64,000 bases of DNA from Woeseiaceae bacterium (lineage in GTDB: Bacteria > Pseudomonadota > Gammaproteobacteria > Steroidobacterales > Woeseiaceae): positions 124,001-188,000 of the forward strand of contig JANQGQ010000018.1 of the NCBI GenBank assembly GCA_028277185.1, in the 5' to 3' direction. A model generated the notes under the pieces. The model had not been told where the DNA came from. It ran no database searches and saw only the letters and a program-made list of their open reading frames with translations. Within the stretch, counting starts at the first letter, position 1. Every line of letters begins with the position of its first letter. Shown piece after piece: positions 1 through 64,000 of the stretch. The translations under genes were made by a program, and so were the position numbers.

Positions 1-1407
1 CAGACCGATCGAGATGCCGATGTTGAAGATCTTGTCCTTCCATACGAAGCGGTACTCGGCAATGGCGTTGCAGACGTCCTGCGCGATTTGCCGGGCTTTG
101 TCGATGGGGCAGCCGATCAGCAGCGCACCGAACTCGTCGCCGCCGAGCCGGCCAACGAAATCCGAGTCGCGCACCTGATCCTTGATGAGCGCCGCAACCT
201 CGCGAAGCATGTTGTCTCCGGCGATATGGCCGCAGCTGTCGTTCACGGCCTTGAAGCGATCGAGGTCCATGTAGAACAGCATGTGCACCGCCTCTTCCGC
301 ATGCGCGGTGTCGAGCGCTTCGTCCAGCCGGCGCTCGAATTCGCGCCGATTGATCAGGCCCGTCAACGGATCGTGCGTCGCCTGATAGCTCATCTGCCGG
401 GTCAGCCCGCGCAGCTCGCTCACGTCGTGGATGACCACGACCGAGCCGGCGATACTGCTCCCGGGTCCGCGCACCGGCGATGCGGTCACTTCCACGCTGT
501 GCTCGTGCTCGCCGTCGTGGGTAATGAGCACCGCGCGGCGCCCCATGTTGACACGCCGGCGGATAGCGAGGCAGCGCTCTACCGGGTCGCCGAGCGAGCG
601 CCGATCGGCGTCATCGACGAGCGTGAACAGCTCGCCGACGCGGTGACCGGCGGCGTCGTCGCGATTCGTGCCGATCAGCGCCTCGGCCGCCCGATTCATG
701 TAGTCGATGCGGCCGTCATTGTCGGTGGTAATGACGCCTTCGGCGATCGACTCCAGCGTGTACTGCGCCTGACGTTTGCTGCGGCTCAACGATACTTCGA
801 GGCTCTTGCGGTGGCTGACGTCGCGCGCGACCGTGAGGATCGCCGTCTGACCCTGGAACTCCACGCGCGAACTCTGCGCCTCGACCCAGAGACCCGAGTC
901 GTTACCGTTGATGAGCTGGATCTCCAGCCGGCGGGGCGCGTCTTCACCGCTGAGACGATTGGTCATCGTCTTACGGAAGAGCGCCCGGTAGGCTGGTTTG
1001 ACCAGATCCGCCGCTTCGCGGCCGACGAGCTGCTCGGGCTCGAGACCGATGAGTCCTGCCGCCGGGAGGTTCGCGAGCAGGATCTTCTCGTCGTGAATCA
1101 GAACGATCTCCGGCAGCGTCCGGGCAAAGTCCTTGAACAGCCGGTCACGTCCCTGAATCCGGCGGTCGCGCTCGCCGAGCGCGTCGAACAAACGATTGAC
1201 CGTTTCGGCGAGTCGGGCCGTATCCGGATCCTCCGGAACCCGGAGGCGCCGTCCGACCGAAGCGTCCTGCGAGGCGGCCAGCAGCTCCTCGTTCAAGGCA
1301 CGAATCCGCAGAGCGGTCCGGGCCCGGGCCCGCCAGAAGATTCCGGCCGCGACCAGCGTCAATAACAGCGCGAGCGCGAGGAGGATCGAAACCAGATCGG
1401 CCGGCAT
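1..1407 (-). CDS. PAS-PAS-GGDEF signalling protein (diguanylate cyclase type), C-terminus off the left edge
   Basis: Partial gene; 469 codons are present and the 3' end lies outside the window. Translation of the minus strand from the ATG at 1407 gives one N-terminal membrane segment (about residues 5-27), a linker, two PAS-like regions (about 95-220 and 230-345) and a GGDEF domain from about 350. The signature GGDEF is intact at residues 422-426, preceded by RL, so cyclic-di-GMP synthesis is likely; an EAL domain could follow beyond the edge. The PAS regions suggest that a cytoplasmic signal controls the output. The start fits because the membrane anchor begins directly after it. No operon partner is visible upstream. 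The long open frame on the opposite strand here is an antisense shadow. Confidence 0.9.
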   Translation of the reverse strand, partial: MPADLVSILLALALLLTLVAAGIFWRARARTALRIRALNEELLAASQDASVGRRLRVPEDPDTARLAETVNRLFDALGERDRRIQGRDRLFKDFARTLPEIVLIHDEKILLANLPAAGLIGLEPEQLVGREAADLVKPAYRALFRKTMTNRLSGEDAPRRLEIQLINGNDSGLWVEAQSSRVEFQGQTAILTVARDVSHRKSLEVSLSRSKRQAQYTLESIAEGVITTDNDGRIDYMNRAAEALIGTNRDDAAGHRVGELFTLVDDADRRSLGDPVERCLAIRRRVNMGRRAVLITHDGEHEHSVEVTASPVRGPGSSIAGSVVVIHDVSELRGLTRQMSYQATHDPLTGLINRREFERRLDEALDTAHAEEAVHMLFYMDLDRFKAVNDSCGHIAGDNMLREVAALIKDQVRDSDFVGRLGGDEFGALLIGCPIDKARQIAQDVCNAIAEYRFVWKDKIFNIGISIGL

Positions 1408-1773
1408 CGTCGCTACGCTCCTCGCGCCTTGATTGGCACCGTTTGCGGCTCAACAGGGATCGTTCGCATAGTGGTAACAGGCCCTAAGGCGAATACACGC
1501 TTGATACACCCAATTGTGAAGGCATGAATCGGCGATCTCCTTAAGGGGTAATGCCGCGCCAGGCGCTTTTGTTATTATTGGCCCGCGTTAACCGGGATTG
1601 CCGCAGACTGGGCGCTTCACGTCCCGGCATTCGAGGCATCCAACAAGCATAGCCTAGTGGATGTAGCCGGCCGGATCGATTCACCATAATTCGGCCGCGG
1701 GCTTCCGGTGCGTCGAAAACTGTCTTTGCCACCCGGTCACAGCATGAATACTACGCCAGCAGGTGCGACACGC
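1408..1773. other. Intergenic region between divergent genes
   Basis: A 366-base gap between the GGDEF gene (leftward) and the methyltransferase (rightward), so it must hold both promoters. There is a short AT-rich patch near 1566-1578, but I could not fix convincing -35/-10 pairs. No tRNA, repeat or small gene was recognised. Confidence 0.5.
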
Positions 1774-2424
1774 ATGAATATCGACTACGCGCGGCAGCAA
1801 ATGGTTCAGCAGCAGGTCCGCGCCTGGGAAGTGCTCGACGACGCCGTGCTCCGGGTGCTCGCCGAAGTCCCGCGTGAGCGCTTCGTGCCGGACACTTATC
1901 GATCGCTTGCGTTCGCCGAAACGGAAATTCCGATCGGCCACGGCGAGTTCATGCTCACGCCGGTCATGGAGGGCCGCATCCTCCAGGCGCTCGGGATCGA
2001 GGCGGAAATGAGCGTTCTCGAAGTCGGGACCGGCACGGGATTTCTCACCGCGTGCCTCGCGGCGCTCGGCGCCGACGTGACGAGTCTCGATATCCATGGC
2101 GAGTTCCTGTCGCTGGCGCGGCGCAACCTGGACAGCGTCGGCGCCGACCGGGTGGAACTCCACGAAATGGATGCAACCGCCGAGCTGCCGGAACGGTCGT
2201 TCGACGCCGTCGCCGTCACCGGCTCGCTCGAACGATTCGATCCGCGCTTCGTGCATGCGCTCAATCCGGGCGGTCGGCTGTTCGTCGTCGTGGGCACGGC
2301 ACCCGCCATGGAGGCCCGGCTGATCGTCAGGGACGGCGACAGCGACTGGCGGTCGACCGCACTGTTCGAGACGGTGTTGAAGCCGCTCGTCAATGGCGAA
2401 GAACCGCCCGAGTTCCTGTTCTAG
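1774..2424 (+). CDS. Pcm-like protein-L-isoaspartate O-methyltransferase family protein
   Basis: 216-residue SAM-dependent methyltransferase of the Pcm family, which repairs isoaspartyl residues in aged proteins. The SAM-binding motif I is EVGTGTGFLTA (about residue 85), and the upstream segment RFVPDTYRSLAF with the following IPIGHGEF resembles the Pcm N-terminal region. It is divergent from E. coli Pcm, so substrate specificity is inferred. The start at 1774 was preferred over the in-frame ATG at 1744 because AGGTG lies about 10 bases upstream and the family N-terminus (MNIDYARQQM) begins there. It is followed by a rhodanese gene and TolC, a gene order I associate with several gammaproteobacteria. 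Confidence 0.8.
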   Translation: MNIDYARQQMVQQQVRAWEVLDDAVLRVLAEVPRERFVPDTYRSLAFAETEIPIGHGEFMLTPVMEGRILQALGIEAEMSVLEVGTGTGFLTACLAALGADVTSLDIHGEFLSLARRNLDSVGADRVELHEMDATAELPERSFDAVAVTGSLERFDPRFVHALNPGGRLFVVVGTAPAMEARLIVRDGDSDWRSTALFETVLKPLVNGEEPPEFLF

Positions 2425-2487
2425 GACCTGTTGACACGATGCAACTTTTCGCCGTCCCGGCTCATCTATTCGGTACTTACCCCAGCC

Positions 2488-2817
2488 ATGCACGATAAGC
2501 ATCGCGATCTGACGCCGCCGGAGCTCGTCGAGCGGGTTGCCGCCGGCGAGGACTGGCAGCTCGTCGACGTTCGCGAGGCCTGGGAGTGCAATATCGCCTC
2601 GATACAATGGGCTACGGTCATCCCAATGTCGGAAGTCCAGGCCCGCGTAAAAGAACTGGACCCAACCCGCCCGGTTGCGGTCCTATGCCATTCGGGTATT
2701 CGCAGCGCCGTCGTCGCCTCCTGGCTGCGCGAGCTGGACTTCCCGGGCGTCGCCAACGTCTCGGGCGGCATTGACGCGTGGTCGACTTCGGTCGATCCAT
2801 CCATTCCGCGGTACTAG
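2488..2817 (+). CDS. Rhodanese-domain sulfurtransferase
   Basis: 109-residue single-domain rhodanese. The active-site loop is LCHSGIRS, with the catalytic cysteine near residue 71, and the domain ends with the usual GGIDAW motif before the C-terminus. Proteins of this size accept sulfur from thiosulfate or persulfides and pass it on; the physiological partner cannot be read from the sequence. It starts 63 bases after the methyltransferase stop and is probably co-transcribed with it. The ATG at 2488 places the domain directly after a short leader; an open frame further upstream adds residues unlike the family. Confidence 0.87.
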   Translation: MHDKHRDLTPPELVERVAAGEDWQLVDVREAWECNIASIQWATVIPMSEVQARVKELDPTRPVAVLCHSGIRSAVVASWLRELDFPGVANVSGGIDAWSTSVDPSIPRY

Positions 2818-2852
2818 GGCCCGCCATAGTCGGCCCGCCGCGGCGTTTGAAC

Positions 2853-2868
2853 TGATATAGTGATATAG
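2853..2868 (+). promoter_or_regulatory. AT-rich direct repeat in the tolC upstream region
   Basis: Two adjacent copies of TGATATAG lie in a GC-rich neighbourhood about 50 bases before tolC. A TTGAAC hexamer (2847-2852) and TATAAC (2874-2879) flank them, but the spacing is 21 bases, so I call a candidate promoter or regulatory site rather than a defined promoter. Confidence 0.3.
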
Positions 2869-2918
2869 TAGACTATAACACCTAGCAACCCGTCACAGCA
2901 TTGGAAGGATCTGCTCGA

Positions 2919-4436
2919 ATGAAGCAACGATATCGACTGGCAACGCTTGCGGCCGCGCTCGGCCTGTTTGCATGGGCCGGACCGGCGACGGCGGCGACGA
3001 CGCTCCTCGAGATCTATCAACAGGCACTGCAGAGCGATCCGCTGATTCGCGAAGCCGATGCCAGGCGGCTTGCCGCGCTCGAAATCCGGCCGCAGGCCAG
3101 GGGCCAGTACCTGCCGCAGCTCAACGCCAGCGGCAGCTACTCGCGCAGCAATAGCGACGGCACCAGTGTCCAGGCGTTTCCGGACGAAGACGACCAGGGC
3201 AACGAGATAATCACAATCAGGGACTTCGCGTCCGCAACCGAAACGGTACAGGATCAGTGGCAGCTCAGCCTGCGCCAGACGCTGTTCCGCTGGGATCAGA
3301 TCGTGGGCCTGAGGCAGGCCGGGAAGCAGGTTATGCGCGCCGAGACGGTACGGGAGGCCGCGCAGCAGGACCTCATCGTCCGCGTCGTCGAGCGCTACTT
3401 CAACGTGCTGGCGGCCGAGGACTCCCTGCTCGCGATTCACGCCAACCGCCTCGCTATCGCGCGCCAGCTCGAACAGGCGAAACAGCGCTTCGAGGTCGGG
3501 CTGATTGCGATCACCGACGTGCAGGAATCGCAGGCGGCATTCGACTCCGCAACGGCGGACGAGATCGCCGCGAAACGGGACCTCGCCACGTCGCGTGAAT
3601 TCCTGCGGGAAATCACCGGCGAGTACATCATGGCGCTCGCAGCGCCGGCCGAGGAGCTACCGTTGCGCGACCCGAACCCGCTCGACGAGACGGCGTGGAT
3701 CGACCTGTCGCTCGGGCAGAACCTGGACCTGATCGTGAGCCGGATCGACGAGCGTCTGGCCCGCGATGAGATTTCCTCGCGGCGCAACGGTCACTACCCG
3801 ACTATCGACCTCGTCGCGAGCTACGGTGAACAGACCAACGACCAGGATCAAAGCCTCAACGGCGGTCCTTTCCTTCCGGCCGACTCGGATCGCTCGTCGG
3901 ACAGCATTGGCATCGAGGTCACGGTCCCGCTGTTCTCTGGCGGCCAGGTATCCTCGAGGGTCCGCGAAGCCGTGTATCTGCACCGCGCATCGCGCGAGGT
4001 CCTGCAGCGCGTTACCCGCGAGACCGAGCGGCAGGCGCGCGACGCCTACCTGAGCGTCGTAACGGACATCAGCCGCGTGCAGGCGCTGCGTCAGGCCGTT
4101 CAGTCGAACCGCACGGCGCTCGAGGCTACGGAGGCCGGCTTCGAGGTCGGCACGCGCACGATCGTCCAGGTCCTCGACCAACAGTTTCTGCTCTACAACT
4201 CGATCGTGCAGTACTACCGCAGCCGCTACGACTACATCCTCAACTTCATGCGCCTGAAACAGGCCGCGGGTACGCTGTCGGTGCAGGATCTCGAGGTGCT
4301 CGAGCCCTTTCTCGTCGCGAGGAAGACGCCCGAAGAACAGTTCGAAGACGAGGCGCGAGCGATCGCTGCCGGAGAGGATCCGCCGGAGTTCTTCGAGGGC
4401 CCGGCGGCACCGGCGCCGGAGAACGAAACGGAGTAG
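2919..4436 (+). CDS. tolC: TolC-family outer-membrane channel protein
   Basis: 505-residue outer-membrane factor for type I secretion or tripartite efflux. A Sec signal peptide (about 1-25, ending GPATAA) is followed by the TolC repeat organisation: two halves, each with long amphipathic helices and short beta segments, for example TLLEIYQQALQSDPLIREAD near the mature N-terminus. The C-terminal tail is acidic and Pro/Ala-rich (about 470-505). The ATG at 2919 is chosen because GAAGGA lies 11-16 bases upstream and the signal peptide begins there; a longer frame upstream adds six residues. It converges on waaA with a 15-base gap. Position in an envelope cluster suggests the general housekeeping TolC, distinct from the outer-membrane factors at 34.9 kb and 60 kb. 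Confidence 0.9.
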   Translation: MKQRYRLATLAAALGLFAWAGPATAATTLLEIYQQALQSDPLIREADARRLAALEIRPQARGQYLPQLNASGSYSRSNSDGTSVQAFPDEDDQGNEIITIRDFASATETVQDQWQLSLRQTLFRWDQIVGLRQAGKQVMRAETVREAAQQDLIVRVVERYFNVLAAEDSLLAIHANRLAIARQLEQAKQRFEVGLIAITDVQESQAAFDSATADEIAAKRDLATSREFLREITGEYIMALAAPAEELPLRDPNPLDETAWIDLSLGQNLDLIVSRIDERLARDEISSRRNGHYPTIDLVASYGEQTNDQDQSLNGGPFLPADSDRSSDSIGIEVTVPLFSGGQVSSRVREAVYLHRASREVLQRVTRETERQARDAYLSVVTDISRVQALRQAVQSNRTALEATEAGFEVGTRTIVQVLDQQFLLYNSIVQYYRSRYDYILNFMRLKQAAGTLSVQDLEVLEPFLVARKTPEEQFEDEARAIAAGEDPPEFFEGPAAPAPENETE

Positions 4437-4451
4437 CGGCGACGCAGCTTC

Positions 4452-5735
4452 TCACAGAGGCTTCTTCGCAGCCCGCGCCTCGAGGAGCGGCCGGATCATA
4501 TCGAGGAGACGGCCGAGCGCCCCACGATTGTCGGCGAGGCGCGAACGCGCCTCGCCGACCATGCGCGCGCTCAGATCGTCGTCATCGAAGACCCTGAGAA
4601 CGGCCGCGGCAAGCGTCCCGGCCGTCTCTACGGCAAGACACGCGCCCGTCGACATGAACAGGCGCGCAATCTCCTCGCCGTTGAACACGTGCGGTCCACT
4701 GATCATCGGCACGCCGACCGCTGCCGGTTCGAGCAGGTTGTGCCCGCCGACCGGCACGAGGCTGCCGCCGACGAATGCCGCGTCGGCGGCCGCGTAGAAG
4801 AGCAGCAACTCACCCATCGTATCGCCGAGAAACACGGGAACGGATGGCGCTACGGGCGTCGCCGCCGTGCGCGTTACTACATCGAAGCCGCGCTTCGTGA
4901 CGAGATCGCGGACGGCGGCGAAGCGTTGCGGGTGGCGGGGTACGAGTATGAGCAGGGCGTCGGGTCGTTGCTCGAGCACTGCCGCGTGGGCGTCGAGGAC
5001 GATCGACTCCTCGCCGTCGTGCGTGCTGGCTGCGACCCACACGGGACGGTCCGGAAACAGCGCTTCGCGCGTAGCGCGGCCTTCGGCCGCTGTTGTCGTC
5101 GGAACATCGATATCGAACTTGATGTTACCCGTCACCCGCGTGCGCTCTTCGGCGGCGCCGAGGGAGAGGAAACGGCCGGCATCGGCCTCCGTCTGCGCGG
5201 CAATGATGATGCCGTGCGACAGGGTTTCCCGAAACAGCGGCAGCAGCCGTCGATAACTCCGCACCGACCTGGGCGAGATTCTGGCGCTGATCAGCACGAG
5301 CGGAATCTCCCGCACGCCGCAGCCATGGTAGAGGTTCGGCCAGATCTCCGTTTCCATGATCATTGCAAGCTCTGGCCGATTGGCGTCAAAGAAACGGGCG
5401 ATCGCGTCCGGGTTCTCGAAGGGTATGTACGCGTGCTGCACACTGTCGCCGAACACCGCGTTCACACGTGCCGCACCGGTCGGCGTCACCGTCGTTACCA
5501 GAACCGTTCGTTCGGGATAGTCGCGAAGCAGAACCCGAATCAGAGGCACCGCGGCGACGACCTCGCCGACGGAGACAGCGTGAACCCAGATCGAACGGTC
5601 GAGCTTGCGGTAGCCCAGGCCGAAACGCTCCGGGAGTTTGTGCCAGTAGCTGCGATTCGCGATGCCGCGGAAGCCCCAGTACATCGCCCAGGGCAAGAGC
5701 AGCAGGTAGGTCAGCAGGTTGTAGGCAAAGCGCAA
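4452..5735 (-). CDS. waaA: 3-deoxy-D-manno-octulosonic acid (Kdo) transferase
   Basis: 427-residue glycosyltransferase (GT30) that adds Kdo from CMP-Kdo to lipid IVA on the cytoplasmic face of the inner membrane. The N-terminal membrane-associated segment (about 5-20) is followed by the acceptor-side motif SVGEV with the catalytic Glu at about residue 58. Later signatures include METEIWPN, a TGNIKFD segment, and PVGGHNLLEPA in the nucleotide-binding half. Length is typical of the family. It lies 31 bases downstream of hldE on the same strand, so the two are probably one LPS-core operon. Confidence 0.95.
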   Translation of the reverse strand: MRFAYNLLTYLLLLPWAMYWGFRGIANRSYWHKLPERFGLGYRKLDRSIWVHAVSVGEVVAAVPLIRVLLRDYPERTVLVTTVTPTGAARVNAVFGDSVQHAYIPFENPDAIARFFDANRPELAMIMETEIWPNLYHGCGVREIPLVLISARISPRSVRSYRRLLPLFRETLSHGIIIAAQTEADAGRFLSLGAAEERTRVTGNIKFDIDVPTTTAAEGRATREALFPDRPVWVAASTHDGEESIVLDAHAAVLEQRPDALLILVPRHPQRFAAVRDLVTKRGFDVVTRTAATPVAPSVPVFLGDTMGELLLFYAAADAAFVGGSLVPVGGHNLLEPAAVGVPMISGPHVFNGEEIARLFMSTGACLAVETAGTLAAAVLRVFDDDDLSARMVGEARSRLADNRGALGRLLDMIRPLLEARAAKKPL

Positions 5736-5766
5736 GGTGCTGTTACCCTGTCAAGACGCTAGAGAT

Positions 5767-7206
5767 CTAGCCGCGCAGGCGATCGATAATCCGACTCGTC
5801 GAATGCCCGTGGCGAAACGACAGCACGCGCACCTCGCCGCCGTTTGCGACCACGTCGCTGCCGCCCGCTATGTCCTCAGGTGCGTAGTCACCGCCCTTGA
5901 CGAGCACGTCGGGCAGGAGCGCCGCGATCAGCCTCGCCGGCGTATCCTGGGAGAACGGCACGACCCAGTCCACGGCCGCGAGGCCCGCCAGCACCAGCAT
6001 GCGATCCTCCAGTGCGTTGACCGGCCGGTCGTCGCCCTTGAGCCGCGCCACCGAAGCGTCGTCGTTTACCGCGACCACCAGCCGGTCGCCGAGACTCTTG
6101 GCCTCCTCGAGATAGGCCACATGGCCGGCGTGCAGGATATCGAAGCAGCCGTTGGTCATGACGATGCGCTCGCCCCGCTCGCGCGACTCGGCAAGCATCG
6201 ATGCCAGCTCGTCCTCGGCGACGAGTCCGCGCCCTCCCTGGCCACGCTGGTGCAAGGCAACCCGCAGTTCCGTCGGGGTGACGGTCGCGACACCTATCTT
6301 GCGGACCACGAGACCGGCGGCGAGGTTGGCCAGTGCCGCGGCGGCCGGCAGCGTTTCGCCCGCCGCAAGCGCGGCGGCAAGCGTCGCGATCACCGTATCG
6401 CCGGCACCGGTGACGTCGTAGACCTCGCGCGCCTGCGTCGACAGATTAAGCGGTGCCTGCCCCCGCTCGAGAAGCAGCATGCCTTTCTCGCTGCGCGTGA
6501 CGAGCAGCGCATCGAGATCGAGATCCTCGAGCATCCTGCCGCCCTTCGCGACCAGTTCGTCGTCCGAACCGGTGGCGCCTGCAACCGCCTCGAACTCGCT
6601 CTGGTTCGGAGTGATGAGCGACGCGCCGCGGTACTTCGAAAAATCCTTACCCTTCGGATCGACCAGCACGGGCACGCCGGCGTCCCGGGCGTCCGCGATC
6701 ATCCGGCTCACGTCATGCAGGGCGCCTTTCCCGTAGTCCGAGAGTACGACCGCTCCCGCACCGGGCAGACGCTCCCGAAGAGCGTCCGGCAGCCGGCCGT
6801 CCGTCAGAGCCGCCGCATTTTCCCGATCCAGGCGGATGAGCTGCTGACCCCGGCTCTGCACCCGCGTCTTGGTGATCGTGGGCCGATCCCCGACCCGGTG
6901 AAAAGCGCAGCGGATACGGTGCGCCGCAAGCGCCTCCTCGAGCGCCGCAGCGGCCGGGTCGTTGCCCACGACACCGACGAGATCGATCGACGCGCCGAGT
7001 GCGGCGAGGTTCACCGCCACGTTGGCTGCACCGCCTGGCCGGTCGTCGGTCTCCGCAATGTGCACGACCGGCACGGGTGCCTCGGGCGAGATGCGCCCGG
7101 TCGACCCGAAGAGGTATTGATCGAGCATGACGTCGCCGGCGACGACGACGCGCGTGGACGAGAAATCGGGAATCGCGAGTGTCACGCGCGGAATGTAGCA
7201 GATCAA
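5767..7206 (-). CDS. hldE: Bifunctional heptose 7-phosphate kinase / heptose 1-phosphate adenylyltransferase
   Basis: 479-residue two-domain enzyme of ADP-heptose synthesis for LPS inner core. The N-terminal ribokinase-type kinase (about 15-325) has [10 protein letters not shown] and the catalytic VTGAGDT motif with Asp about 270. The C-terminal nucleotidyltransferase (about 345-479) has [12 protein letters not shown] with the HxGH signature at about 359-362. The domain order and length match full HldE, so neither half is missing. ATG at 7206 is used; GTG at 7185 is a plausible alternative that would remove seven unconserved residues. It precedes waaA on the same strand. Confidence 0.95.
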
Positions 7207-7253
7207 CTGGCGTATACTCCACTCACCGCTTCGTCCGCGATCCGCGCCGCAGC

Positions 7254-7505
7254 ATGGACTTTATTTCGAGGTCAAAACGTCGGCGACTACGTCGAAGTCA
7301 TCTCGAACGGCCGCAAGCCTCTGAGTTTCTCGCGCACGCTCTGGAAAGAGATCGTCAGGGTATGCGAGGCCAACGACTGTTATCGGGTGCCGGGCATCGG
7401 CAGCACCAGCGAACCGCCGACGTACTCTACAACCGCAGCCTGCCGGGCAGACTGTTCGACACTCTCGACGAAGCGCGGGAGTGGCTGCTATCCGACGAAC
7501 TGTGA
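7254..7505 (+). pseudogene. Internally deleted, frameshifted STAS/SpoIIAA-like gene remnant
   Basis: Two frames together give pieces of one small protein. Frame 1 from about 7264 reads GDYVEVISNGRK, then LWKEIVRVCEANDCYRVPGI, then GSTSEPPT; frame 0 then reads [20 protein letters not shown] and ends REWLLSDEL. From memory these are the N-terminal and C-terminal parts of a roughly 125-150-residue STAS-like family, with the middle 40 or so residues missing. The initiating ATG at 7254 (MDFI) is in frame 0, so there are two frame changes and one deletion. Because they cancel, frame 0 stays open for 83 codons and could still be translated into a scrambled protein. Sequencing error could explain single shifts but not the missing block. 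It lies between hldE and the SDR gene. Confidence 0.6.
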
Positions 7506-7511
7506 GGACCG

Positions 7512-8294
7512 ATGGCAAGACTTGCCGGCAAAACTGCTCTCGTTACCGGCGCCGCGCGCGGCATCGGTGAGGCGATAGCGGAAGCCTTTATAAGCGAGGG
7601 CGCGACCGTAGTCCTCTCGGATATCGACACCCGGGGCGGTGAGCGCACCGCGGCCCGGCTCGACGCCGTATTCGAGAAGCTCGACGTGCGCGAGGAGTCG
7701 GACTGGGAGCGGGTCACGGGTGTGCTCGACCGGCTCGACGTCCTCGTCAACAACGCCGGAATCACGGGATTCGAGGCGGGCCCGGTCCCGCACGACCCGG
7801 AGAACGCGGCGCTCGCGGACTGGCACGCCGTGCACCGGACCAATCTGGACGGCGTATTCCTGGGCTGCAAGCACGCAATCCCGCTGATGCGCAGGCAGGG
7901 CTCGGGCTCGATCATCAACATTTCGTCCCGCTCCGGACTCGTCGGGATTCCGGCCGCAAGCGCGTATGCTTCTTCTAAGGCAGCGGTACGAAACCATACC
8001 AAGACCGTCGCCCTGTACTGCGCCGAGCAGGGTCTCGACATACGCTGCAATTCGATCCATCCGGCCGCCATCCTCACGCCGATGTGGGAACCCATGCTCG
8101 GCGACGGTCCGGAGCGCGAAGCACGCATGGCGGAGTTCGTTAGTGACACGCCGATGAAACGCTTCGGCACGCCTCAGGAAGTCGCCGCGGTCGCGGTGCT
8201 GCTTGCATCGGACGAAGCGGCTTACATGACCGGCTCGGAGCTCACGATCGACGGTGGGATCCTCGCCGGCTCGGCCGCGAACCCGGAACAATGA
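7512..8294 (+). CDS. SDR-family NAD(P)-dependent oxidoreductase
   Basis: 260-residue classical short-chain dehydrogenase/reductase. It has the cofactor motif TGAARGIG (12-19), NNAG (about 80-83), the catalytic serine region INISSRSG (about 135-142) and the YASSK active site (Tyr152, Lys156). An Asp after the second strand (LSDID, about 36) favours NAD over NADP. The C-terminal GGI closure is typical of FabG-like and hydroxysteroid-like members; the substrate is unknown. It starts seven bases after the STAS-like remnant, so that gene probably once formed an operon with it. Confidence 0.9.
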
Positions 8295-8301
8295 CCCAAT
8301 A

Positions 8302-8348
8302 CCCCCATATCTTGACAAGCACTCGAACTCTGACGCAAGATCTTGGGG
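8302..8348 (+). promoter_or_regulatory. Two NrdR-like boxes 31 bp apart upstream of nrdAB
   Basis: Cores CCATATCTTG (8305-8314) and CAAGATCTTG (8336-8345) each match 8 of 10 core positions of the published NrdR-box consensus as I recall it (CwAtATaTwG). Their start-to-start distance is exactly 31 bases, the spacing expected for paired NrdR boxes. They flank and overlap a promoter. The nrdR gene is not in this window, so control by NrdR is inferred. Confidence 0.5.
8312..8341 (+). promoter_or_regulatory. Candidate sigma-70 promoter for nrdAB
   Basis: A perfect TTGACA (8312-8317) lies 18 bases before a weak -10 CAAGAT (8336-8341). The -35 overlaps the first NrdR-like box and the -10 overlaps the second, which would allow repression. 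Transcription from here would include the whole cobalamin riboswitch. Confidence 0.45.
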
Positions 8349-8350
8349 TT

Positions 8351-8520
8351 CGTCGGTTCGCCCTTAGCGACTAATAGGGAATCCGGTGCCCGCCTGCCTG
8401 ACGGAAAGCCGGAACTGCCCCCGCAACTGTAAGCAGCACGCTTGCCATCATAGCCACTGGATTGTTCCGGGAAGGCGGCAACGCGGAACACTGCGAGTCA
8501 GGAGACCTGCCGGCAGAACG
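8351..8520 (+). promoter_or_regulatory. Cobalamin (adenosylcobalamin) riboswitch
   Basis: Conserved blocks of the B12 riboswitch occur in the right order: GGGAATCCGGTG (8378-8389), GCCGGAACTGCCCCCGCAAC (8408-8427), GCCACTG (8453-8459), GGGAAGGC (8469-8476) and the B12 box AGTCAGGAGACCTGCC (8496-8511). The outer boundaries are approximate because I did not fold P1. It lies 111 bases before nrdA. In the known nrdAB/nrdJ systems, cobalamin binding reduces class I RNR expression. I did not find an obvious intrinsic terminator between it and nrdA, so control may act on translation. Confidence 0.95.
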
Positions 8521-8631
8521 ATTTGACTCATCGGACGGGGTGTTTCGAGAGGCTTGGTCGTTACGCCGCGTTTCCGCGCCGGGCAACGGCTACCTCTGCA
8601 TCCATCCAAATCGATGCCAAGAGGTAGTGTT

Positions 8632-10455
8632 GTGCCGCAAACCGCAGTTACCGAAACTCTCCGCCCCACCCGAATCCGCATTGACCCGGAGCGCGACCGA
8701 AATCTGACCGCGTTTGGCAAGGCCACGATGCAGGATCGGTACCTGTTGCCAGGGGAGTCCTTCCAGAACTTGTTTGTCCGCGTCGCCGAAAGCTACGCCG
8801 ACGACCTGGAGCATGCACAGCGGCTCTACGACTACATGTCACAGCTCTGGTTCATGCCCGCGACGCCGATTCTGAGCAACGGCGGAACCGAGCGCGGACT
8901 GCCGATTTCCTGTTTTCTCAACGCGGTTGACGACAGTCTCGACGGTATTGTCGATACCTGGACCGAGAACGTCTGGCTGGCGTCGAACGGCGGCGGTATC
9001 GGTACCTACTGGGGCGATGTCCGGTCAATCGGCGAGACCGTAAAAGGTAACGGGCAAACCTCCGGCATCATCCCGTTCGTCCGGGTCATGGACTCTTTAA
9101 CGCTGGCGATATCGCAGGGCTCGCTGCGCCGTGGTTCGGCCGCTGTTTACATCGACGTGCATCATCCCGAGATTGAGGAATTCGTCGAAATCCGCAAACC
9201 GTCCGGCGACTTCAATCGCAAAAGTCTGAACCTGCACCACGGGATCGCGATCACCGACGAGTTCATGCAAGCCGTCCGCGACGAACAGCCTTTTGCTCTG
9301 CGGAGCCCCGCCGACGACAGCGTCATTCGAACGGTGTCGGCACGCGAACTATGGCAGCGAATCCTCGAGACGCGCTTGCAGACTGGTGAGCCGTATCTGC
9401 TGTTCGTGGATACGGCGAACGACGAACTCCCGGCGCACCAGAAGGCGCTCGGGCTGAAGGTTCGCCAGTCCAATCTTTGCAGCGAGATCCTCCTGCCCAC
9501 GGGGCGCGACCACGACGGCGCTCTGCGCACGGCTGTGTGCTGCCTTGCTTCGGTCAATCTCGAACGCTGGGACGAGTGGCGCAACGATCCGCTCTTCGTC
9601 GAGGATATCCTGCGGCTGCTCGACAACGTTCTCGACGATTTCATTCGTCATGCCCCCGACAGCATGAGCAACGCCAGGTACTCGGCGATGCGGGAACGCT
9701 CGGTCGGGCTCGGCGCGATGGGCTTCCACTCGTTCCTGCAAAAGCGCGGGATTCCTTTCGAAAGCGTACTTGCAAAGAGCCACAACCTGACGATGTTCCG
9801 GCACCTTCGCAGAGCGGCGGATCGTGCTTCGCGGAAGCTGGCCGAAGAACGCGGACCCTGCCCAGATGCCGCCGAAGGGAACGTCAATGAACGCTTCAGC
9901 CACAAGCTCGCAATCGCTCCCACGGCGAGCATCAGCATCATCTGCGGCGGCGTCAGCGCCTGCATAGAGCCGATCCCGGCCAACATCTACACGCACAAGA
10001 CCCTGTCCGGATCCTTCACCGTAAAGAATCCGGCGCTCGAGGAACTGCTCGCAGCGAGAGGAGCGGATACGCAGGCGACCTGGGCGTCGATACTCCAGCA
10101 CGACGGCTCAGTGCAGCACCTCGACTGCCTGAGCGACGACGAGAAGGCGGTGTTTCGGACTTCTTTCGAGATCGACCAACGCTGGGTTATCGATCTCGCC
10201 GCCGATCGGGCGCCGAGCATCTGTCAGGGACAGTCCGTCAACCTGTTTCTAAGCAGCGACCTGCACAAGTGGGATCTCCTGATGCTCCACTGGACGGCTT
10301 GGGAGCGGGGCATCAAGAGTCTTTACTACTGCCGTTCGAAGTCGGTGCAGCGCGCCGGTTTCGCCGGTGTCGAGGGTGACAACACGATGGACTGGCCGGA
10401 ACGGGAGCTGGTACAGCCGCTGTCCGACTACGACGAATGCCTCTCCTGCCAGTAG
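8632..10455 (+). CDS. nrdA: Class I ribonucleoside-diphosphate reductase, alpha (large) subunit, without ATP-cone
   Basis: 607-residue catalytic subunit that reduces ribonucleoside diphosphates. The active-site motif NLCSEI gives Asn281, Cys283 and Glu285; the redox cysteine pair is Cys94 (ISCFLN) and one of Cys303/304; the radical-transfer tyrosine pair is in SLYYCRSKS; and the C-terminal reductant pair is CLSC at 603-606. All key residues are present. The protein begins directly with the N-terminal catalytic region and lacks the roughly 90-residue ATP-cone of E. coli NrdA, so dATP inhibition of overall activity is not expected. The GTG at 8632 is preferred because AAGAGGT lies just upstream; an ATG at 8614 is the alternative. 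It lies downstream of the B12 riboswitch and 16 bases before nrdB. Confidence 0.93.
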   Translation: MPQTAVTETLRPTRIRIDPERDRNLTAFGKATMQDRYLLPGESFQNLFVRVAESYADDLEHAQRLYDYMSQLWFMPATPILSNGGTERGLPISCFLNAVDDSLDGIVDTWTENVWLASNGGGIGTYWGDVRSIGETVKGNGQTSGIIPFVRVMDSLTLAISQGSLRRGSAAVYIDVHHPEIEEFVEIRKPSGDFNRKSLNLHHGIAITDEFMQAVRDEQPFALRSPADDSVIRTVSARELWQRILETRLQTGEPYLLFVDTANDELPAHQKALGLKVRQSNLCSEILLPTGRDHDGALRTAVCCLASVNLERWDEWRNDPLFVEDILRLLDNVLDDFIRHAPDSMSNARYSAMRERSVGLGAMGFHSFLQKRGIPFESVLAKSHNLTMFRHLRRAADRASRKLAEERGPCPDAAEGNVNERFSHKLAIAPTASISIICGGVSACIEPIPANIYTHKTLSGSFTVKNPALEELLAARGADTQATWASILQHDGSVQHLDCLSDDEKAVFRTSFEIDQRWVIDLAADRAPSICQGQSVNLFLSSDLHKWDLLMLHWTAWERGIKSLYYCRSKSVQRAGFAGVEGDNTMDWPERELVQPLSDYDECLSCQ

Positions 10456-10471
10456 CTCCGGAGAATACTCA

Positions 10472-11545
10472 ATGGCACACGAAACTCAGATCGACCTGCT
10501 GCAAAAGCCGGGCCTGATGACTCCCAGCAAGACCTACAAACCGTTCCGCTATCCCTGGGCTATCGACTACTGGCGCAGACAGCAGCAGATTCACTGGCTT
10601 CCCGAGGAGGTACCGCTCGGCGAAGACTGCAAGGACTGGAGCCAAAGACTCAGCGATGCCGAACGAAATCTGCTGACGCAGGTGTTTCGCTTCTTCACTC
10701 AATCCGATGTCGAAGTACAGGACAACTACCTGGAGCGATACGCACTTGTGTTCAGGCCGACAGAGATCAAAATGATGCTCGCCGCCTTCGCGAACATGGA
10801 AACCGTGCACATCGTAGCCTACGCGCTGCTGCTCGAAACGCTGGGCATGCCGGACTCCGAGTTCGCCGCCTTCATGGACTACGAAGCGATGCGGGACAAA
10901 CACGACTATATGCAGGAGTTCGGCGTCGGCAGCGAAGCAGACATACTGCGGACGCTGGCGATGTTCGGCGCGTTCACGGAAGGACTGCAGCTGTTCGCGA
11001 GCTTCGCCATCCTGCTCAATTTCCCCCGTCACAACAAGATGCGCGGCATGGGGCAGATCGTATCGTGGTCCGTCAGGGACGAAAGTCTGCACTGCGAAGG
11101 CGTGCTGCGCCTGTTTCACACGTTCGCAGGGGAGACCGGAGCGTTGACCGACAGTGTGCGTGACGACATCGTCGACTGCGCGAAAACCGTCGTCGACCTC
11201 GAAGACCGTTTCATCGACCTGGCATTCGAGATGGGATCGCTGGAAGGGTTGTCGGCGGCCGACGTGAAGCGCTACATCCGCTACATCGCCGACTGGCGCC
11301 TCGCTCAGCTTTCACTGCCGAAAGTCTACGGTGTCGCCGAGCACCCTCTGCCCTGGCTCACCGAGATACTGAACGGAGTGGAACACGCCAACTTCTTCGA
11401 GACGCGCGCAACGGAGTACGCCAAGGCAGCGACCGGCGGCAGCTGGCATGGCGAAGCGGGGGCCTGGGCGGCGTTCGACAACCGCCTGGGCCAGCAGCGG
11501 CAGACGAAGCTGTCGCTTCCTGCGGAGATCACGGGCCGGACCTGA
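10472..11545 (+). CDS. nrdB: Class I ribonucleoside-diphosphate reductase, beta (radical) subunit
   Basis: 357-residue ferritin-like radical subunit. The metal ligands can be placed by motif: Asp79 (QSDVEVQDN), Glu110 and His113 (METVHIVAY), Glu170 (FTEGLQLF), Glu204 and His207 (RDESLHCEG). The radical tyrosine is kept as Tyr117, four residues after His113, so this looks like a tyrosyl-radical enzyme rather than the Phe-substituted class Ic. No N-terminal ATP-cone is present. GGAG lies about nine bases before the ATG. It is co-transcribed with nrdA and converges on the S46 peptidase gene 22 bases later. Confidence 0.95.
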   Translation: MAHETQIDLLQKPGLMTPSKTYKPFRYPWAIDYWRRQQQIHWLPEEVPLGEDCKDWSQRLSDAERNLLTQVFRFFTQSDVEVQDNYLERYALVFRPTEIKMMLAAFANMETVHIVAYALLLETLGMPDSEFAAFMDYEAMRDKHDYMQEFGVGSEADILRTLAMFGAFTEGLQLFASFAILLNFPRHNKMRGMGQIVSWSVRDESLHCEGVLRLFHTFAGETGALTDSVRDDIVDCAKTVVDLEDRFIDLAFEMGSLEGLSAADVKRYIRYIADWRLAQLSLPKVYGVAEHPLPWLTEILNGVEHANFFETRATEYAKAATGGSWHGEAGAWAAFDNRLGQQRQTKLSLPAEITGRT

Positions 11546-11567
11546 CGGGAGCCCGGGGCCACACGGT

Positions 11568-13757
11568 CTAGCGCGTCGTCGTTAGCGTCATCTCGTCGAC
11601 GAGATGCCCCGCCTCGTCGATTTTCTCCATGATCCAGAGCATGTAGCGCGAATCGACGTGAATCGATCGCGTCGTGCGCGGATCGAAATCCCAGTCGGAG
11701 TTCACGGATTCGATCGTGCCGTCGAACAGCAGACCGACCAGGTTACCGTCGGCGTCCAGCGTGGCCGAACCCGAGTTTCCGCCCGTAGAGTCGAGGTCGG
11801 TCAGGAAGTTGACCGGCACCGAGCCGATGCTCGCGAGGCCATAGCGGCCGTAGTCCTTCGCGGCGATGAGCTCGAGCTGGCTTGCCGGCGCGTTGAAGGG
11901 TTCGCGGCCGGTATCCTTCTCGGTAATTCCTTCGAGCCGGGTGAAGGGCTCGTAGATGAGCCCGTCCTTTGGCGACCCGCCATAGACGCTGCCGTAGGTG
12001 ACCCGCAGCGTCGAATTGGCGTCGGGATAGACCGCCTGCCCCTTCGATTCGCTGTAGGCGATCACCCCGTCCATGTACGCAGGCGCGATCCGACTCATCC
12101 GGCCTTCAAAGGTTTTGCTCTCTTCCTCGTCGGCGATCTCGTGCTCGTGAAGCGCCACGGCGAGCCGGATGAACGGATCGTCGCTTGCCTCGAAATCGGC
12201 CACCGGCCGCTCCATCCAGGCCAGGCGAGCCTCTACGTTCCCAAGCTCGGTGGCCGAATAGAAATCGCCGATATGCGCCGCCAGTACTTCGCGGTCGTCA
12301 GCGTCGTCGAGCCGGAGCGCGGCATCGAACGCGGCAACGCGCTGCTCCTCCGGCTGGGCCTGGTAGCCGTCCAGAAACAGCAGCCACTCGGCCTTGTCGA
12401 CAACCGGGTCGAAACGCCGGTCGATCACCTGCAGACGCTGCGTGAAGAACGCCATGTCGCGATCCTGAAAGCCGGACTCACGTTCCGCGTCGGGTTTCGT
12501 CCGCTCCACCGCCAGACGATAGAGTCGTTGCGCGGCGCCCAGGAGCTGCGGCGACGTCGCGCGGTCGTACCAGAAGTCCTGCCGCGCGTCCGCCGTGACC
12601 TCGTCGATCAAACCGTCGAACTCGGCAAAGGTGCTTGCATAACGGCCGCGCGCGCCGGCTGCCCCGACCCAGGCCTCGAGCTCCGCTTCGCGCAGCGCGC
12701 GACGCTCCGCAAGCCCCACGCGCTCGGCCCCGGCAAGCTGCCCCTCGGTGTTTTTCTGGAAGTTCCTGAGCCCTGCCAGCCGGGACTCGTACTTGATCCG
12801 GGCATCGCTGCCGGCCGGCGCCGCGGACTCGATCGCCGCTACCCAGTCCGTGATGAGCCGATGCCAGGTCGGATACAGCCAGTCGAATGCGTACTCCACT
12901 TCGGCGAGTCGCGCGTAGCGCCGCGTCGTGCCGGGGTACCCGGCCGCCATCACGAAGTCGCCGGCGTCGAGCCCGGCACGACTCACCTTCAGGAAATGCG
13001 CGGGCCGGTACGGCACGTTGTCTTCGGAATAGTCGGCGGGATTGCCGTCAGGTCCTACGTAGGCGCGATAGAACGCGAAGTCGCCCGTATGCCGGGGCCA
13101 GAGCCAGTTGTCCTCGTCGCCGCCGTAGCGGCCGATGTTGTCGCCCGGCGCGTACGCGATGCGCACGTCGCGGATCTCCAGCCGTTCGATCAGTTTATAG
13201 CTTGCGCCGCCGAAGAACTTCTCGACCTGGCAGCGGAAACCTTCACCCGTCTCGCACTCGGCGATCAGCGCTTTGCGCGTGTCCTCGATAGCCTGAAAGC
13301 GTTCACGCGGCGTCATGCGCTCGTTCGCGGCCGCCTCGACCTTACCCGTGACGTCTTCGACGCGCGTCGTTACATAGACGCGCGTGCCCGGCGCCGCCGG
13401 CAGTTCGCCGGCCGTGTTGCGGGCCACGAAGCCGTCCACCAGCAGATTGTTGTCTTCGCTCGAGTTGAACTGTACGGAGCCGCGCGCGCAGTGATGGTTG
13501 GTCACGACGAGTCCGTTCGGCGACACGAACGAAGCCGTGCAGCCGCCCAGGGATATAACGGCCCCCATCGGAAACGCCGTGAGGTCCGCAAGCTTCTCCG
13601 GATCGATACGCATGCCCGCTTCCTCGAGCTGCTCTTCGATGTCGGGCAGTTGCTCGGGCATCCACATGCCTTCCACGGCGTAGGCGGGCAGTGTGAACGC
13701 GGCGACGGCAAGAACGGCAACGCGGCGCGGACAGCGCAAAAGGCCCGAGGCTTGCAT
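11568..13757 (-). CDS. S46-family dipeptidyl-peptidase (DPP7/DPP11 type), secreted
   Basis: 729-residue periplasmic serine exopeptidase that releases dipeptides from peptide N-termini. A signal peptide spans about 1-27 (ending LPAYA). The catalytic triad can be placed as His in TNHHC (88/89), Asp226 (PRHTGDFAFYR) and Ser662 (STGGNSGS). The residue 18 positions after the serine is Gly, which in the ungapped comparison I recall from Porphyromonas enzymes matches DPP7 (hydrophobic P1) rather than DPP11 (Arg, acidic P1). The ATG at 13757 gives a clean signal peptide; an upstream extension of 30 residues looks non-coding. It follows the M24 peptidase gene on the same strand, and the pair would supply dipeptides and amino acids. 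Confidence 0.93.
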   Translation of the reverse strand: MQASGLLRCPRRVAVLAVAAFTLPAYAVEGMWMPEQLPDIEEQLEEAGMRIDPEKLADLTAFPMGAVISLGGCTASFVSPNGLVVTNHHCARGSVQFNSSEDNNLLVDGFVARNTAGELPAAPGTRVYVTTRVEDVTGKVEAAANERMTPRERFQAIEDTRKALIAECETGEGFRCQVEKFFGGASYKLIERLEIRDVRIAYAPGDNIGRYGGDEDNWLWPRHTGDFAFYRAYVGPDGNPADYSEDNVPYRPAHFLKVSRAGLDAGDFVMAAGYPGTTRRYARLAEVEYAFDWLYPTWHRLITDWVAAIESAAPAGSDARIKYESRLAGLRNFQKNTEGQLAGAERVGLAERRALREAELEAWVGAAGARGRYASTFAEFDGLIDEVTADARQDFWYDRATSPQLLGAAQRLYRLAVERTKPDAERESGFQDRDMAFFTQRLQVIDRRFDPVVDKAEWLLFLDGYQAQPEEQRVAAFDAALRLDDADDREVLAAHIGDFYSATELGNVEARLAWMERPVADFEASDDPFIRLAVALHEHEIADEEESKTFEGRMSRIAPAYMDGVIAYSESKGQAVYPDANSTLRVTYGSVYGGSPKDGLIYEPFTRLEGITEKDTGREPFNAPASQLELIAAKDYGRYGLASIGSVPVNFLTDLDSTGGNSGSATLDADGNLVGLLFDGTIESVNSDWDFDPRTTRSIHVDSRYMLWIMEKIDEAGHLVDEMTLTTTR

Positions 13758-13882
13758 GATAGGTACCCCCCCCTGGGTATCGAGTGAGCGGGAGAGTGCC
13801 GGAGTTTCGCCACGTTGTCGACAGTCGTGAGTAGTCGATATCGGCAAAGCACCACCGGACGGCTGAACTTGAGGCTCACTGC

Positions 13883-15220
13883 TTAGCGCACGATATGCCA
13901 GTTGGTCTGCCGGCCCGCAAGATAGTGCACGGTCTCACCATCGAAACAGGCGCTTTGCTCTAGTTTGATCTGCACCAGCTGGCCGTCCCACTCGGGCAAC
14001 GGTGTTTTGATATTGCCCTCGATCGCGTAACACGTGTTCGCATGCAGCGGCCAATCGCCGCGCACCGGCGTACCGTCCTGATCGTCCCACATGCCAATCA
14101 CCGGACCAGGTGCATGCCCGAAGAACCCGATCGGGTGGGTATACACGCTGCATTCGATCTTCTTTTTGGCGCACTCGGCGCGCGTCGCTGCCGTGATCTC
14201 GTTGCCGGTGCGGCCAGTGACGAACTCGTCGGTCAACAGGTCCTGCCAGCGGTTGCCAACCTTGAGTGCGTCGATGAGGCCTTTCGGAATCTCAGTTTCG
14301 CCGAGTTTCGGTACATAGCCCATCTCCTGCGTGTCGGTGCACAAGCGTAGGTAGCAGATACCCACGTCGGTGTGAATGACATCACCGGCCTGGATGATGC
14401 CGGTCTCGCCGCAGAACGCGGTGTCGCTGTCGCAGGTTTGTCCCGGACGTTGCGCGTTGACGTAGGGCATAAACCAGGCCGGCAGGTCGAGTTCCACGAA
14501 GCGTTGCCGCAGATACCAGGCGACGTCGTCGGTCGTGGTCACGCCGGGCGTGATTACGCGGCTGGAAAACGCCTCGGCAATGACGCTGCGTGCGATGCTC
14601 ACCGTGTGGGCATACGTTTCCATCTCGTTTTGTGTGCGCGTCTCTGCCCAGCGCACGACGAGATCTTCCGCCGGCACCAGCCGATCCACATAGTCTTCAG
14701 GCAGCACCTCGAGCAAGCGCTGATGCAGCGCGTGGGTGAGCCCGTCGGCGACCGGCCAGTCGCGAGACACGTTAATGCCGATGCGCGCCGGGTTGCGGGA
14801 GACGATGAGCTCGCCCAGCGCCTGCCATTGCGCGTCGAGATCGCCGCCCTCCCAGGCTGACTCATACGGACTGCCGAGCGGATAGCGGTTGACGGTCAGG
14901 CGATCGACACCGTTGTCGGTGCGATGAAACACGAGCATCGTTGTGCGGCGCGCCGCGAACGTCGGCTGCGGCACCAGAGAGAAGTAGACGGGATCCTCTG
15001 CGTACTCGCGATTGAGCACGAGCCACATGTCGAGATCGGTCTCCTCCATCAGCGCTGGCAGCAGCGTATCGAGACGCTCTTCGAGATGCCGATTCTCTAC
15101 GGGAGGGCGGTCTCTGTACTCCAGTACGGCGCGAGGACCGGCAACTTCGCGGCCCTGATCCTGAGCCAGCGTCGCCTGGGTAGGCAACAGCAGGCAGGCG
15201 AGAACGGCGAGCTTACGCAT
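13883..15220 (-). CDS. M24-family metallopeptidase (Xaa-Pro aminopeptidase-like), secreted
   Basis: 445-residue protein with a signal peptide (about 1-19, ending TLAQD) and a creatinase/aminopeptidase fold in the C-terminal half. The five metal ligands of M24 can be matched: Asp in VIHTDVG, Asp in LCTDTQE, His in THPIGFFGHAPG, Glu in YAIEGN and Glu in IKLEQSA, so a dinuclear metalloenzyme is expected. Export and the neighbouring S46 gene suggest a role in periplasmic peptide breakdown. The ATG at 15220 was chosen because the signal peptide starts there; the frame stays open a further 23 codons upstream. Confidence 0.9.
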   Translation of the reverse strand: MRKLAVLACLLLPTQATLAQDQGREVAGPRAVLEYRDRPPVENRHLEERLDTLLPALMEETDLDMWLVLNREYAEDPVYFSLVPQPTFAARRTTMLVFHRTDNGVDRLTVNRYPLGSPYESAWEGGDLDAQWQALGELIVSRNPARIGINVSRDWPVADGLTHALHQRLLEVLPEDYVDRLVPAEDLVVRWAETRTQNEMETYAHTVSIARSVIAEAFSSRVITPGVTTTDDVAWYLRQRFVELDLPAWFMPYVNAQRPGQTCDSDTAFCGETGIIQAGDVIHTDVGICYLRLCTDTQEMGYVPKLGETEIPKGLIDALKVGNRWQDLLTDEFVTGRTGNEITAATRAECAKKKIECSVYTHPIGFFGHAPGPVIGMWDDQDGTPVRGDWPLHANTCYAIEGNIKTPLPEWDGQLVQIKLEQSACFDGETVHYLAGRQTNWHIVR

Positions 15221-15313
15221 GAGGGCACTCCGGAATCTGAGGTGAAACCCGGCATATTGAACGAATGTGCCGTGCCAGCCAAGACGCAAATCCGGTTCGA
15301 GGCCGGCCGGAGT

Positions 15314-16582
15314 TTAGTTTTCTAAACCCGGTATATCCTCCTGGTACGACGCCCGCTTGCCCGCCCATTCCTCTTTGGCCTCCCCGAAACTCCAGTCCTC
15401 CCCGGGCTCGAGTACTCTACCCGGCCATGGCTGATCCGCAGTGAGGTTCGGTTCGCAAGTACCTTCGATACTGGAGATCCAGGCTGCAATCAGAACAACG
15501 CCTTCTGTGTGGACCGTTGATCGTCCAATCTCAGGCATCATTTCGTCTGGCTTTGCAGTGTTGAGGCGATACCAAAGGATCGATCCCTCCGGATCGCCGG
15601 GCTTAATTCCCCACAAGCGATTTCCTGTGCCAGCGCCAGCTGCGATCGGCAGTTTACAAAGTCCCAAACTGGGGCCCGTCGAATGCGGTTCCAGGTAAAG
15701 ACCTGAGTTGTCCGCGGGACCAACCGGACTGTGACAATGGGAACAGTTGATGTCCAGATAGGATCGGGCCAGCGCTTCGACGCTCTCGCTCGCATTGCCC
15801 CAGGCGGCGTTCTGCGGCACGGCATCCATTTCGGGAAGGTCGGTCAGATAGCGTACCGACTGCAAGTGCGCAAGCTGATTGTTTGTCCCATAGGCATAGT
15901 CGAAGTCGCGATTGAGGTGGCGCGCCTTGGGACCGATCGGCCAGAGCTTACGAGTACTGGAATCGGTCGCATGGCAGCTCGCGCATTGATTCAAATTTGG
16001 AACGATGTAATTGAACGGCTTCTTCATGCCATCGGCGGACACCAGCGTGAGCGGGACGATATCTCCCGTTTTGAGCAACGTCGCATCCGTTTGCTCTTCG
16101 TTCCAGCGATAGGACAACGCCTCCCAGCCATCGGCCCGGTTGACGAGCACCCGCGTCTCAATTAGCTTGATACCCGGCAATTGGAGGCGCACACCGTCAA
16201 AGTCCTCACCGTCGGCCGTGGTTAGCGCAACTTCGTCCGCTGAATCGCTGGTGACTTTTGGATAGTAGAATGTCTTGGTGATAACAGTGCCAACGGGAAA
16301 GTCGAAGACCGTATCGTCTGCATAGCCGGCCGACACGCCCTCAGGCATCCAGATAGTACGCAGCTTATGGGCATAGTCGGTGAACAGCGCCGTATTCAGA
16401 TCATATGGCGCGACATCAACGCCCAGGCTGAGCGCATCTGCCTGAACGAAGACCTGGCCCCATTCGGAAAGCTTAGTAGGGTTATCTGCAGCAAGGAGTG
16501 CCGAAGTTGCAGCGTTTTGTCCGTCGTCGCAGGCCGATGAAAAAAGGCAGGATAGAGCAACGAGCAATAGTGAAGAACGCAT
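15314..16582 (-). CDS. SO2930-family di-haem c-type cytochrome lipoprotein
   Basis: 422-residue predicted lipoprotein (lipobox FSSAC, Cys18). Two haem-binding motifs are present, CASCH at 200-204 and CSHCH at 280-284. The overall layout, with a long N-terminal beta-rich half before the first haem and a C-terminal WISS segment, fits the family I know as SO2930/HNE_0200 (TIGR03806). In that family the gene is usually next to a parallel beta-helix protein, as here, 15 bases away. The reaction is unknown; an electron-transfer step coupled to its beta-helix partner is the usual guess. Base composition is visibly less GC-rich than in the S46/M24 genes to the left, and the gene sits at the left end of the proposed island. 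Confidence 0.85.
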   Translation of the reverse strand: MRSSLLLVALSCLFSSACDDGQNAATSALLAADNPTKLSEWGQVFVQADALSLGVDVAPYDLNTALFTDYAHKLRTIWMPEGVSAGYADDTVFDFPVGTVITKTFYYPKVTSDSADEVALTTADGEDFDGVRLQLPGIKLIETRVLVNRADGWEALSYRWNEEQTDATLLKTGDIVPLTLVSADGMKKPFNYIVPNLNQCASCHATDSSTRKLWPIGPKARHLNRDFDYAYGTNNQLAHLQSVRYLTDLPEMDAVPQNAAWGNASESVEALARSYLDINCSHCHSPVGPADNSGLYLEPHSTGPSLGLCKLPIAAGAGTGNRLWGIKPGDPEGSILWYRLNTAKPDEMMPEIGRSTVHTEGVVLIAAWISSIEGTCEPNLTADQPWPGRVLEPGEDWSFGEAKEEWAGKRASYQEDIPGLEN

Positions 16583-16597
16583 GGTCGCGCGAAAGCC

Positions 16598-17848
16598 CTA
16601 ATTCTGAAACGCCAGTTTTACCTGTGGCAGCGCATTGAGCATGCAGCGGTAAAGCTCGGACTCGACGCGTGGGGATGCAAAACCGTTCGGTGCATCGATG
16701 TTCAGAACGTCAATGCCTTCATCGCTTACGCAGATACGCTGATCTGCCGCCCATTCGCCATCAACGAATTTGCTTTCATCAACGTACCCATCGAAAAAGA
16801 CATCCGGCAGACGACCCTCAGATCCGAAAAGCCCTATGCGCATCGCCTCAAAGGCCTCGCCGTCGGGTTTTGCGCCGCCGCCGGAAAACTCATTTTGATA
16901 AATCCAGATCGCCTCCGGATAAGCATCAAACGTATCTTGTACGGCTTTGTCGACGTACCCGGCTGTGTAGAGGCTCGAGATGATCACGTTAGCGGTATCG
17001 TTGTCGGCAATCCGATTGGCAAAAATCTCAACCTGGTCCTTGGAGTTGATGAGAACGCCGGTGCCTGTCGGAATGCCCGCAACGGCGCTGCCTTCGTGAC
17101 CAAAGTTCTGGGTGTTGTTGGCGTAGATATCATTGTCAAATACGCGCGCTGCATACCCCTGTTGCGGTAGGTTCGGCATGTTGAAGACGAGAATGCCACC
17201 CGTATTGTTCGTGGCGATATTGCCGTAAACATCTGCGTCTATAGAATTCTCCACTTCGATGCCTGCGACGTTGTATTCGACCCGATTGTTCCGAACAATA
17301 ATGTTCTGCGATTGGCCGACATAAATACCCGCATCAGACGCTCCAATCGCGATGTTGTCCTCGATCAATATGTTTTCTGTCTGCACGGGGTAGAGGCCGT
17401 AGGCGCCGTTTTCGGTAGCTGGCCCGTTGGTCCATTCCACGCGCAGCCCGCGGATGACAATGTTCTCTCCGCCATTGATTTTCAGCCCGTCGCCAGTCGT
17501 GTCCTCAATGGCTATATCCTCGATCGTGAACTCGCTGGCGGTCACGAGGATACCTTCGGCACCCGCGACCTGGTCCTTGAAGCTCAGGATCGACTTGTCG
17601 TGACCTGCGCCACGAATAGTGACGCCGTCCACCATCAAGCTCAATGACTGCTTGAAGCTGAATCGACCTTCGGGGATCTCAATTACATCGCCAGGCTCGG
17701 CTTCGATGAGTTGCTCTAAGAGCACAGTCTCGAACGGACGCTCGGCCTCGTTCGCTGCCCCCGAATCCTGGCGCTCATTCTGGTTCTGACCGCCGCACGC
17801 GGCGAGCGCCAGCCCGAGCATGCCAGTCGATAAACGACTCTTCATCAC
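16598..17848 (-). CDS. Parallel beta-helix repeat lipoprotein, partner of the di-haem cytochrome
   Basis: 416-residue lipoprotein (lipobox LAAC, Cys18). From about residue 60 to 290 it is built of short repeats such as NIVIRGLRVEW, NILIEDNIAIG, NIIVRNNRVEY and DVYGNIATNN, characteristic of a right-handed parallel beta-helix (pectate-lyase-like fold). This matches the TIGR03805 type that travels with TIGR03806 cytochromes. Such helices bind or cleave polymers, but no catalytic residues can be assigned here, and a carbohydrate-active role is only a possibility. It is the first gene of a two-gene unit with the cytochrome 15 bases downstream. Confidence 0.85.
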   Translation of the reverse strand: MMKSRLSTGMLGLALAACGGQNQNERQDSGAANEAERPFETVLLEQLIEAEPGDVIEIPEGRFSFKQSLSLMVDGVTIRGAGHDKSILSFKDQVAGAEGILVTASEFTIEDIAIEDTTGDGLKINGGENIVIRGLRVEWTNGPATENGAYGLYPVQTENILIEDNIAIGASDAGIYVGQSQNIIVRNNRVEYNVAGIEVENSIDADVYGNIATNNTGGILVFNMPNLPQQGYAARVFDNDIYANNTQNFGHEGSAVAGIPTGTGVLINSKDQVEIFANRIADNDTANVIISSLYTAGYVDKAVQDTFDAYPEAIWIYQNEFSGGGAKPDGEAFEAMRIGLFGSEGRLPDVFFDGYVDESKFVDGEWAADQRICVSDEGIDVLNIDAPNGFASPRVESELYRCMLNALPQVKLAFQN

Positions 17849-18037
17849 GCAGGGTCTCCTCTTGCGATCTCATACAGACTGAATCCCGGCGCCCGGCAGC
17901 GCTCAAGAAGCTGATGCTGTAACGTTTTCGATTCCAACGTCATCCGTTTCTCCAGCCGTGCGGCGCATGCCGGTCGCAAGGGAGTGACTTCGCGACCGAC
18001 GCACGCCGATTCCCGGCCTGGGGTGCCAGCCAGACGC
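17849..18037. other. Intergenic region with a short inverted repeat
   Basis: The 189-base gap after the TonB-receptor gene contains GGTCGC and GCGACC about 14 bases apart (near 17972-17998), possibly part of a termination structure. It has no T-run, so this is weak. The promoter of the beta-helix/cytochrome unit must also be here, but no strong motif was found. Confidence 0.3.
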
Positions 18038-20836
18038 TTAGAAGGTCTTGCTCAATGAAACGCCCCATTGCCGCGGCGGCGTGATGTAGCTGTTGAACGA
18101 GCCCGCTTGAGCGACCGAGTTAAAAAAGGTGATGTTGGAATCGTCATCGGTGAGGTTACGACCCCAAAAGTTGACGGCGAAACCATTCTCCATCAGCAAG
18201 ATGATGTTGGCATTTATCTGGTTTACCTCACGAGTCGGCGCGGCACCGTTCTCCGGCTCGAACAAGCTGATCTCGTTCTCATAGAGATATTCGATCCGGG
18301 GCGTCACGGTCGTACCGTTGCCGAGATCGAACCGATAACTAGCCGACATCGTCAGGCTCACATCATGGATGCCGGCCGGCCGCGTGCCGGAAAGATCGAC
18401 GCTGTTGACCGCCGGATCAGCGCACGCTACGACGATCTCGGGGTCGGTGATCGACAAGAACCCCGCCGATGGGCATGGGGCAGCCTCAAAGCTCTCGAAC
18501 TCCGGATCGAGATAGGTCAGGCCAAGGAAAAGACTGAGCGAATCAATCGGATTGACGGACGTTTCAATCTCCAGGCCTCTTACCGTTTGTTCTCCGGCAT
18601 TGGAGAGCTGCTGCCCGATTCCGGTGAAAATCACTGATTGGAAGTCATCCACCGACTGATCGAACAGCGCAAGATTGATATAGCCCCAGTCGTAAGACCC
18701 CTTTACGCCGATTTCGAATAGCCGGACGTCCTCGCCCGCGGCAAACCTCCCCACGACTGACCCATCGCTCGATATCGTCGGCGGTAAGGTGGTCAGCGCC
18801 AGGTTGGACGCTGGCGGCTTGTAGCCTGTTGAGAAGCTGAAATAGGTGTTGACGTTACCCGTCGCTTCGTAAGCAACGCGCGCAGTAAAGGTGAATGCAT
18901 CATCGACAACAAAACCATCATCGCTTAGTGAAATAGCATCATCGCGCACCGCCCCGTCGACCGGAAAACTCGGACCCAGCTGGAAAATCTGAAAGGGCTG
19001 TAGTTGCGTGAGGCCGAGGCCCGCCGCGAGGAACGGACTTGGCGCAGCGAGGCCCTGGGAGACCTGTGTCGCGTTGAGAATTGCGCCCTGGAGCGCTGCT
19101 GCACGATCAAGGGCAAAAGTCGGGCTTGTCGCAGAAGCGATTGCGGCGGCGGTAAGAAACGGGGCCGGATTACTAAGGTCAAATGGCACCCCAATCGCCT
19201 GGCCGAGAAGGTTTGCTGCTTCAAGCGAAATGCCCGAGGTCCCAAACTGAGTGAGATCGATGTTTTGGAAGGGGTCGGTTTGTGTGAGAAGGCCGGTAAC
19301 TTCCTTTTTGTCGCGCGTATAGCCAACCCCGCCCGTAAACGTCAGACGATCGGTGATTGCCCAATCGGTCTGGAAGAAGAGCGACAGAAGCTCATTGTCC
19401 TGCTCGAACCGGCCCATTGGGCCAGCACCCTGAGCGTAACTGGATCCCGTCGGCAAAACGCCCGGACCGCCAGGCGGGGAAAGCTCTGGAAAGAGCGCGG
19501 GGCCGGCGAGCGCTGAATCGGCTACCAGCGCCCCAATCAATTGCGTTGCGCCTTCAATGGCAGCGAGGTTTGTGCCGGCTGAGGCCAACAGCGCATCGCC
19601 AAAGGCGCGGAAATCCGCGCCGCCCAGTGCGGCCGAGTCAAACGTCAGAGCCTCATTGAAGTAGAAGCCGCCCGCCACCCACGTGAAAGCCCCAAAATCG
19701 CTTTCCCATTCTCCGGCGATGCGGAGCTCCTGGGTGAAGGTGTCGAAATCGAGTTCCCTGGGTTGGCGAATCAGGTCCGCTCCGGTGAAGTCTGCGTCGA
19801 TCGCGTTGAAGTCCGTTTGCGACCGATAGGCTGTGATCGATGTCACCGTGCCCCAGCTACGATACCAGTCGCCCTGGAGTGAAAGGCCTTTGCCTTCGAG
19901 TTCGTTTCTCGGCTCAGGCGCAACCGCGACCAGTCGATCGCCGGGATCAGTTTCCGCCGGTGGTACGAGACCGCCGAGCACGCCGCCGATCAACCCCGAT
20001 GTGACAGGACCTTGCTCGAAAAAGACTGCACCGCAGCAGGTCTCGTCGATCTCATCGTAGTCGCCAATCAGGCGGAAGGAGAGATCCTCAGAGGGCGTCC
20101 AAAGCAATTGCCCGCGAACTGACCAGCGGTCGCGGTCGTTGATGCTCTCCGACCCATTCACGAGATTGGTGTAGGTGCCACTGCGGCTATTGGTCGTGCC
20201 CGAGATGCGATAAGCAAGCTCATCCGTAATCGGCCCTGAAAGCGTACCGCGGAACCGAACCGTATCGAGATTACCGATAGTCGCTTCCACCGAACCTTCC
20301 GTTTCAAAAGACGGCGCTTTGGTGGTCACGTTGATCGCACCCACGGACACGTTCTTGCCGAACAAGGTCGACTGGGGACCACGCAGAACTTCTATCCGTT
20401 CAAGAGTCGAAAAATCGAACAATGACGAGGACACACGCGAACGGAAAACACCGTCAACGAAGACACCCACAGATGGGTCGATTCCGGGATTATTCGAGCC
20501 GTTTCCGAACCCGCGTATGGCGAACACAGTGCTCGACGAGGTCTGCAGCTGGTTGACCCGCAACGAAGGGACGCTCGCCTGCAAATCGATGATGTCGATG
20601 ATCCCTGCATTGGCGATGAGCTCGCCCTGGACAACGCTCACCGCCACGGGGACGTCTTGCAACGTCTGCTCACGTTTATTGGCGGTGACGACAATAAGGT
20701 CTAAGGGCGGATCTTCATCAGCTCCGGTGTCTGTCTCCTGAGCCATCGCCACACCAGCCACAAAGGCTGACAAAACAACGCCGCTCAGCAAAGAGCTGCG
20801 CACTCGTATCTGGTCCGAAACTTCCAACATACCCAC
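18038..20836 (-). CDS. TonB-dependent outer-membrane receptor
   Basis: 932-residue receptor with a signal peptide ending around residue 33 (GVAMAQ). A TonB-box-like segment LIVVTANKREQ is followed by the plug domain: VPVAVSVV, SVFVDGV, RIEVLRGPQSTLFG and INVTTK. The rest is a long barrel ending in aromatic LSKTF. The size and the LRGPQSTLFGKN motif place it among receptors common in Sphingomonad/Caulobacter-type and marine gammaproteobacteria. No N-terminal signalling extension is seen. The substrate is unknown; the nearby acylase suggests an amide or acylated compound. A perfect palindrome lies about 62 bases before the start codon. Confidence 0.95.
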   Translation of the reverse strand: MGMLEVSDQIRVRSSLLSGVVLSAFVAGVAMAQETDTGADEDPPLDLIVVTANKREQTLQDVPVAVSVVQGELIANAGIIDIIDLQASVPSLRVNQLQTSSSTVFAIRGFGNGSNNPGIDPSVGVFVDGVFRSRVSSSLFDFSTLERIEVLRGPQSTLFGKNVSVGAINVTTKAPSFETEGSVEATIGNLDTVRFRGTLSGPITDELAYRISGTTNSRSGTYTNLVNGSESINDRDRWSVRGQLLWTPSEDLSFRLIGDYDEIDETCCGAVFFEQGPVTSGLIGGVLGGLVPPAETDPGDRLVAVAPEPRNELEGKGLSLQGDWYRSWGTVTSITAYRSQTDFNAIDADFTGADLIRQPRELDFDTFTQELRIAGEWESDFGAFTWVAGGFYFNEALTFDSAALGGADFRAFGDALLASAGTNLAAIEGATQLIGALVADSALAGPALFPELSPPGGPGVLPTGSSYAQGAGPMGRFEQDNELLSLFFQTDWAITDRLTFTGGVGYTRDKKEVTGLLTQTDPFQNIDLTQFGTSGISLEAANLLGQAIGVPFDLSNPAPFLTAAAIASATSPTFALDRAAALQGAILNATQVSQGLAAPSPFLAAGLGLTQLQPFQIFQLGPSFPVDGAVRDDAISLSDDGFVVDDAFTFTARVAYEATGNVNTYFSFSTGYKPPASNLALTTLPPTISSDGSVVGRFAAGEDVRLFEIGVKGSYDWGYINLALFDQSVDDFQSVIFTGIGQQLSNAGEQTVRGLEIETSVNPIDSLSLFLGLTYLDPEFESFEAAPCPSAGFLSITDPEIVVACADPAVNSVDLSGTRPAGIHDVSLTMSASYRFDLGNGTTVTPRIEYLYENEISLFEPENGAAPTREVNQINANIILLMENGFAVNFWGRNLTDDDSNITFFNSVAQAGSFNSYITPPRQWGVSLSKTF

Positions 20837-20897
20837 CCCCGGGCTGTATTGCCGCCGTCTTGGCTACAGCTGATTTTTGCGTTTTGTTTTCTATATA

Positions 20898-20911
20898 CTA
20901 GTTATAACTAG
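20898..20911. promoter_or_regulatory. 14-bp palindrome in the TonB-receptor promoter region (candidate TetR operator)
   Basis: CTAGTTATAACTAG is a perfect palindrome, 62-75 bases before the receptor start codon in an AT-rich stretch. Its right half plus three bases, TAACTAGCTT, recurs exactly upstream of the acylase gene at 23256-23265. The TetR regulator at 24771 is the obvious candidate ligand. Confidence 0.5.
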
Positions 20912-21009
20912 CTTTATAGTCCACAAAAAAATAGCTATGACTATGTTTTGGGAGGGGCCCGGTCTGTCTGGCTTAGGCGTCTGATCGTCCGTGGCCGGAA
21001 TCACACGCT

Positions 21010-23202
21010 TCAACGCTCGCCCGGCGCATAGTCAGCGACCGCTTCGGCCAAGGCAGCCTCAAGCGTCATCGGTGGGCTGCGGAACGCTTCCTCGGCAAAT
21101 AGCTCAGCCTGGTCCGCATAATGAGGCGAGTCCGGATCGATCCTGTTTGCGCCGAAATGATAGACGCTTTGCAATGACACGTTGCCGTCGGGATCCCACT
21201 CGATGAAGTACTGAAGGCTGTCTCCGGCGATCGCCGAAAGCGGACCGTCCTTTGGATTGTCGGTCGAATAGATTGCGCGCAATACGTCCGGGCCACCCCG
21301 CAATGGCAGATCGACATCGCCGCGCCGCAATCGGTTGACCTCGCCCCAGGTCGGATCAATCCGACCGAACCCCTCTTCCAGCTCCGCCATGGCCTGGCGC
21401 ACTGCTTCGACTTTGTCGGTCAGGAAGGGATCCGACCTGGTCGGATTGAGCTGGACGCCGAGAAGCAAGTATCCAGTCCGGATTGCGAGCGCCGCTTCCC
21501 GGGAATCCGTCTCGGTATTGCCGTCCCAGCCGCTGAGCAGCGTCATGGCGTCTGCAAACTCTGGCGCACCGGCAATACCGGGATGCGCCTGAAGCTCACG
21601 CAGAAGCATCATCAGATACGAGTCTTCGGCGTAATACCCGTCCATCTTGTAATTCAGGATGTCCTCGCGACCGATAGATGGATCGGCGTCAAACAGGCGA
21701 AAAATTCTGAGGCCGCGGTTGCTGGTCTCGCTAACGACTCCAACATGATCTGGAAAGTCAACGGCATCCGGATTATCCCCCGAACCCGTAACATGAAACG
21801 GGTCATGATTGGCGGATACCACAAAGCCTGAAGGCGGGTTCTCAACGTAGGGCATCACAGACCGGAAGGGGTGAACGCCTTTCCAAACGAGATCGCTTCG
21901 ATCGCCAGGCGCAATGGTCGACCAATCCCATTCCGGCGATCGGACTGGCGCGCGTGCGTTGTAGTAGTACGCGATATTGCCGGTCTTATCGGCGTATATG
22001 ACGTTGAAAGCGGCTACGCCTTGACGGTTCATGGCCAGAAGCCAGTCGTCCTGGGTCCTGGCTCTGTTCATCCCATAGAGCTGTTCAATCGATTGAATGT
22101 CGCCGTAGCCGGCAAAGGAAATCGCAAACCATCCATTTGGCGTTTCCAGGACCGGGCCGTGAACGGAATGATAGACGTTGCGCTTGACCGTGATGCTGAA
22201 CGGCCCCCAGAGCTTGACTTTGAGGCGCACTGTCGAGACCTCAAACTCGCGCCATTCGCCGTCGAATCGATAATGGGTGGGGTTGTTCGGTTCGTTCACC
22301 TCCATCTCGTAGACATCGATAAGATCTGGCTTGCTCACCGTAATGGTCCAGGCAAGCTCGGAATTGGCGCCAAAGATGGCGAATGGCGAACCCGACACGA
22401 ACGCGCCGTAAATGTCCCATCCCTCGTTGGATTTGACCCGGGCCTCATAGAGCGCGGTTGGACCCACGAAGGGTTGGTGGGCGTTTGAATAGAGCCGTGT
22501 ATAACCGTCCGGCGAACGCGAAGGCGCGACGGCAATGGCATTCGACCCGATAATCGACGTGTCAACGCCGACATAGGACGCATATTCACGCCCCGTCAGC
22601 GGCACGCTCGCTTGATCACTGCTATCCGCACTCGTCTCATCGAACAAGTCGGCAAGCACATCGTCGAGGCCATAGACGAAGGGGCCGCGGGTCTTGGGAG
22701 CCGAGGCGACTTCGAAGCCTGTCAACGGCGCAAAGCCCTTGCTGCAGCGGCGCGCTTCTTCGGCACAGTAGTAATTGATCCCATCCGCATAGGCATCAAG
22801 CACCGCGCGGACCTCCGGCGAGAGATCGGTTTCATACTTCTCGCTGAATGTCTCACGCACCCGCATGGCGGCAATGAGATAGTCGGTCCTGGCGCCTTCG
22901 CGGCCCGTAGTCTCGCCCATCTGACCGCGCGCGAACACAAAGCTCCGTTCAATGTTGCGAATATTGTCTTCGGCTTGCGCATAGGCGAAGCCAAAAGCAG
23001 CGTCGACATCACGCTCGCCATAGACATGGGGCACCCCATAAGCATCGCGCACGATGCGAACGTCATAGAGATCACCGCGCTCGAGCGCTGCCTCCCGGTC
23101 GAAGGAACCCGGCGCCAAGAGACCGGAAGACCAGGCAACAGCCGCGCCGCCAAGCACAAGCAAAGCACCAGCAATGACGGGGAGTTTCTTCGTGACCGGC
23201 AC
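21010..23202 (-). CDS. Penicillin-acylase-family (S45) N-terminal-nucleophile hydrolase
   Basis: 730-residue exported or membrane-anchored Ntn amidohydrolase (penicillin G acylase / AHL acylase / cephalosporin acylase family). It carries the alpha-subunit motif VRIVRDAYGVPHVYGERD, a spacer and the autocleavage site GSNAIAVAPSRS; the nucleophile is Ser220 by this start, after which the beta chain begins. SANHDPF is a later conserved block. The family hydrolyses amide bonds of acylated substrates; I cannot choose between beta-lactam, homoserine-lactone or other N-acyl substrates. The GTG at 23202 precedes a typical signal-anchor (VIAGALLVLGGAAVA); starts as far as 23310 are possible but would place the palindrome at 23246 inside the gene. 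Confidence 0.88.
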   Translation of the reverse strand: MPVTKKLPVIAGALLVLGGAAVAWSSGLLAPGSFDREAALERGDLYDVRIVRDAYGVPHVYGERDVDAAFGFAYAQAEDNIRNIERSFVFARGQMGETTGREGARTDYLIAAMRVRETFSEKYETDLSPEVRAVLDAYADGINYYCAEEARRCSKGFAPLTGFEVASAPKTRGPFVYGLDDVLADLFDETSADSSDQASVPLTGREYASYVGVDTSIIGSNAIAVAPSRSPDGYTRLYSNAHQPFVGPTALYEARVKSNEGWDIYGAFVSGSPFAIFGANSELAWTITVSKPDLIDVYEMEVNEPNNPTHYRFDGEWREFEVSTVRLKVKLWGPFSITVKRNVYHSVHGPVLETPNGWFAISFAGYGDIQSIEQLYGMNRARTQDDWLLAMNRQGVAAFNVIYADKTGNIAYYYNARAPVRSPEWDWSTIAPGDRSDLVWKGVHPFRSVMPYVENPPSGFVVSANHDPFHVTGSGDNPDAVDFPDHVGVVSETSNRGLRIFRLFDADPSIGREDILNYKMDGYYAEDSYLMMLLRELQAHPGIAGAPEFADAMTLLSGWDGNTETDSREAALAIRTGYLLLGVQLNPTRSDPFLTDKVEAVRQAMAELEEGFGRIDPTWGEVNRLRRGDVDLPLRGGPDVLRAIYSTDNPKDGPLSAIAGDSLQYFIEWDPDGNVSLQSVYHFGANRIDPDSPHYADQAELFAEEAFRSPPMTLEAALAEAVADYAPGER

Positions 23203-23245
23203 CTCGGGCAAAACGCGAGCCGAGATTACCGCTTGTTTGACAAAA

Positions 23246-23265
23246 AAGCTAATAGTAACTAGCTT
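23246..23265. promoter_or_regulatory. Inverted repeat between the divergent acylase and DUF1214 genes
   Basis: AAGCTA and TAGCTT form an inverted repeat with an eight-base centre. The right half contains TAACTAGCTT, shared with the TonB-receptor operator. A TTGACA (23237-23242) directly abuts it on the plus strand, followed 17 bases later by TAGCTT, so a bound repressor would block a rightward promoter and probably the leftward one. Confidence 0.45.
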
Positions 23266-23374
23266 ATTGCGAATCGCCCGGCGTTGCTGGCCTGTTTGAT
23301 TAGCGCGCACATGGCGAAAAGCTTGGGCTCAACCGAGCACGGAACAGTCATCGGGGCGGAACGCGACACAGGCC

Positions 23375-23983
23375 ATGCAAAAGGCAATTCTCTTCGCATT
23401 GGCCTGCGTCCTCGCCGGCTTTATCTCCGGTGCCGGCGCTGCACTTGCGTACAGCGGCAAAAACCAATTGGGCGGTCATAAGCCCGGCTCGGTCGTCGGC
23501 GGCAATTGGAAAACCGATTTCGAAATCGGCTCAGAGAACGCCTCCGGCGCGCTTCGTGCGCGAATCGCACGCAAAGGCTTGTTTGCGCTCAAACGCGCCG
23601 ACGCGGTCTACTATACGCGCTCCACAGACGCGGACGGACGCGGCTTGTACGCCAATTGCAGCTATCGTCTTTCGGGGTCAACGTTTCCCGCGGAGTGGTG
23701 GTCCATCACTCTCTATGATGAAGGAAGCTATCTCGCAAAAAACCGAGATGGCGCCGCATCAGTCAACCGCGATGAAATCGTCGGCGACGCGGAGAATTGG
23801 TCTGCCATCGTCAGTCCGGAACGTCCCAACGACACGCCCAACTGGATCTCCACCAAAGGCGCGGTAACGTTCGATCTGACACTGCGGCTCTATCGACCGG
23901 ACCTCGAATATCTCATGTCTGGCGATGTCTCCGGCTTTCCCACGCTGGAGCGGCTCTCTTGTGACGAAGACTTTGCGTCATGA
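23375..23983 (+). CDS. DUF1214-domain membrane-associated protein
   Basis: 202-residue protein with an N-terminal hydrophobic segment (about 4-26) and a periplasmic domain. The segment RADAVYYTRSTDADGRGLYA and the later WSITLYDEGSYL match the DUF1214 core. The family has no established biochemical function; it usually occurs with DUF1254, which follows here with a four-base overlap (ATGA), showing translational coupling. It is divergent from the acylase gene across a region with a TTGACA box and an inverted repeat. Confidence 0.8.
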   Translation: MQKAILFALACVLAGFISGAGAALAYSGKNQLGGHKPGSVVGGNWKTDFEIGSENASGALRARIARKGLFALKRADAVYYTRSTDADGRGLYANCSYRLSGSTFPAEWWSITLYDEGSYLAKNRDGAASVNRDEIVGDAENWSAIVSPERPNDTPNWISTKGAVTFDLTLRLYRPDLEYLMSGDVSGFPTLERLSCDEDFAS

Positions 23984-24504
23984 TCCGCGTCGCGATCTTT
24001 GCTTCGGCCTTTCTCGTGGCGGCAGTTGCCGGGTGGACAGCAATGAACTGGGCCATCCCGAAAGTCATCATGATCAAAGCCATGGAAGGGCTTGCTGAAC
24101 GCGGCGCGGGCGTAAACTCCATGACCTTACGTGAACCTGCGGACCCCTACCGCCAATTTGTTGTGCGCCCGTCACCAGATCTTTTGTACTCTACGTGTGT
24201 CTACGACCTGGTACGTGCACCGTTGCGCATTAGCGTCGGACCAACCGACGGCTATTTATCGGTCGCCTTCTTCGACCACATCACGAACAACTATGAGACG
24301 CTCACGGGCAGCCTCATCACTTCGCAAGGTTCAGACATCATCCTGAAGCGAGAAGGTCAGGATTCGCTCTTCGACACCCATGTCGTCACAAGTCCGTCGA
24401 CTCGAGGTCTGGTGCTGGTGCGTCGTCAGATTTCCGGCAACGACAAACTACCGGCCATGCAAGCCGCGCAAGCAGAAGACTCCTGTGTAAGCCTCGCGCC
24501 ATAG
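23980..24504 (+). CDS. DUF1254-domain membrane-associated protein
   Basis: 174-residue protein with an N-terminal membrane segment (about 4-22) followed by a compact domain containing PSPDLLYSTCVYDL and ISVGPTDGYLSVAFFD. This is the small stand-alone DUF1254 form that pairs with a DUF1214 protein; in other bacteria both domains are fused in one longer secreted protein. Function unknown. It overlaps the preceding gene by four bases and ends 266 bases before the TetR gene. Confidence 0.78.
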   Translation: MIRVAIFASAFLVAAVAGWTAMNWAIPKVIMIKAMEGLAERGAGVNSMTLREPADPYRQFVVRPSPDLLYSTCVYDLVRAPLRISVGPTDGYLSVAFFDHITNNYETLTGSLITSQGSDIILKREGQDSLFDTHVVTSPSTRGLVLVRRQISGNDKLPAMQAAQAEDSCVSLAP

Positions 24505-24699
24505 GAGCGCCAGAGAACGGCCAGACCTGGCGCTTCTTCCGGGCCGTTCCCCGCTCTGACCTGTCGGCTTGGTTCCCAACGCTGAAGAACGGCGTCGATG
24601 CCGACAACACATCGATCACCAATCGTACAGCGGCGCTGCGGATGAGATCGCCTTGCCGCCCTTTTGATCGGATTCGCACGCAGTTGTAAGGCATTCAGA

Positions 24700-24737
24700 T
24701 ATAATCGAATTTTCTTGGTTTTAGCGTCTGTATACAG
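24700..24737 (+). promoter_or_regulatory. Candidate -10 element and palindrome before the TetR gene
   Basis: A perfect TATAAT (24700-24705) is followed by the 10-bp palindrome CTGTATACAG (24728-24737), 33 bases before the start codon. I see no good -35. The palindrome differs from the CTAGTTATAACTAG type, so autoregulation would require relaxed recognition. The rest of the 266-base gap shows nothing I recognise. Confidence 0.35.
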
Positions 24738-24770
24738 TCGTACTGCTCGTTTTGAGGACAGGTCCCTTTC

Positions 24771-25448
24771 ATGCCGAAATCGCCCGCCAAGACCTCTGTC
24801 CCCCAGCAAAAACGTGCCCAGAGGACTTATGACCGTCTGGTCGCGGTTACGGGTGAACTGTTGGACGAGGTTGGATTCGAACGGATTTCGACCAATGTGA
24901 TTGCGGAGCGTGCCGGGGTCTCACCGCCGGCGCTGTATCGCTATTTCGAAGACAAGTATGGCCTCATCAGCGTTTTCGGCCAGTTTGTCATGGAGGCGCA
25001 AAACGCGCTACTTGCAGAGGTCGGCGAGAATCTCGCAACCGATCCGGATTACGATTTGACGAGCGCTATCCTGACCCGACTGCTCCTCAAAACAGTTGAG
25101 GTCACAGAAGAGATTCCGGGTGGTGTTCGGGTGATGAAGTGTCTGCGGGTTGTGCCGGCGCTCAGCAATATCCGTACCGACTCGCACCATGAAATGGCGA
25201 CCGCTTTGGCTGCGGCCGCCGTCATACATCGGCCATCACTCTCCGAAGCGGAGATTTACCGCCAGTCTCTCTTCTCTATCGAAATCGGCTACACGGCAAT
25301 CGAGTTTGTGCTGGACAATCCAAAGGTCGATCGCGTAGCGACCATTAGAGACGCTTGCAACGCGATCGCTGCATTTAACAGCGTAGTCGTGCGGGTAGAC
25401 GAACCGCTCGACGTTTACACTTCGGAAAGACCTGGCAAGCGAGCATAA
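24771..25448 (+). CDS. TetR/AcrR-family transcriptional regulator
   Basis: 225-residue regulator. The N-terminal DNA-binding domain (about 10-65) reads from TYDRLVAVTGELLDEVGFER to NVIAERAGVSPPALYRYFED, the classic TetR helix-turn-helix with the recognition helix at ALYRYF. The C-terminal ligand-binding domain is unassigned. It sits at the right end of the low-GC island and is the only regulator there, so control of the receptor and acylase/DUF1214 promoters is a reasonable inference. GAGGACAGG lies just upstream of the ATG. Confidence 0.9.
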   Translation: MPKSPAKTSVPQQKRAQRTYDRLVAVTGELLDEVGFERISTNVIAERAGVSPPALYRYFEDKYGLISVFGQFVMEAQNALLAEVGENLATDPDYDLTSAILTRLLLKTVEVTEEIPGGVRVMKCLRVVPALSNIRTDSHHEMATALAAAAVIHRPSLSEAEIYRQSLFSIEIGYTAIEFVLDNPKVDRVATIRDACNAIAAFNSVVVRVDEPLDVYTSERPGKRA

Positions 25449-25503
25449 CGGCGAGAGAAGCAAGGGGCCGCTGAGTTCGTGCGCGCGGACAACCTGGAGC
25501 TGC

Positions 25504-26229
25504 TTAGCCGCACTTCGAGTCGCCGCAGGCCAGGCAGGTCATGCACCCATCCATCATGACGACGGCCACGGTGTTGCACTTGCTGCACAGTTGCGCACCT
25601 TCGGGATACTGGGAGTCTGAGAAGGCATCCTGCTGCTTGCGCGCCTCTTCGTACTCGGCCCGCTTCGCTTCGATCAGCCGCTGCTGGTGCTCGTCCGGAC
25701 CCACGTCCGTGAGCATGCCGATCGTCTGCAGGTGCTTCTCGACGATGTAGCCGAGCTCGGCGATGATCGACGGCATGAACTTGCCGCCGGGCTGCCAGTA
25801 GCCACCGCGCGGATCGAACACGGCCTTCAACTCGTCCACGAGGAAGGCCACGTCGCCGCCCTTGCGGAACACGGCCGAAATGATTCGCGTCAGCGCCACG
25901 ATCCACTGATAGTGATCGAGGTTCTTCGAATTGATGAAGATCTCGAACGGCCGGCGCTTTTCGAACTGTGTGCCCTCGTTCAGCACGATGTCGTTGATCG
26001 TCACGTACATCGCGTGATCCGAGATCGGGGTCTTGACCTTGTAGGTCGAACCGATGAGCACTTCCGGACGCTCGAGCTTCTCGTGCATCCGGATGACTTC
26101 GGCGCGGTCGCCACCGCCTTCGCGCCGGTACTCCGGCTTCTCCTGCTTCCCGCCTTCGGCTTCGGCTTCGGCTTCGGCTTCAGGCTTGTTTACCGCGTAG
26201 CCGACGATCTTCTTGTCGATCCTGATCAT
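25504..26229 (-). CDS. nrdJ: C-terminal part of split B12-dependent class II RNR (NrdJb)
   Basis: 241-residue TSCPD-domain protein that completes the catalytic chain of class II RNR. After a repetitive Glu-Ala stretch (about 17-26) come VKTPISDHAMYVTIND and the TSCPD-like core (FEIFINSKN, YQWIVALTR, PRGGYWQPGG). It ends in a cysteine-rich tail with LCSKCN and CMTCLACG, likely a zinc-binding and reductant-relay segment. The split into NrdJa and NrdJb is known from Pseudomonas aeruginosa. Start ATG 26229 follows AGAGG and lies 46 bases after nrdJa. Residues typical of a single-chain NrdJ are divided between the two genes, so both are needed. Confidence 0.9.
   Translation of the reverse strand: MIRIDKKIVGYAVNKPEAEAEAEAEGGKQEKPEYRREGGGDRAEVIRMHEKLERPEVLIGSTYKVKTPISDHAMYVTINDIVLNEGTQFEKRRPFEIFINSKNLDHYQWIVALTRIISAVFRKGGDVAFLVDELKAVFDPRGGYWQPGGKFMPSIIAELGYIVEKHLQTIGMLTDVGPDEHQQRLIEAKRAEYEEARKQQDAFSDSQYPEGAQLCSKCNTVAVVMMDGCMTCLACGDSKCG
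26154..26183 (-). repeat. Hexanucleotide tandem repeat in nrdJb
   Basis: Four perfect and one imperfect copies of CTTCGG (plus strand) encode the Glu-Ala repeat near the NrdJb N-terminus. Slippage would change the linker length by two residues without a frameshift. Confidence 0.85.
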
Positions 26230-26275
26230 TTTCGTATTGCCTCTCTTACCCGCCCGGACTGAAGCCGGCAGGGCA

Positions 26276-28432
26276 TTAAAACTTGCCGTAGTAGCCTTCC
26301 TTGAGTGCATCGAACAGATTCGCCGCCGTATGCACCTCGCCGTCGTACTCGATCTCCTCGTCGCCCTTGAGATCGACGGTGCTGCCGTCGTCGAGCGTAA
26401 AGCTATAGACCGTGTTCTTGAGGTCCTGTTCCTTGACGAGAACGCCCTGGAACGCCTCCGGGTTGAAACGGAAGGTCGTGCAGCCTTTGAGCCCCTGCTC
26501 ATAGGCATAGAGATAGATGCCTTTGAAGTCCTCGTAGGCGTAGTCCGTCGGCACGTTGGCGGTTTTCGAGATCGAAGAGTCGATCCACTTCTGCGCCGCG
26601 GCCTGGATATCGACATGCTCGCGCGGCGAGATGTCGTCGGCCGTAATGAAGTACTCCGGCAACAAGTTCGCCTCGCTGGCGCCCTCCGCGCCCGCCGGCA
26701 TCGCCTGCTCGTTGATCAACTGACGATATGCCAGAAGCTCGAACGAGAACACGTCGACCTTCTCCTTCGACTTCTTGCCCTCGCGGATCACGTTGCGGAA
26801 ATAGTGATGCGCAAAGCTCGGCTCGATACCGTTCGACGCATTGTTCGCAAGCGACAGCGAAATCGTTCCGGTCGGCGCAATCGAGCTGTGGTGCGTAAAC
26901 CGTGCGCCGACCTCGGCCAGCTCGCTGACGAGTTCCGGCGCCTCCGCGGCGACACGCTGCATATAGCGGCTGTAGCGCGCGTGCAGAATCCGACCCGGCA
27001 CCTTGTCGCCCGCCTGGTAGCCCGACGAGCGCATTTCCGGTCGTTTGCGGAGCATCTCCTCGGTCACCTCGAAGAGTTCGTTCATGATCGGCGCGGGACC
27101 CTTCTCTTTCGCGAGTTCGAGCCCCTCTTCCCAGCCCGCGATCGCGAGTTCCTTCGACACGCGCTCCGTGAACTCGACCGCGCTCTTTTCGCCGTACTTC
27201 ATGCAGAGCATCGTGATCGTCGACCCGAGACCCAAAAAGCCCATCCCGTGACGCCGCTTGCGCTGGATCTCGTTGCGCTGCTGTGGCAGCGGCAGTCCGT
27301 TGATCTCGACGACGTTGTCCAGCATGCGCGTGAACGTCTTCACGACCTTGCGGAAATTCTCCCAGTCGAAGCGCGCGCCGTCCGTGAACGGATCGAGGAC
27401 GAAGCGCGTGAGATTCACGGAGCCCAACAGACAGCTGCCGTACGGCGGCAGCGGCTGCTCGCCGCAGGGGTTGGTTGCGCGGATGTTTTCGCAGAACCAG
27501 TTGTTGTTCATTTCGTTGACCTTGTCGATCAGCACGAAACCCGGCTCGGCGAAATCGTAGGTCGAGGCCATGATCACGTCCCACACCCGCCGCGCCGGCA
27601 GCGTCTTGTAGACCTTGCACGCGACGAGTCCGTCACCGTCGCGCACGTAGTTGCCGCCTTCCGGCCACTCGCGCCAGATGATCTGCGACGCATCGTCGAG
27701 ATCGAGGCCGTCCTGTTCGAACTCCTTGTGCGTCAGCGGAAACGCCAGCTTCCAGTCGGTCTCGTTGATGACGGCCTGCATGAACTCGTCAGTGATCAGG
27801 AGCGACAGATTGAACTGCCGCAGACGCCCGTCCTCCCGCTTGGCGCGGATGAATTCCATGACGTCCGGATGGCCGATATCGAACGTGCCCATCTGTGCGC
27901 CGCGGCGCCCGCCGGCCGACGATACCGTGAAGCACATCTTGTCGTAGATATCCATGAACGACAGCGGCCCGCTGGTGTAGGCGCCGGCACCCGTAACGTA
28001 GGCGCCCTTCGGCCGCAGCGTCGAGAACTCATAGCCGATGCCGCAGCCCGCCTTCAGCGTCAGTCCCGCCTCGTGCACCTTGTTGAGGATGTTGTCCATC
28101 GAGTCGCCGACCGTGCCCGATACGGTGCAGTTGATCGTGGACGTCGCGGGCTTGTGCTCCTGCGCGCCGGCATTCGACACGATGCGGCCGGCCGGGATCG
28201 CCCCGCTCCGGAGCGCCCACAGGAACTCATCGAAATAGTGATCCCGTTTCGACTCGGTTTCGACGTCGGCCAGCGCCCGCGCCACGCGCTGGTAGGTCTC
28301 GTCGATCGTCTTGTCGATCGGCGCACCGTCTTTGGCCGACAGACGATACTTCGTCGCCCATATATCGGCCGACGCTGGCTGAAACTCGATATCGCTTACG
28401 TTTTGCACTTCCAGATTAACGGCAGACTTCAT
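26276..28432 (-). CDS. nrdJ: B12-dependent class II ribonucleotide reductase, main catalytic part (NrdJa)
   Basis: 718-residue adenosylcobalamin-dependent RNR chain. Active site NPCGEQPLPPYGSC gives Asn321, Cys323 and Glu325; the redox pair is Cys102 (STINCTV) and Cys334 (GSCLLGS). The glycine-rich substrate loops (SSAGGRRGAQMG) are intact. It has no ATP-cone at the N-terminus, and its C-terminal domain is carried by NrdJb. No oxygen or iron is needed, which complements the class I enzyme at 8.6 kb. Upstream lies a strong promoter and a structured 168-base leader. SD-like GGGGA lies further upstream than usual from the ATG at 28432, so the start is supported mainly by the family N-terminus. 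Confidence 0.95.
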   Translation of the reverse strand: MKSAVNLEVQNVSDIEFQPASADIWATKYRLSAKDGAPIDKTIDETYQRVARALADVETESKRDHYFDEFLWALRSGAIPAGRIVSNAGAQEHKPATSTINCTVSGTVGDSMDNILNKVHEAGLTLKAGCGIGYEFSTLRPKGAYVTGAGAYTSGPLSFMDIYDKMCFTVSSAGGRRGAQMGTFDIGHPDVMEFIRAKREDGRLRQFNLSLLITDEFMQAVINETDWKLAFPLTHKEFEQDGLDLDDASQIIWREWPEGGNYVRDGDGLVACKVYKTLPARRVWDVIMASTYDFAEPGFVLIDKVNEMNNNWFCENIRATNPCGEQPLPPYGSCLLGSVNLTRFVLDPFTDGARFDWENFRKVVKTFTRMLDNVVEINGLPLPQQRNEIQRKRRHGMGFLGLGSTITMLCMKYGEKSAVEFTERVSKELAIAGWEEGLELAKEKGPAPIMNELFEVTEEMLRKRPEMRSSGYQAGDKVPGRILHARYSRYMQRVAAEAPELVSELAEVGARFTHHSSIAPTGTISLSLANNASNGIEPSFAHHYFRNVIREGKKSKEKVDVFSFELLAYRQLINEQAMPAGAEGASEANLLPEYFITADDISPREHVDIQAAAQKWIDSSISKTANVPTDYAYEDFKGIYLYAYEQGLKGCTTFRFNPEAFQGVLVKEQDLKNTVYSFTLDDGSTVDLKGDEEIEYDGEVHTAANLFDALKEGYYGKF

Positions 28433-28600
28433 GCGTCAGATTACTCCCCATGCGCTCCGTGCGGAGCCGTAACGTGTCGCTAACGACCGGACATTTTTAT
28501 GGGGAAAAGCGGCCCGCTCACCGTAGGCGTATGCCGAGGTGAGATCCAGAGGTAGCCTCGAATCCCCGTTTGGAAAGGCACAAGATGTTGTGCCCGAGTG
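28433..28600 (-). promoter_or_regulatory. Structured 5' leader of nrdJa (candidate cis-regulatory RNA)
   Basis: Between the predicted start of transcription (about 28600) and nrdJa are two hairpins. One is the near-palindrome GGCACAAGATGTTGTGCC (28577-28594) at the very 5' end. The other is at 28517-28543, with outer stem CTCACC/GGTGAG and inner GGC/GCC around a four-base loop. An RNA motif upstream of nrdJ genes has been described by comparative genomics; I cannot say whether this leader matches it. Confidence 0.45.
28577..28594. promoter_or_regulatory. NrdR-like palindrome at the 5' end of the nrdJ transcript
   Basis: GGCACAAGATGTTGTGCC has 12 of 16 matches to the NrdR-box consensus I recall and starts a few bases after the predicted transcription start. 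No partner box is found 31 bases away on either side, so it may act alone, or act as an RNA hairpin. Confidence 0.4.
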
Positions 28601-28606
28601 AAGGAA

Positions 28607-28635
28607 AGATTATGCCCGTAGCGGTCGAGTGTCAA
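28607..28635 (-). promoter_or_regulatory. Sigma-70 promoter of nrdJab
   Basis: On the minus strand a perfect TTGACA (28635-28630) and TAATCT (28612-28607) are separated by 17 bases, close to ideal. Transcription would begin near 28600. Confidence 0.75.
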
Positions 28636-28839
28636 GCGTTTCCTGAATTTTTACACGGCTGTAAATTTTGATATAAAACAATTAGTTAAAAAAACTATAG
28701 GCGAAACGGCTTTAAAATGTCGGCAAAAAAAATGACACTTTCGTGAAAACGCCCAACCACTATATCTAGTGCCATTACGTAAAACCGCCACAGCGCGCGC
28801 AGAGCGCCGATAAGCGCGCCGCGAGGCGCCCGGGCGCGC
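28636..28839. other. AT-rich part of the nrdJ-hsp20 intergenic region
   Basis: Between the nrdJ promoter and the hsp20 promoter the sequence is conspicuously AT-rich from about 28650 to 28735, with A-tracts at 28689-28694 and 28725-28732, consistent with an UP-element or bent DNA. Apart from the NrdR-like box at 28757 I recognise no gene or RNA. Confidence 0.4.
28757..28772. promoter_or_regulatory. Strong NrdR-like box, unpaired
   Basis: CCACTATATCTAGTGC matches the NrdR-box consensus in 13 of 16 positions, the best match in the window. It lies 122 bases upstream of the nrdJ -35 and 68 bases before the hsp20 promoter. No second box is visible 31-32 bases away. It may mark a second nrdJ promoter. 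Confidence 0.4.
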
Positions 28840-28867
28840 CTTGAATCGGCGCCGGACGCCCTCAAAT
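28840..28867 (+). promoter_or_regulatory. RpoH (sigma-32) type heat-shock promoter of hsp20
   Basis: CTTGAA (28840-28845), 13 bases, then CCCTCAAAT (28859-28867) closely follows the sigma-32 pattern CTTGAA-N13-CCCCATnT. It lies 93 bases before the Hsp20 start codon. Confidence 0.6.
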
Positions 28868-28960
28868 CGACCCGCATCCAAGGGTGCAGGCCGCCTTCCG
28901 CGGCAGACGCCGTTTCGCAACATACATGGCCCTCGTGCCAGAAGTTTTGAGGAGAACCCG

Positions 28961-29410
28961 ATGAACCTGACTCGTTTCGAACCCTGGTCGCTCGTCGACC
29001 TCATGTACCGCGATCTCGATCGCCTCGCCACGCGCCGTCTCGGCAACGCCAACGGCGGCGGGGAGCATTCGGTCGCCGACTGGGTGCCCGCCGTCGACAT
29101 CGTCGAAGAAAAGGAGCGTTTCGTGCTTCGCGCCGACGTGCCGGGCGTCGATCCCAAAAACATCGACGTCAGCATGGACGGCGGCGTCCTGACCGTTGCC
29201 GGCGAGCGCCGCAACGAAGCAGAGACCGTCGAAGACGGCGTCAAGCGCATCGAGCGCTTCAGCGGCCGCTTCTATCGCCGCTTCACGCTGCCGGACACGG
29301 CCGATGCCGAGGGCATCTCTGCACGCAGCGAGAACGGCATACTGGAAGTGTCGATCCCGAAGCAGCCGGAGGTGCGCTCCCGGCGGATCGCCGTCGAACA
29401 CAGCGCATAA
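28961..29410 (+). CDS. Hsp20/alpha-crystallin small heat-shock protein
   Basis: 149-residue ATP-independent holdase chaperone. The N-terminal region (NLTRFEPWSLVDLMYRDLDR) is followed by the alpha-crystallin domain (about 45-138): VPAVDIVEEKERFVLRADVP, then VSMDGGVLTVAGERRNE, then ENGILEVSIPK. The I/V-x-I/V-like tail (RIAVEHSA) is short. GAGGAG lies 7-12 bases before the ATG at 28961. A sigma-32-type promoter upstream supports heat induction. Strand-complementary open frames here are shadows. Confidence 0.95.
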   Translation: MNLTRFEPWSLVDLMYRDLDRLATRRLGNANGGGEHSVADWVPAVDIVEEKERFVLRADVPGVDPKNIDVSMDGGVLTVAGERRNEAETVEDGVKRIERFSGRFYRRFTLPDTADAEGISARSENGILEVSIPKQPEVRSRRIAVEHSA

Positions 29411-29428
29411 GCTATAAAGGGCGCCAGA

Positions 29429-29459
29429 GCCCGGGCGCGACGAAATCGTCCGCCCGGGC
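29429..29459 (+). terminator. Long GC-rich hairpin after hsp20
   Basis: GCCCGGGCG pairs with CGCCCGGGC and the stem continues inwards (GACGA/TCGTC) with one bulge, about 14 pairs in all. There is no T-run afterwards, so it may end transcription with help or only stabilise the 3' end. Confidence 0.4.
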
Positions 29460-29602
29460 ATCGCTACGTCTACAATGGCGGTTGGCCTTAGAAGCGATCT
29501 CACGGTTTTCGTGCCCGCTTCCGGAGTTTTCACCGGAACTTTCGCCGGAGCCGCCGGGTCAGCGGCAGTACGCAACGACGGAATCTGAAAGAAGCCAGGA
29601 CT

Positions 29603-30940
29603 ATGTTCAAAAACCATCTTCTGTTGCTCTCAGCACTATGTCTGGTCGCCGGCGGCGCTCACGCGGCGCTGCCGGTCGCCATCGACGGCCAGCCGGTCAC
29701 CAGTCTCGCGCCGCTCGTCGAAAGAACCGCGCCGGCGGTCGTCAACATCCGCGTCAGTCAGACGGTTGCCGGACGCCAGTTCGGCGACGAAGCGTTTCGC
29801 CGCTTCTTCGGCATCCCTGACATGCCGCGCGGCACGCCACGGCAGGCCGTCAGCGCCGGATCGGGCGTCATCGTCGATGCCGAGAACGGCTACATACTGA
29901 CGAACCATCACGTCGTGAACGGCGCGGACGAAATCCAGATCACGACTTTCGACGGCCGCACGCTCGACGCGGTGGTCGTGGGCTCGGACGAGCGTACCGA
30001 TATCGCCGTGATCAGCGTCGAAGCCGACGATCTCGTCGAAATGCCGATCGGCGACTCGGAGTCCGTCCGGGTCGGCGACTTCGTCCTCGCGATCGGTAAC
30101 CCGTTCGGACTGGGCCACACGGTGACCTCGGGAATCGTGAGCGCGCTCGGCCGGATGGGCATCAGCAACGGACTCGAAGACTTCATTCAGACCGACGCCT
30201 CGATCAACCCGGGCAATTCCGGGGGCGCTCTGGTCAACATGTCGGGCGAACTCGTCGGCATCAACTCGGCGATCATCAGCCGCTCCGGCGGCAACGTCGG
30301 CATCGGTTTCGCAGTGCCGACCGAGATCGCAAGCTCGATCATGCGGCAGCTTCTCGACTTCGGTGAGGTCCGCCGCGGTCTGCTCGGCGTCACCATTCAG
30401 ACGATCGATCCCGAAGCCGCCCAGGCGCTCAACATTCCTGTCGAGCGGGGCGCGCTGATCACCAGCATCACGGCAGGATCGGCCGCCGAAGTTGCCGGGC
30501 TCAGGGTCGACGACATCATCGTCGAGGTCAATGAAGAGAAAATCGACGGAGCGCTCCAGCTCTCCAACGCCATTGGCCTCAAGAGCTCGGGCGAAGAAGT
30601 TCTCATCAAGTACATTCGCGGCGACCGCACGCGAACGACCCGTGCGGAACTGGGCCAGCAGATCGCTCAGTCCGACGCGGGCGAAGACATTCACCCCGGA
30701 CTCGCCGGCGCGAGGTTTGCCTCCGCTACGTCGACGGGGACGCGCGGCATCGAAGTCGTCGAAGTCGTCGAAGGCAGTCCGGCCGCCCAGCGCGACATCC
30801 GCGCCGGCGACATCATCACGGCAGCTAACCGGATACCCGTCGATTCGGTTGCCGATCTCGCGGAAGTCGCCGGAGGAAGCAACATCGTCTTCCTCTACAT
30901 CATTCGCGGCGACCGGACCCTGTTGCGACAGATTCGCTGA
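29603..30940 (+). CDS. degQ: DegQ/DegP-family periplasmic serine endoprotease
   Basis: 445-residue HtrA protease with a signal peptide (about 1-21, ending GGAHA). The trypsin-like domain contains the full triad: His in TNHHVV, Asp in ERTDIAV and Ser in NPGNSGGAL. Two PDZ domains follow, about 250-340 and 355-445. The LA loop is short, closer to DegQ than to DegP. It degrades misfolded envelope proteins. It lies between hsp20 and an intrinsic terminator, and a TACAAT at 29471-29476 could be its -10 element. Confidence 0.95.
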   Translation: MFKNHLLLLSALCLVAGGAHAALPVAIDGQPVTSLAPLVERTAPAVVNIRVSQTVAGRQFGDEAFRRFFGIPDMPRGTPRQAVSAGSGVIVDAENGYILTNHHVVNGADEIQITTFDGRTLDAVVVGSDERTDIAVISVEADDLVEMPIGDSESVRVGDFVLAIGNPFGLGHTVTSGIVSALGRMGISNGLEDFIQTDASINPGNSGGALVNMSGELVGINSAIISRSGGNVGIGFAVPTEIASSIMRQLLDFGEVRRGLLGVTIQTIDPEAAQALNIPVERGALITSITAGSAAEVAGLRVDDIIVEVNEEKIDGALQLSNAIGLKSSGEEVLIKYIRGDRTRTTRAELGQQIAQSDAGEDIHPGLAGARFASATSTGTRGIEVVEVVEGSPAAQRDIRAGDIITAANRIPVDSVADLAEVAGGSNIVFLYIIRGDRTLLRQIR

Positions 30941-30966
30941 CGACCGCAAAACTCGTGATCTTCAAG

Positions 30967-31003
30967 GAGCCCGTCGATGCACCATCGGCGGGCTCTTTCT
31001 TTT
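30967..31003 (+). terminator. Intrinsic terminator after the DegQ-like gene
   Basis: GAGCCCG (30967-30973) and CGGGCTC (30989-30995) form a stem extended by CGATG/CATCG around a short loop, followed by TTTCTTTT. The pattern is that of a rho-independent terminator. Confidence 0.85.
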
Positions 31004-31121
31004 ACGCGCCCGACCAGGCGTTGCCGGCGCTTGCAGAACTCCCCAGCGGCCAGTAGTGTCCAAAGCCTTACCCGTCGTCGCCCGCGCATTAAGGGCCTGT
31101 TAACAAGGGATTCCGTCGCCT

Positions 31122-33194
31122 ATGCCGAGTCGTCGAACGCCGTTGGGTGCATCCCTGACACTCGTCGCTGCCCTGGCCGGCAGTCTCGCCTACGGCAGCG
31201 AATCCCGGATCGAACAGCAGCGGGAATTGTTCATGGCTACCTACTCCAGCGAATCCGGGATCGAACAGCAGCGGGAGCTGTTCATAGCTACCTATCCCGA
31301 GGCCGAACGCGGTAGCTGGTCTGCCGTCACGACCCTCGACGCCGGCGATCGGCAGCGGCTCGAAAGCTACGTGCTGTGGCCGGACCTGAGAGCGGCATAT
31401 CTCCGGGCGACGCTCTCACGGCAGTCCCCGGCGACGATCGAACGCTTCCTCGACGCGCACCAGACGTCCCGGCCAGCGCGCAACTTACGCTATCGCTATG
31501 CGCTGAGTCTCGCGCGGCGCGGCGAGCACGCCCGGTTTCTCGAGCTGTATCGCTCCTACTATCAGGGTCGCGAGATCGCGCGTCTCGACTGCCTCGCGCT
31601 GGATGCCGAACTCGAACTCGGTCAGAGCTGGCGGGTGGCACAGCGGGCACAGGCGCTGTGGCTGGTCGGGCACAGTCAGGCGGACGAATGCGATTCGGTC
31701 TTTGCCTGGGCGAAGGCGGCCGGCCACCTCCCGCCGAAGCTCTACCGGGAACGCTTCGAACTCGCGATCGAGGCTCGCGCGTTTGCCCGGGCCCGCTGGC
31801 TCGGCAAGTCGCTCGGGCCGGACTACGTGGCGCGCGCAGAAGCCTGGCAGGAAGCAGCCGGCAGACCCGCGGCGCTGATTCGCTCCGCCGGGCGCGCCGC
31901 GGACGACGACGCGCGGGCGCGCATCGTCTACGCGTTCGAGCGCCTGACGTTCCGCGACCCGCTCGAAGCACTCGCCCTCTGGCGGGACGCAGGATCCCGG
32001 CATCCGTTCACGACGGCAGAGACCGACCGCATCGAACGCCACATCGCGCTCTGGACGGCTCGCGACGCCCTGCCCGGCGCTTACGAGCTGCTGGAAAGCC
32101 TCGCGCCGACGGCACGGAATACGGAAGTCATGCGCTGGCGGGCCCGCGTTGCGCTCCGCGAAGGCGAGTTCGCCCGGCTCCTGGCCGACATCGGGGCGAT
32201 GCCACCGGGCGAGGCGAACCGCGACGAGTGGCGCTACTGGCAAGCGGTCGCGCTTGCGGAGACCGACTCAAGCGAGGCCGCTCGGGCCGAGTTCCGCAAA
32301 CTAGCCGCCGAACGCTCCTACTACGGTTTCCTTGCCGCCGACTTTCTCGGTACGGGCTACGCGTTCGGCGACGAACTGCTCGAACCCGACAGCACCGTCC
32401 TCAAAGAGCTGAGCCGTCGCGAGGACCTGATCCGGGCGCGCGAGCTCTACCTGGTCGGTCTCGACAGCCGCGGCCGCGCGGAGTGGGATCTCGCCGTCAA
32501 TTATCTGAGCGACGCGCACAAGCTGCAGGCCGCCATCCTCGCTCACCGCTGGGGTTGGCATTCGCGGGCAATCGCCACCGCGGCAAGCGCCGGCAGCTAC
32601 GACGACCTTTCGCTGCGCTATCCGCTGCCGTTCGTCGACGCGTTTGCGGCCGCGGCCGACGCCGCAAGCGTTCCGAAGCACTGGGCTTACGGGATCGCCA
32701 GAAGCGAGTCCCTGTTCATGCGCGACGTCCGTTCGGGCGCCGGCGCCGTCGGCCTGATGCAACTCATGCCGGCAACCGGGCGCGAAGTCGCCCGGCAGCT
32801 TGCAATCCGCTACGAAGGTCTCGCGACGCTCACGGATCCGGTCGCGAACATCCGCCTCGGCACGGGCTACCTCGGCCGAATGAGCAAGCGTTTCGGCGGC
32901 AATCGGGTGCTCGCGACGGCGGCTTACAATGCCGGACCGCACCGCGTCGACGCCTGGCTGCCCGAGCAGAAGCCCATCGAGACCCGCGTCTGGATCGAGA
33001 CGATCCCGTTCAACGAAACGCGCGCCTATGTCCGTCGGGTACTCGCGGCCGAAACGATCTTCCGCTGGCGTCTGACGGGCAAGACCGAGCGCCTCTCCCC
33101 GCTGGTCGACGACATCCTCAGGCCGCGGCTGGATGGCACGGTCGCCAATCTGGGCGGCAAGCCCGCCGGGACTGACCGCACAGAGACCCGATGA
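31122..33194 (+). CDS. Soluble lytic murein transglycosylase (Slt70-like)
   Basis: 690-residue periplasmic peptidoglycan-cleaving enzyme. A signal peptide (about 1-25) precedes a long alpha-superhelical region of Slt70 type, and the C-terminal catalytic domain (about 520-650) carries IARSESLFMRDVRSGAGAVG, with the catalytic Glu in the SES motif, then GLMQLMPATG and AAYNAGPHRV. It cleaves the MurNAc-GlcNAc bond to give 1,6-anhydro products. Near the N-terminus the segment IEQQRELFxATY occurs twice because of a 51-bp tandem duplication. It overlaps the next gene by four bases (ATGA). Confidence 0.93.
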   Translation: MPSRRTPLGASLTLVAALAGSLAYGSESRIEQQRELFMATYSSESGIEQQRELFIATYPEAERGSWSAVTTLDAGDRQRLESYVLWPDLRAAYLRATLSRQSPATIERFLDAHQTSRPARNLRYRYALSLARRGEHARFLELYRSYYQGREIARLDCLALDAELELGQSWRVAQRAQALWLVGHSQADECDSVFAWAKAAGHLPPKLYRERFELAIEARAFARARWLGKSLGPDYVARAEAWQEAAGRPAALIRSAGRAADDDARARIVYAFERLTFRDPLEALALWRDAGSRHPFTTAETDRIERHIALWTARDALPGAYELLESLAPTARNTEVMRWRARVALREGEFARLLADIGAMPPGEANRDEWRYWQAVALAETDSSEAARAEFRKLAAERSYYGFLAADFLGTGYAFGDELLEPDSTVLKELSRREDLIRARELYLVGLDSRGRAEWDLAVNYLSDAHKLQAAILAHRWGWHSRAIATAASAGSYDDLSLRYPLPFVDAFAAAADAASVPKHWAYGIARSESLFMRDVRSGAGAVGLMQLMPATGREVARQLAIRYEGLATLTDPVANIRLGTGYLGRMSKRFGGNRVLATAAYNAGPHRVDAWLPEQKPIETRVWIETIPFNETRAYVRRVLAAETIFRWRLTGKTERLSPLVDDILRPRLDGTVANLGGKPAGTDRTETR
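31197..31298 (+). repeat. 51-bp tandem duplication inside the transglycosylase gene
   Basis: Two adjacent units (31197-31247 and 31248-31298) differ at only a few positions, mostly near the ends. In translation each gives SES(R/G)IEQQRELF(M/I)ATY. The frame is preserved. The duplication lies just after the signal peptide, where an extra helix may be tolerated. Confidence 0.9.
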
Positions 33195-34411
33195 GCCTCC
33201 GCCTGTCTGCCCTGCTCGCGCTTCTGGTCGCGACACCAAAGCTGCACGCCGAATTGCCGGACCCCGACGAGTGGGAACTCGAAAACGGCTACGAAACGCG
33301 GCTCCTGTACATACACGCCCTCGCGAACTACGCCTACGATCCGACGGCGCAATACGAATGGGAGCGGCTTCAGTACGCGAACAATGCGCTGCGCGTGAAT
33401 TCCGGCAGCGTGTCCTCCGACGAGCTGCTCACCGAAGTCGAACTGAATCTCAACGAACCGCTGAACGAGCAATGGCGCTTCTTCGGCCAATTCCGCCGCG
33501 AAGCCTTCCGGCGCCGCCCGGTTCGCGAGGATCAGCTGCTGCTCGGCCTCGAGCGGCAGCTGTCGCGCAGCACGGCCGTATACCTCGGTGTGAACCCGGA
33601 GTTCGGCAAGGAGTTTCTCGACATCGAAGGCGGTTACGCTCGTTACAGCGACGACCGGCAGCAGTACCTGCGGGTCGGGCTGCGGGCCATCGACCTGAAC
33701 TGGGAGAGCAAGAACCAGGAAGGCGGGCTGCAGGACCAGGGCGCGCTAAAGCTCAATTGGGCCGTTCGCTACGGCCTGGGCAACGGGCTCTGGCTATACA
33801 GCGAAGGCCTCGTGGGCCAGGGTTTCGAGCGGAGTTTCCCCGACGCAACGGAGTCGCCCGAGCAGAGCCGGCACGACCGCAACGAAAACCGCGCGGAGCT
33901 CAGGCTCAGCCGGGTCGGCGAGGATGCAATGCGATCGCTGTGGTCGGTGATGGTCGAGTGGTACGACTTCGAGGAAAGCCGACGGTTTCGCAGTCCGGGC
34001 TTCGACTACGATTACGAAAACCGGCAGCTCAACGTCGGCGTCGAACACGTCCGCATGCTCGGCGAGCGTCATCGTCTTCGGCTGCTGGCACAGTTCGTCG
34101 ACCAGACGGCGGAGTCGCGCGGCTTCCGCCAGCACGACTACGATCGCACCGACGTGCTGGCCGGCGCTTTCTACGAGTACCTGTGGCCGAGCAGCGGGCT
34201 CACGATTGCCTATGCCGCGGGCCGGCCGGACATCGTCTACGATGCGCTGGACACGGAGGAGAGCTTCGCGGAGGACGGCTACACCGACAAGCTGATACTC
34301 GGCTGGCGCTACAGCTTCTCCGCCAATGCGGAGATCCGCGCATCGCTGAGCCAGGAAGTCAGCGAACGCGGCTTCGGCGGCGGCGCGATCCAGTTTCAGA
34401 TGACTTTCTAG
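33191..34411 (+). CDS. Predicted outer-membrane beta-barrel protein of unknown function
   Basis: 406-residue protein not recognised as a named family. A signal peptide (about 1-20, ending KLHAE) is followed by alternating hydrophobic/polar strands throughout, for example QLNVGVEHVRML and HRLRLLAQFVDQ, and the chain ends in phenylalanine (QFQMTF), the usual barrel-closing signal. No TonB box or plug is present. Its start overlaps the Slt stop by four bases, so the two are translationally coupled; a cell-envelope role is inferred from that only. Confidence 0.8.
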   Translation: MSLRLSALLALLVATPKLHAELPDPDEWELENGYETRLLYIHALANYAYDPTAQYEWERLQYANNALRVNSGSVSSDELLTEVELNLNEPLNEQWRFFGQFRREAFRRRPVREDQLLLGLERQLSRSTAVYLGVNPEFGKEFLDIEGGYARYSDDRQQYLRVGLRAIDLNWESKNQEGGLQDQGALKLNWAVRYGLGNGLWLYSEGLVGQGFERSFPDATESPEQSRHDRNENRAELRLSRVGEDAMRSLWSVMVEWYDFEESRRFRSPGFDYDYENRQLNVGVEHVRMLGERHRLRLLAQFVDQTAESRGFRQHDYDRTDVLAGAFYEYLWPSSGLTIAYAAGRPDIVYDALDTEESFAEDGYTDKLILGWRYSFSANAEIRASLSQEVSERGFGGGAIQFQMTF

Positions 34412-34430
34412 TCGGCCTCCTCAGGCTCCG

Positions 34431-34858
34431 TTACCCCTGTGCCAGCTCGAAAACCGCACAAGTCGCGGTTGCGTGCGCGTAGCGCTTGCCGGCTTCGTCG
34501 CAAAGCCAGCCTTCGGCGAAACCGACGCTCCGCGACACGTTGATCGCCCGTCCGCTGGCCGTGAGCGGCACGCCGAGAGGCACGGGACGGATCATCTGTA
34601 CGTTGAGGTCGACCGTTGCATAGCCCTTGCCCGGCGGCAGCAGGCTTTGCACCGCGCAGCCGGTCGAGGAGTCGAGCGCAGTCGCCGCAAAGCCGCCGTG
34701 AACGCCGCCCATCGGATTCAGCAGCGCGTCGGTCGCGGTCGCCGAGAACTCGACGTAGCCCTCGTCGGCAAGCTCGAGTGCCAGCGGTATCACTTTCGTG
34801 ATCGAGGGCGGCGCAGGTCGCCGGCGATCATCGCGCGAAGCTGCTCGAGTCCGGTCAT
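34431..34858 (-). CDS. PaaI-family hotdog thioesterase with an apparent N-terminal frameshift
   Basis: Acyl-CoA thioesterase of the PaaI type: the active-site block NPMGGVHGGFAATALDSS is intact. However the N-terminus is in another frame: ATG at 34858 gives MTGLEQLRAMIAGDLRR and then stops quickly, while the body begins with PPSITKVIPLALEL in the next frame. One extra base near 34812 (a CCC run) would join them. Either a real one-base deletion or a sequencing error is possible; the body could also be translated from a weak TTG at 34898. It starts six bases after the stop of the RND fusion gene and is probably the last gene of that operon. Confidence 0.75.
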
Positions 34859-34863
34859 CCCGT

Positions 34864-37800
34864 TCACGACTCCGCTCCCAGCGCCTTGTACACGGCAACC
34901 AGATTGACGCTGACCTGGGTCTGCCTTAGCGCAAGCGCGTCTTCGGCCTCGAGTCGCCGGCGATCGGCATCCAGGACCGACAGGAAGTCGGCGAGCCCGG
35001 AGTCGTAAAGCCGCCGCGCGATGTCGGCCGCCTCGGCGCTCGACCGCGCGGCCTGCTCGAGTTCGTCGCGGCTTCGCCGCGAGCGCGACCAGTCCGTCAG
35101 CGCGCGTTCCGATTCCTCGATCGCGAGGAGAACCGCCTGCTCGTAGCGCGCGAGACTCGCCGTTTGCCGCGCGTTCGCCGCATCGAGGGCCGCGCGACGC
35201 TCGCCGCCCGCGAACAGCGGCAGGCTGACGAGACCGAGCAGTGCGTCGGTGCCGGTCGCCGACGTGAACAGATCGCCCGATTCGATCGCCTGCCAGCCGA
35301 AGGTCCCCGACAACGTGAAGCGCGGATAGAACGCCGCCGCGGCGACGCCGATATCGGCGGTGGCGGCGGCCAGCTGTCGCTCGGCCGCACGTACGTCGGG
35401 CCGCTGTCGCAGGACTTCCCCGCGCAAACCCGGCTCTGGCCCGGCTACCGCTTCCGGAATCGGCCGGCTGACGGCAAAGTCGGCCACGACCCGCTCCGCC
35501 GGCCGCGCGGAAAGCGTGGCGAGTCGCAGGCTTGCGCTGCGCACCGCGGCTTCGAAAACCGGCAGTGCCGAGCGGGTTGCGGCAAGCTGCGCCCGAGCGT
35601 TCAGAAAATCGAGCTCGGGTGCAAGACCGCTTGCAACCCGGGACTCTACGAGTTCCAGCGTCTCCGCCTGCAGCACCGCGTTTGCGGACGCGACTTCGAG
35701 CCGGCGCTGCGCGCCGCGCAGCTCGACGATCGTGCGCACGACCTCGGCCGCAATGCTGATCGACGCATCGTCCAGCGCGGCCTCGGCCGCCTCGCGGCGA
35801 AGGCGCCCGGCCTCGGCACGCCGCCGGTTGCCGCCGAAGACATCGAGTTCGTAGCTTGCATCGAAGCCGGTCTCGTACACTTCGCCCTCGAGCGGCGCCA
35901 GGCCGGGAGGGATGTTGGGGTTCTGCTCGCTCAGCGTGAAGTCCGTGTACGTACCGCTTGCGTTCAGCGCCGGCAACAGGGCCGCGCGTGCGCTCAGGCT
36001 GGCCGCGCGTGCCTCCTTAAGGCGGGCGCGCGCGACCTCGATGTCCTTGTTGGCGTCGAGCGCGGTCGCGACATAGTCGTCGATCAGAGGATCGTCGAAA
36101 CTCTGCCACCACAGTTCCTCCCGAACGCCCGAGACCGGCGGCGGGTTTTCGATCCACGTGGCCCCGATCTCCGTATCGGGCGCGACGTAGTCCGGGCCCG
36201 CAGCACAACCAGCAAGCCCCGCGAACAGGACGACCGCCGGAGCAAGCTTGAGGGCGCGCTCACCCGAACGCCGCGGCCGCACCCAAAGCGCGAAGAGCGC
36301 GGGCGTCAGCAACAGCGACAGAATCACCGAGAAGCCCACGCCGCCGGCGATTACGACGGCCAGCGGCGGCCAGAACTCGCCGCCAGTGAAGACGAGTAAC
36401 GGCAGAAAGCCGCCGATGGTCGTAGCGATCGTGGCGAGTACGTGGCGCGACTCCTGCATCGTCACCCGGACGATCGCATCCGTATCGCCGCTGCCCGCGG
36501 CAGCGTCGGCTCGCAGCGCGGCGAGCACGACGATGGCGCCATTGATCGCGATGCCGACCAGACCCGCACTGCCGAGCAGCGGGTTGAAGCCGAGGTTGTA
36601 GCCGCCGAGCCACAGCGACAGCATTCCTAAGCCGGCGGACAGAAACGCGACCAGGCCGACGATGCCGGCCGCGGTCGCGCTCCGGAAACTCAGGATCAGC
36701 GTCGCGACCATCAGCATCAGCAGGATCGGCAGATAGATCATGAGATTGCCGACGGCGTCCTGTTGCGCGTCGCTGTCGCCTTCGAGCGCCAACGCATAGC
36801 CCGGCGGAAGCGTGAAGCCCGCGGCGTCCAGCTCGCCGAGGATCGCATTCGTTACCTCGATGGGCAGCACGCCCGGCCGCACCCAGGCGTTGATCACGTT
36901 GACGCGCTGGCCGTTGCGCCGGGTGATGGAGCCGCTTTCCGGCTCGAGCCGCATGTCGCCCAGCGTGTTCGCGGGAACCCACGCGTCGCCCGCTAAGAGC
37001 GGCATCGAGGCGATGTCGGCATAGGAAGCGCGAACCGCGTCGCTGTAGCGAATCCGAACCGGCAGGTCTTCGAGATCCTCGCGAATCGAGCCGCCCGTGA
37101 AACCCTCGAGACTCCCCTGCATCTGCAGGGCGATCTCGTCGAGCGACAGGCCGACGCGACCGGCTTTCGCCTGGTTCGCCGCGTACGTCAGTTTCGGCCG
37201 ACCCGACATCGAACTGCGCGTGTGCGAGATCCCCGGCATCGTCGACATGATGCGCCGGAGCTCCTCGCCCTGCTCTCGCAGTACGGTGATTGACGGTCCC
37301 TCGATCCGGATGCCGATCGGCGCGTCGACGGGTGGCCCCTGGGCGAACGGCGCGACGATGATCTGCGCCTCGGGGAAGCGCGTGTCGACGACGCTCTGCA
37401 GACCCACGACGATTCTCTCCGCCGCCGCGACGGACTCGGCCTGGACCATCGCGTGAGCGTAGGCCGCGTTGCTGTCCTGCTTCATGATGCGGTTGTAGTA
37501 AATCTGCGGGTGGCTCCCGCCGACCAGCCAGCTCACCTGCTCGACGCCGTCGAACTCACGGACCGCTGCTTCTATCCCGAGCGCCACGTCGCGGCTGCGT
37601 CGCAGCGAGGCGTCCTCCGGCATCCACACCTCGATCTCGAACTGATCGCGGTCCGCGGGTGGAAAGAACTGCAGTCCCAGCGTACCGGCCAGGAGAAAAC
37701 CGGTAATGGGCAACACGAGTGCGGCGCCGACGGTAACGATTGGCCGCCGGAAGGCCATGCCGAGGCCTCGCTCGGCAAGCCGGTTGAAGGCCGGGAAGCT

Positions 37801-39342
37801 CACGCCCCGCTGCCACCACGGCGCGACGTCCTTCGCATCGCTCTGCCGAATGAAGCGTCCGGCCAGCGCCGCGATGATCGTCATCGAGATCGCGAACGAC
37901 GCCGCCAGCGCCAGCACGACGCTGATCGCAATCGGGCTCACGAAATCGCCGGCGTTGCCCGGCAGCAGGAAGATCGGCATGAAGCCCAGTATCGTCGTCA
38001 CGGTCGATGCCAGCAGCGGCACGAACAGATGGCCGACCGCGGCCGCGACGGCCTCGCGGCGCGCTTCGCCGCGCGCCAGACGTTTCTGGATTTCGTCGGT
38101 CATGACGATCGCGTTGTCGATCAACAGGCCGATCGCGATGATCATGCCGAAGATCGACATCTGATGGATCTGCTGCCCGAAGAAGGTCAGGCCGAACAGC
38201 GTCACCCCGGCGCTGAGCGGCAGGGCGGCGCCGACGATCAGCGCCGCGCGCCAGCCGAGCCCGAAGAAGACGACGAGCACGACGACCGCGGCACCGAGCA
38301 GCAGGTTGCCGCTCAGCGAGGCCAGACGCTCCTCGGTGTACTCGCTCTGCCGGAACAGCACGTCGACGGCGATGCCATCGTCCAGCTCCTCCGCGAAACC
38401 CGCAACGACTCTGTCGGCTTCGGTCTGCCAGCGGTCGATGCGTACGCTCTCCGCCGATGCCGAAGCAACGAACACGATCCGCCGGCCGTTCAGATAACCG
38501 TAACTGTCCGGCGGCTCACGCCAGGATTTCTCCACGCGCGCCACGTCGCCGAGCCTTAGCTGACGCCCCTGGGCGCCTTCGCGAAGCACCAGATTCTCGA
38601 TCCGCGACAGCGAGTCGAGCTCGCCGCCGACCTCCATGAACAGATCGCGGCCCGCGCCGCGCAGCGCGCCCGCCGCGTTCTTTGGATCGGCAGCCGCGAC
38701 GCGGTCCGCGAGTTCGGCCGCCGACAGCCGTTGGGCCGCCAGTTCCCCGCGGTCCAGCGTGACCGTTATTTCTTCCTCGGCCTCGCCGTAGATCTGCACG
38801 CGCTCGGCGCCCGAAACCCCTCGCAGGCGGTCGGCGAGTTCCTCGGCAAGACGCGTGAGCATGCCCATCGACGCCTGCGACCCATCGGCCGCGCCAATCC
38901 CGATCAGCATCGAAAACGCCGAGGCGCCCCGCTCGTCGTCGAACAAGGGCTTGCCCGAACCGGGCGGCAGCAGCGCCTCGGTCTCGCTGAGTTTGTCGCG
39001 AATTCTCGAAAACGCTTCCTGATTCGTTCGGTCGGTGATCGCGTCCTGGAGTTCGATACTGATCAGCGAGATACCCGCGCGGGACGTGGCGACGAGATCC
39101 TTGATCTCCTCGACGTCGCGCAGCTCCTCTTCCAGCGGCTTCGTGACCAGCGCCTCGACCCGTTCGGCCGAAGCGCCGGGAAAGCCGGTGATGACGAGCG
39201 CATTGCGGGTCGTGATACGCGGATCCTCGATGCGCGGCAGGTTGTTGAGCGCCGAGGCCCCGGCCAACAGGATCACGATCAAGGCAAGCGCCAACAGATG
39301 CGCGTTGCGAAAAAAGAGATCGCGCCAGCTATGCTGATTCAC
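34864..39342 (-). CDS. RND efflux transporter fused to an outer-membrane factor lipoprotein (NodT type)
   Basis: 1492-residue single open frame. Residues about 1-1030 are a complete RND pump: N-terminal membrane helix, two periplasmic halves and two transmembrane bundles, with GLLIDNAIVMTDE carrying a single Asp in the proton-relay helix, where AcrB has DD. After the last helix and a basic RPRRSGERALK comes LAPAVVLFAGLAGC, a signal-peptide-like segment whose lipobox Cys1046 starts a 447-residue TolC/NodT outer-membrane factor (LWWQSFDDP, ELDVFGGNRRR, RRLYDSGLADFLSVLDADRR). These are normally separate proteins. Lipoprotein processing could release the channel part. A separate internal start (GTG near residue 1026) is an alternative. 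The adaptor gene is directly upstream (four-base overlap). Confidence 0.9.
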   Translation of the reverse strand: MNQHSWRDLFFRNAHLLALALIVILLAGASALNNLPRIEDPRITTRNALVITGFPGASAERVEALVTKPLEEELRDVEEIKDLVATSRAGISLISIELQDAITDRTNQEAFSRIRDKLSETEALLPPGSGKPLFDDERGASAFSMLIGIGAADGSQASMGMLTRLAEELADRLRGVSGAERVQIYGEAEEEITVTLDRGELAAQRLSAAELADRVAAADPKNAAGALRGAGRDLFMEVGGELDSLSRIENLVLREGAQGRQLRLGDVARVEKSWREPPDSYGYLNGRRIVFVASASAESVRIDRWQTEADRVVAGFAEELDDGIAVDVLFRQSEYTEERLASLSGNLLLGAAVVVLVVFFGLGWRAALIVGAALPLSAGVTLFGLTFFGQQIHQMSIFGMIIAIGLLIDNAIVMTDEIQKRLARGEARREAVAAAVGHLFVPLLASTVTTILGFMPIFLLPGNAGDFVSPIAISVVLALAASFAISMTIIAALAGRFIRQSDAKDVAPWWQRGVSFPAFNRLAERGLGMAFRRPIVTVGAALVLPITGFLLAGTLGLQFFPPADRDQFEIEVWMPEDASLRRSRDVALGIEAAVREFDGVEQVSWLVGGSHPQIYYNRIMKQDSNAAYAHAMVQAESVAAAERIVVGLQSVVDTRFPEAQIIVAPFAQGPPVDAPIGIRIEGPSITVLREQGEELRRIMSTMPGISHTRSSMSGRPKLTYAANQAKAGRVGLSLDEIALQMQGSLEGFTGGSIREDLEDLPVRIRYSDAVRASYADIASMPLLAGDAWVPANTLGDMRLEPESGSITRRNGQRVNVINAWVRPGVLPIEVTNAILGELDAAGFTLPPGYALALEGDSDAQQDAVGNLMIYLPILLMLMVATLILSFRSATAAGIVGLVAFLSAGLGMLSLWLGGYNLGFNPLLGSAGLVGIAINGAIVVLAALRADAAAGSGDTDAIVRVTMQESRHVLATIATTIGGFLPLLVFTGGEFWPPLAVVIAGGVGFSVILSLLLTPALFALWVRPRRSGERALKLAPAVVLFAGLAGCAAGPDYVAPDTEIGATWIENPPPVSGVREELWWQSFDDPLIDDYVATALDANKDIEVARARLKEARAASLSARAALLPALNASGTYTDFTLSEQNPNIPPGLAPLEGEVYETGFDASYELDVFGGNRRRAEAGRLRREAAEAALDDASISIAAEVVRTIVELRGAQRRLEVASANAVLQAETLELVESRVASGLAPELDFLNARAQLAATRSALPVFEAAVRSASLRLATLSARPAERVVADFAVSRPIPEAVAGPEPGLRGEVLRQRPDVRAAERQLAAATADIGVAAAAFYPRFTLSGTFGWQAIESGDLFTSATGTDALLGLVSLPLFAGGERRAALDAANARQTASLARYEQAVLLAIEESERALTDWSRSRRSRDELEQAARSSAEAADIARRLYDSGLADFLSVLDADRRRLEAEDALALRQTQVSVNLVAVYKALGAES

Positions 39343-40454
39343 CGCTCGTCTCCGGCACTCGCAAGCTGAGCCTCATCGATGACAACGACGCGCTGACCCG
39401 CGACGACACGATGCGTGCCCTTACTGACGAGGAGGTCGCCCGGAGCAAGCGTGCCGCGAACGTATGCAAGATCGGCATCGGCGTGCAGCACCTCGAGCGT
39501 GTGTTTGACGAGCACGTGCTCCTCTGGCCCGCCGCCTTCGGCGACCAGCACCTGCCACAAACCGCGCGGGCCCTCGACGAGTGCGGAGACCGGTACCCAG
39601 AACCCCGGCTGATCGATCCGGCGCTCGGTGTCGAGCCGCGCGAGATCCCCGGGCCTCACGGCATTCGTGTCGCCGCTGATTTCGAAGATGCTGTCCACGG
39701 TGCGGCTGGCCTCGTCGCGGCGCGGCACGATCGTCCTCAGGACCGCCGTTACGCTGCGATCGTCGACCGCCAGCACATAGGTCTCGCCGACGACGAGGCC
39801 GTGAGCAGCCTCGGGAGAAACGCCGATCCTGACCTCGGGCAGCGATTGGCTTTCGAGGGCGATCAAGGGCTCACCCGGGGCGAGAACGACACCGGGATCC
39901 GCGAAGCGCTGCACGACGACGCCCGCAAAGGGTGCGCGCAGCGCCGCCTTGTCCAGATCGACCTCGATGCGGTCGAGTCGCGCCTTGAACACGGCGGCCG
40001 CAGCCTCGAGCCTGGCCGATTCCTTGACGGCTTCGTCGAGCTGCTGCCGGGACACGCCCTTGTAGCCGAACGCTTCTTCCGTGCGCGCGAGCGTCGCGCG
40101 GGCGAGTTCCAGCTCGGCCAGCGTCTGCTGCCAGGCGGCAGCCGCCTCGGCGCGCTGCGCCTCGAGGCGCGCCGTATCGAGCCCGGCAAGCAGCTCGCCG
40201 GCCGCGACGACCGCGCCCTCGTCGACGGCGACGGCGTCGAGCAAGCCGCCGACTTCGAAGCCGAGCGCGCTGCTCAGGCCCGCTTCCACGCGGCCGGTAT
40301 AGCTGCTCGTGACCTCATAGCCGTTGTCGGCCGCCGCCGCCACCGTGGCGACACGCACGGCTTGCGCCGCCGCTCCGGATGTTTCATTCTGGTTGCAGCC
40401 GCCCAGCACGACCGCCGTAGTAAGCCATAGAACCGCGTTTAACTGCCTGAACAT
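39339..40454 (-). CDS. RND periplasmic adaptor (membrane fusion) lipoprotein
   Basis: 371-residue adaptor of a tripartite pump. Signal peptide with lipobox VLGGC (Cys20), lipoyl half-motifs, a coiled-coil hairpin (about 95-160: AEAAAAWQQTLAELELARAT to ARLDRIEVDLDKAALRAPFA), beta-barrel and membrane-proximal domains. It would link the inner-membrane RND part to the outer-membrane channel, both encoded by the next gene, with which it overlaps by four bases. A divergent TetR gene starts 115 bases away and probably represses it. Confidence 0.92.
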   Translation of the reverse strand: MFRQLNAVLWLTTAVVLGGCNQNETSGAAAQAVRVATVAAAADNGYEVTSSYTGRVEAGLSSALGFEVGGLLDAVAVDEGAVVAAGELLAGLDTARLEAQRAEAAAAWQQTLAELELARATLARTEEAFGYKGVSRQQLDEAVKESARLEAAAAVFKARLDRIEVDLDKAALRAPFAGVVVQRFADPGVVLAPGEPLIALESQSLPEVRIGVSPEAAHGLVVGETYVLAVDDRSVTAVLRTIVPRRDEASRTVDSIFEISGDTNAVRPGDLARLDTERRIDQPGFWVPVSALVEGPRGLWQVLVAEGGGPEEHVLVKHTLEVLHADADLAYVRGTLAPGDLLVSKGTHRVVAGQRVVVIDEAQLASAGDER

Positions 40455-40520
40455 GTTGAGGTTTCCTCGTGGGGTCCTGAGCTCGGGGACAGCTGCCCCG
40501 ATAACGGCACCGAAATAAAC

Positions 40521-40536
40521 CAGACCGTACGGTTTG
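40521..40536. promoter_or_regulatory. Palindromic operator between the RND operon and its TetR gene
   Basis: ACCGTACGGT (40524-40533) is a perfect palindrome, extending to 16 bases with one mismatched pair (CA..TG ends). It lies in the divergent promoter region. A second inverted repeat ACTG-TC-CAGT (40560-40569) abuts the TetR start codon. Both are candidate binding sites of the adjacent regulator. Confidence 0.55.
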
Positions 40537-40569
40537 ATATTAAAACAGCATAATACTAGACTGTCCAGT

Positions 40570-41199
40570 ATGAAATTAGATCAAAATGTAACGGCGCGGC
40601 GCGGCCGACCGAAAAGCGAGGAAAAGCGCGAGAGCATCAGCCACGCGGCCGCTGAGCTGTTTCTGAAAGAAGGCTTCGATCGCTGCTCGATGGACAGCAT
40701 CGCCGCGGCGGCCGGGGTATCGAAGCAGACCGTCTACTCGCATTTCGCGAACAAAGACGAGTTGTTCCGCTCCTGTATCACGGCAAAAGTCCGGCACTAC
40801 GATCTGGCCGTGGACGCGGATGCGCACGACAGCCTCGAAACCGGCCTCGCTGCGTTCGCCGACGGGTTCCTGAGGCTCGTTTCGGATCCGGACGCCGTCA
40901 AGATGTGGCGCCTCGTGATGCACGAGGCGGAGGCGCACCCGCACGTCGCGAGGCTGTTCTTCGAAACCGGACCGCAGGAATCGCTCGCGGCGCTCGTACG
41001 CTTCATCGAGAGCCACGGCGACCGGCTCGCGACGGACGACTACGCGGGAGCGGCGCGGACGTTTCTCGGATTGACCTCCGACGTCTGGCACAACCGCATC
41101 CTGCTCGGAGTCATCGACGCGGTGGAACCGGACGCCCGCCGGCAGCACGTTGCGAAGGTGACGACTCAGTTCATACGCCTGTTCGGCAAGACGAACTGA
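40570..41199 (+). CDS. TetR/AcrR-family regulator of the RND operon
   Basis: 209-residue repressor-type regulator. HTH domain about 12-65: RRGRPKSEEKRESISHAAAE, MDSIAAAAGVSKQTVYSHFA, NKDELF. The C-terminal part resembles the TetR_C domains of AcrR-like efflux regulators. It is divergent from the adaptor/RND fusion operon, so control of that operon is likely. ATG at 40570 is preferred because the palindromes lie upstream of it; a longer frame from 40534 would run through them. Confidence 0.9.
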   Translation: MKLDQNVTARRGRPKSEEKRESISHAAAELFLKEGFDRCSMDSIAAAAGVSKQTVYSHFANKDELFRSCITAKVRHYDLAVDADAHDSLETGLAAFADGFLRLVSDPDAVKMWRLVMHEAEAHPHVARLFFETGPQESLAALVRFIESHGDRLATDDYAGAARTFLGLTSDVWHNRILLGVIDAVEPDARRQHVAKVTTQFIRLFGKTN

Positions 41200-41228
41200 C
41201 CGGGTCGCCCGCGAGACGGTTCGGCCTG

Positions 41229-42284
41229 TCAGCCAGTGGTCGCGAGCGCCGCGAGACGCCGCTTGCGCTCCTCCGCATCCAGCTCCGCGAGCTCGCCCGC
41301 GCTGGCGTAAAAGCAGCGGAAATCCTCGCCGCAGTCACGGAACAGGCGGCGAAAAGCGGGGACGTGGCTCTCGTACGCGGACCACACCGCGAGCCGCGCA
41401 TTGTTGAGCGGCTCCGCGAACCAGGCATCGTTCGGATCGACGCCGCGCGCCGTTGCCTGCCCCACGAGCGCGTCGGCCAGCTCCCCGAGCCGCGCGGACT
41501 TCGCCAGGCGTTTCTCGTCGGCCGTCAGCGGGCCGGCATACAGCAGCGCGAGATCGTCGCGCGCTTCGAGCGCCAGTCGGGTCAACTCATCGGCAAGCGC
41601 CTTTCGCGAACGATAGCGGTCCCACTGATCTTCGGACGCCTGCCCGCTAAGCCAGCGTTCCACGCCGAGCTCCTCGACCGCGGTCGCGAACGATTCGTTG
41701 AACGCGGTATCGCCGCTGACGTAGAGCACCTGATGCGCAAGCTCGTGAAAGAGGAGCGCTACCAGCCCGGTATCGTCGCGGCGTAGCATCGTGTTGAGAA
41801 CCGGATCGTTGAAAGTGCCCAGCGTCGAGTAGGCCGTCACGCCGCCGACGAAAACGTCGTAGCCCCTGGCGGCGAGCTGGTCGGCCTTCGCCCGGGCGCG
41901 TCGTTCCGAGAAATAGCCCCGGTAGGCGACGCAGCCGGCGACCGGAAAGCACCAGGTCCGGGCCTCGACCGAGAGTTCCGGGGCCGCGATGACGTTCCAC
42001 ACGACGTAGTCGCGCTCGAGATCGGCGAACGTTCGGTAGCTGTCGTTGTCGGGCAGGCCCAGTTCCGCAATCGAGAACTCGCGCGCGTCCCGGATCAGGC
42101 TCAGCCGCGCGGCAAGCGCCTCGGGCGTGTCCGGATCGTCGAGCAGCCTGTCGATGGGCTCGCGTTTCCTCAACACTTCGAGCTGCCCGCCCGCGGCCTG
42201 GACGTAGTAGCAGGCCGACAGGAGCAGCGGCAGCGAAAGCACGAGCAGGAGACGTAACGCGGGAAAAGCCATCGGGAAGCGCAT
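41229..42284 (-). CDS. Predicted aminopeptidase lipoprotein (zinc HExxH family)
   Basis: 351-residue lipoprotein with lipobox LLLSAC (Cys25). The zinc motif LFHELAHQ lies around residue 187, followed by FNESFATAVEELG, which supplies the third ligand region. It matches the bacterial family annotated as putative aminopeptidase (formerly DUF). Substrate unknown; envelope-located peptide trimming is inferred. The start at 42284 (MRFPMAFP) gives a normal signal peptide; the frame opens at 42302, which overlaps the divergent cca start. Confidence 0.85.
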   Translation of the reverse strand: MRFPMAFPALRLLLVLSLPLLLSACYYVQAAGGQLEVLRKREPIDRLLDDPDTPEALAARLSLIRDAREFSIAELGLPDNDSYRTFADLERDYVVWNVIAAPELSVEARTWCFPVAGCVAYRGYFSERRARAKADQLAARGYDVFVGGVTAYSTLGTFNDPVLNTMLRRDDTGLVALLFHELAHQVLYVSGDTAFNESFATAVEELGVERWLSGQASEDQWDRYRSRKALADELTRLALEARDDLALLYAGPLTADEKRLAKSARLGELADALVGQATARGVDPNDAWFAEPLNNARLAVWSAYESHVPAFRRLFRDCGEDFRCFYASAGELAELDAEERKRRLAALATTG

Positions 42285-42296
42285 AAACTTGAGTCC

Positions 42297-43526
42297 ATGC
42301 AAGTCTACCTTGTCGGCGGCGCCGTCCGTGACGAACTCCTGGGTCTCCCGGTCGGCGAGCGCGACTGGTGCGTGACGGGCGCGAGTCCGGCCGACCTGCT
42401 CGACTTAGGCTTCCGCCAGGTCGGAAAGGACTTCCCGGTATTCCTGCATCCGGAATCCGGCGAGGAATACGCGCTGGCGCGCACCGAGCGCAAAGTCGGA
42501 CCCGGCTATCACGGCTTCGAATTCGATACCTCGAAAAGCGTTAGTATCGAGGCGGACCTCGGCCGTCGCGACCTGACGATCAATGCGATGGCTCGGGACG
42601 AGGAAGCTCTGCTGATCGACCCGTGGGGCGGCAAAGCCGACCTCGACCGGCGGCTGCTCCGGCACGTTTCCGATGCGTTTGCCGAGGATCCCGTTCGCAT
42701 CCTGCGCGTCGCGCGTTTCGCGGCCCGGTTCCACGCCCTGGGTTTCCGCATCGCGCCCGACACGCTCACGCTGATGCGCCGGATGGTCGACGCCGGCGAG
42801 GCGGACGCGCTGGTACCGGACCGAATCTGGAAGGAAACGGAGCTGGCGCTTCGCGGGCCGAACAGCCGCGTGTTCTTCGAAGTCCTGCGGTCGGCGGGCG
42901 CGCTCGCGCGCGTCTATCCGGAAGTCGACGCACTGTTCGGCGTTCCCCAGCCCGAACGCTGGCATCCGGAGATCGACACGGGCCTCCACGTCATGATGGT
43001 GCTCGATGCCGCCGAGCGACTTGGCGCGGACGCTCAAGTCCGTTTCGCCGTCCTCGTGCACGATCTCGGCAAGGCAACGACCGACAGCGACAAACTGCCG
43101 AGCCACCCGGGCCATGAGCAGCGTGGCGCCAGGCTGATCCGCGAACTCGCGCAGCGGCTGCCGGTCCCCCGTGCGTGGCGGGATCTCGCGATGCTCGTGG
43201 CCGGGTACCACACCCACTGCCACAAAGCTCTCGAGCTAAAGCCCGGCACCGTGCTCAAGGTTCTCGAGAAGAGCGATGCGTTCAGACGCCCGGAGCGCTT
43301 CGAGCAATTCCTCCAGGCCTGCGAGGCGGATGCCCGCGGCCGGCTCGGTCTGGAAGACCGCGACTACCCGCAGGTCCACTACCTGCGAGGGGCGCTGAAG
43401 GCCGCGCTGGCGGTCGACGCGGGCAAGATTGCAGAGCTCAATCGGGGCGGCGACATCGCGGCGGCGATCCGGCGCGAACGCATCGGCGCCCTCGCGGAAT
43501 TCAAGGCGGGCTACGAGCCGCCGTAG
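42297..43526 (+). CDS. cca: CCA-adding tRNA nucleotidyltransferase (with HD domain)
   Basis: 409-residue class II CCA enzyme of the multifunctional type. The nucleotidyltransferase domain starts immediately with YLVGGAVRDELLG and GERDWCV (metal-binding Asp pair), continues with RRDLTINAMA and DPVRILRVARFAARF, and a C-terminal HD phosphohydrolase part has VHDLGKATT. It adds or repairs the 3' CCA of tRNAs; the HD part gives phosphatase and 2',3'-cyclic phosphodiesterase activity in E. coli. Its 3' end overlaps the convergent neighbour by 16 bases. Confidence 0.96.
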   Translation: MQVYLVGGAVRDELLGLPVGERDWCVTGASPADLLDLGFRQVGKDFPVFLHPESGEEYALARTERKVGPGYHGFEFDTSKSVSIEADLGRRDLTINAMARDEEALLIDPWGGKADLDRRLLRHVSDAFAEDPVRILRVARFAARFHALGFRIAPDTLTLMRRMVDAGEADALVPDRIWKETELALRGPNSRVFFEVLRSAGALARVYPEVDALFGVPQPERWHPEIDTGLHVMMVLDAAERLGADAQVRFAVLVHDLGKATTDSDKLPSHPGHEQRGARLIRELAQRLPVPRAWRDLAMLVAGYHTHCHKALELKPGTVLKVLEKSDAFRRPERFEQFLQACEADARGRLGLEDRDYPQVHYLRGALKAALAVDAGKIAELNRGGDIAAAIRRERIGALAEFKAGYEPP

Positions 43527-44353
43527 AAATAGACGAAGGCCGACAGGAACACGGCGTCGCCATAAAGCTCGGAGTCGTCGTAGCCCAGACCGAGCTCGAT
43601 GTCGCTGCGCGCCGCCAGCGGCGTCGTGAAGCTCAGGGTGAGCGAACGCGTATCGCTCTGGTCCACGGCGCCGCGCCAGGCGGAAAGGTCGAGCTGCCAG
43701 CGGCTCAGGCCCCGGTCCATCCCGACGCCTGCGCTCACGCGGTAGTCGACGAGGCTGTTTATGAGGCTCAGGCGCGACACGTTGAGCAACCTCAGGAGGC
43801 CGCGGTTGCCGTCGAGCCGCAGATTCACGCTGTAGTCGTACGCGATACCCGACAGGAAGAGATCCGCGTCGGTGCCGAGATCGAAACCGGCCGACGCGCC
43901 GATGCCAGTGGCATCGAAGCGAAACTCGCGCCCGGGCAGGAAACGCCCGGCGGGCAGATCGAACTCGAAATCCCGGTACTCGACGTTGAGCGCGAGTCTT
44001 CGACCGTCGTTGCGCCAGTACAGCGACGCCCGGCCGTCGATCGAATCGAGAATGTCGTTGTCACCCCAGTACGCCGCGGCGACGCGCAGGCCAACCGGCT
44101 CGAAGTGGCGGTCGAATCCGAGTTCGGCGTAGGTCGTATTGAGCGATGAAGTCTGCTCCACGTCGACGCGATTGCGGGCGAGGATGAGCGACAGCCAGCC
44201 TCGCTCGACAATCTCGCGATCGGCCAGCAGCGAGACGGCGAATGCGTCGTCGGTATCCCACTGGATGCCGCCGGCGATTACGTAGTCGCCCTCCTCCGCC
44301 GGCAGCGCCGCGGCCAGGAGTAACAGCGACAGCGCGTAGCGGGAGGCCGACAT
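43511..44353 (-). CDS. Predicted outer-membrane beta-barrel protein, unknown function
   Basis: 280-residue protein with a signal peptide (about 1-19, ending ALPAE) and regularly alternating strands such as YVIAGGIQWDTDD, RRLALNVEYRDFEFDLP and SDIELGLGYDD. Most segments look like transmembrane beta strands and the chain ends AFVYFYGGS. I do not recognise a named family. AGGA lies six bases before the ATG, eight bases after the uppP stop, so the two genes are co-transcribed. Its last codons overlap the convergent cca gene. Confidence 0.78.
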   Translation of the reverse strand: MSASRYALSLLLLAAALPAEEGDYVIAGGIQWDTDDAFAVSLLADREIVERGWLSLILARNRVDVEQTSSLNTTYAELGFDRHFEPVGLRVAAAYWGDNDILDSIDGRASLYWRNDGRRLALNVEYRDFEFDLPAGRFLPGREFRFDATGIGASAGFDLGTDADLFLSGIAYDYSVNLRLDGNRGLLRLLNVSRLSLINSLVDYRVSAGVGMDRGLSRWQLDLSAWRGAVDQSDTRSLTLSFTTPLAARSDIELGLGYDDSELYGDAVFLSAFVYFYGGS

Positions 44354-44361
44354 CGCGATTC

Positions 44362-45159
44362 CTACACCAGCACGTAGAGAATCACGCCGGCCAGCAGCAG
44401 CCGGTAGACGGCGAACGGCAACAAGCCAATGCGATTCACGAAGCGCATGAAGAACTCGATGCTGAGGTACGCGACGACGGCGGATACCGCAACGCCGAGA
44501 CCGAGTTCCGACCACGGTACGGCCGCGTCGCTCGTGACGAGCGCCAGCGTCTCGTAACCCGACGCAAGGAAAATCACGGGCACCGAAAGGAGAAAGGAAA
44601 AGCGCGCGGCGTCCTGTCGCGCGATGCCAAGAAAGCGGGCCGCGGTAATCGTCACCCCGGAGCGGGACGTGCCGGGTATCAGCGCCAGCGCCTGCGCACA
44701 ACCGATGAAGAAGGCCTGGCCGAGCGTCACGTCGGTGATGTTCCGATCGCTACGCCCATAGCGGTCTGCGACGATCATGAGCACAGCATACCCCGCCAGC
44801 GTGAACACGATCACCGACGGACTGCGCAGATTGGCCTCGATCCAGCCGGCCGCGGCAAGACCGGCCGCGGCAGCCGGCAGTGTTCCCAGCGCGATCCCGA
44901 GCGCGAGCCGCGCTCCCGGCGTGTCGACCCGAAACTGCGCAACGCGCAGCGCGCCCGCCAGCAGCCCGACGATGTCCTTGCGAAAGTAAGCGCAGACAGC
45001 CAGCAGGGAGCCGAAATGCACGGCCACGTCGAACGCGAGGCCCTGATCCGACCAGCCGAAGAACGACGGCACGAGCACGAGATGGCCCGAACTCGAAATC
45101 GGCAGAAACTCGGTGATCCCCTGCACGATGGCCAGCACTACTACCTGAATCCAGGTCAT
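44362..45159 (-). CDS. uppP: Undecaprenyl-diphosphatase
   Basis: 265-residue polytopic membrane phosphatase (BacA/UppP) that regenerates undecaprenyl phosphate for cell-wall synthesis. Conserved motifs are VQGITEFLPISSSGHLVL (about 13-30) and the second one, LIPGTSRSGVTI (about 161-172), which supplies the catalytic Ser/Arg. Eight membrane segments are apparent and length is typical. It lies 42 bases downstream of the MidA-like gene on the same strand. Confidence 0.96.
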   Translation of the reverse strand: MTWIQVVVLAIVQGITEFLPISSSGHLVLVPSFFGWSDQGLAFDVAVHFGSLLAVCAYFRKDIVGLLAGALRVAQFRVDTPGARLALGIALGTLPAAAAGLAAAGWIEANLRSPSVIVFTLAGYAVLMIVADRYGRSDRNITDVTLGQAFFIGCAQALALIPGTSRSGVTITAARFLGIARQDAARFSFLLSVPVIFLASGYETLALVTSDAAVPWSELGLGVAVSAVVAYLSIEFFMRFVNRIGLLPFAVYRLLLAGVILYVLV

Positions 45160-45201
45160 GTCGTTCGTCCTTGTGACGTTCTGTCCCGTTGCGCGGGATG
45201 A

Positions 45202-46410
45202 CTACAGGCGGTGGCGCTGGTCGCCGTAAGTCGGCATCTCCGGCGGCTCCAGGTCGCCGGCGAGCAGGCTTAAGTATTTGAAGTGCTCGCCCATTTCGCC
45301 GGGGAGGGTAAGTAATTTGGCCTCGCGCGACAATGCCAGCGAGCGCTCCGGACCCGCGGCTTCGAGTTCGTCCGCGAGACCGCCGGCGAGGAGGAACGCC
45401 GCCTGAGTGCCAAAGCCCGTGACCGACAATCCCGAATCGACGGCCGCCTCGGCGACTGCCGTGAAGTCCACCCAGGTCGTGATGTCCTGAATGCCCGTCA
45501 GGATCAGGGGGTCGCCATGCGCGCGATGACGATAGTGGCAACGCAGCCAGCCCTCGCCGCGCTCCGCGGCATAGTATTCGGCGCGCGGCAGCCCGTAGTC
45601 GAACAGCAGCACGAGCGCGGCCGACAGATTCCCGGCGAGGTCGGCGATCCACTCGCGCGCAGCGGGGACGATCTCGGACGTGTACCCGTCGGGCCAGACG
45701 CCGCCGCAGGAATCGCGGAGTTCCCCGAGTCGGGCGGCAAGCCGATCGGGTGCCGGGCGTTCCATGAAGCGGAACTGCTCCTGCTCGAGAGAGACGCATT
45801 GTTGGAGACATGTCCCGCCACGACAGACAAACCGTTCCGCCGGCAGCGCGTCGAGGACTTCGTTAGCGAGTACCGCGCCGCGGAATCCGGCCGGCCAGCT
45901 CCCGATCCAGACGACGCGTTTGGCGAGTTCCGGAACCCGTGCCATGAGGTAGTCCTGCTGCCGCTCGGTGAGATCGGGCGATATCTCGAGGATCAGGTAG
46001 CGCGCGGGCAGCGCGTCGAGTGACTCGAGGCGCGTGAGCACGTCGGCGGCAAGCTTGCCGCTGCCGGCACCGACTTCGAGCACCTCGGCGCCGGGCAGGC
46101 CGCGGATAACCGGGGCGATCCGTCGTGCGAGTACGTAGCCGAACAGCGACGAGACCTCGGGAGCCGTGACGAAATCGCCGGCGGCACCGAACTTGCGGCT
46201 GCCGGCGGTGTAGTAGCCGAGACCCGGCGCGTAAAGTGCGTGCTGCATGAACTCGGCGAAACTCAGCGCCCCGCCCGCCTCGGCGATTCGGTCCGCGATG
46301 TAGCGCCGGCACGCGATGCTGTGAGCCTCGGCCCCGGGCTCCGGATTCGGCAGCGTCAGCGCGTCACCGGCTTGCATGGGAAGCCCGACCTTCACAGAAT
46401 CGCCTCTCAT
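45202..46410 (-). CDS. MidA/NDUFAF7-family SAM-dependent methyltransferase
   Basis: 402-residue class I methyltransferase. The segment GALSFAEFMQHALYAPGLGY is the family signature, followed by FVTAPEVSSLFG and the SAM motif EVLEVGAGSGKLA. In mitochondria the homologue methylates an arginine of complex I subunit NDUFS2; a bacterial target is not established. The start at 46410 is the furthest ATG; a second at 46377 removes 11 unconserved residues. It is divergent from the pteridine reductase gene with only 22 bases between. Confidence 0.92.
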   Translation of the reverse strand: MRGDSVKVGLPMQAGDALTLPNPEPGAEAHSIACRRYIADRIAEAGGALSFAEFMQHALYAPGLGYYTAGSRKFGAAGDFVTAPEVSSLFGYVLARRIAPVIRGLPGAEVLEVGAGSGKLAADVLTRLESLDALPARYLILEISPDLTERQQDYLMARVPELAKRVVWIGSWPAGFRGAVLANEVLDALPAERFVCRGGTCLQQCVSLEQEQFRFMERPAPDRLAARLGELRDSCGGVWPDGYTSEIVPAAREWIADLAGNLSAALVLLFDYGLPRAEYYAAERGEGWLRCHYRHRAHGDPLILTGIQDITTWVDFTAVAEAAVDSGLSVTGFGTQAAFLLAGGLADELEAAGPERSLALSREAKLLTLPGEMGEHFKYLSLLAGDLEPPEMPTYGDQRHRL

Positions 46411-46432
46411 GGCGCGACCTCAAGGACCCAGG

Positions 46433-47185
46433 ATGAATCGGCAAACAACGCTCGACGGCCGCGTTGCACTCGTAACCGGCAGCGCGAAACGCATTGGCCG
46501 GACCATCGTCGAGCATCTGCATGACGCAGGCGCACGCGTCGCCATTCACTACCGCCGCTCCGCGGACGAAGCCTCGGCGCTTGCCGCCGGTCTCAATGCA
46601 GACCGGCCCGATTCTGCCCGGTGCTTCGGAGCCGATCTTGGCAACACGGCGGAACTGACTACGCTTGCCGAAAGCGTGCTCGGCTGGGCTGACCGGCTCG
46701 ACATCCTGGTCAATAACGCGTCGAGCTTCTACCCGACGCCGATCGGCGGCATCACCGAGGACGATTGGAACGACCTCATCGACAGTAACTTCAAGGGTCC
46801 GCTGTTTCTCTCGCAGGCCTGCCTGCCGGCGCTCAGGGCCGCCCGTGGAACGATCGTCAACATCGTCGACATCCACGGGCAGAATCCGCTCCGCGATCAC
46901 CATGTGTACAGCCCGGCAAAAGCCGCGCTCGGGATGCTGACGCGCTGCCTGGCCAAAGACTTAGGCCCCGAAGTGCGCGTCAACGGCGTGGCGCCGGGCG
47001 CGATTCTCTGGCCGAGCGAAGGCGAACCGACCGACGGCAAGGCGAGAATTCTGGATGCAATACCGCTGAAACGTGCGGGCACTCCCGATGACATCGCCGG
47101 CTGCGTCCTCTACCTCGTGAGTGAAGGAGACTACGTCAACGGGCAGATCATTGCCGTCGACGGCGGCCGCTCGGCGGGCTGGTAG
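46433..47185 (+). CDS. Pteridine reductase (SDR family)
   Basis: 250-residue short-chain reductase of the PTR1/FolM type, which reduces dihydrobiopterin or dihydrofolate-like pterins using NADPH. The cofactor motif is TGSAKRIGR (residues 15-23), where the Lys/Arg after the glycine motif fits NADPH use in this family. Other motifs are NNASS (about 94) and HVYSPAKAA (Tyr/Lys active pair near 159-163). The ATG at 46433 follows AAGGA. folK and folB lie about 2 kb away, consistent with a folate role. Confidence 0.88.
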   Translation: MNRQTTLDGRVALVTGSAKRIGRTIVEHLHDAGARVAIHYRRSADEASALAAGLNADRPDSARCFGADLGNTAELTTLAESVLGWADRLDILVNNASSFYPTPIGGITEDDWNDLIDSNFKGPLFLSQACLPALRAARGTIVNIVDIHGQNPLRDHHVYSPAKAALGMLTRCLAKDLGPEVRVNGVAPGAILWPSEGEPTDGKARILDAIPLKRAGTPDDIAGCVLYLVSEGDYVNGQIIAVDGGRSAGW

Positions 47186-47250
47186 CTGTCTACTGGTGGC
47201 TGTCTGATAGCCGTCTGGCCAGCTGGTAGCGATTCGGTAGCTGTCTAGTA
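47183..47250. repeat. Short degenerate repeats between two convergent genes
   Basis: The motif GTAGCTGTCTA occurs at the start and again 46 bases on, with related pieces between (GTGGCTGTCTG, ATAGCCGTCTG, CTGGTAGC). It starts in the last codon of the pteridine reductase gene and runs into the 3' end of the S41 gene, so its presence may reflect a local slippage event. Confidence 0.5.
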
Positions 47251-48603
47251 GGCGTCGGCAAACTCGCGCCAGGGCGGGCCCGTCAGATCCGGGCGCGGCG
47301 CCTCGAAGCGCAGCGCAGCGGGCTTGGCCGCATCGCCCGATACCGAGGTAACCGGACAGGCACCCGTGTTGAGGAACGCCAGCGCGGCGACGAGGTTTGG
47401 GTCGGCGTCGGCACCGACGGCAACGCTCAGATCGTCCGCGGCCGGACAGTCTACGGGCAGGCCGTTGAAGAAATCCCCGAAATCGAGTGAGTTGACGGTC
47501 TGGAACGCCGTCGGTCGCAGCAGTTTTTCGCAAAACTCGAGTCCGATCTGACCGACCGGTTTGCCGAACGTACTGTCTCCGACGATCGTCACGGCGGCAT
47601 CGGTGACGAGGCCGTTGGCGACGAGTTCGCTTGCGGATGCCGTACCGCGTGTCGCGATGAAGACCACGTTGTTCACGTCGAGCGCGTTCGCGATCGACTC
47701 GAAAAGCTCCTCGCTGTTGTTGTCTGCCGCGCGGTCTGCATTGAAGAGCGTCTTCGAGAATACGAGACCGTTCGCTCCCGCGCCGTCGATGTAGTCGGCG
47801 AGGAGCTCGGCAATGCTGACCAGGCCGCCGCCGTTGTAGCGCAGGTCGACGATCAGCTCGGTAACGCCCTGGCTAAGGAACTCCGCGAAGGCCGCGTCGA
47901 GCTGCGGCGCCGCCGTGGAAATGAACGTAGCCAGCTCGACATAACCGATTTTCGTGCCTCCGGCGCCGTCGATGACCCGCCACTGCGGCACCGCATCGAT
48001 CGTGACGATGTCTTTCGTGATGATCGCGTCAAACTGGCTGGCATCCTGCCGCTGCATTCGAAACGTCAGCGTCGCATTGTTGTCGAGTACGGCACCCACG
48101 CCCTCGGCCGCCTCGATCTGAGCGATCGTCCGGCCGTCGAGCGCCAGAATACGCTGGCCGCGCCGCAAGCCGGCCGCAAACGCGGGACTGGATTCGAACA
48201 CGCGCGCGAGACGCAGGTCATCGGCAGCCTCGAAACGGCTGCTGAAGCCGAAGCCCTCGAAGCGGCCCTCGCCGAAGAACTGCTGATCCGCCTCGACCGT
48301 GTTGATGAAGCTGAAACGGTCGACGGGCTGACCGCCGCTGTCGGGCGGGCTGAAGCTAGAGAGGAATTCGACTACTGCGTCGGGCGTCGCGAAACCGTCG
48401 AGATCGACGGTCGCCGGCAGGCGATCGTTCCACAGATACCAGAACTGCATGTTGTCCAGGACGAACTGCTTTTGCCCGGCAAGCGAACAGGGGTCGCTGG
48501 CCGCAGGCGGCACCAGGCCGCCGTCGCCGCCACCGCCGCATGCCGTCAAGGCGGCTGCAGTGAAAAGAACCGAGAGTTTGCGCACGAGTTTGATCTGAGT
48601 CAT
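47245..48603 (-). CDS. S41-family C-terminal-processing-type protease, lipoprotein
   Basis: 452-residue lipoprotein (lipobox ALTAC, Cys22, then a GGGG spacer). A PDZ-like domain (about 125-205: LARVFESSPAFAAGLRRGQR) precedes the S41 catalytic core: IVDLRYNGGG, then the nucleophile Ser in GTASASELV and Lys in TFGKPVGQ. The Ser-Lys dyad is intact. Natural targets unknown. The ATG at 48603 is used because the signal peptide starts there. Confidence 0.92.
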   Translation of the reverse strand: MTQIKLVRKLSVLFTAAALTACGGGGDGGLVPPAASDPCSLAGQKQFVLDNMQFWYLWNDRLPATVDLDGFATPDAVVEFLSSFSPPDSGGQPVDRFSFINTVEADQQFFGEGRFEGFGFSSRFEAADDLRLARVFESSPAFAAGLRRGQRILALDGRTIAQIEAAEGVGAVLDNNATLTFRMQRQDASQFDAIITKDIVTIDAVPQWRVIDGAGGTKIGYVELATFISTAAPQLDAAFAEFLSQGVTELIVDLRYNGGGLVSIAELLADYIDGAGANGLVFSKTLFNADRAADNNSEELFESIANALDVNNVVFIATRGTASASELVANGLVTDAAVTIVGDSTFGKPVGQIGLEFCEKLLRPTAFQTVNSLDFGDFFNGLPVDCPAADDLSVAVGADADPNLVAALAFLNTGACPVTSVSGDAAKPAALRFEAPRPDLTGPPWREFADAY

Positions 48604-48780
48604 GAGCTCCGGGCCTCGCAAGGCACATCGTGGGTCTGGGTCGCAACGCGTACGATCGGGGAACGGTAGCGCAAGCGCAAGTGCAGGACTACGCTCCCCG
48701 TCGCGGTTTGACCGGAGTAACCGCGCGCGGTTGCGACGGATTTGACAGAACCCGGCGGCCTTCGAAGCCCGCAGCCGGCG

Positions 48781-49284
48781 CTAACCGCGCGGCGAATCCG
48801 CAAGCGGATGCGGTTCCAGAGGCTGGTCGGACGCGTCGAAATCGGCCCAGTGCTCGCCGAACGTCCGGCCGGTGAGCGGATGCACGGCCTCTGGCGCCAG
48901 CTCCGCAAGCGGCCTGAGCACGAAAGCGTAGTCGAGGATGTCGGCCCGCGGCACGCGGAGCGGCCGATCCGGTGCGACGAGGTCGCCGTAGGTCAGCAGA
49001 TCGATATCGAGCGTCCGCGCCACCCACTTGTTGCCGCTGTCACGCTTGCGGCCGGCGGTCGCGTGGATCGCTTCGATAACCTCGAGCAACGCCTCCGGGG
49101 TCAAGGCCGTATCGACACCGACGACGAGGTTCAGGAAGTCGGGGCTGTCGAAACCCAGCGCCGGCGCCCGGTAGACCGGCGAGACTTCGGGCCGCCCGAT
49201 CCGGCGCTCGACTTCCTTGAGGCCCAGCCGGATGTTGGTTTCGGGATCGATATTGCTGCCGAGCCCGAGAAAGACGCGCGTCAT
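48781..49284 (-). CDS. folK: 6-hydroxymethyl-7,8-dihydropterin pyrophosphokinase
   Basis: 167-residue HPPK that pyrophosphorylates hydroxymethyl-dihydropterin from ATP in folate synthesis. Signatures: FLGLGSNIDP at the N-terminus and RTLDIDLLTYGD (about 89-100), holding the two magnesium-binding aspartates. Length is typical. Its start overlaps the folB stop by four bases, so the two are translationally coupled, in pathway order folB then folK. Confidence 0.96.
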   Translation of the reverse strand: MTRVFLGLGSNIDPETNIRLGLKEVERRIGRPEVSPVYRAPALGFDSPDFLNLVVGVDTALTPEALLEVIEAIHATAGRKRDSGNKWVARTLDIDLLTYGDLVAPDRPLRVPRADILDYAFVLRPLAELAPEAVHPLTGRTFGEHWADFDASDQPLEPHPLADSPRG

Positions 49285-49637
49285 TCGCGGCTGCCGCGCT
49301 CGATCAGGACACCGACGTCCCTCGATCCGCGAATCGCGCCAGGCTTGTTGACCCGGACGCGCACCCAGGGAACGCCGAACTCATCGCGACAGACTTCGGC
49401 GATGCGTTCGGCCAGCGTTTCGACCAGCTCGAAGCCGCCGGTTTCGGCAAGATCTATGACGCGCTTGGCCACCGCCTTGTAGTTCAGTGTGTCCTCGACC
49501 TTGTCGCTTGCCGCGGCCTTCCGGATGTCCGCCCCCATGTCGAGGTCGATGACGACCTTCTGGCGGATTCTCCGCTCCCATTCCCAGATGCCGATGACGG
49601 CGTCGACGGTCAAACCGTGCAGGAAAATCGTGTCCAT
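49281..49637 (-). CDS. folB: Dihydroneopterin aldolase
   Basis: 118-residue enzyme that cleaves dihydroneopterin to 6-hydroxymethyl-dihydropterin and glycolaldehyde. It begins MDTIFLHGLTVDAVIGIWEW, with the family's catalytic Glu region, and has ETLAERIAE (about 80) and VRVNKPGAI near the end with the conserved Lys. ATG at 49637 is preferred; a TTG at 49649 adds four residues. It lies 29 bases downstream of the tsaD start across a divergent-free gap, followed by folK. Confidence 0.95.
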   Translation of the reverse strand: MDTIFLHGLTVDAVIGIWEWERRIRQKVVIDLDMGADIRKAAASDKVEDTLNYKAVAKRVIDLAETGGFELVETLAERIAEVCRDEFGVPWVRVRVNKPGAIRGSRDVGVLIERGSRE

Positions 49638-49666
49638 TTTGTCAGGCAAATCCGATAGTAACGAAG

Positions 49667-50683
49667 CTAAGACGCGCGTCCGGGCGGGCGCAGCGAATCC
49701 AGCGCCCAGCGGGCGCGGGCCGTGATCGGCCCGGCTTTCGCCGCTTCGGCGGATCGCAGCGCACCGGCGAACGCGATCATGGCGCCGTTGTCCGTGCAGA
49801 AAGCGAGGCGCGGATAATACACGTCTCCGTCGAAGCGGCGCACAAGCTCCGCGCGAAGCAGCGTATTGGCGCTGACGCCGCCCGCCACGACGATCCGCGC
49901 CAGGCCCTGGGCCTGGGCCGCCTTGAGCGTCCGGCCGATCAGCGCATCGACCGCCGCCTGCTGGAAGGCCGCGGCGATGTCGGCCCGCTCGGCGTCTACC
50001 GCCCCGCGCTGCTCAGCCTCGCGAACGGCGAGGATCACTGCGGTCTTGAGGCCGCTGAAGCTGAAATCGAAGCCCGGTTTGCCGCGCATCGGCCGCGGCA
50101 GATTGTGGCGCGTCGCATCGCCGCGCTCCGCGAGGGCCGCCAGCGCCGGGCCGCCCGGATAGCCGAGATCGAGGAGCTTCGCGGTTTTGTCGAAAGCCTC
50201 GCCCACGGCGTCGTCGAGGGTCGTACCGAGCACGCGATAGTCGCCGAGGCCGGCCACCGCGACCAGCATCGTGTGGCCGCCGGACACGAGCAGCGACAGA
50301 AACGGGTAGCCGGGCGGTTCGGGCTCGAGCAGCGGGGCAAGCAGATGACCCTCCATGTGATGAACGGCCACGACCGGACAGGCCCACCCGAGCGCGAGAC
50401 CGTTCGCCGCGGCGCCGCCCACCATCAACGCCCCGACCAGACCGGGGCCGCCGGTGTAGGCGACGGCGTCGGGGCGCTCCAGACCGGCATCGGCAAGCGT
50501 TTCCCGGACGAGCGGCAAAAGCCGCCTGACGTGATCGCGCGACGCGATTTCGGGGACCACCCCGCCGTAGCGCGCGTGCAGGTCGGCCTGGGAATGCAGC
50601 CGGTGGGCCAGGAGCCCTTGCTCGGTGTCGTAGACCGCCACGCCGGTCTCGTCACAACTCGTTTCGATGCCGAGGACGTTCAT
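49667..50683 (-). CDS. tsaD: tRNA N6-adenosine threonylcarbamoyltransferase
   Basis: 338-residue ASKHA-fold protein that transfers threonylcarbamoyl to A37 of ANN-decoding tRNAs. Motifs: [17 protein letters not shown] at the start, the metal-binding HHMEGHLL (about 111-118), LVSGGHT and [11 protein letters not shown]. Length is typical. It is divergent from rpsU, the usual arrangement in gammaproteobacteria; plsY, often between folB and tsaD, is absent here. Confidence 0.97.
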
Positions 50684-50738
50684 CGGGCGGCTATCATACG
50701 CAGATATGCGGAATGCGCAGCGGGGCTGCGGTCGGGCC

Positions 50739-50768
50739 TTGGAATCGCCGCCCGGATCGCGCTAGAAT
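50739..50768 (+). promoter_or_regulatory. Candidate sigma-70 promoter of rpsU
   Basis: TTGGAA (50739-50744) and TAGAAT (50763-50768) are separated by 18 bases, 130 bases before the rpsU ATG. It would also serve the downstream rpsU-yqeY-dnaG-rpoD genes. Confidence 0.6.
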
Positions 50769-50897
50769 GGCGAGCTTCGTCCCGGCCACCGGCCGGGTTT
50801 ATTGTGGGCGTTCGGCCGTAAGCCAGACATTGAGCCTGTCAGGCTTGAGCGGGCCGAGCGCTTTCAGGAACGACCAGATTTTGAGGCCTGATAGTCC

Positions 50898-51113
50898 ATG
50901 CCGAGTGTTCGCGTAAAAGAGAACGAGTATTTCGATGCCGCGCTGCGCCGTTTCAAGCGCGCCTGCGAGAAGGCCGGCGTGCTTACGGAGCTCCGCCGCC
51001 GGGAGTTCTACGAAAAGCCGACGCAGGAGCGTAAGCGCAAGAAAGCCGCCGCGGTCAAGCGTCATCTCAAGCGCCTGTCGCGCGAAGAAGCGAAGCGCAA
51101 GCGGCTTTACTAG
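50898..51113 (+). CDS. rpsU: 30S ribosomal protein S21
   Basis: 71-residue ribosomal protein with the expected start [39 protein letters not shown] in the middle and a basic arginine/lysine-rich tail ending KRKRLY. First gene of the macromolecular-synthesis block. Confidence 0.98.
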
Positions 51114-51186
51114 ACTCTTCTCCTTAGCGCCAGCCTCCCGGCGGGCGTATCCGGACAACGCGCCTCGCCGCTTGCCGCCGTCGACC

Positions 51187-51633
51187 ATGTCGCTCAAAGA
51201 CCAACTCACCGCCGATATGAAAACCGCCATGAAAGGCGGCGACAAGGAACGGCTGCACGTCATCCGGCTGATTCTCGCCGACATCAAGCGGGTCGAAGTC
51301 GACAGCCGGCAGACGCTGGACGACGCGGCGCTCCTCGGCGTGCTCGAGAAGGCGATCAAGCAGCGCCGGGACTCCGTCGAGCAGTTCACGAAGGGCGGCC
51401 GCGACGACCTCGCGGCAAAAGAGCAGGCCGAGATCGCCGTCCTCGAAACCTACCTGCCCGAGCAGCTCAGCGAAGCCGAGCTGGATGCCTTGATCGACCG
51501 GGTAATCGAAACGACCGGCGCGGAATCGATCCGCGACATGGGCAAGGTCATGGGCGCCATCAAGTCCGAGGCCGCCGGCCGGGCCGACATGGGCAGCGTC
51601 GGCGCCCGCGTCAAGGCGCGTCTCAACGGCTGA
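51187..51633 (+). CDS. GatB/YqeY-domain protein
   Basis: 148-residue YqeY-type protein resembling the tRNA-binding tail of GatB. MSLKDQLTADMKTAMKGGDK, LRLILADIK-like and KEQAEIAVLETYLPEQLSE are typical, as is MGKVMGAIK near the end. Exact role is unproven; its place between rpsU and dnaG is common in proteobacteria. It starts 74 bases after rpsU. Confidence 0.93.
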   Translation: MSLKDQLTADMKTAMKGGDKERLHVIRLILADIKRVEVDSRQTLDDAALLGVLEKAIKQRRDSVEQFTKGGRDDLAAKEQAEIAVLETYLPEQLSEAELDALIDRVIETTGAESIRDMGKVMGAIKSEAAGRADMGSVGARVKARLNG

Positions 51634-51783
51634 CGCCGTCCGACCCACTTCTCCGTAGTCTTAGGTTCGCCGCGGCCGGAGCGTCGGACGGGAACGCCCT
51701 GCTGTTCTGCCGGCCGGGTTTCGCTATGCTAGGCGGTCCCCCCGCCGCAACCCCCGAGGCCGCCGACACGCGTTGAACTCAAC

Positions 51784-53556
51784 ATGGCCGGTTTGATTCC
51801 ACAGGCTTTCATCGACGAGCTGGTTTCCCGGGCGGACATCTATGAGGTTATCAACCGCCGGGTCCCCCTGAAAAAGGCCGGCCGCGAGTACAAGGCCTGC
51901 TGTCCGTTTCACAACGAGAATACCCCCTCGTTCACGGTCAGCCCGGCCAAGGGCTTCTACCACTGCTTCGGCTGCGGCGCGCACGGCACGGCAATAAGTT
52001 TCCTCATGGAGCACGATCACCTGAGCTTCGTCGAGGCGGTGGAAGCACTCGCGGCGATGCTCGGTCTCGAAGTGCCGCGCGACGAAAGCGATCGTCCCGT
52101 AAAACGCTACGACGAGCTGTTCGAGCTGACGGCCAACGTCGCCCGCCGGTGGCAGCGGCAGCTTGCGGCCCACACCCCGGCCGTAGACTATCTGAAGCAG
52201 CGCGGTATCGACGGCGTGACCGCTAAGCGCTTCGGTATCGGCTATACAACGGACGCCTGGTCGGACGTGCTCGACCGCTACGGCACCGACTCCGCGGCGA
52301 TCGAGCGCCTGCTGGCGGCCGGATTGATCATCCGCAAGGATAACGGCCGGCACTACGACCGGTTTCGCGACCGGCTGATGTTTCCGATCCGCGACGCGCG
52401 CGGCAGGACGATAGGCTTCGGCGGGCGCACGCTGGGTGACGGCGAACCGAAGTACCTGAACTCGCCTGAGACGGTGCTGTTTCACAAGGGACGTGAACTC
52501 TACGGCCTCTACGAGGCGCGCCAGGCGCTCCGCAGCATCGAGCGGCTCGTCGTCGTCGAGGGCTACATGGACGTCGTCGCCCTTGCCCGCCACGGCATCG
52601 ACTTTGCGGTGGCGACGCTCGGCACGGCGACGACCCCGGAGCACCTGAACCGCCTGTTCCGCCTGACCGACAACGTCGACTTCTGCTTCGACGGCGACCG
52701 GGCGGGCGAACAGGCCGCCTGGCGGGCGCTCGAAACCGCGTTGCCGCTGGTCCGGGAGGGTCGGCAGGTCCGCTTCGTATTCCTGCCCGACCGGCACGAC
52801 CCGGATTCCTTCGTCAACGACCACGGCGCGGATGCCTTCGTCGCCGCGCTGGATGCCGGCGTTACGCTGGCTGACTACCTGATCGGGGAACTCGAATCGC
52901 AGGTCGACCGGGACAGCGCCGACGGTCTCGCGAGGCTCGGGGAACTAGCGAGGCCGCTGATCGGCAGGATGTCCGAGGGCTTTCATCGGGAAGTACTCTT
53001 AAAGAAATTGGCGGATGCGGTCGATCTACCCGTAGAGAAGCTCGAGAAGCTCATGAAAACGGGTCGAACCGGGGAACCCGCAGGGCAGCGGAAGCCGCGG
53101 CCGGCCGGAATCCGGCGCGCGAGCATGCCCCGCGGGCCGTCGATGATCCGACGTGCCATCGCGCTGTTGCTCAATCACCCGGCCGCCGGCGCGAACGTCG
53201 ATCCGGCGAAACTGTCGGAACTGGAGCGGCCCGGCGCCAGCCTTCTGGTCAGGCTGATTGAAACCGTGCGAGCCGAACCCAATATCACGACGGCCGGACT
53301 CATCGAACACTTCCGGCACGACGAGGAGGGCCGCCACCTCGGCAAGCTGGCGGCTGCGGAGCTGCCGCCTGGAGACGATTTCGATCCGGGTGCGGAGCTT
53401 GCCCACTGTTTGACCAGACTGGGACAGACAGCGAATGAGGACCGAATTGAATTTCTCATTCAAAAACAGAGAGATGGCTCGCTCGACGGCGACGGAATCG
53501 CGGAACTCCGGCGGCTCCTGAAAGGCCGAAAAGCAGTAGCGAGGACCCCTGCATGA
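51784..53556 (+). CDS. dnaG: DNA primase
   Basis: 590-residue primase that makes RNA primers at the replication fork. N-terminal zinc finger [12 protein letters not shown] with [10 protein letters not shown] (about 39-65); RNA polymerase (TOPRIM) domain with the motif [10 protein letters not shown] (about 257-266) and [13 protein letters not shown], whose Glu and Asp bind metal; C-terminal helicase-binding domain from about 450. All parts are present. Followed by rpoD after 46 bases. Confidence 0.98.
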
Positions 53557-53602
53557 GAGTACAATTAGGGGTTTGCATTTTTCACGTGGAGGACGTTTCG
53601 TC

Positions 53603-55423
<1,821 letters not shown>

Positions 55424-55448
55424 TCGCCGCGCATCTAAGCATCGCAGA

Positions 55449-55474
55449 AGCCGGGCCCCGCCCGGCTTTTGTTT
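55449..55474 (+). terminator. Intrinsic terminator after rpoD
   Basis: AGCCGGGC and GCCCGGCT form an eight-pair stem with a three-base loop (55449-55467), followed by TTTTGTTT. It separates rpoD from the tRNA gene. Confidence 0.85.
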
Positions 55475-55482
55475 GCTAGAAT
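55474..55482 (+). promoter_or_regulatory. Extended -10 element for the tRNA gene
   Basis: TGCTAGAAT carries the TGn extension before TAGAAT, and is followed 11 bases later by the tRNA. No good -35 is visible because the terminator stem occupies that position. Confidence 0.45.
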
Positions 55483-55493
55483 CGCGGTCCGTT

Positions 55494-55804
55494 GGGCCTG
55501 TAGCTCAGTTGGTTAGAGCAGGGGACTCATCGAAATGGTGCGCTGAACGCGAAAGCGGTCAGGCAGTACGGGATGAATTCAGGGAAACCTTAGCAGTCAG
55601 GCTGATGGCAACCCTGAGCCAAGCCGCCGGTACACCGGCGGAAGGTGCAGAGACTACCTGAGGGCTTCAGCGCCCTTAATCACAGGCTAGAGCGTCCCGC
55701 CCCTAACGACTCGGTCGAGGGTGATGAGATAGTCCGCTCCATCCGGAAACGGATGGGTACAGTGAATCCCTTGGTCGTAGGTTCGAGTCCTACCGGGCCC
55801 ACCA
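55494..55804 (+). tRNA. tRNA-Ile(CAU) interrupted by a group I intron
   Basis: Exon 1 is 55494-55530 and exon 2 is 55765-55804 (CCA encoded). Joined they make a 77-base cloverleaf: acceptor stem GGGCCTG/CGGGCCC, D-stem GCTC/GAGC, anticodon stem GGGGA/TCCCT, loop CTCATAA with anticodon CAT, T-arm GTAGG-TTCGAGT-CCTAC, and discriminator A. A CAU anticodon with this body, just after rpoD, matches the isoleucine tRNA whose C34 becomes lysidine and reads AUA. The intron enters between U36 of the anticodon and A37. Decoding of AUA codons thus depends on splicing. Confidence 0.95.
55531..55764 (+). ncRNA. Group I self-splicing intron (IC3-like) in tRNA-Ile
   Basis: 234 bases with the hallmarks of small bacterial tRNA introns. 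P1 pairs CAU at the end of exon 1, plus C, with GGTG (55537-55540), leaving U-G at the splice site. P2 has a GAAA loop (CGC-GAAA-GCG, 55548-55557). P4 is CAGGG/CCCTG (55580-55584 and 55612-55616). P6 is GCCGCCGG/CCGGCGG. P7 strands are AGACTA (55650-55655) and TAGTCC. P8 is GGGC/GCCC and P9 is CCATCCG-GAAA-CGGATGG. The last base is G. Conserved joining segments (GGGAAACCT; CCTGAGCCAAGCC) resemble the Azoarcus tRNA-Ile intron, which I recall as 205 nt in the same anticodon loop. No endonuclease gene is inside. Confidence 0.93.
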
Positions 55805-55869
55805 TTCATTCATCCGTGCGAGTTCGGCGCGGAGGGTGTCGCGTTACAGGTAAGCCGCAGCACTCTGAA

Positions 55870-56736
55870 TCATTGCCGAGTCTCGGATACACGGCGAAAC
55901 CTCGTCAGCAGCACCAGCCAAATGCCGCCGATCGTCAGCGCCGAAGCGACGATAAGACGAAACGAAAGCGGCTCGGACAGAAACAAGACACCGCCGATAG
56001 CGGCGATGACCGGAACCGAGAGCTGGACCGTCGCGGCGCTGCCGGCCGTCAGCCCCGACAGAGCCGCGTACCAGACAGCGTATCCAACGCCCGAAGCCAG
56101 GGCACCCGAAGCTATCGCGAGCATCGCGCCCTGCGCAGACACGTCCATACTCGAAACGTATAGCGCGCTCAGGCCGAGTGTGATCGGCACACAGTAGAAG
56201 AAGTTCGTCGACGTCGCCAAGAGAGCGCCGTCCGTGCGCTGCCCGATCAACGAGTACGCGCCCCAGGCGATACCGGCGATCACCATCAGCGTTGCCCCGA
56301 GCGGATCGGGTGCGGTAACGCCCGGAGCGAGCAGATACACCAGACCCGCGAAAGCAACGATCAGCCCGGCCCACGCGGGCAGGGAAAAGCGCTCGCCGTT
56401 CCGCCATGCGGCAGTCAGCATCGTCAGCTGCACCGTGCCGAACAACAGGAGCGCTCCGGTCGCGGTAGCCAGGGACAGATAAGCGAAACTGAAAAAGATC
56501 ATGTAACAGAACAGGGCGAGGACACCGGGCCAGTTCGGAGTCGTGATCGCCGGGCGGCGTCGCACGAGGAGAATCAATCCGAGAGTTGCCGCACCGGCCA
56601 CGATTCGCACCGTTGTGAAACTGGCCGCGTCGATGAGCTCTTGTCTCAACGCCATGCGACAGAGAATCGAGTTGCCCGCAAACGCCAGCATCGCAAGTGC
56701 GGTCAGGGCCGCACATGCCGTTACCGGAGCTTTCAT
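55870..56736 (-). CDS. EamA/DMT-family transporter
   Basis: 288-residue drug/metabolite-type exporter with ten membrane helices in two EamA repeats (about 5-140 and 148-280). The start ACAALTALAMLAFAGNSILC and GIAWGAYSLIGQ at the start of the second half are typical. Substrate unknown. It is transcribed towards the tRNA gene. Start at 56736 gives a normal first helix; the reading frame extends further upstream without conserved sequence. Confidence 0.9.
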   Translation of the reverse strand: MKAPVTACAALTALAMLAFAGNSILCRMALRQELIDAASFTTVRIVAGAATLGLILLVRRRPAITTPNWPGVLALFCYMIFFSFAYLSLATATGALLLFGTVQLTMLTAAWRNGERFSLPAWAGLIVAFAGLVYLLAPGVTAPDPLGATLMVIAGIAWGAYSLIGQRTDGALLATSTNFFYCVPITLGLSALYVSSMDVSAQGAMLAIASGALASGVGYAVWYAALSGLTAGSAATVQLSVPVIAAIGGVLFLSEPLSFRLIVASALTIGGIWLVLLTRFRRVSETRQ

Positions 56737-56872
56737 CCGTTCGCTCTCAATTCTTCCGGGCCCTTTCTTCACTGGCGGGCAGGTACCGTTCTCCCGCACG
56801 CTGTTGGCTACGGGGCCGCGGCGTACGGGTGTTGGAAGTATAGCCTCCGCGACACCGCGGACCACGAATCGA

Positions 56873-58054
56873 TCAGTCGCCGTAGAGCGTATCGACGGGA
56901 TCGAGTTTCGCCGCGGCCGCGGCCGGGTGGTAGCCGAAGAACAGACCGACCAGTGTGCTGACGCCGACGCCCAGCACGACCGACGCCATCGACAGCTCGA
57001 ACGGATGGCCGAAGTACTGCGTCGCGCCGAAGGCCGTCGCGATGCCGACGACGAGACCGACACAACCGCCGGCGAGACATAGGATCAGGGCCTCGGTCAG
57101 GAACTGCAGCTTGATGTCGGCAACCCGGGCACCGATCGCCATGCGCAGCCCGATCTCCCGGCGCCGCTCGGACACCGACACCAGCATGATGTTCATCACG
57201 CCGATCCCGCCCACGAGCAGCGACACGCCGCCAATGGCCCCGAGGGTCAGGGTCAGAAGCCTGGTCTGCTTCTCGATGTTCTCGATGAGCTGCTCCGGAC
57301 TGCTGATGCGAACCAGGGCTTGCGGCAGCAGTCGTCTGAGCTCGCGCTCGAGCTGCTCCTGAACTACCCGATAGTCGACGCCTTCAGCCCGCACGGCCAT
57401 CAGCCGCCAGCGGCTCGTGTCCTGACCGAGCCGCCGCAGGCTCTCCAGCGGTGCGATCAGGCTGTTGTTGATCGGCGAAGGCAACAACAGGCTACGCGGC
57501 TGATCCTCGAGGATTCCGACCACGATCACCGGCGTGCGGTCGATCACGACGACATCGCCGACGCCAAGGTAGATACCCTGCTGCCTGAAGTCCTGGTAGA
57601 GCTGCCAGCCGAGCACCGCATAAGGCTCGTCGCCGTCAAGGTCCGCAGTCAGCCGGCCGGCACGAAGTCGTGGGTCCAGGATCGCAAAAAAGTCGTCGGT
57701 CGCACCCAGCACGAACGCGTTGGCGGATTGACCCCGATGTCTCAGCGTGCCGTTGCCCGCGCTCGTCGCCGCGATGATCTCCAGTCCGGAGACGCTCTGG
57801 TGCAGATGCCCCCTGAGATCGAGCAGCGCCGCAACGCTCACGATCGGCCCATCCTGATACTCGATCGTCGTCGACTGCGCGCCCATGCCCTCGAACTGCT
57901 TGAGCATGGCCTGTTTGGCATTGTGGCCGATGTTGACCATCGCTATGACGGCCGCCGAACCGATCACGATACCGAGTAAGGCGAGCGCCGATCGCAGCGG
58001 CGAAGAAACAAGACTGGTAGCGGCATGGACGATCAAGCGGCGCCAGTAACTCAT
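56873..58054 (-). CDS. MacB-type ABC transporter permease (FtsX-like)
   Basis: 393-residue permease with the MacB/FtsX layout: first membrane helix (about 20-40; LRSALALLGIVIGSAAVIAM), a large periplasmic domain, then three membrane helices near the C-terminus (LLVGGIGVMNIMLVSVSERR and REIGLRMAIGA). The ATPase is a separate gene 37 bases upstream, unlike E. coli MacB where both are fused. Part of an export operon with adaptor and outer-membrane factor. Confidence 0.92.
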   Translation of the reverse strand: MSYWRRLIVHAATSLVSSPLRSALALLGIVIGSAAVIAMVNIGHNAKQAMLKQFEGMGAQSTTIEYQDGPIVSVAALLDLRGHLHQSVSGLEIIAATSAGNGTLRHRGQSANAFVLGATDDFFAILDPRLRAGRLTADLDGDEPYAVLGWQLYQDFRQQGIYLGVGDVVVIDRTPVIVVGILEDQPRSLLLPSPINNSLIAPLESLRRLGQDTSRWRLMAVRAEGVDYRVVQEQLERELRRLLPQALVRISSPEQLIENIEKQTRLLTLTLGAIGGVSLLVGGIGVMNIMLVSVSERRREIGLRMAIGARVADIKLQFLTEALILCLAGGCVGLVVGIATAFGATQYFGHPFELSMASVVLGVGVSTLVGLFFGYHPAAAAAKLDPVDTLYGD

Positions 58055-58091
58055 GACACGGATCTCACAACGCGCGTCTCAAGCGCAGACC

Positions 58092-58793
58092 TCATGCCAG
58101 CGAGATGTGCTTGTCGAACGAGCGCGTGTCGCTCAACAGCATGCCGTCCCGCAAGACCAGGCAACGCTCGCAGCGCGCGGCCACTTCGGGGTTGTGCGTC
58201 ACCATGATCGTCGTGATGCCGTCGTCCCGGTTCAACTCCAGAAACAACGACAGGATTTCCTCGCCGGTTTCGCTGTCCAGCGCACCGGTCGGTTCGTCGG
58301 CGAGGATGACCTGCGGGCGGGTGACGATGGCGCGCGCAATGGCGACCCGCTGTTGCTGACCGCCCGAGAGTTCGCCGGGTTTGTGATGAACGCGTGCCTC
58401 CAGACCGACTTTGTCCAGCGCCTGCCGCGCGAGCGTCCCCGCCTCGGCGTCCGGCGTCTGCCGGTAGTAAAGCGGCAGCGCCACGTTCTCGATCGCCACC
58501 ATCTGCGGCAGCAGGTGAAAACTCTGAAACACGAAGCCTATCGAGCGGTTGCGCAGCGCCGCGCGCCGGTCGGCATCGAGATCCGCCACATCCTCGCCGT
58601 CGAAACGGTAGCGCCCCGCCGTCGGCCGGGCCAGCAGGCCAAGAACGTTCATCAACGTCGACTTGCCGGACCCGGATTGGCCAACGATCGCGATCAGTTC
58701 ACCGCGTTCGATCGACAGGTCGATGCCCTTCAGCGCCTCGACGGAGCCCGTCGCATGCCCGTAGGCCTTGCGAACGTTCTCGAGCACCATCAC
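58092..58793 (-). CDS. MacB/LolD-type ABC transporter ATP-binding protein
   Basis: 233-residue ATPase. Walker A GQSGSGKST (about 38-46), signature LSGGQQQRVAIARAI (about 141-155), Walker B VILADEP and the H-loop MVTHNPEV. It powers the FtsX-type permease encoded directly downstream. It overlaps the adaptor gene by four bases. Confidence 0.95.
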   Translation of the reverse strand: MMVLENVRKAYGHATGSVEALKGIDLSIERGELIAIVGQSGSGKSTLMNVLGLLARPTAGRYRFDGEDVADLDADRRAALRNRSIGFVFQSFHLLPQMVAIENVALPLYYRQTPDAEAGTLARQALDKVGLEARVHHKPGELSGGQQQRVAIARAIVTRPQVILADEPTGALDSETGEEILSLFLELNRDDGITTIMVTHNPEVAARCERCLVLRDGMLLSDTRSFDKHISLA

Positions 58794-60112
58794 GGCAGGT
58801 TAGCCTGCATGAAGTTCGCCCGCGCTTCTTCGACCACCAGAACGTCGCCGGCCCGCAGTCCGGACAGCACTTCCACGCCGTCGACGAAACTGGTGCCCAC
58901 GGTCACGGGTCGCTTCCCGACACTACCGTCTTTGCCTACGACTCTTGCAAACAGACCCTCGGGGCCTTGTTCGAGCGCGCCGAACGGCACGACCATGGCA
59001 TCGTCCTTGCGGTAGATCTCGATGGCTACCTGCACCGTAACGCCCAGGCGCAGGCGTTCATCGACCGCCACCGGGTCGAGGACCAGCTCGATGTCGAAAC
59101 CCGGGAAACGGCTCGAGCGCGCGCCGCCGGTACTCGCCTGATACGCAATCCTGCTCAGACGCCCGGTCATCATGACGCCGGGCAGGGAGCCGCTGACGAT
59201 CGTCGCCGCCTGTCCCAATTCGATCGAGTTGATATCGATCTCATCGACGGTCGATTGCACGATCAGGTCATTGGTGTTCGCGATCGAAAACAGCGCCTTG
59301 CCTTCGGTAAGCCTGTCGCCGACGTTGAAATCGAGATCGCCGCCACTGCTCCCCTCAGAGGTCTTCGCTGCGACGACGATACCGTTGATCGGCGCCCTGA
59401 CCTCCGCCCCGGCGATCGTTTCGCGCAGCCGCTCCGCGCGGATCCGGGCGTTATCGACCTCCAGCGCCGCTACCTCCTGTTCGGTGGCATCGCCTCGTTG
59501 CAACGTACTGGCGAGGGCTTCCTCGGCTGAGGTGACGTCCATCCGATGGTCCTGGAGCTGCTGCAGCTCGCCCTCGTATTCGCTTTCGGCAATGATGCCG
59601 ATGTCGAGCAGCCGTTCCGACTGCCCGACGCGACGACTCAGGTTGTCGAGCCGCCGCCGCGACTGCTCGAGCGCACGCCTTGCGCTGTTCACCTCCGGAC
59701 TGTTCTCCCAGTTCTGCAGCTGCTCGAGTTGCCGCCGTGCCTTGATCAGTGCCGATTCGGCCTCCCGCAGTCGGATCTCCACATCGCGCGTGTCGATGCG
59801 GGCCAGTACGTCGCCCGCGACAACCCGCTGGCCCGGACTGACGTGCTTTTCCAGTACGATCCCTTCGAAGGGCGCCGTCACGGTGTGTTCTTCACTCGGC
59901 GCCAGCGTGCCCGTCAGCCGTAACTCCCGGGTCGCCGGCCGAACGACGACCTCGAAGCGGTCCTGATTCCGTTCGGCTTTCGTCGACGCGCCGCCCTGTG
60001 GGGAGCCCCACACCCAGTACACTATTACAGTCAGCAGGAACACAGCGCCGAAGACGATGACCTCCGCCAGACGCCGCCGCGGTTCCCGCCACCGTCTCAG
60101 CAACGCCTTCAT
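58790..60112 (-). CDS. HlyD/MacA-type periplasmic adaptor protein
   Basis: 440-residue membrane-fusion protein with one N-terminal membrane helix (about 17-36) and no lipobox. Lipoyl half-motifs flank a long alpha-hairpin (about 110-225), e.g. ALIKARRQLEQLQNWENSPE, followed by a beta-barrel region (FDIELVLDPVAV). It links the ABC permease to the TolC-like protein encoded upstream (four-base overlap). Confidence 0.92.
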   Translation of the reverse strand: MKALLRRWREPRRRLAEVIVFGAVFLLTVIVYWVWGSPQGGASTKAERNQDRFEVVVRPATRELRLTGTLAPSEEHTVTAPFEGIVLEKHVSPGQRVVAGDVLARIDTRDVEIRLREAESALIKARRQLEQLQNWENSPEVNSARRALEQSRRRLDNLSRRVGQSERLLDIGIIAESEYEGELQQLQDHRMDVTSAEEALASTLQRGDATEQEVAALEVDNARIRAERLRETIAGAEVRAPINGIVVAAKTSEGSSGGDLDFNVGDRLTEGKALFSIANTNDLIVQSTVDEIDINSIELGQAATIVSGSLPGVMMTGRLSRIAYQASTGGARSSRFPGFDIELVLDPVAVDERLRLGVTVQVAIEIYRKDDAMVVPFGALEQGPEGLFARVVGKDGSVGKRPVTVGTSFVDGVEVLSGLRAGDVLVVEEARANFMQANLP

Positions 60113-61611
60113 CGCCGTGTCTCCCAGTCAGCCCTGTCGCGCAACACCGCCTCCGGCGCATAGCGGCGGACCTCGAACGGCACGCCCCAGGTGTCCATCG
60201 TCGTCCCCAGCGCCTCGTCGAGCCGCGTCAGCGCATTGAGATAATTCACCTCCGCGCTCACCTCGCTGATCTGTGCCGAGATCAGCTGATCCTCAAGGTT
60301 CAGCACCTGGAAGTTGGTGCTGCGGCCCTGAGCCAGCTTGAGCTTCTCGATGTCGAGCTGCTGCGCGGCAAGCTCCGCCGCCCGCTCCGCAAGATCCACC
60401 TGTTTGCGCAGATTCTTCACCGACCGCACCTGGTCCTGAATATCGATGCGCACCGTCTCGCGAAGTTCCTCCAGACTCAGCGCCTGCCGTCGCTGCGCCA
60501 CCCGCGCGTTGATCACCCCCTGCTTGAGGCTCAGATCGCCGAACGGCACCGTGAGCTGCAAACCGGCCCGATAGTCGCCCGGATCGTCTTCGAGATCCCG
60601 GAACGCCGAGCGGTAGCCCGCGTCGCTGTCGCCGCCCAGCGAGGCCGTGACGTTCGCGTCCAGGCGCCATAGCCGGCGGTTCTTCGCCAACCGCAGGTTG
60701 ATCTCCGCGACCTCCGTCTGCAGCAGAGCCTGCAGGTAACCCGGCCGGTTGGCCAGCGCGACCGCGTAAGCCGACTCGAACTCCAGATCGCCGATGTCTT
60801 CGAGACGCAGCGTGTCGGTCAGCCGGAAGCGCGTCTCCGGATCGATGTCGAGTATATCCAGCAGCGCCAGACGTGCCGAGTCCAGCGTGTTCTGTGCCGC
60901 CACGAAGTCCAACTCGCGCTGCGATACGTCGGCTTCCGTCTGCACGATGTCCTGACGCGCCATGCGGCCGGCCTCGATCATCGCGCGGTTGGTCTCGAGC
61001 AGGGTCTTTGCCCGCGCCAGCGAACGCTCGACGATCTCCAGGCGCCGTTCCTGCAGCAGCAGATTTCGGTAGGCCGTGATGACGCGAGTGATCGTGCTAT
61101 TGATCGTCGACTTCAGACCCAGGATATTGCTCCGCTCGCTGATCCGGGCAATGCGCAGCGGTGCACGCGTCACGCTGACGCCGCCGCCGCGCAACAGCGG
61201 CTGCACGAAGGACAGATCGAGACCGGAGCGATACCGGGTTGCACCGATCGAACTCGCATCCCGCCGGTTGGCCCAGGTAAAGGACACCTGACCGCCCGTG
61301 GGAACCAGCAGGCTGAGCGTCGGGTTGAGCGCCGTCGTATCGACGTCGACCCGGTTCAGCGGATCGCCGCTGCGGCCGGTGCTGCGATCGGCATTGATCG
61401 TCAGGTCCGGCCGGAACTGATCCTCCGCCACGCGCAGGCCGTACTCATCGGTGACCCGGCCCAGATACGCCGACTCGATGTCGCGGTTGGTCGCGAGCGC
61501 CAGCTCGATCGCCGTTCTCAGGTCCAGCTCCAGCGGCGCCGGGTCGGCCGCGAGCACACCACCGCCCGATACAACGCACAGCAGAACGGTCAACAGCGTA
61601 CCGCGTTTCAT
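60109..61611 (-). CDS. TolC-family outer-membrane factor of the MacAB-type exporter
   Basis: 500-residue outer-membrane channel with a signal peptide (about 1-21, ending GVLAAD) and two TolC repeats; the segment LDLRTAIELALATNRDIESA marks the first. It overlaps the adaptor gene by four bases and lies 42 bases after the M16 peptidase gene. Start ATG at 61611 was chosen because the signal peptide starts there; the frame extends 11 residues upstream. Confidence 0.9.
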   Translation of the reverse strand: MKRGTLLTVLLCVVSGGGVLAADPAPLELDLRTAIELALATNRDIESAYLGRVTDEYGLRVAEDQFRPDLTINADRSTGRSGDPLNRVDVDTTALNPTLSLLVPTGGQVSFTWANRRDASSIGATRYRSGLDLSFVQPLLRGGGVSVTRAPLRIARISERSNILGLKSTINSTITRVITAYRNLLLQERRLEIVERSLARAKTLLETNRAMIEAGRMARQDIVQTEADVSQRELDFVAAQNTLDSARLALLDILDIDPETRFRLTDTLRLEDIGDLEFESAYAVALANRPGYLQALLQTEVAEINLRLAKNRRLWRLDANVTASLGGDSDAGYRSAFRDLEDDPGDYRAGLQLTVPFGDLSLKQGVINARVAQRRQALSLEELRETVRIDIQDQVRSVKNLRKQVDLAERAAELAAQQLDIEKLKLAQGRSTNFQVLNLEDQLISAQISEVSAEVNYLNALTRLDEALGTTMDTWGVPFEVRRYAPEAVLRDRADWETRR

Positions 61612-61653
61612 GAGAAGCGCGGCACCGGCAGGCAATGACGGCATCTGAGCTAC

Positions 61654-64000
61654 CTACCTGCTGGCGACGACTTCCTCGTCCTTGGTCCTGACGACGATTT
61701 CCATCTCCTCATGATAGGCACCGGGACTTTCGATCGTCCCTTTCACCCCACCCAGCGCGCCTGGCGCGATCACCGAAACAGCCCGCGGGTCGTCGAATAC
61801 CACCGCTTCGTAGGCCTCGCGGACATCCTCGATAGTGACGGCGTTTACCACCTCAATGGCCTGCTGGCGGGAATCGAACTCGAGGATTCCCTGCCGCAGA
61901 TCGGCCCAGAAACGGCCGACTTCTTCGCCAAAGTTGGCAGGCGGCAGAGTGAGCTGATCCAGCACGGCCTGCTTCAACTTGTCGAAGTCCGCTTCCGTCT
62001 GCTCCGCCAACACTTCCCGAAATGCCGGCAGGAAGCGGTCGGTTGCGGCCTCGATCTCGTTGCCGTTCGCGGTCGGCGACTGCACCACGAACACCAGGCC
62101 CGGCGTGAGATCCAGCTCGTTGTAGCCCGCCTGCACGACGTAGCCGAGCTGCTGCTCGGTGCGTAGGTCGTCGAAATAGTGCTGATTGATCATCTGACCG
62201 AGAAAACTCAGTACGATGCGTTCTCTCTGGCTGTTGTCGCGCCCCTGGTAGTAGCGCAGCACGGCCGTGTCGTGATGCTCCAGCTCGGCGACGAACACGT
62301 CGTGTGGATCCTCGCTCTCCGCCACCCGCACGATGCGCATGCCGAAGGGGATCTCCCGGTCCGTTCCGCTAACGCCCAGCGTGCTGACGATGCGGTCGGC
62401 AAACTCGCGCGCCTGCTCCTCGGTCACGTTGCCCGCCGCCAGCATCTGCACTTTGGATTCGCCATAGATCCACTCGGGGGCGGCCAGCACCTCCTCCAGG
62501 GTAATGCTCCGTACGACCGCAAGCTGCGCCTCCAGTGAATGGCTGTCGGCGTTCAGCAGGTCGCCCAACCCGCGGCTGACTCCCTGGGTCGGCGCCACCT
62601 TGTAATAGTTGCGTACGCCCTGCTCGAAGTTCTCCATCCGGCTGTCGAACTGCCGCTCGGTAAACTGCGGTTTCAGCACCTCCGAGAGCACCATATCGAT
62701 CAGCACGGGCAATTTCTCCGAGTAACCCGCAAAGACGACACCACCGTTGCCGACGCTGTACATCAGACCCGCACGACTGACCATTTGCGACAAGACCTGC
62801 AACTGCTCCGTGAGCATCGAGAAGTACAGCTGCAGAATGAAGACCTCCCTGACCGTCGGGCGATCCGGGCGATCGATCGCCAGGTGAATGCGGGTACGCG
62901 GTATACCGTCCTCGATGTTCGGCAGATGCCACAGCTCGACCAGGCCGCTGTCGCTGAGCTTCACCGGCGCATCCAGGGACGCGAGCTGTTCAAGCTCGAA
63001 GTTCTCCGCGATCAGGGGATTTCGCGCCGGCAGCGCGAGATCCGTGTACTGCGGCTCGCTCCAGCGGGCAACCCGCTCGGCGGACGGCCGGTAGGCGCGA
63101 TACCCGGCGCCGTAGAACTCGGTCGTGCTGTCCGGCTCCACGCCGGGTTCGGTCAGCGTGACCACAACGTTGTCCGGGCGTAGCAGCTCCAGTACTTCAG
63201 CGATCAGATCCGCATCGTAGCGCCCGAAACCCGAGCTGATCAGATCGCGCGGCAGGACATAGTGCAACGCCTTGGCAAGGGCGATCATGAGCCCGGTGCC
63301 GGCACGACTGTCCTCGGAGAACCGGAACCCCATGTCGGCGACGCCCTTGATTTCGGCGTAGCGCCACGCCTCGACGGCACCTGTCTTCACCAGCGCGATC
63401 TGGTCGAACAGCGCGGCGATGATCTCGTCCTGGTGCAGAAGGCCCGTTTCGGTCAGATTGGCGCCGATCACCAGCGTGCTGTTGCCGCCGTAGTCCATAC
63501 CCACCGATGCCCCCATGCCGAGAATCCAGCCTTTCGCCTTCAGACGATCCTGCAGGCTGTTCTCGACTTCGGCGCTAAACAACGCAATGAGGAAGCCCAA
63601 CGGGTTTTCCCGGTAGTAGTCCCGCATCGGACCGATCGGAAAGGTCAGCGTCAGCGAACGCTGCTCCTGGACCGGCTTGATTTCGATGACCTTCGGTAGC
63701 GCGCCATCGGCAAACAACGGCGGGAACTCGATCTCAGGCGCCGGCGCGCGCTGCGGGACGGCGCCGAACTTGCTCCTCGCCAGTTCCTCGAGCTCGTCCA
63801 GCGGCTTGTCGCTAACCATCGCCAGCGTCATGCGATCGGAACTGTAGTATCGCTCGTAGAACTCGATCAGTACGTCCCTCGCCGTCTGATCCGGCTTGTC
63901 GGCCAGAGTATCCAGATTGCCGGCGTTGAACCTGGCCGCCGGATGCTTTGGATCGATCAGGTTTTCGAAGACTTCGATGACACGAATGCCGTCGACATTG
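61654..64000 (-). CDS. M16 (insulinase/pitrilysin-like) metallopeptidase, 5' end off the right edge
   Basis: C-terminal 782 codons of a large single-chain M16 protease; no start is seen and the frame continues past base 64000. HPAARFNAGNLDTL near the edge and the later GYVVQAGYNELDL and MINQHYFDDLRTEQQLGYVV are typical of pitrilysin/insulysin domains. The zinc site (HxxEH) would be in the missing N-terminal part. No signal peptide can be judged. It is the upstream neighbour of the TolC-adaptor-ABC genes on the same strand with a 42-base gap, so probably the same operon. Confidence 0.93.
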   Translation of the reverse strand, partial: NVDGIRVIEVFENLIDPKHPAARFNAGNLDTLADKPDQTARDVLIEFYERYYSSDRMTLAMVSDKPLDELEELARSKFGAVPQRAPAPEIEFPPLFADGALPKVIEIKPVQEQRSLTLTFPIGPMRDYYRENPLGFLIALFSAEVENSLQDRLKAKGWILGMGASVGMDYGGNSTLVIGANLTETGLLHQDEIIAALFDQIALVKTGAVEAWRYAEIKGVADMGFRFSEDSRAGTGLMIALAKALHYVLPRDLISSGFGRYDADLIAEVLELLRPDNVVVTLTEPGVEPDSTTEFYGAGYRAYRPSAERVARWSEPQYTDLALPARNPLIAENFELEQLASLDAPVKLSDSGLVELWHLPNIEDGIPRTRIHLAIDRPDRPTVREVFILQLYFSMLTEQLQVLSQMVSRAGLMYSVGNGGVVFAGYSEKLPVLIDMVLSEVLKPQFTERQFDSRMENFEQGVRNYYKVAPTQGVSRGLGDLLNADSHSLEAQLAVVRSITLEEVLAAPEWIYGESKVQMLAAGNVTEEQAREFADRIVSTLGVSGTDREIPFGMRIVRVAESEDPHDVFVAELEHHDTAVLRYYQGRDNSQRERIVLSFLGQMINQHYFDDLRTEQQLGYVVQAGYNELDLTPGLVFVVQSPTANGNEIEAATDRFLPAFREVLAEQTEADFDKLKQAVLDQLTLPPANFGEEVGRFWADLRQGILEFDSRQQAIEVVNAVTIEDVREAYEAVVFDDPRAVSVIAPGALGGVKGTIESPGAYHEEMEIVVRTKDEEVVASR

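Follow-up and report, generated by a model that had tools for sequence, protein, structure and literature searches.

How a bacterium reads AUA codons when the gene for the corresponding tRNA is interrupted in its anticodon loop, and what kind of element interrupts it, are the questions raised by a locus from a member of the Woeseiaceae. The analysed window is the whole 64,000 nt stretch of DNA around it, and all coordinates below are window positions on the forward (+) strand. We arrived at a phage-type group I ribozyme (IA-like, with a P7.1 element), compact and encoding no endonuclease, that interrupts tRNA-Ile2 (CAU), a reading to which we give a probability of about 0.88.

A split tRNA-Ile(CAU) gene downstream of rpoD

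The split gene occupies positions 55494–55804, exactly the interval given in the preliminary description, immediately downstream of rpoD (53624–55423). The 5′ exon (55494–55530, nucleotides 1–36 by loop position) ends with the CAU anticodon and the 3′ exon (55765–55804) runs from A37 through CCA. The 234 nt group I intron between U36 and A37 (55531–55764) starts with C and ends in ACAGTG, its last G being 55764. Removal of 55531–55764 yields a 77 nt tRNA with an encoded CCA. The model RF00028 matched at 55519–55756 with 75.7 bits (E 2.1e-17; gathering cut-off 50 bits), bearing out the earlier assignment to group I. The split pre-tRNA folded better than 100 of 100 shuffled sequences (z −4.2), and its minimum-energy fold extends the anticodon stem through the 3′-terminal GUG of the intron. 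Neither of the two neighbours checked, rpoD and an EamA transporter gene, is a homing endonuclease gene. It had been expected that tRNA finders would easily miss the gene, and so they did: ARAGORN without its intron option found zero tRNAs in the window, and the locus is absent from the 51 genome matches of the tRNA model RF00005. Elsewhere in the window there is a cobalamin riboswitch (RF00174, 111.3 bits; 8337–8528).

The elements named in the preliminary description, namely the CAU/GUG pairing of P1, P2, core helices, two GAAA tetraloops and a terminal G, were all present; the GAAA loops are L2 and L9, and the core helices run from P3 to P9. P1 (55528–55540) pairs the exonic CAU (55528–55530) and C55531 with GGUG (55537–55540), placing a U·G pair at the splice site that is conserved in 54 of 54 aligned relatives. 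It is followed by P2 (55543–55562; GAAA loop at 55551–55554), the 5′ strand of P3 (55569–55575; 3′ strand 55693–55699) and a P4-P5-P6-P6a domain (55579–55646) with two-sided changes at all seven P6a pairs. The 5′ strand of P7 (55652–55656; 3′ strand 55730–55734) is unchanged in all 54 relatives. The interval from P7 to P3 holds P7.1 (55657–55686), a CCUG/CAGG stem with a nested AGGGC/GCCCU hairpin, and P8 (55701–55721) and P9 (55739–55756; GAAA loop at 55746–55749) complete the structure.

We collected 107 distinct introns from 137 loci with both splice sites, in a search that required G as the last base. The copies are 226–321 nt long, all start with C and 134 of the 137 end in GTG, a repeat of the guide that could pair with the anticodon. 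None of the 137 contains a homing endonuclease ORF, the longest stop-free frame being 92 codons. Fifty-four representative introns were aligned to the structure drawn on the window copy, and 91.8% of their cells were paired. Two-sided changes affected 29 of 70 pairs (21.2 in shuffles) and 360 cells (104.6 in shuffles), and the covariation score was 0.280, against 0.128 for shuffles and 0.038–0.121 for slid-helix controls; 0 of 500 shuffles reached the real value on any measure. The covarying parts are P6a, P9, the inner P7.1 hairpin, inner P8 and portions of P2 and P5. P1, P7 and the outer P7.1 stem are invariant, and P4, P6 and most of P3 nearly so; these helices consequently give no covariation signal. 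Pairing as drawn on the window copy is lower in P2 (76.9% of cells), P5 (77.7%) and outer P8 (57.9%). The P3–P9 core structure is thus backed by covariation.

The genome is a draft assembly of 4.41 Mb in 44 contigs (98.17% complete), in which the tRNA model gave 51 matches, 50 of them above its cut-off. As the preliminary description had supposed from the window alone, the split gene appears to be the sole AUA reader: among the typed tRNA matches of this 98%-complete draft we found neither another tRNA-Ile(CAU), intact copies included, nor a tRNA with a UAU anticodon. Because the assembly is a draft, an intact copy may be missing from it. Both remaining CAU tRNAs presumably serve as elongator and initiator tRNA-Met, judging by the features that we take to mark them. 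A search with the joined tRNA returned only the 3′ half and weaker relatives among the matches listed, the best of these (87%) being a tRNA-Lys(CUU) gene. The genome encodes TilS, the lysidine synthase (169 bits; cut-off 93.6), and seven genes of the window use AUA, a rare codon there, for 7 of 165 isoleucine codons, one of them in rpoD and two in dnaG. The CAU anticodon, a body that we take to be Ile2-like and the presence of TilS together mark the split gene as a predicted tRNA-Ile2 of the lysidine type. Since it is the only AUA reader found, tilS is kept and AUA is used, splicing is very probably essential for growth. No tRNA-Ala(UGC) is among the typed tRNAs of the genome. A 4.3 kb stretch (L062, G000:C30:14200-18500) carries about 15 tRNA genes, one with an odd anticodon call and none with CAU, and resembles the tRNA array of a mobile element.

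Lineage of the intron and its insertion site

The best-studied bacterial tRNA introns are of subgroup IC3, and the window intron had been likened to that of Azoarcus. We compared it with ten rows that we take to be IC3, given their likeness to the Azoarcus sequence and their tRNA-Leu or other tRNA hosts (tRNA-Leu, tRNA-Thr, one tRNA(CAU) and one untyped gene). P7.1 is a 30 nt insertion relative to RF00028, located after the 5′ strand of P7 and ahead of the 3′ strand of P3. The motif was found in 107 of 107 distinct bacterial copies and was missing from 10 of 10 IC3 rows, in which P7 runs straight into P3. Nine of the ten IC3 rows contain GTGTAGAGACT and all ten have GACGG after P7; the window intron has neither. 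With the intron alone as query, blastn matched 68 phage records (best E 2e-14), and most phage introns compared have an element at the P7.1 position (the automatic readout misplaced the start of P7 for L286, L277 (526) and one L293 intron). The element is nearly identical in the psbA introns of cyanophages S-SRM01 and S-PM2, and related ones occur in Vibrio phage terL introns and in crAss-like introns. The terL intron of Vibrio phage 11895-B1 shares both the P7.1 element and a core that is 80.6% identical over 92 nt. Unlike the window intron, those of S-PM2 and S-SRM01 psbA, 11895-B1 terL and T4 nrdD reside in protein genes, and some phage protein-gene introns have homing endonuclease genes inside or adjacent, which the window intron does not.

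A core tree built without the P7.1 element (177 columns; T4 nrdB excluded) separated the ten IC3 rows from 38 others, the window intron among them, with support of 100/99. A second tree that included the element (63 rows; T4 nrdB, Azoarcus, cr55 and R16F_d excluded) separated nine IC3 rows from 54 others (100/100). Within it, tRNA-Lys introns and cyanophage psbA introns nest among the bacterial tRNA-Ile introns, and an AU test did not reject a clade of bacterial tRNA-Ile introns alone (p 0.17). Nor, on the first tree, was a clade of the gammaproteobacterial tRNA-Ile introns with Azoarcus rejected (p 0.085), the Azoarcus sequence being a provisional one on a long branch.

Two covariance models were then compared on 37 chosen loci: R1, built from nine IC3 introns, and R2, built from nine phage protein-gene introns and no tRNA intron. 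The window intron scored 106.1 bits with R2 and 62.6 with R1. The same preference was seen for 15 bacterial tRNA-Ile loci (R2 91.9–120.1, R1 45.5–65.4 bits) and seven viral tRNA(CAU) loci (R2 115.6–172, R1 44.7–76.6 bits), whereas five held-out IC3-like introns, four of them in tRNA-Leu-like genes, scored the other way round (R2 40–57.9, R1 104.6–128 bits). Both types share the catalytic core, so each model also gives the opposite type a score well clear of noise.

With P7.1 present and a core that groups away from the IC3 rows, the window intron falls outside IC3, and the extra paired element between P7 and P3 is that of group IA. In subgroup IA2, P7.1 and P7.2 are joined by GUA, as a passage in PMC3428280 has it; T4 nrdD (annotated as group 1A) and Staphylococcus phage introns have two such hairpins joined by GUA. 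The window intron has one nested hairpin and no GUA linker, so we call it IA-like without an exact subgroup. Passages of a recent survey likewise describe phage introns that may fall outside the named subgroups (PMC11878797). We therefore assign the window intron, on its sequence features, to the phage type (IA-like), in the same lineage as introns of phage terminase and psbA genes. Azoarcus (IC3) homology as the better fit was discarded on the motif, the tree and the two models. What holds of the earlier comparison with Azoarcus is the insertion site and the guide pairing; the intron itself is of another type.

The Azoarcus BH72 pre-tRNA-Ile intron resembles the window intron in its small size, its host tRNA-Ile(CAU), the cut after CAU and the guide GUG. 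It differs in that the provisional sequence used here has no P7.1 between P7 and P3, in its separate core-tree lineage and in the opposite model scores of its IC3 relatives. Passages in the literature describe a GUG-like guide, a CAU-like tag and a U·G pair at its splice site (PMC6274277), and the IC3 label stands in the title of a reference given in PMC3984707. A plasmid of Comamonas aquatica carries a 3′ remnant of an Azoarcus-type intron that ends at AATCCG, hence at A37; the IC3 model gives this remnant 23.4 bits, and the phage model does not match it. Since the Azoarcus site and the Comamonas 3′ junction both agree with the window, two distinct group I lineages, IC3 and phage type, occupy the identical position of the same tRNA. 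The Azoarcus sequence matched 26 of 369 genomes of the class; among 20 loci inspected, none held a complete Azoarcus-like copy at U36/A37 and nine lay in tRNA-Leu-like genes. One IC3 intron in a CAU tRNA (L262) is apparently inserted at another position, U33/C34. Proteobacterial tRNA-Leu(UAA) introns (IC3) are likewise group I introns in a tRNA anticodon loop, and differ in host tRNA, in their IC3 core and in having no P7.1.

Other group I introns were seen along the way. Phage-type introns also occur in gammaproteobacterial tRNA-Thr(UGU) (L228, L230, L233, L236) and tRNA-Lys(CUU) (L094, L095, L239), at an identical loop position where typed, and IC3 introns in gammaproteobacterial tRNA-Leu-like genes (L257, L264, L265, L269, L272). 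Seven loci (L082, L084, L088, L093, L100, L242, L249) hold group I introns outside tRNA genes with a common 3′ end like CTGCATGGCGACATGCAGG, and the apparent 23S rRNA gene of a relative has three group I intron matches within 1 kb (L079, G054:C27:1-3500).

Distribution, empty alleles and split tRNAs in phages

Such introns had been thought rare in Gammaproteobacteria, which our counts contradict. RF00028 matched, in any host gene, in 38 of 107 genomes of the family (E 0.001), 163 of 396 of the order and 50 of 369 of the class (both E 1e-6). Host typing of 91 loci gave a CAU tRNA split after loop nucleotide 5 in 67; 15 were untyped, and L094, L032 and L253 were mis-typed. A pattern scan recovered an intron with both splice sites in at least 68 of the 119 stretches listed, and the remaining stretches (80 were inspected singly) comprised many intact tRNAs and some chance matches or genes cut by contig ends. 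Among these matches listed, the carriers belonged to Woeseiales (11), Chromatiales (8), Acidiferrobacterales (3), Lysobacterales (2) and Thiohalobacterales (1), with 43 of 68 lacking an order placement. One cultured carrier is Lysobacter daejeonensis GH1-9 (L107). One assembly (G006) has two tRNA-Ile(CAU) copies, each with a different intron (L039, L074), which may reflect a duplicate gene or a mixed bin. A split tRNA-Ile of the usual gammaproteobacterial form (L156) also appears in a metagenome-assembled genome labelled "Halobacteria archaeon", which is probably mislabelled.

Within the family, 37 of 107 genomes have the gene split at this site (in two of them the contig stops within the intron), 55 have it intact, 15 have neither form and none has both. 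All 56 of the intact loci checked, from the 55 genomes, are CAU tRNAs, and their identity to the joined exons reaches 100%. A chance resemblance to a group I intron is ruled out by these empty alleles together with the covariation. Split and intact genes are often found in the same place, with rpoD no more than 600 nt upstream at 19 of the 38 loci that have the intron and 30 of the 56 that do not. Our rpoD tree had 47 rows, of which 18 carry the intron; the 47 of 94 loci that lacked enough rpoD were left out of the tree. Intron state required 13 changes on it, seven of them forced by well-supported branches, and intron presence was unclustered (112 of 500 shuffles were as low). Intron and rpoD distances were not positively related (Mantel r −0.17 for 18 introns, −0.23 within the genus), and the two trees rejected each other in AU tests (p 5e-12 and 0.003; within the genus 4e-5 and 2e-4), with some close pairs concordant between them. 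On this one gene tree the intron appears to turn over rapidly, by frequent transfer or precise loss, with no encoded endonuclease.

CAU tRNAs split in the same way were found in viruses. Five Klebsiella phage records (Muenster, KP13-7, phiKp_21, RCIP0023 and OU509535) have a CAU tRNA split at the same site by the same type of intron. In Muenster it is unannotated and lies inside a tRNA cluster; three further Klebsiella phage records match Muenster at 99.2% over the whole 371 nt query, and OU509535 has the same intron, identically placed, in a CAU tRNA whose body differs. On each of five IMG/VR contigs there is a split CAU tRNA, complete in its acceptor stem, with the same intron type. Eight of ten proteins tried from four of these contigs matched phage families, including a terminase (L438) and a tail fibre (L439). 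The viral tRNAs are named here by their anticodon only, whereas the bacterial one is a tRNA-Ile. The contigs came from a second pattern scan with ten stretches, of which five were split tRNAs; the other five showed no tRNA and appear to be fortuitous matches to coding sequence. A first viral scan gave no split tRNA in 78 stretches, with cut-offs that miss introns longer than about 400 nt. A plasmid search with the window intron gave no match.

In the second tree, seven viral introns were scattered, requiring four changes (three forced by well-supported branches), and a single clade uniting all the bacterial and viral tRNA(CAU) introns was rejected (AU p 0.014). The scatter and the rejected clade point to repeated invasion of CAU tRNAs by phage-type introns. 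According to a passage in a 2014 review, the phage introns then known were all in protein genes (PMC3984707), so the split phage tRNAs are an exception to the pattern given there. The literature that we searched, with few subscription papers, yielded no report of phage-type introns in gammaproteobacterial tRNA-Ile or of phage tRNAs split by group I introns. Group I introns that hide tRNA-Ile2 are themselves of a known kind: the relevant passage on tRNAscan-SE 2.0 reports fMet or Ile2 tRNAs hidden by them in 36 genomes (PMC8450103). The Acidovorax and Burkholderia introns mentioned there hide the same isoacceptor from tRNA finders; the passage gives neither their subgroup nor their sequence. 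What is new here is that the intron is of phage-type lineage, that an intron of another lineage uses the same site, that phages carry split tRNAs and that turnover is apparently rapid.

Proposed splicing pathway and alternative readings

The order of steps, like splicing itself, is inferred. After transcription of the split pre-tRNA, the intron would fold and hold the CAU anticodon against its GUG guide in P1. A guanosine bound in P7 would attack after U36, and U36 would then attack beyond the terminal G of the intron, joining the exons into the 77 nt tRNA. TilS would convert C34 of this tRNA-Ile2 to lysidine, allowing it to read AUA.

An intron of the Azoarcus lineage that had acquired an additional hairpin in the interval from P7 to P3 would explain the shared tRNA, U36/A37 site, CAU/GUG guide pairing and GAAA loops in P2 and P9, and a joint clade with Azoarcus retains p 0.085. 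We consider it very unlikely, as the core tree without that hairpin places the window intron with phage introns (100/99), the models favour phage over IC3 (106 against 63 bits), the hairpin is nearly identical in cyanophage psbA introns and the two IC3 sequence marks are lacking. Least probable of all is a dead intron compensated by an intact tRNA-Ile(CAU) gene that the assembly has missed. A draft that also lacks tRNA-Ala(UGC) among its typed tRNAs leaves room for such a gene, but the core, P1, the 3′ G and the exons are conserved, and the 37 family carriers all lack an intact copy, against 55 other genomes with one and 15 with neither form. Unlikely, though less so, is the idea that splicing needs a host protein, or that the intron regulates the tRNA by pairing its 3′-terminal GUG with the anticodon. 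The 3′ GTG in 134 of 137 copies and the anticodon stem extended through GUG in the minimum-energy fold would fit; against this, the typed tRNA-Thr and tRNA-Lys introns end in CTG, which pairs incompletely with their own anticodons.

The history of the phage-type ribozyme is a separate matter. A single ancient insertion, inherited vertically and lost precisely many times without transfer, would accommodate the close pairs on which intron and rpoD trees agree, and also the empty alleles, which are uninterrupted CAU tRNA genes and in about half the cases share the rpoD-linked location. It is rather doubtful given the 13 changes (seven forced), the lack of clustering, the Mantel r of −0.17 and the mutual rejection of the trees, evidence that is not final because rpoD is a single gene whose base composition is uneven and whose bootstrap values had not settled. 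Our own proposal is a tentative one, which we rate short of even odds: the CAU anticodon loop may be a hot spot invaded independently by IC3 and several phage-type lineages, with phages that carry split CAU tRNAs acting as both reservoir and vehicle, and recombination between phage and host tRNA genes delivering endonuclease-free introns into the essential host tRNA-Ile2. If true, this would account for the fast gain and loss within the family.

A phage-type intron is thus common, across a large bacterial class, in a tRNA expected to be essential. Since alleles with and without the intron occur naturally at a single site in the family, its gain and loss can be measured directly there. For genome annotation, a tRNA finder without an intron model would report the tRNA as missing, and more than 100 distinct introns of this kind were collected here. 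Among the phages, vB_VpaM_R16F of Vibrio (L288) has four group I introns in or beside its terminase gene.
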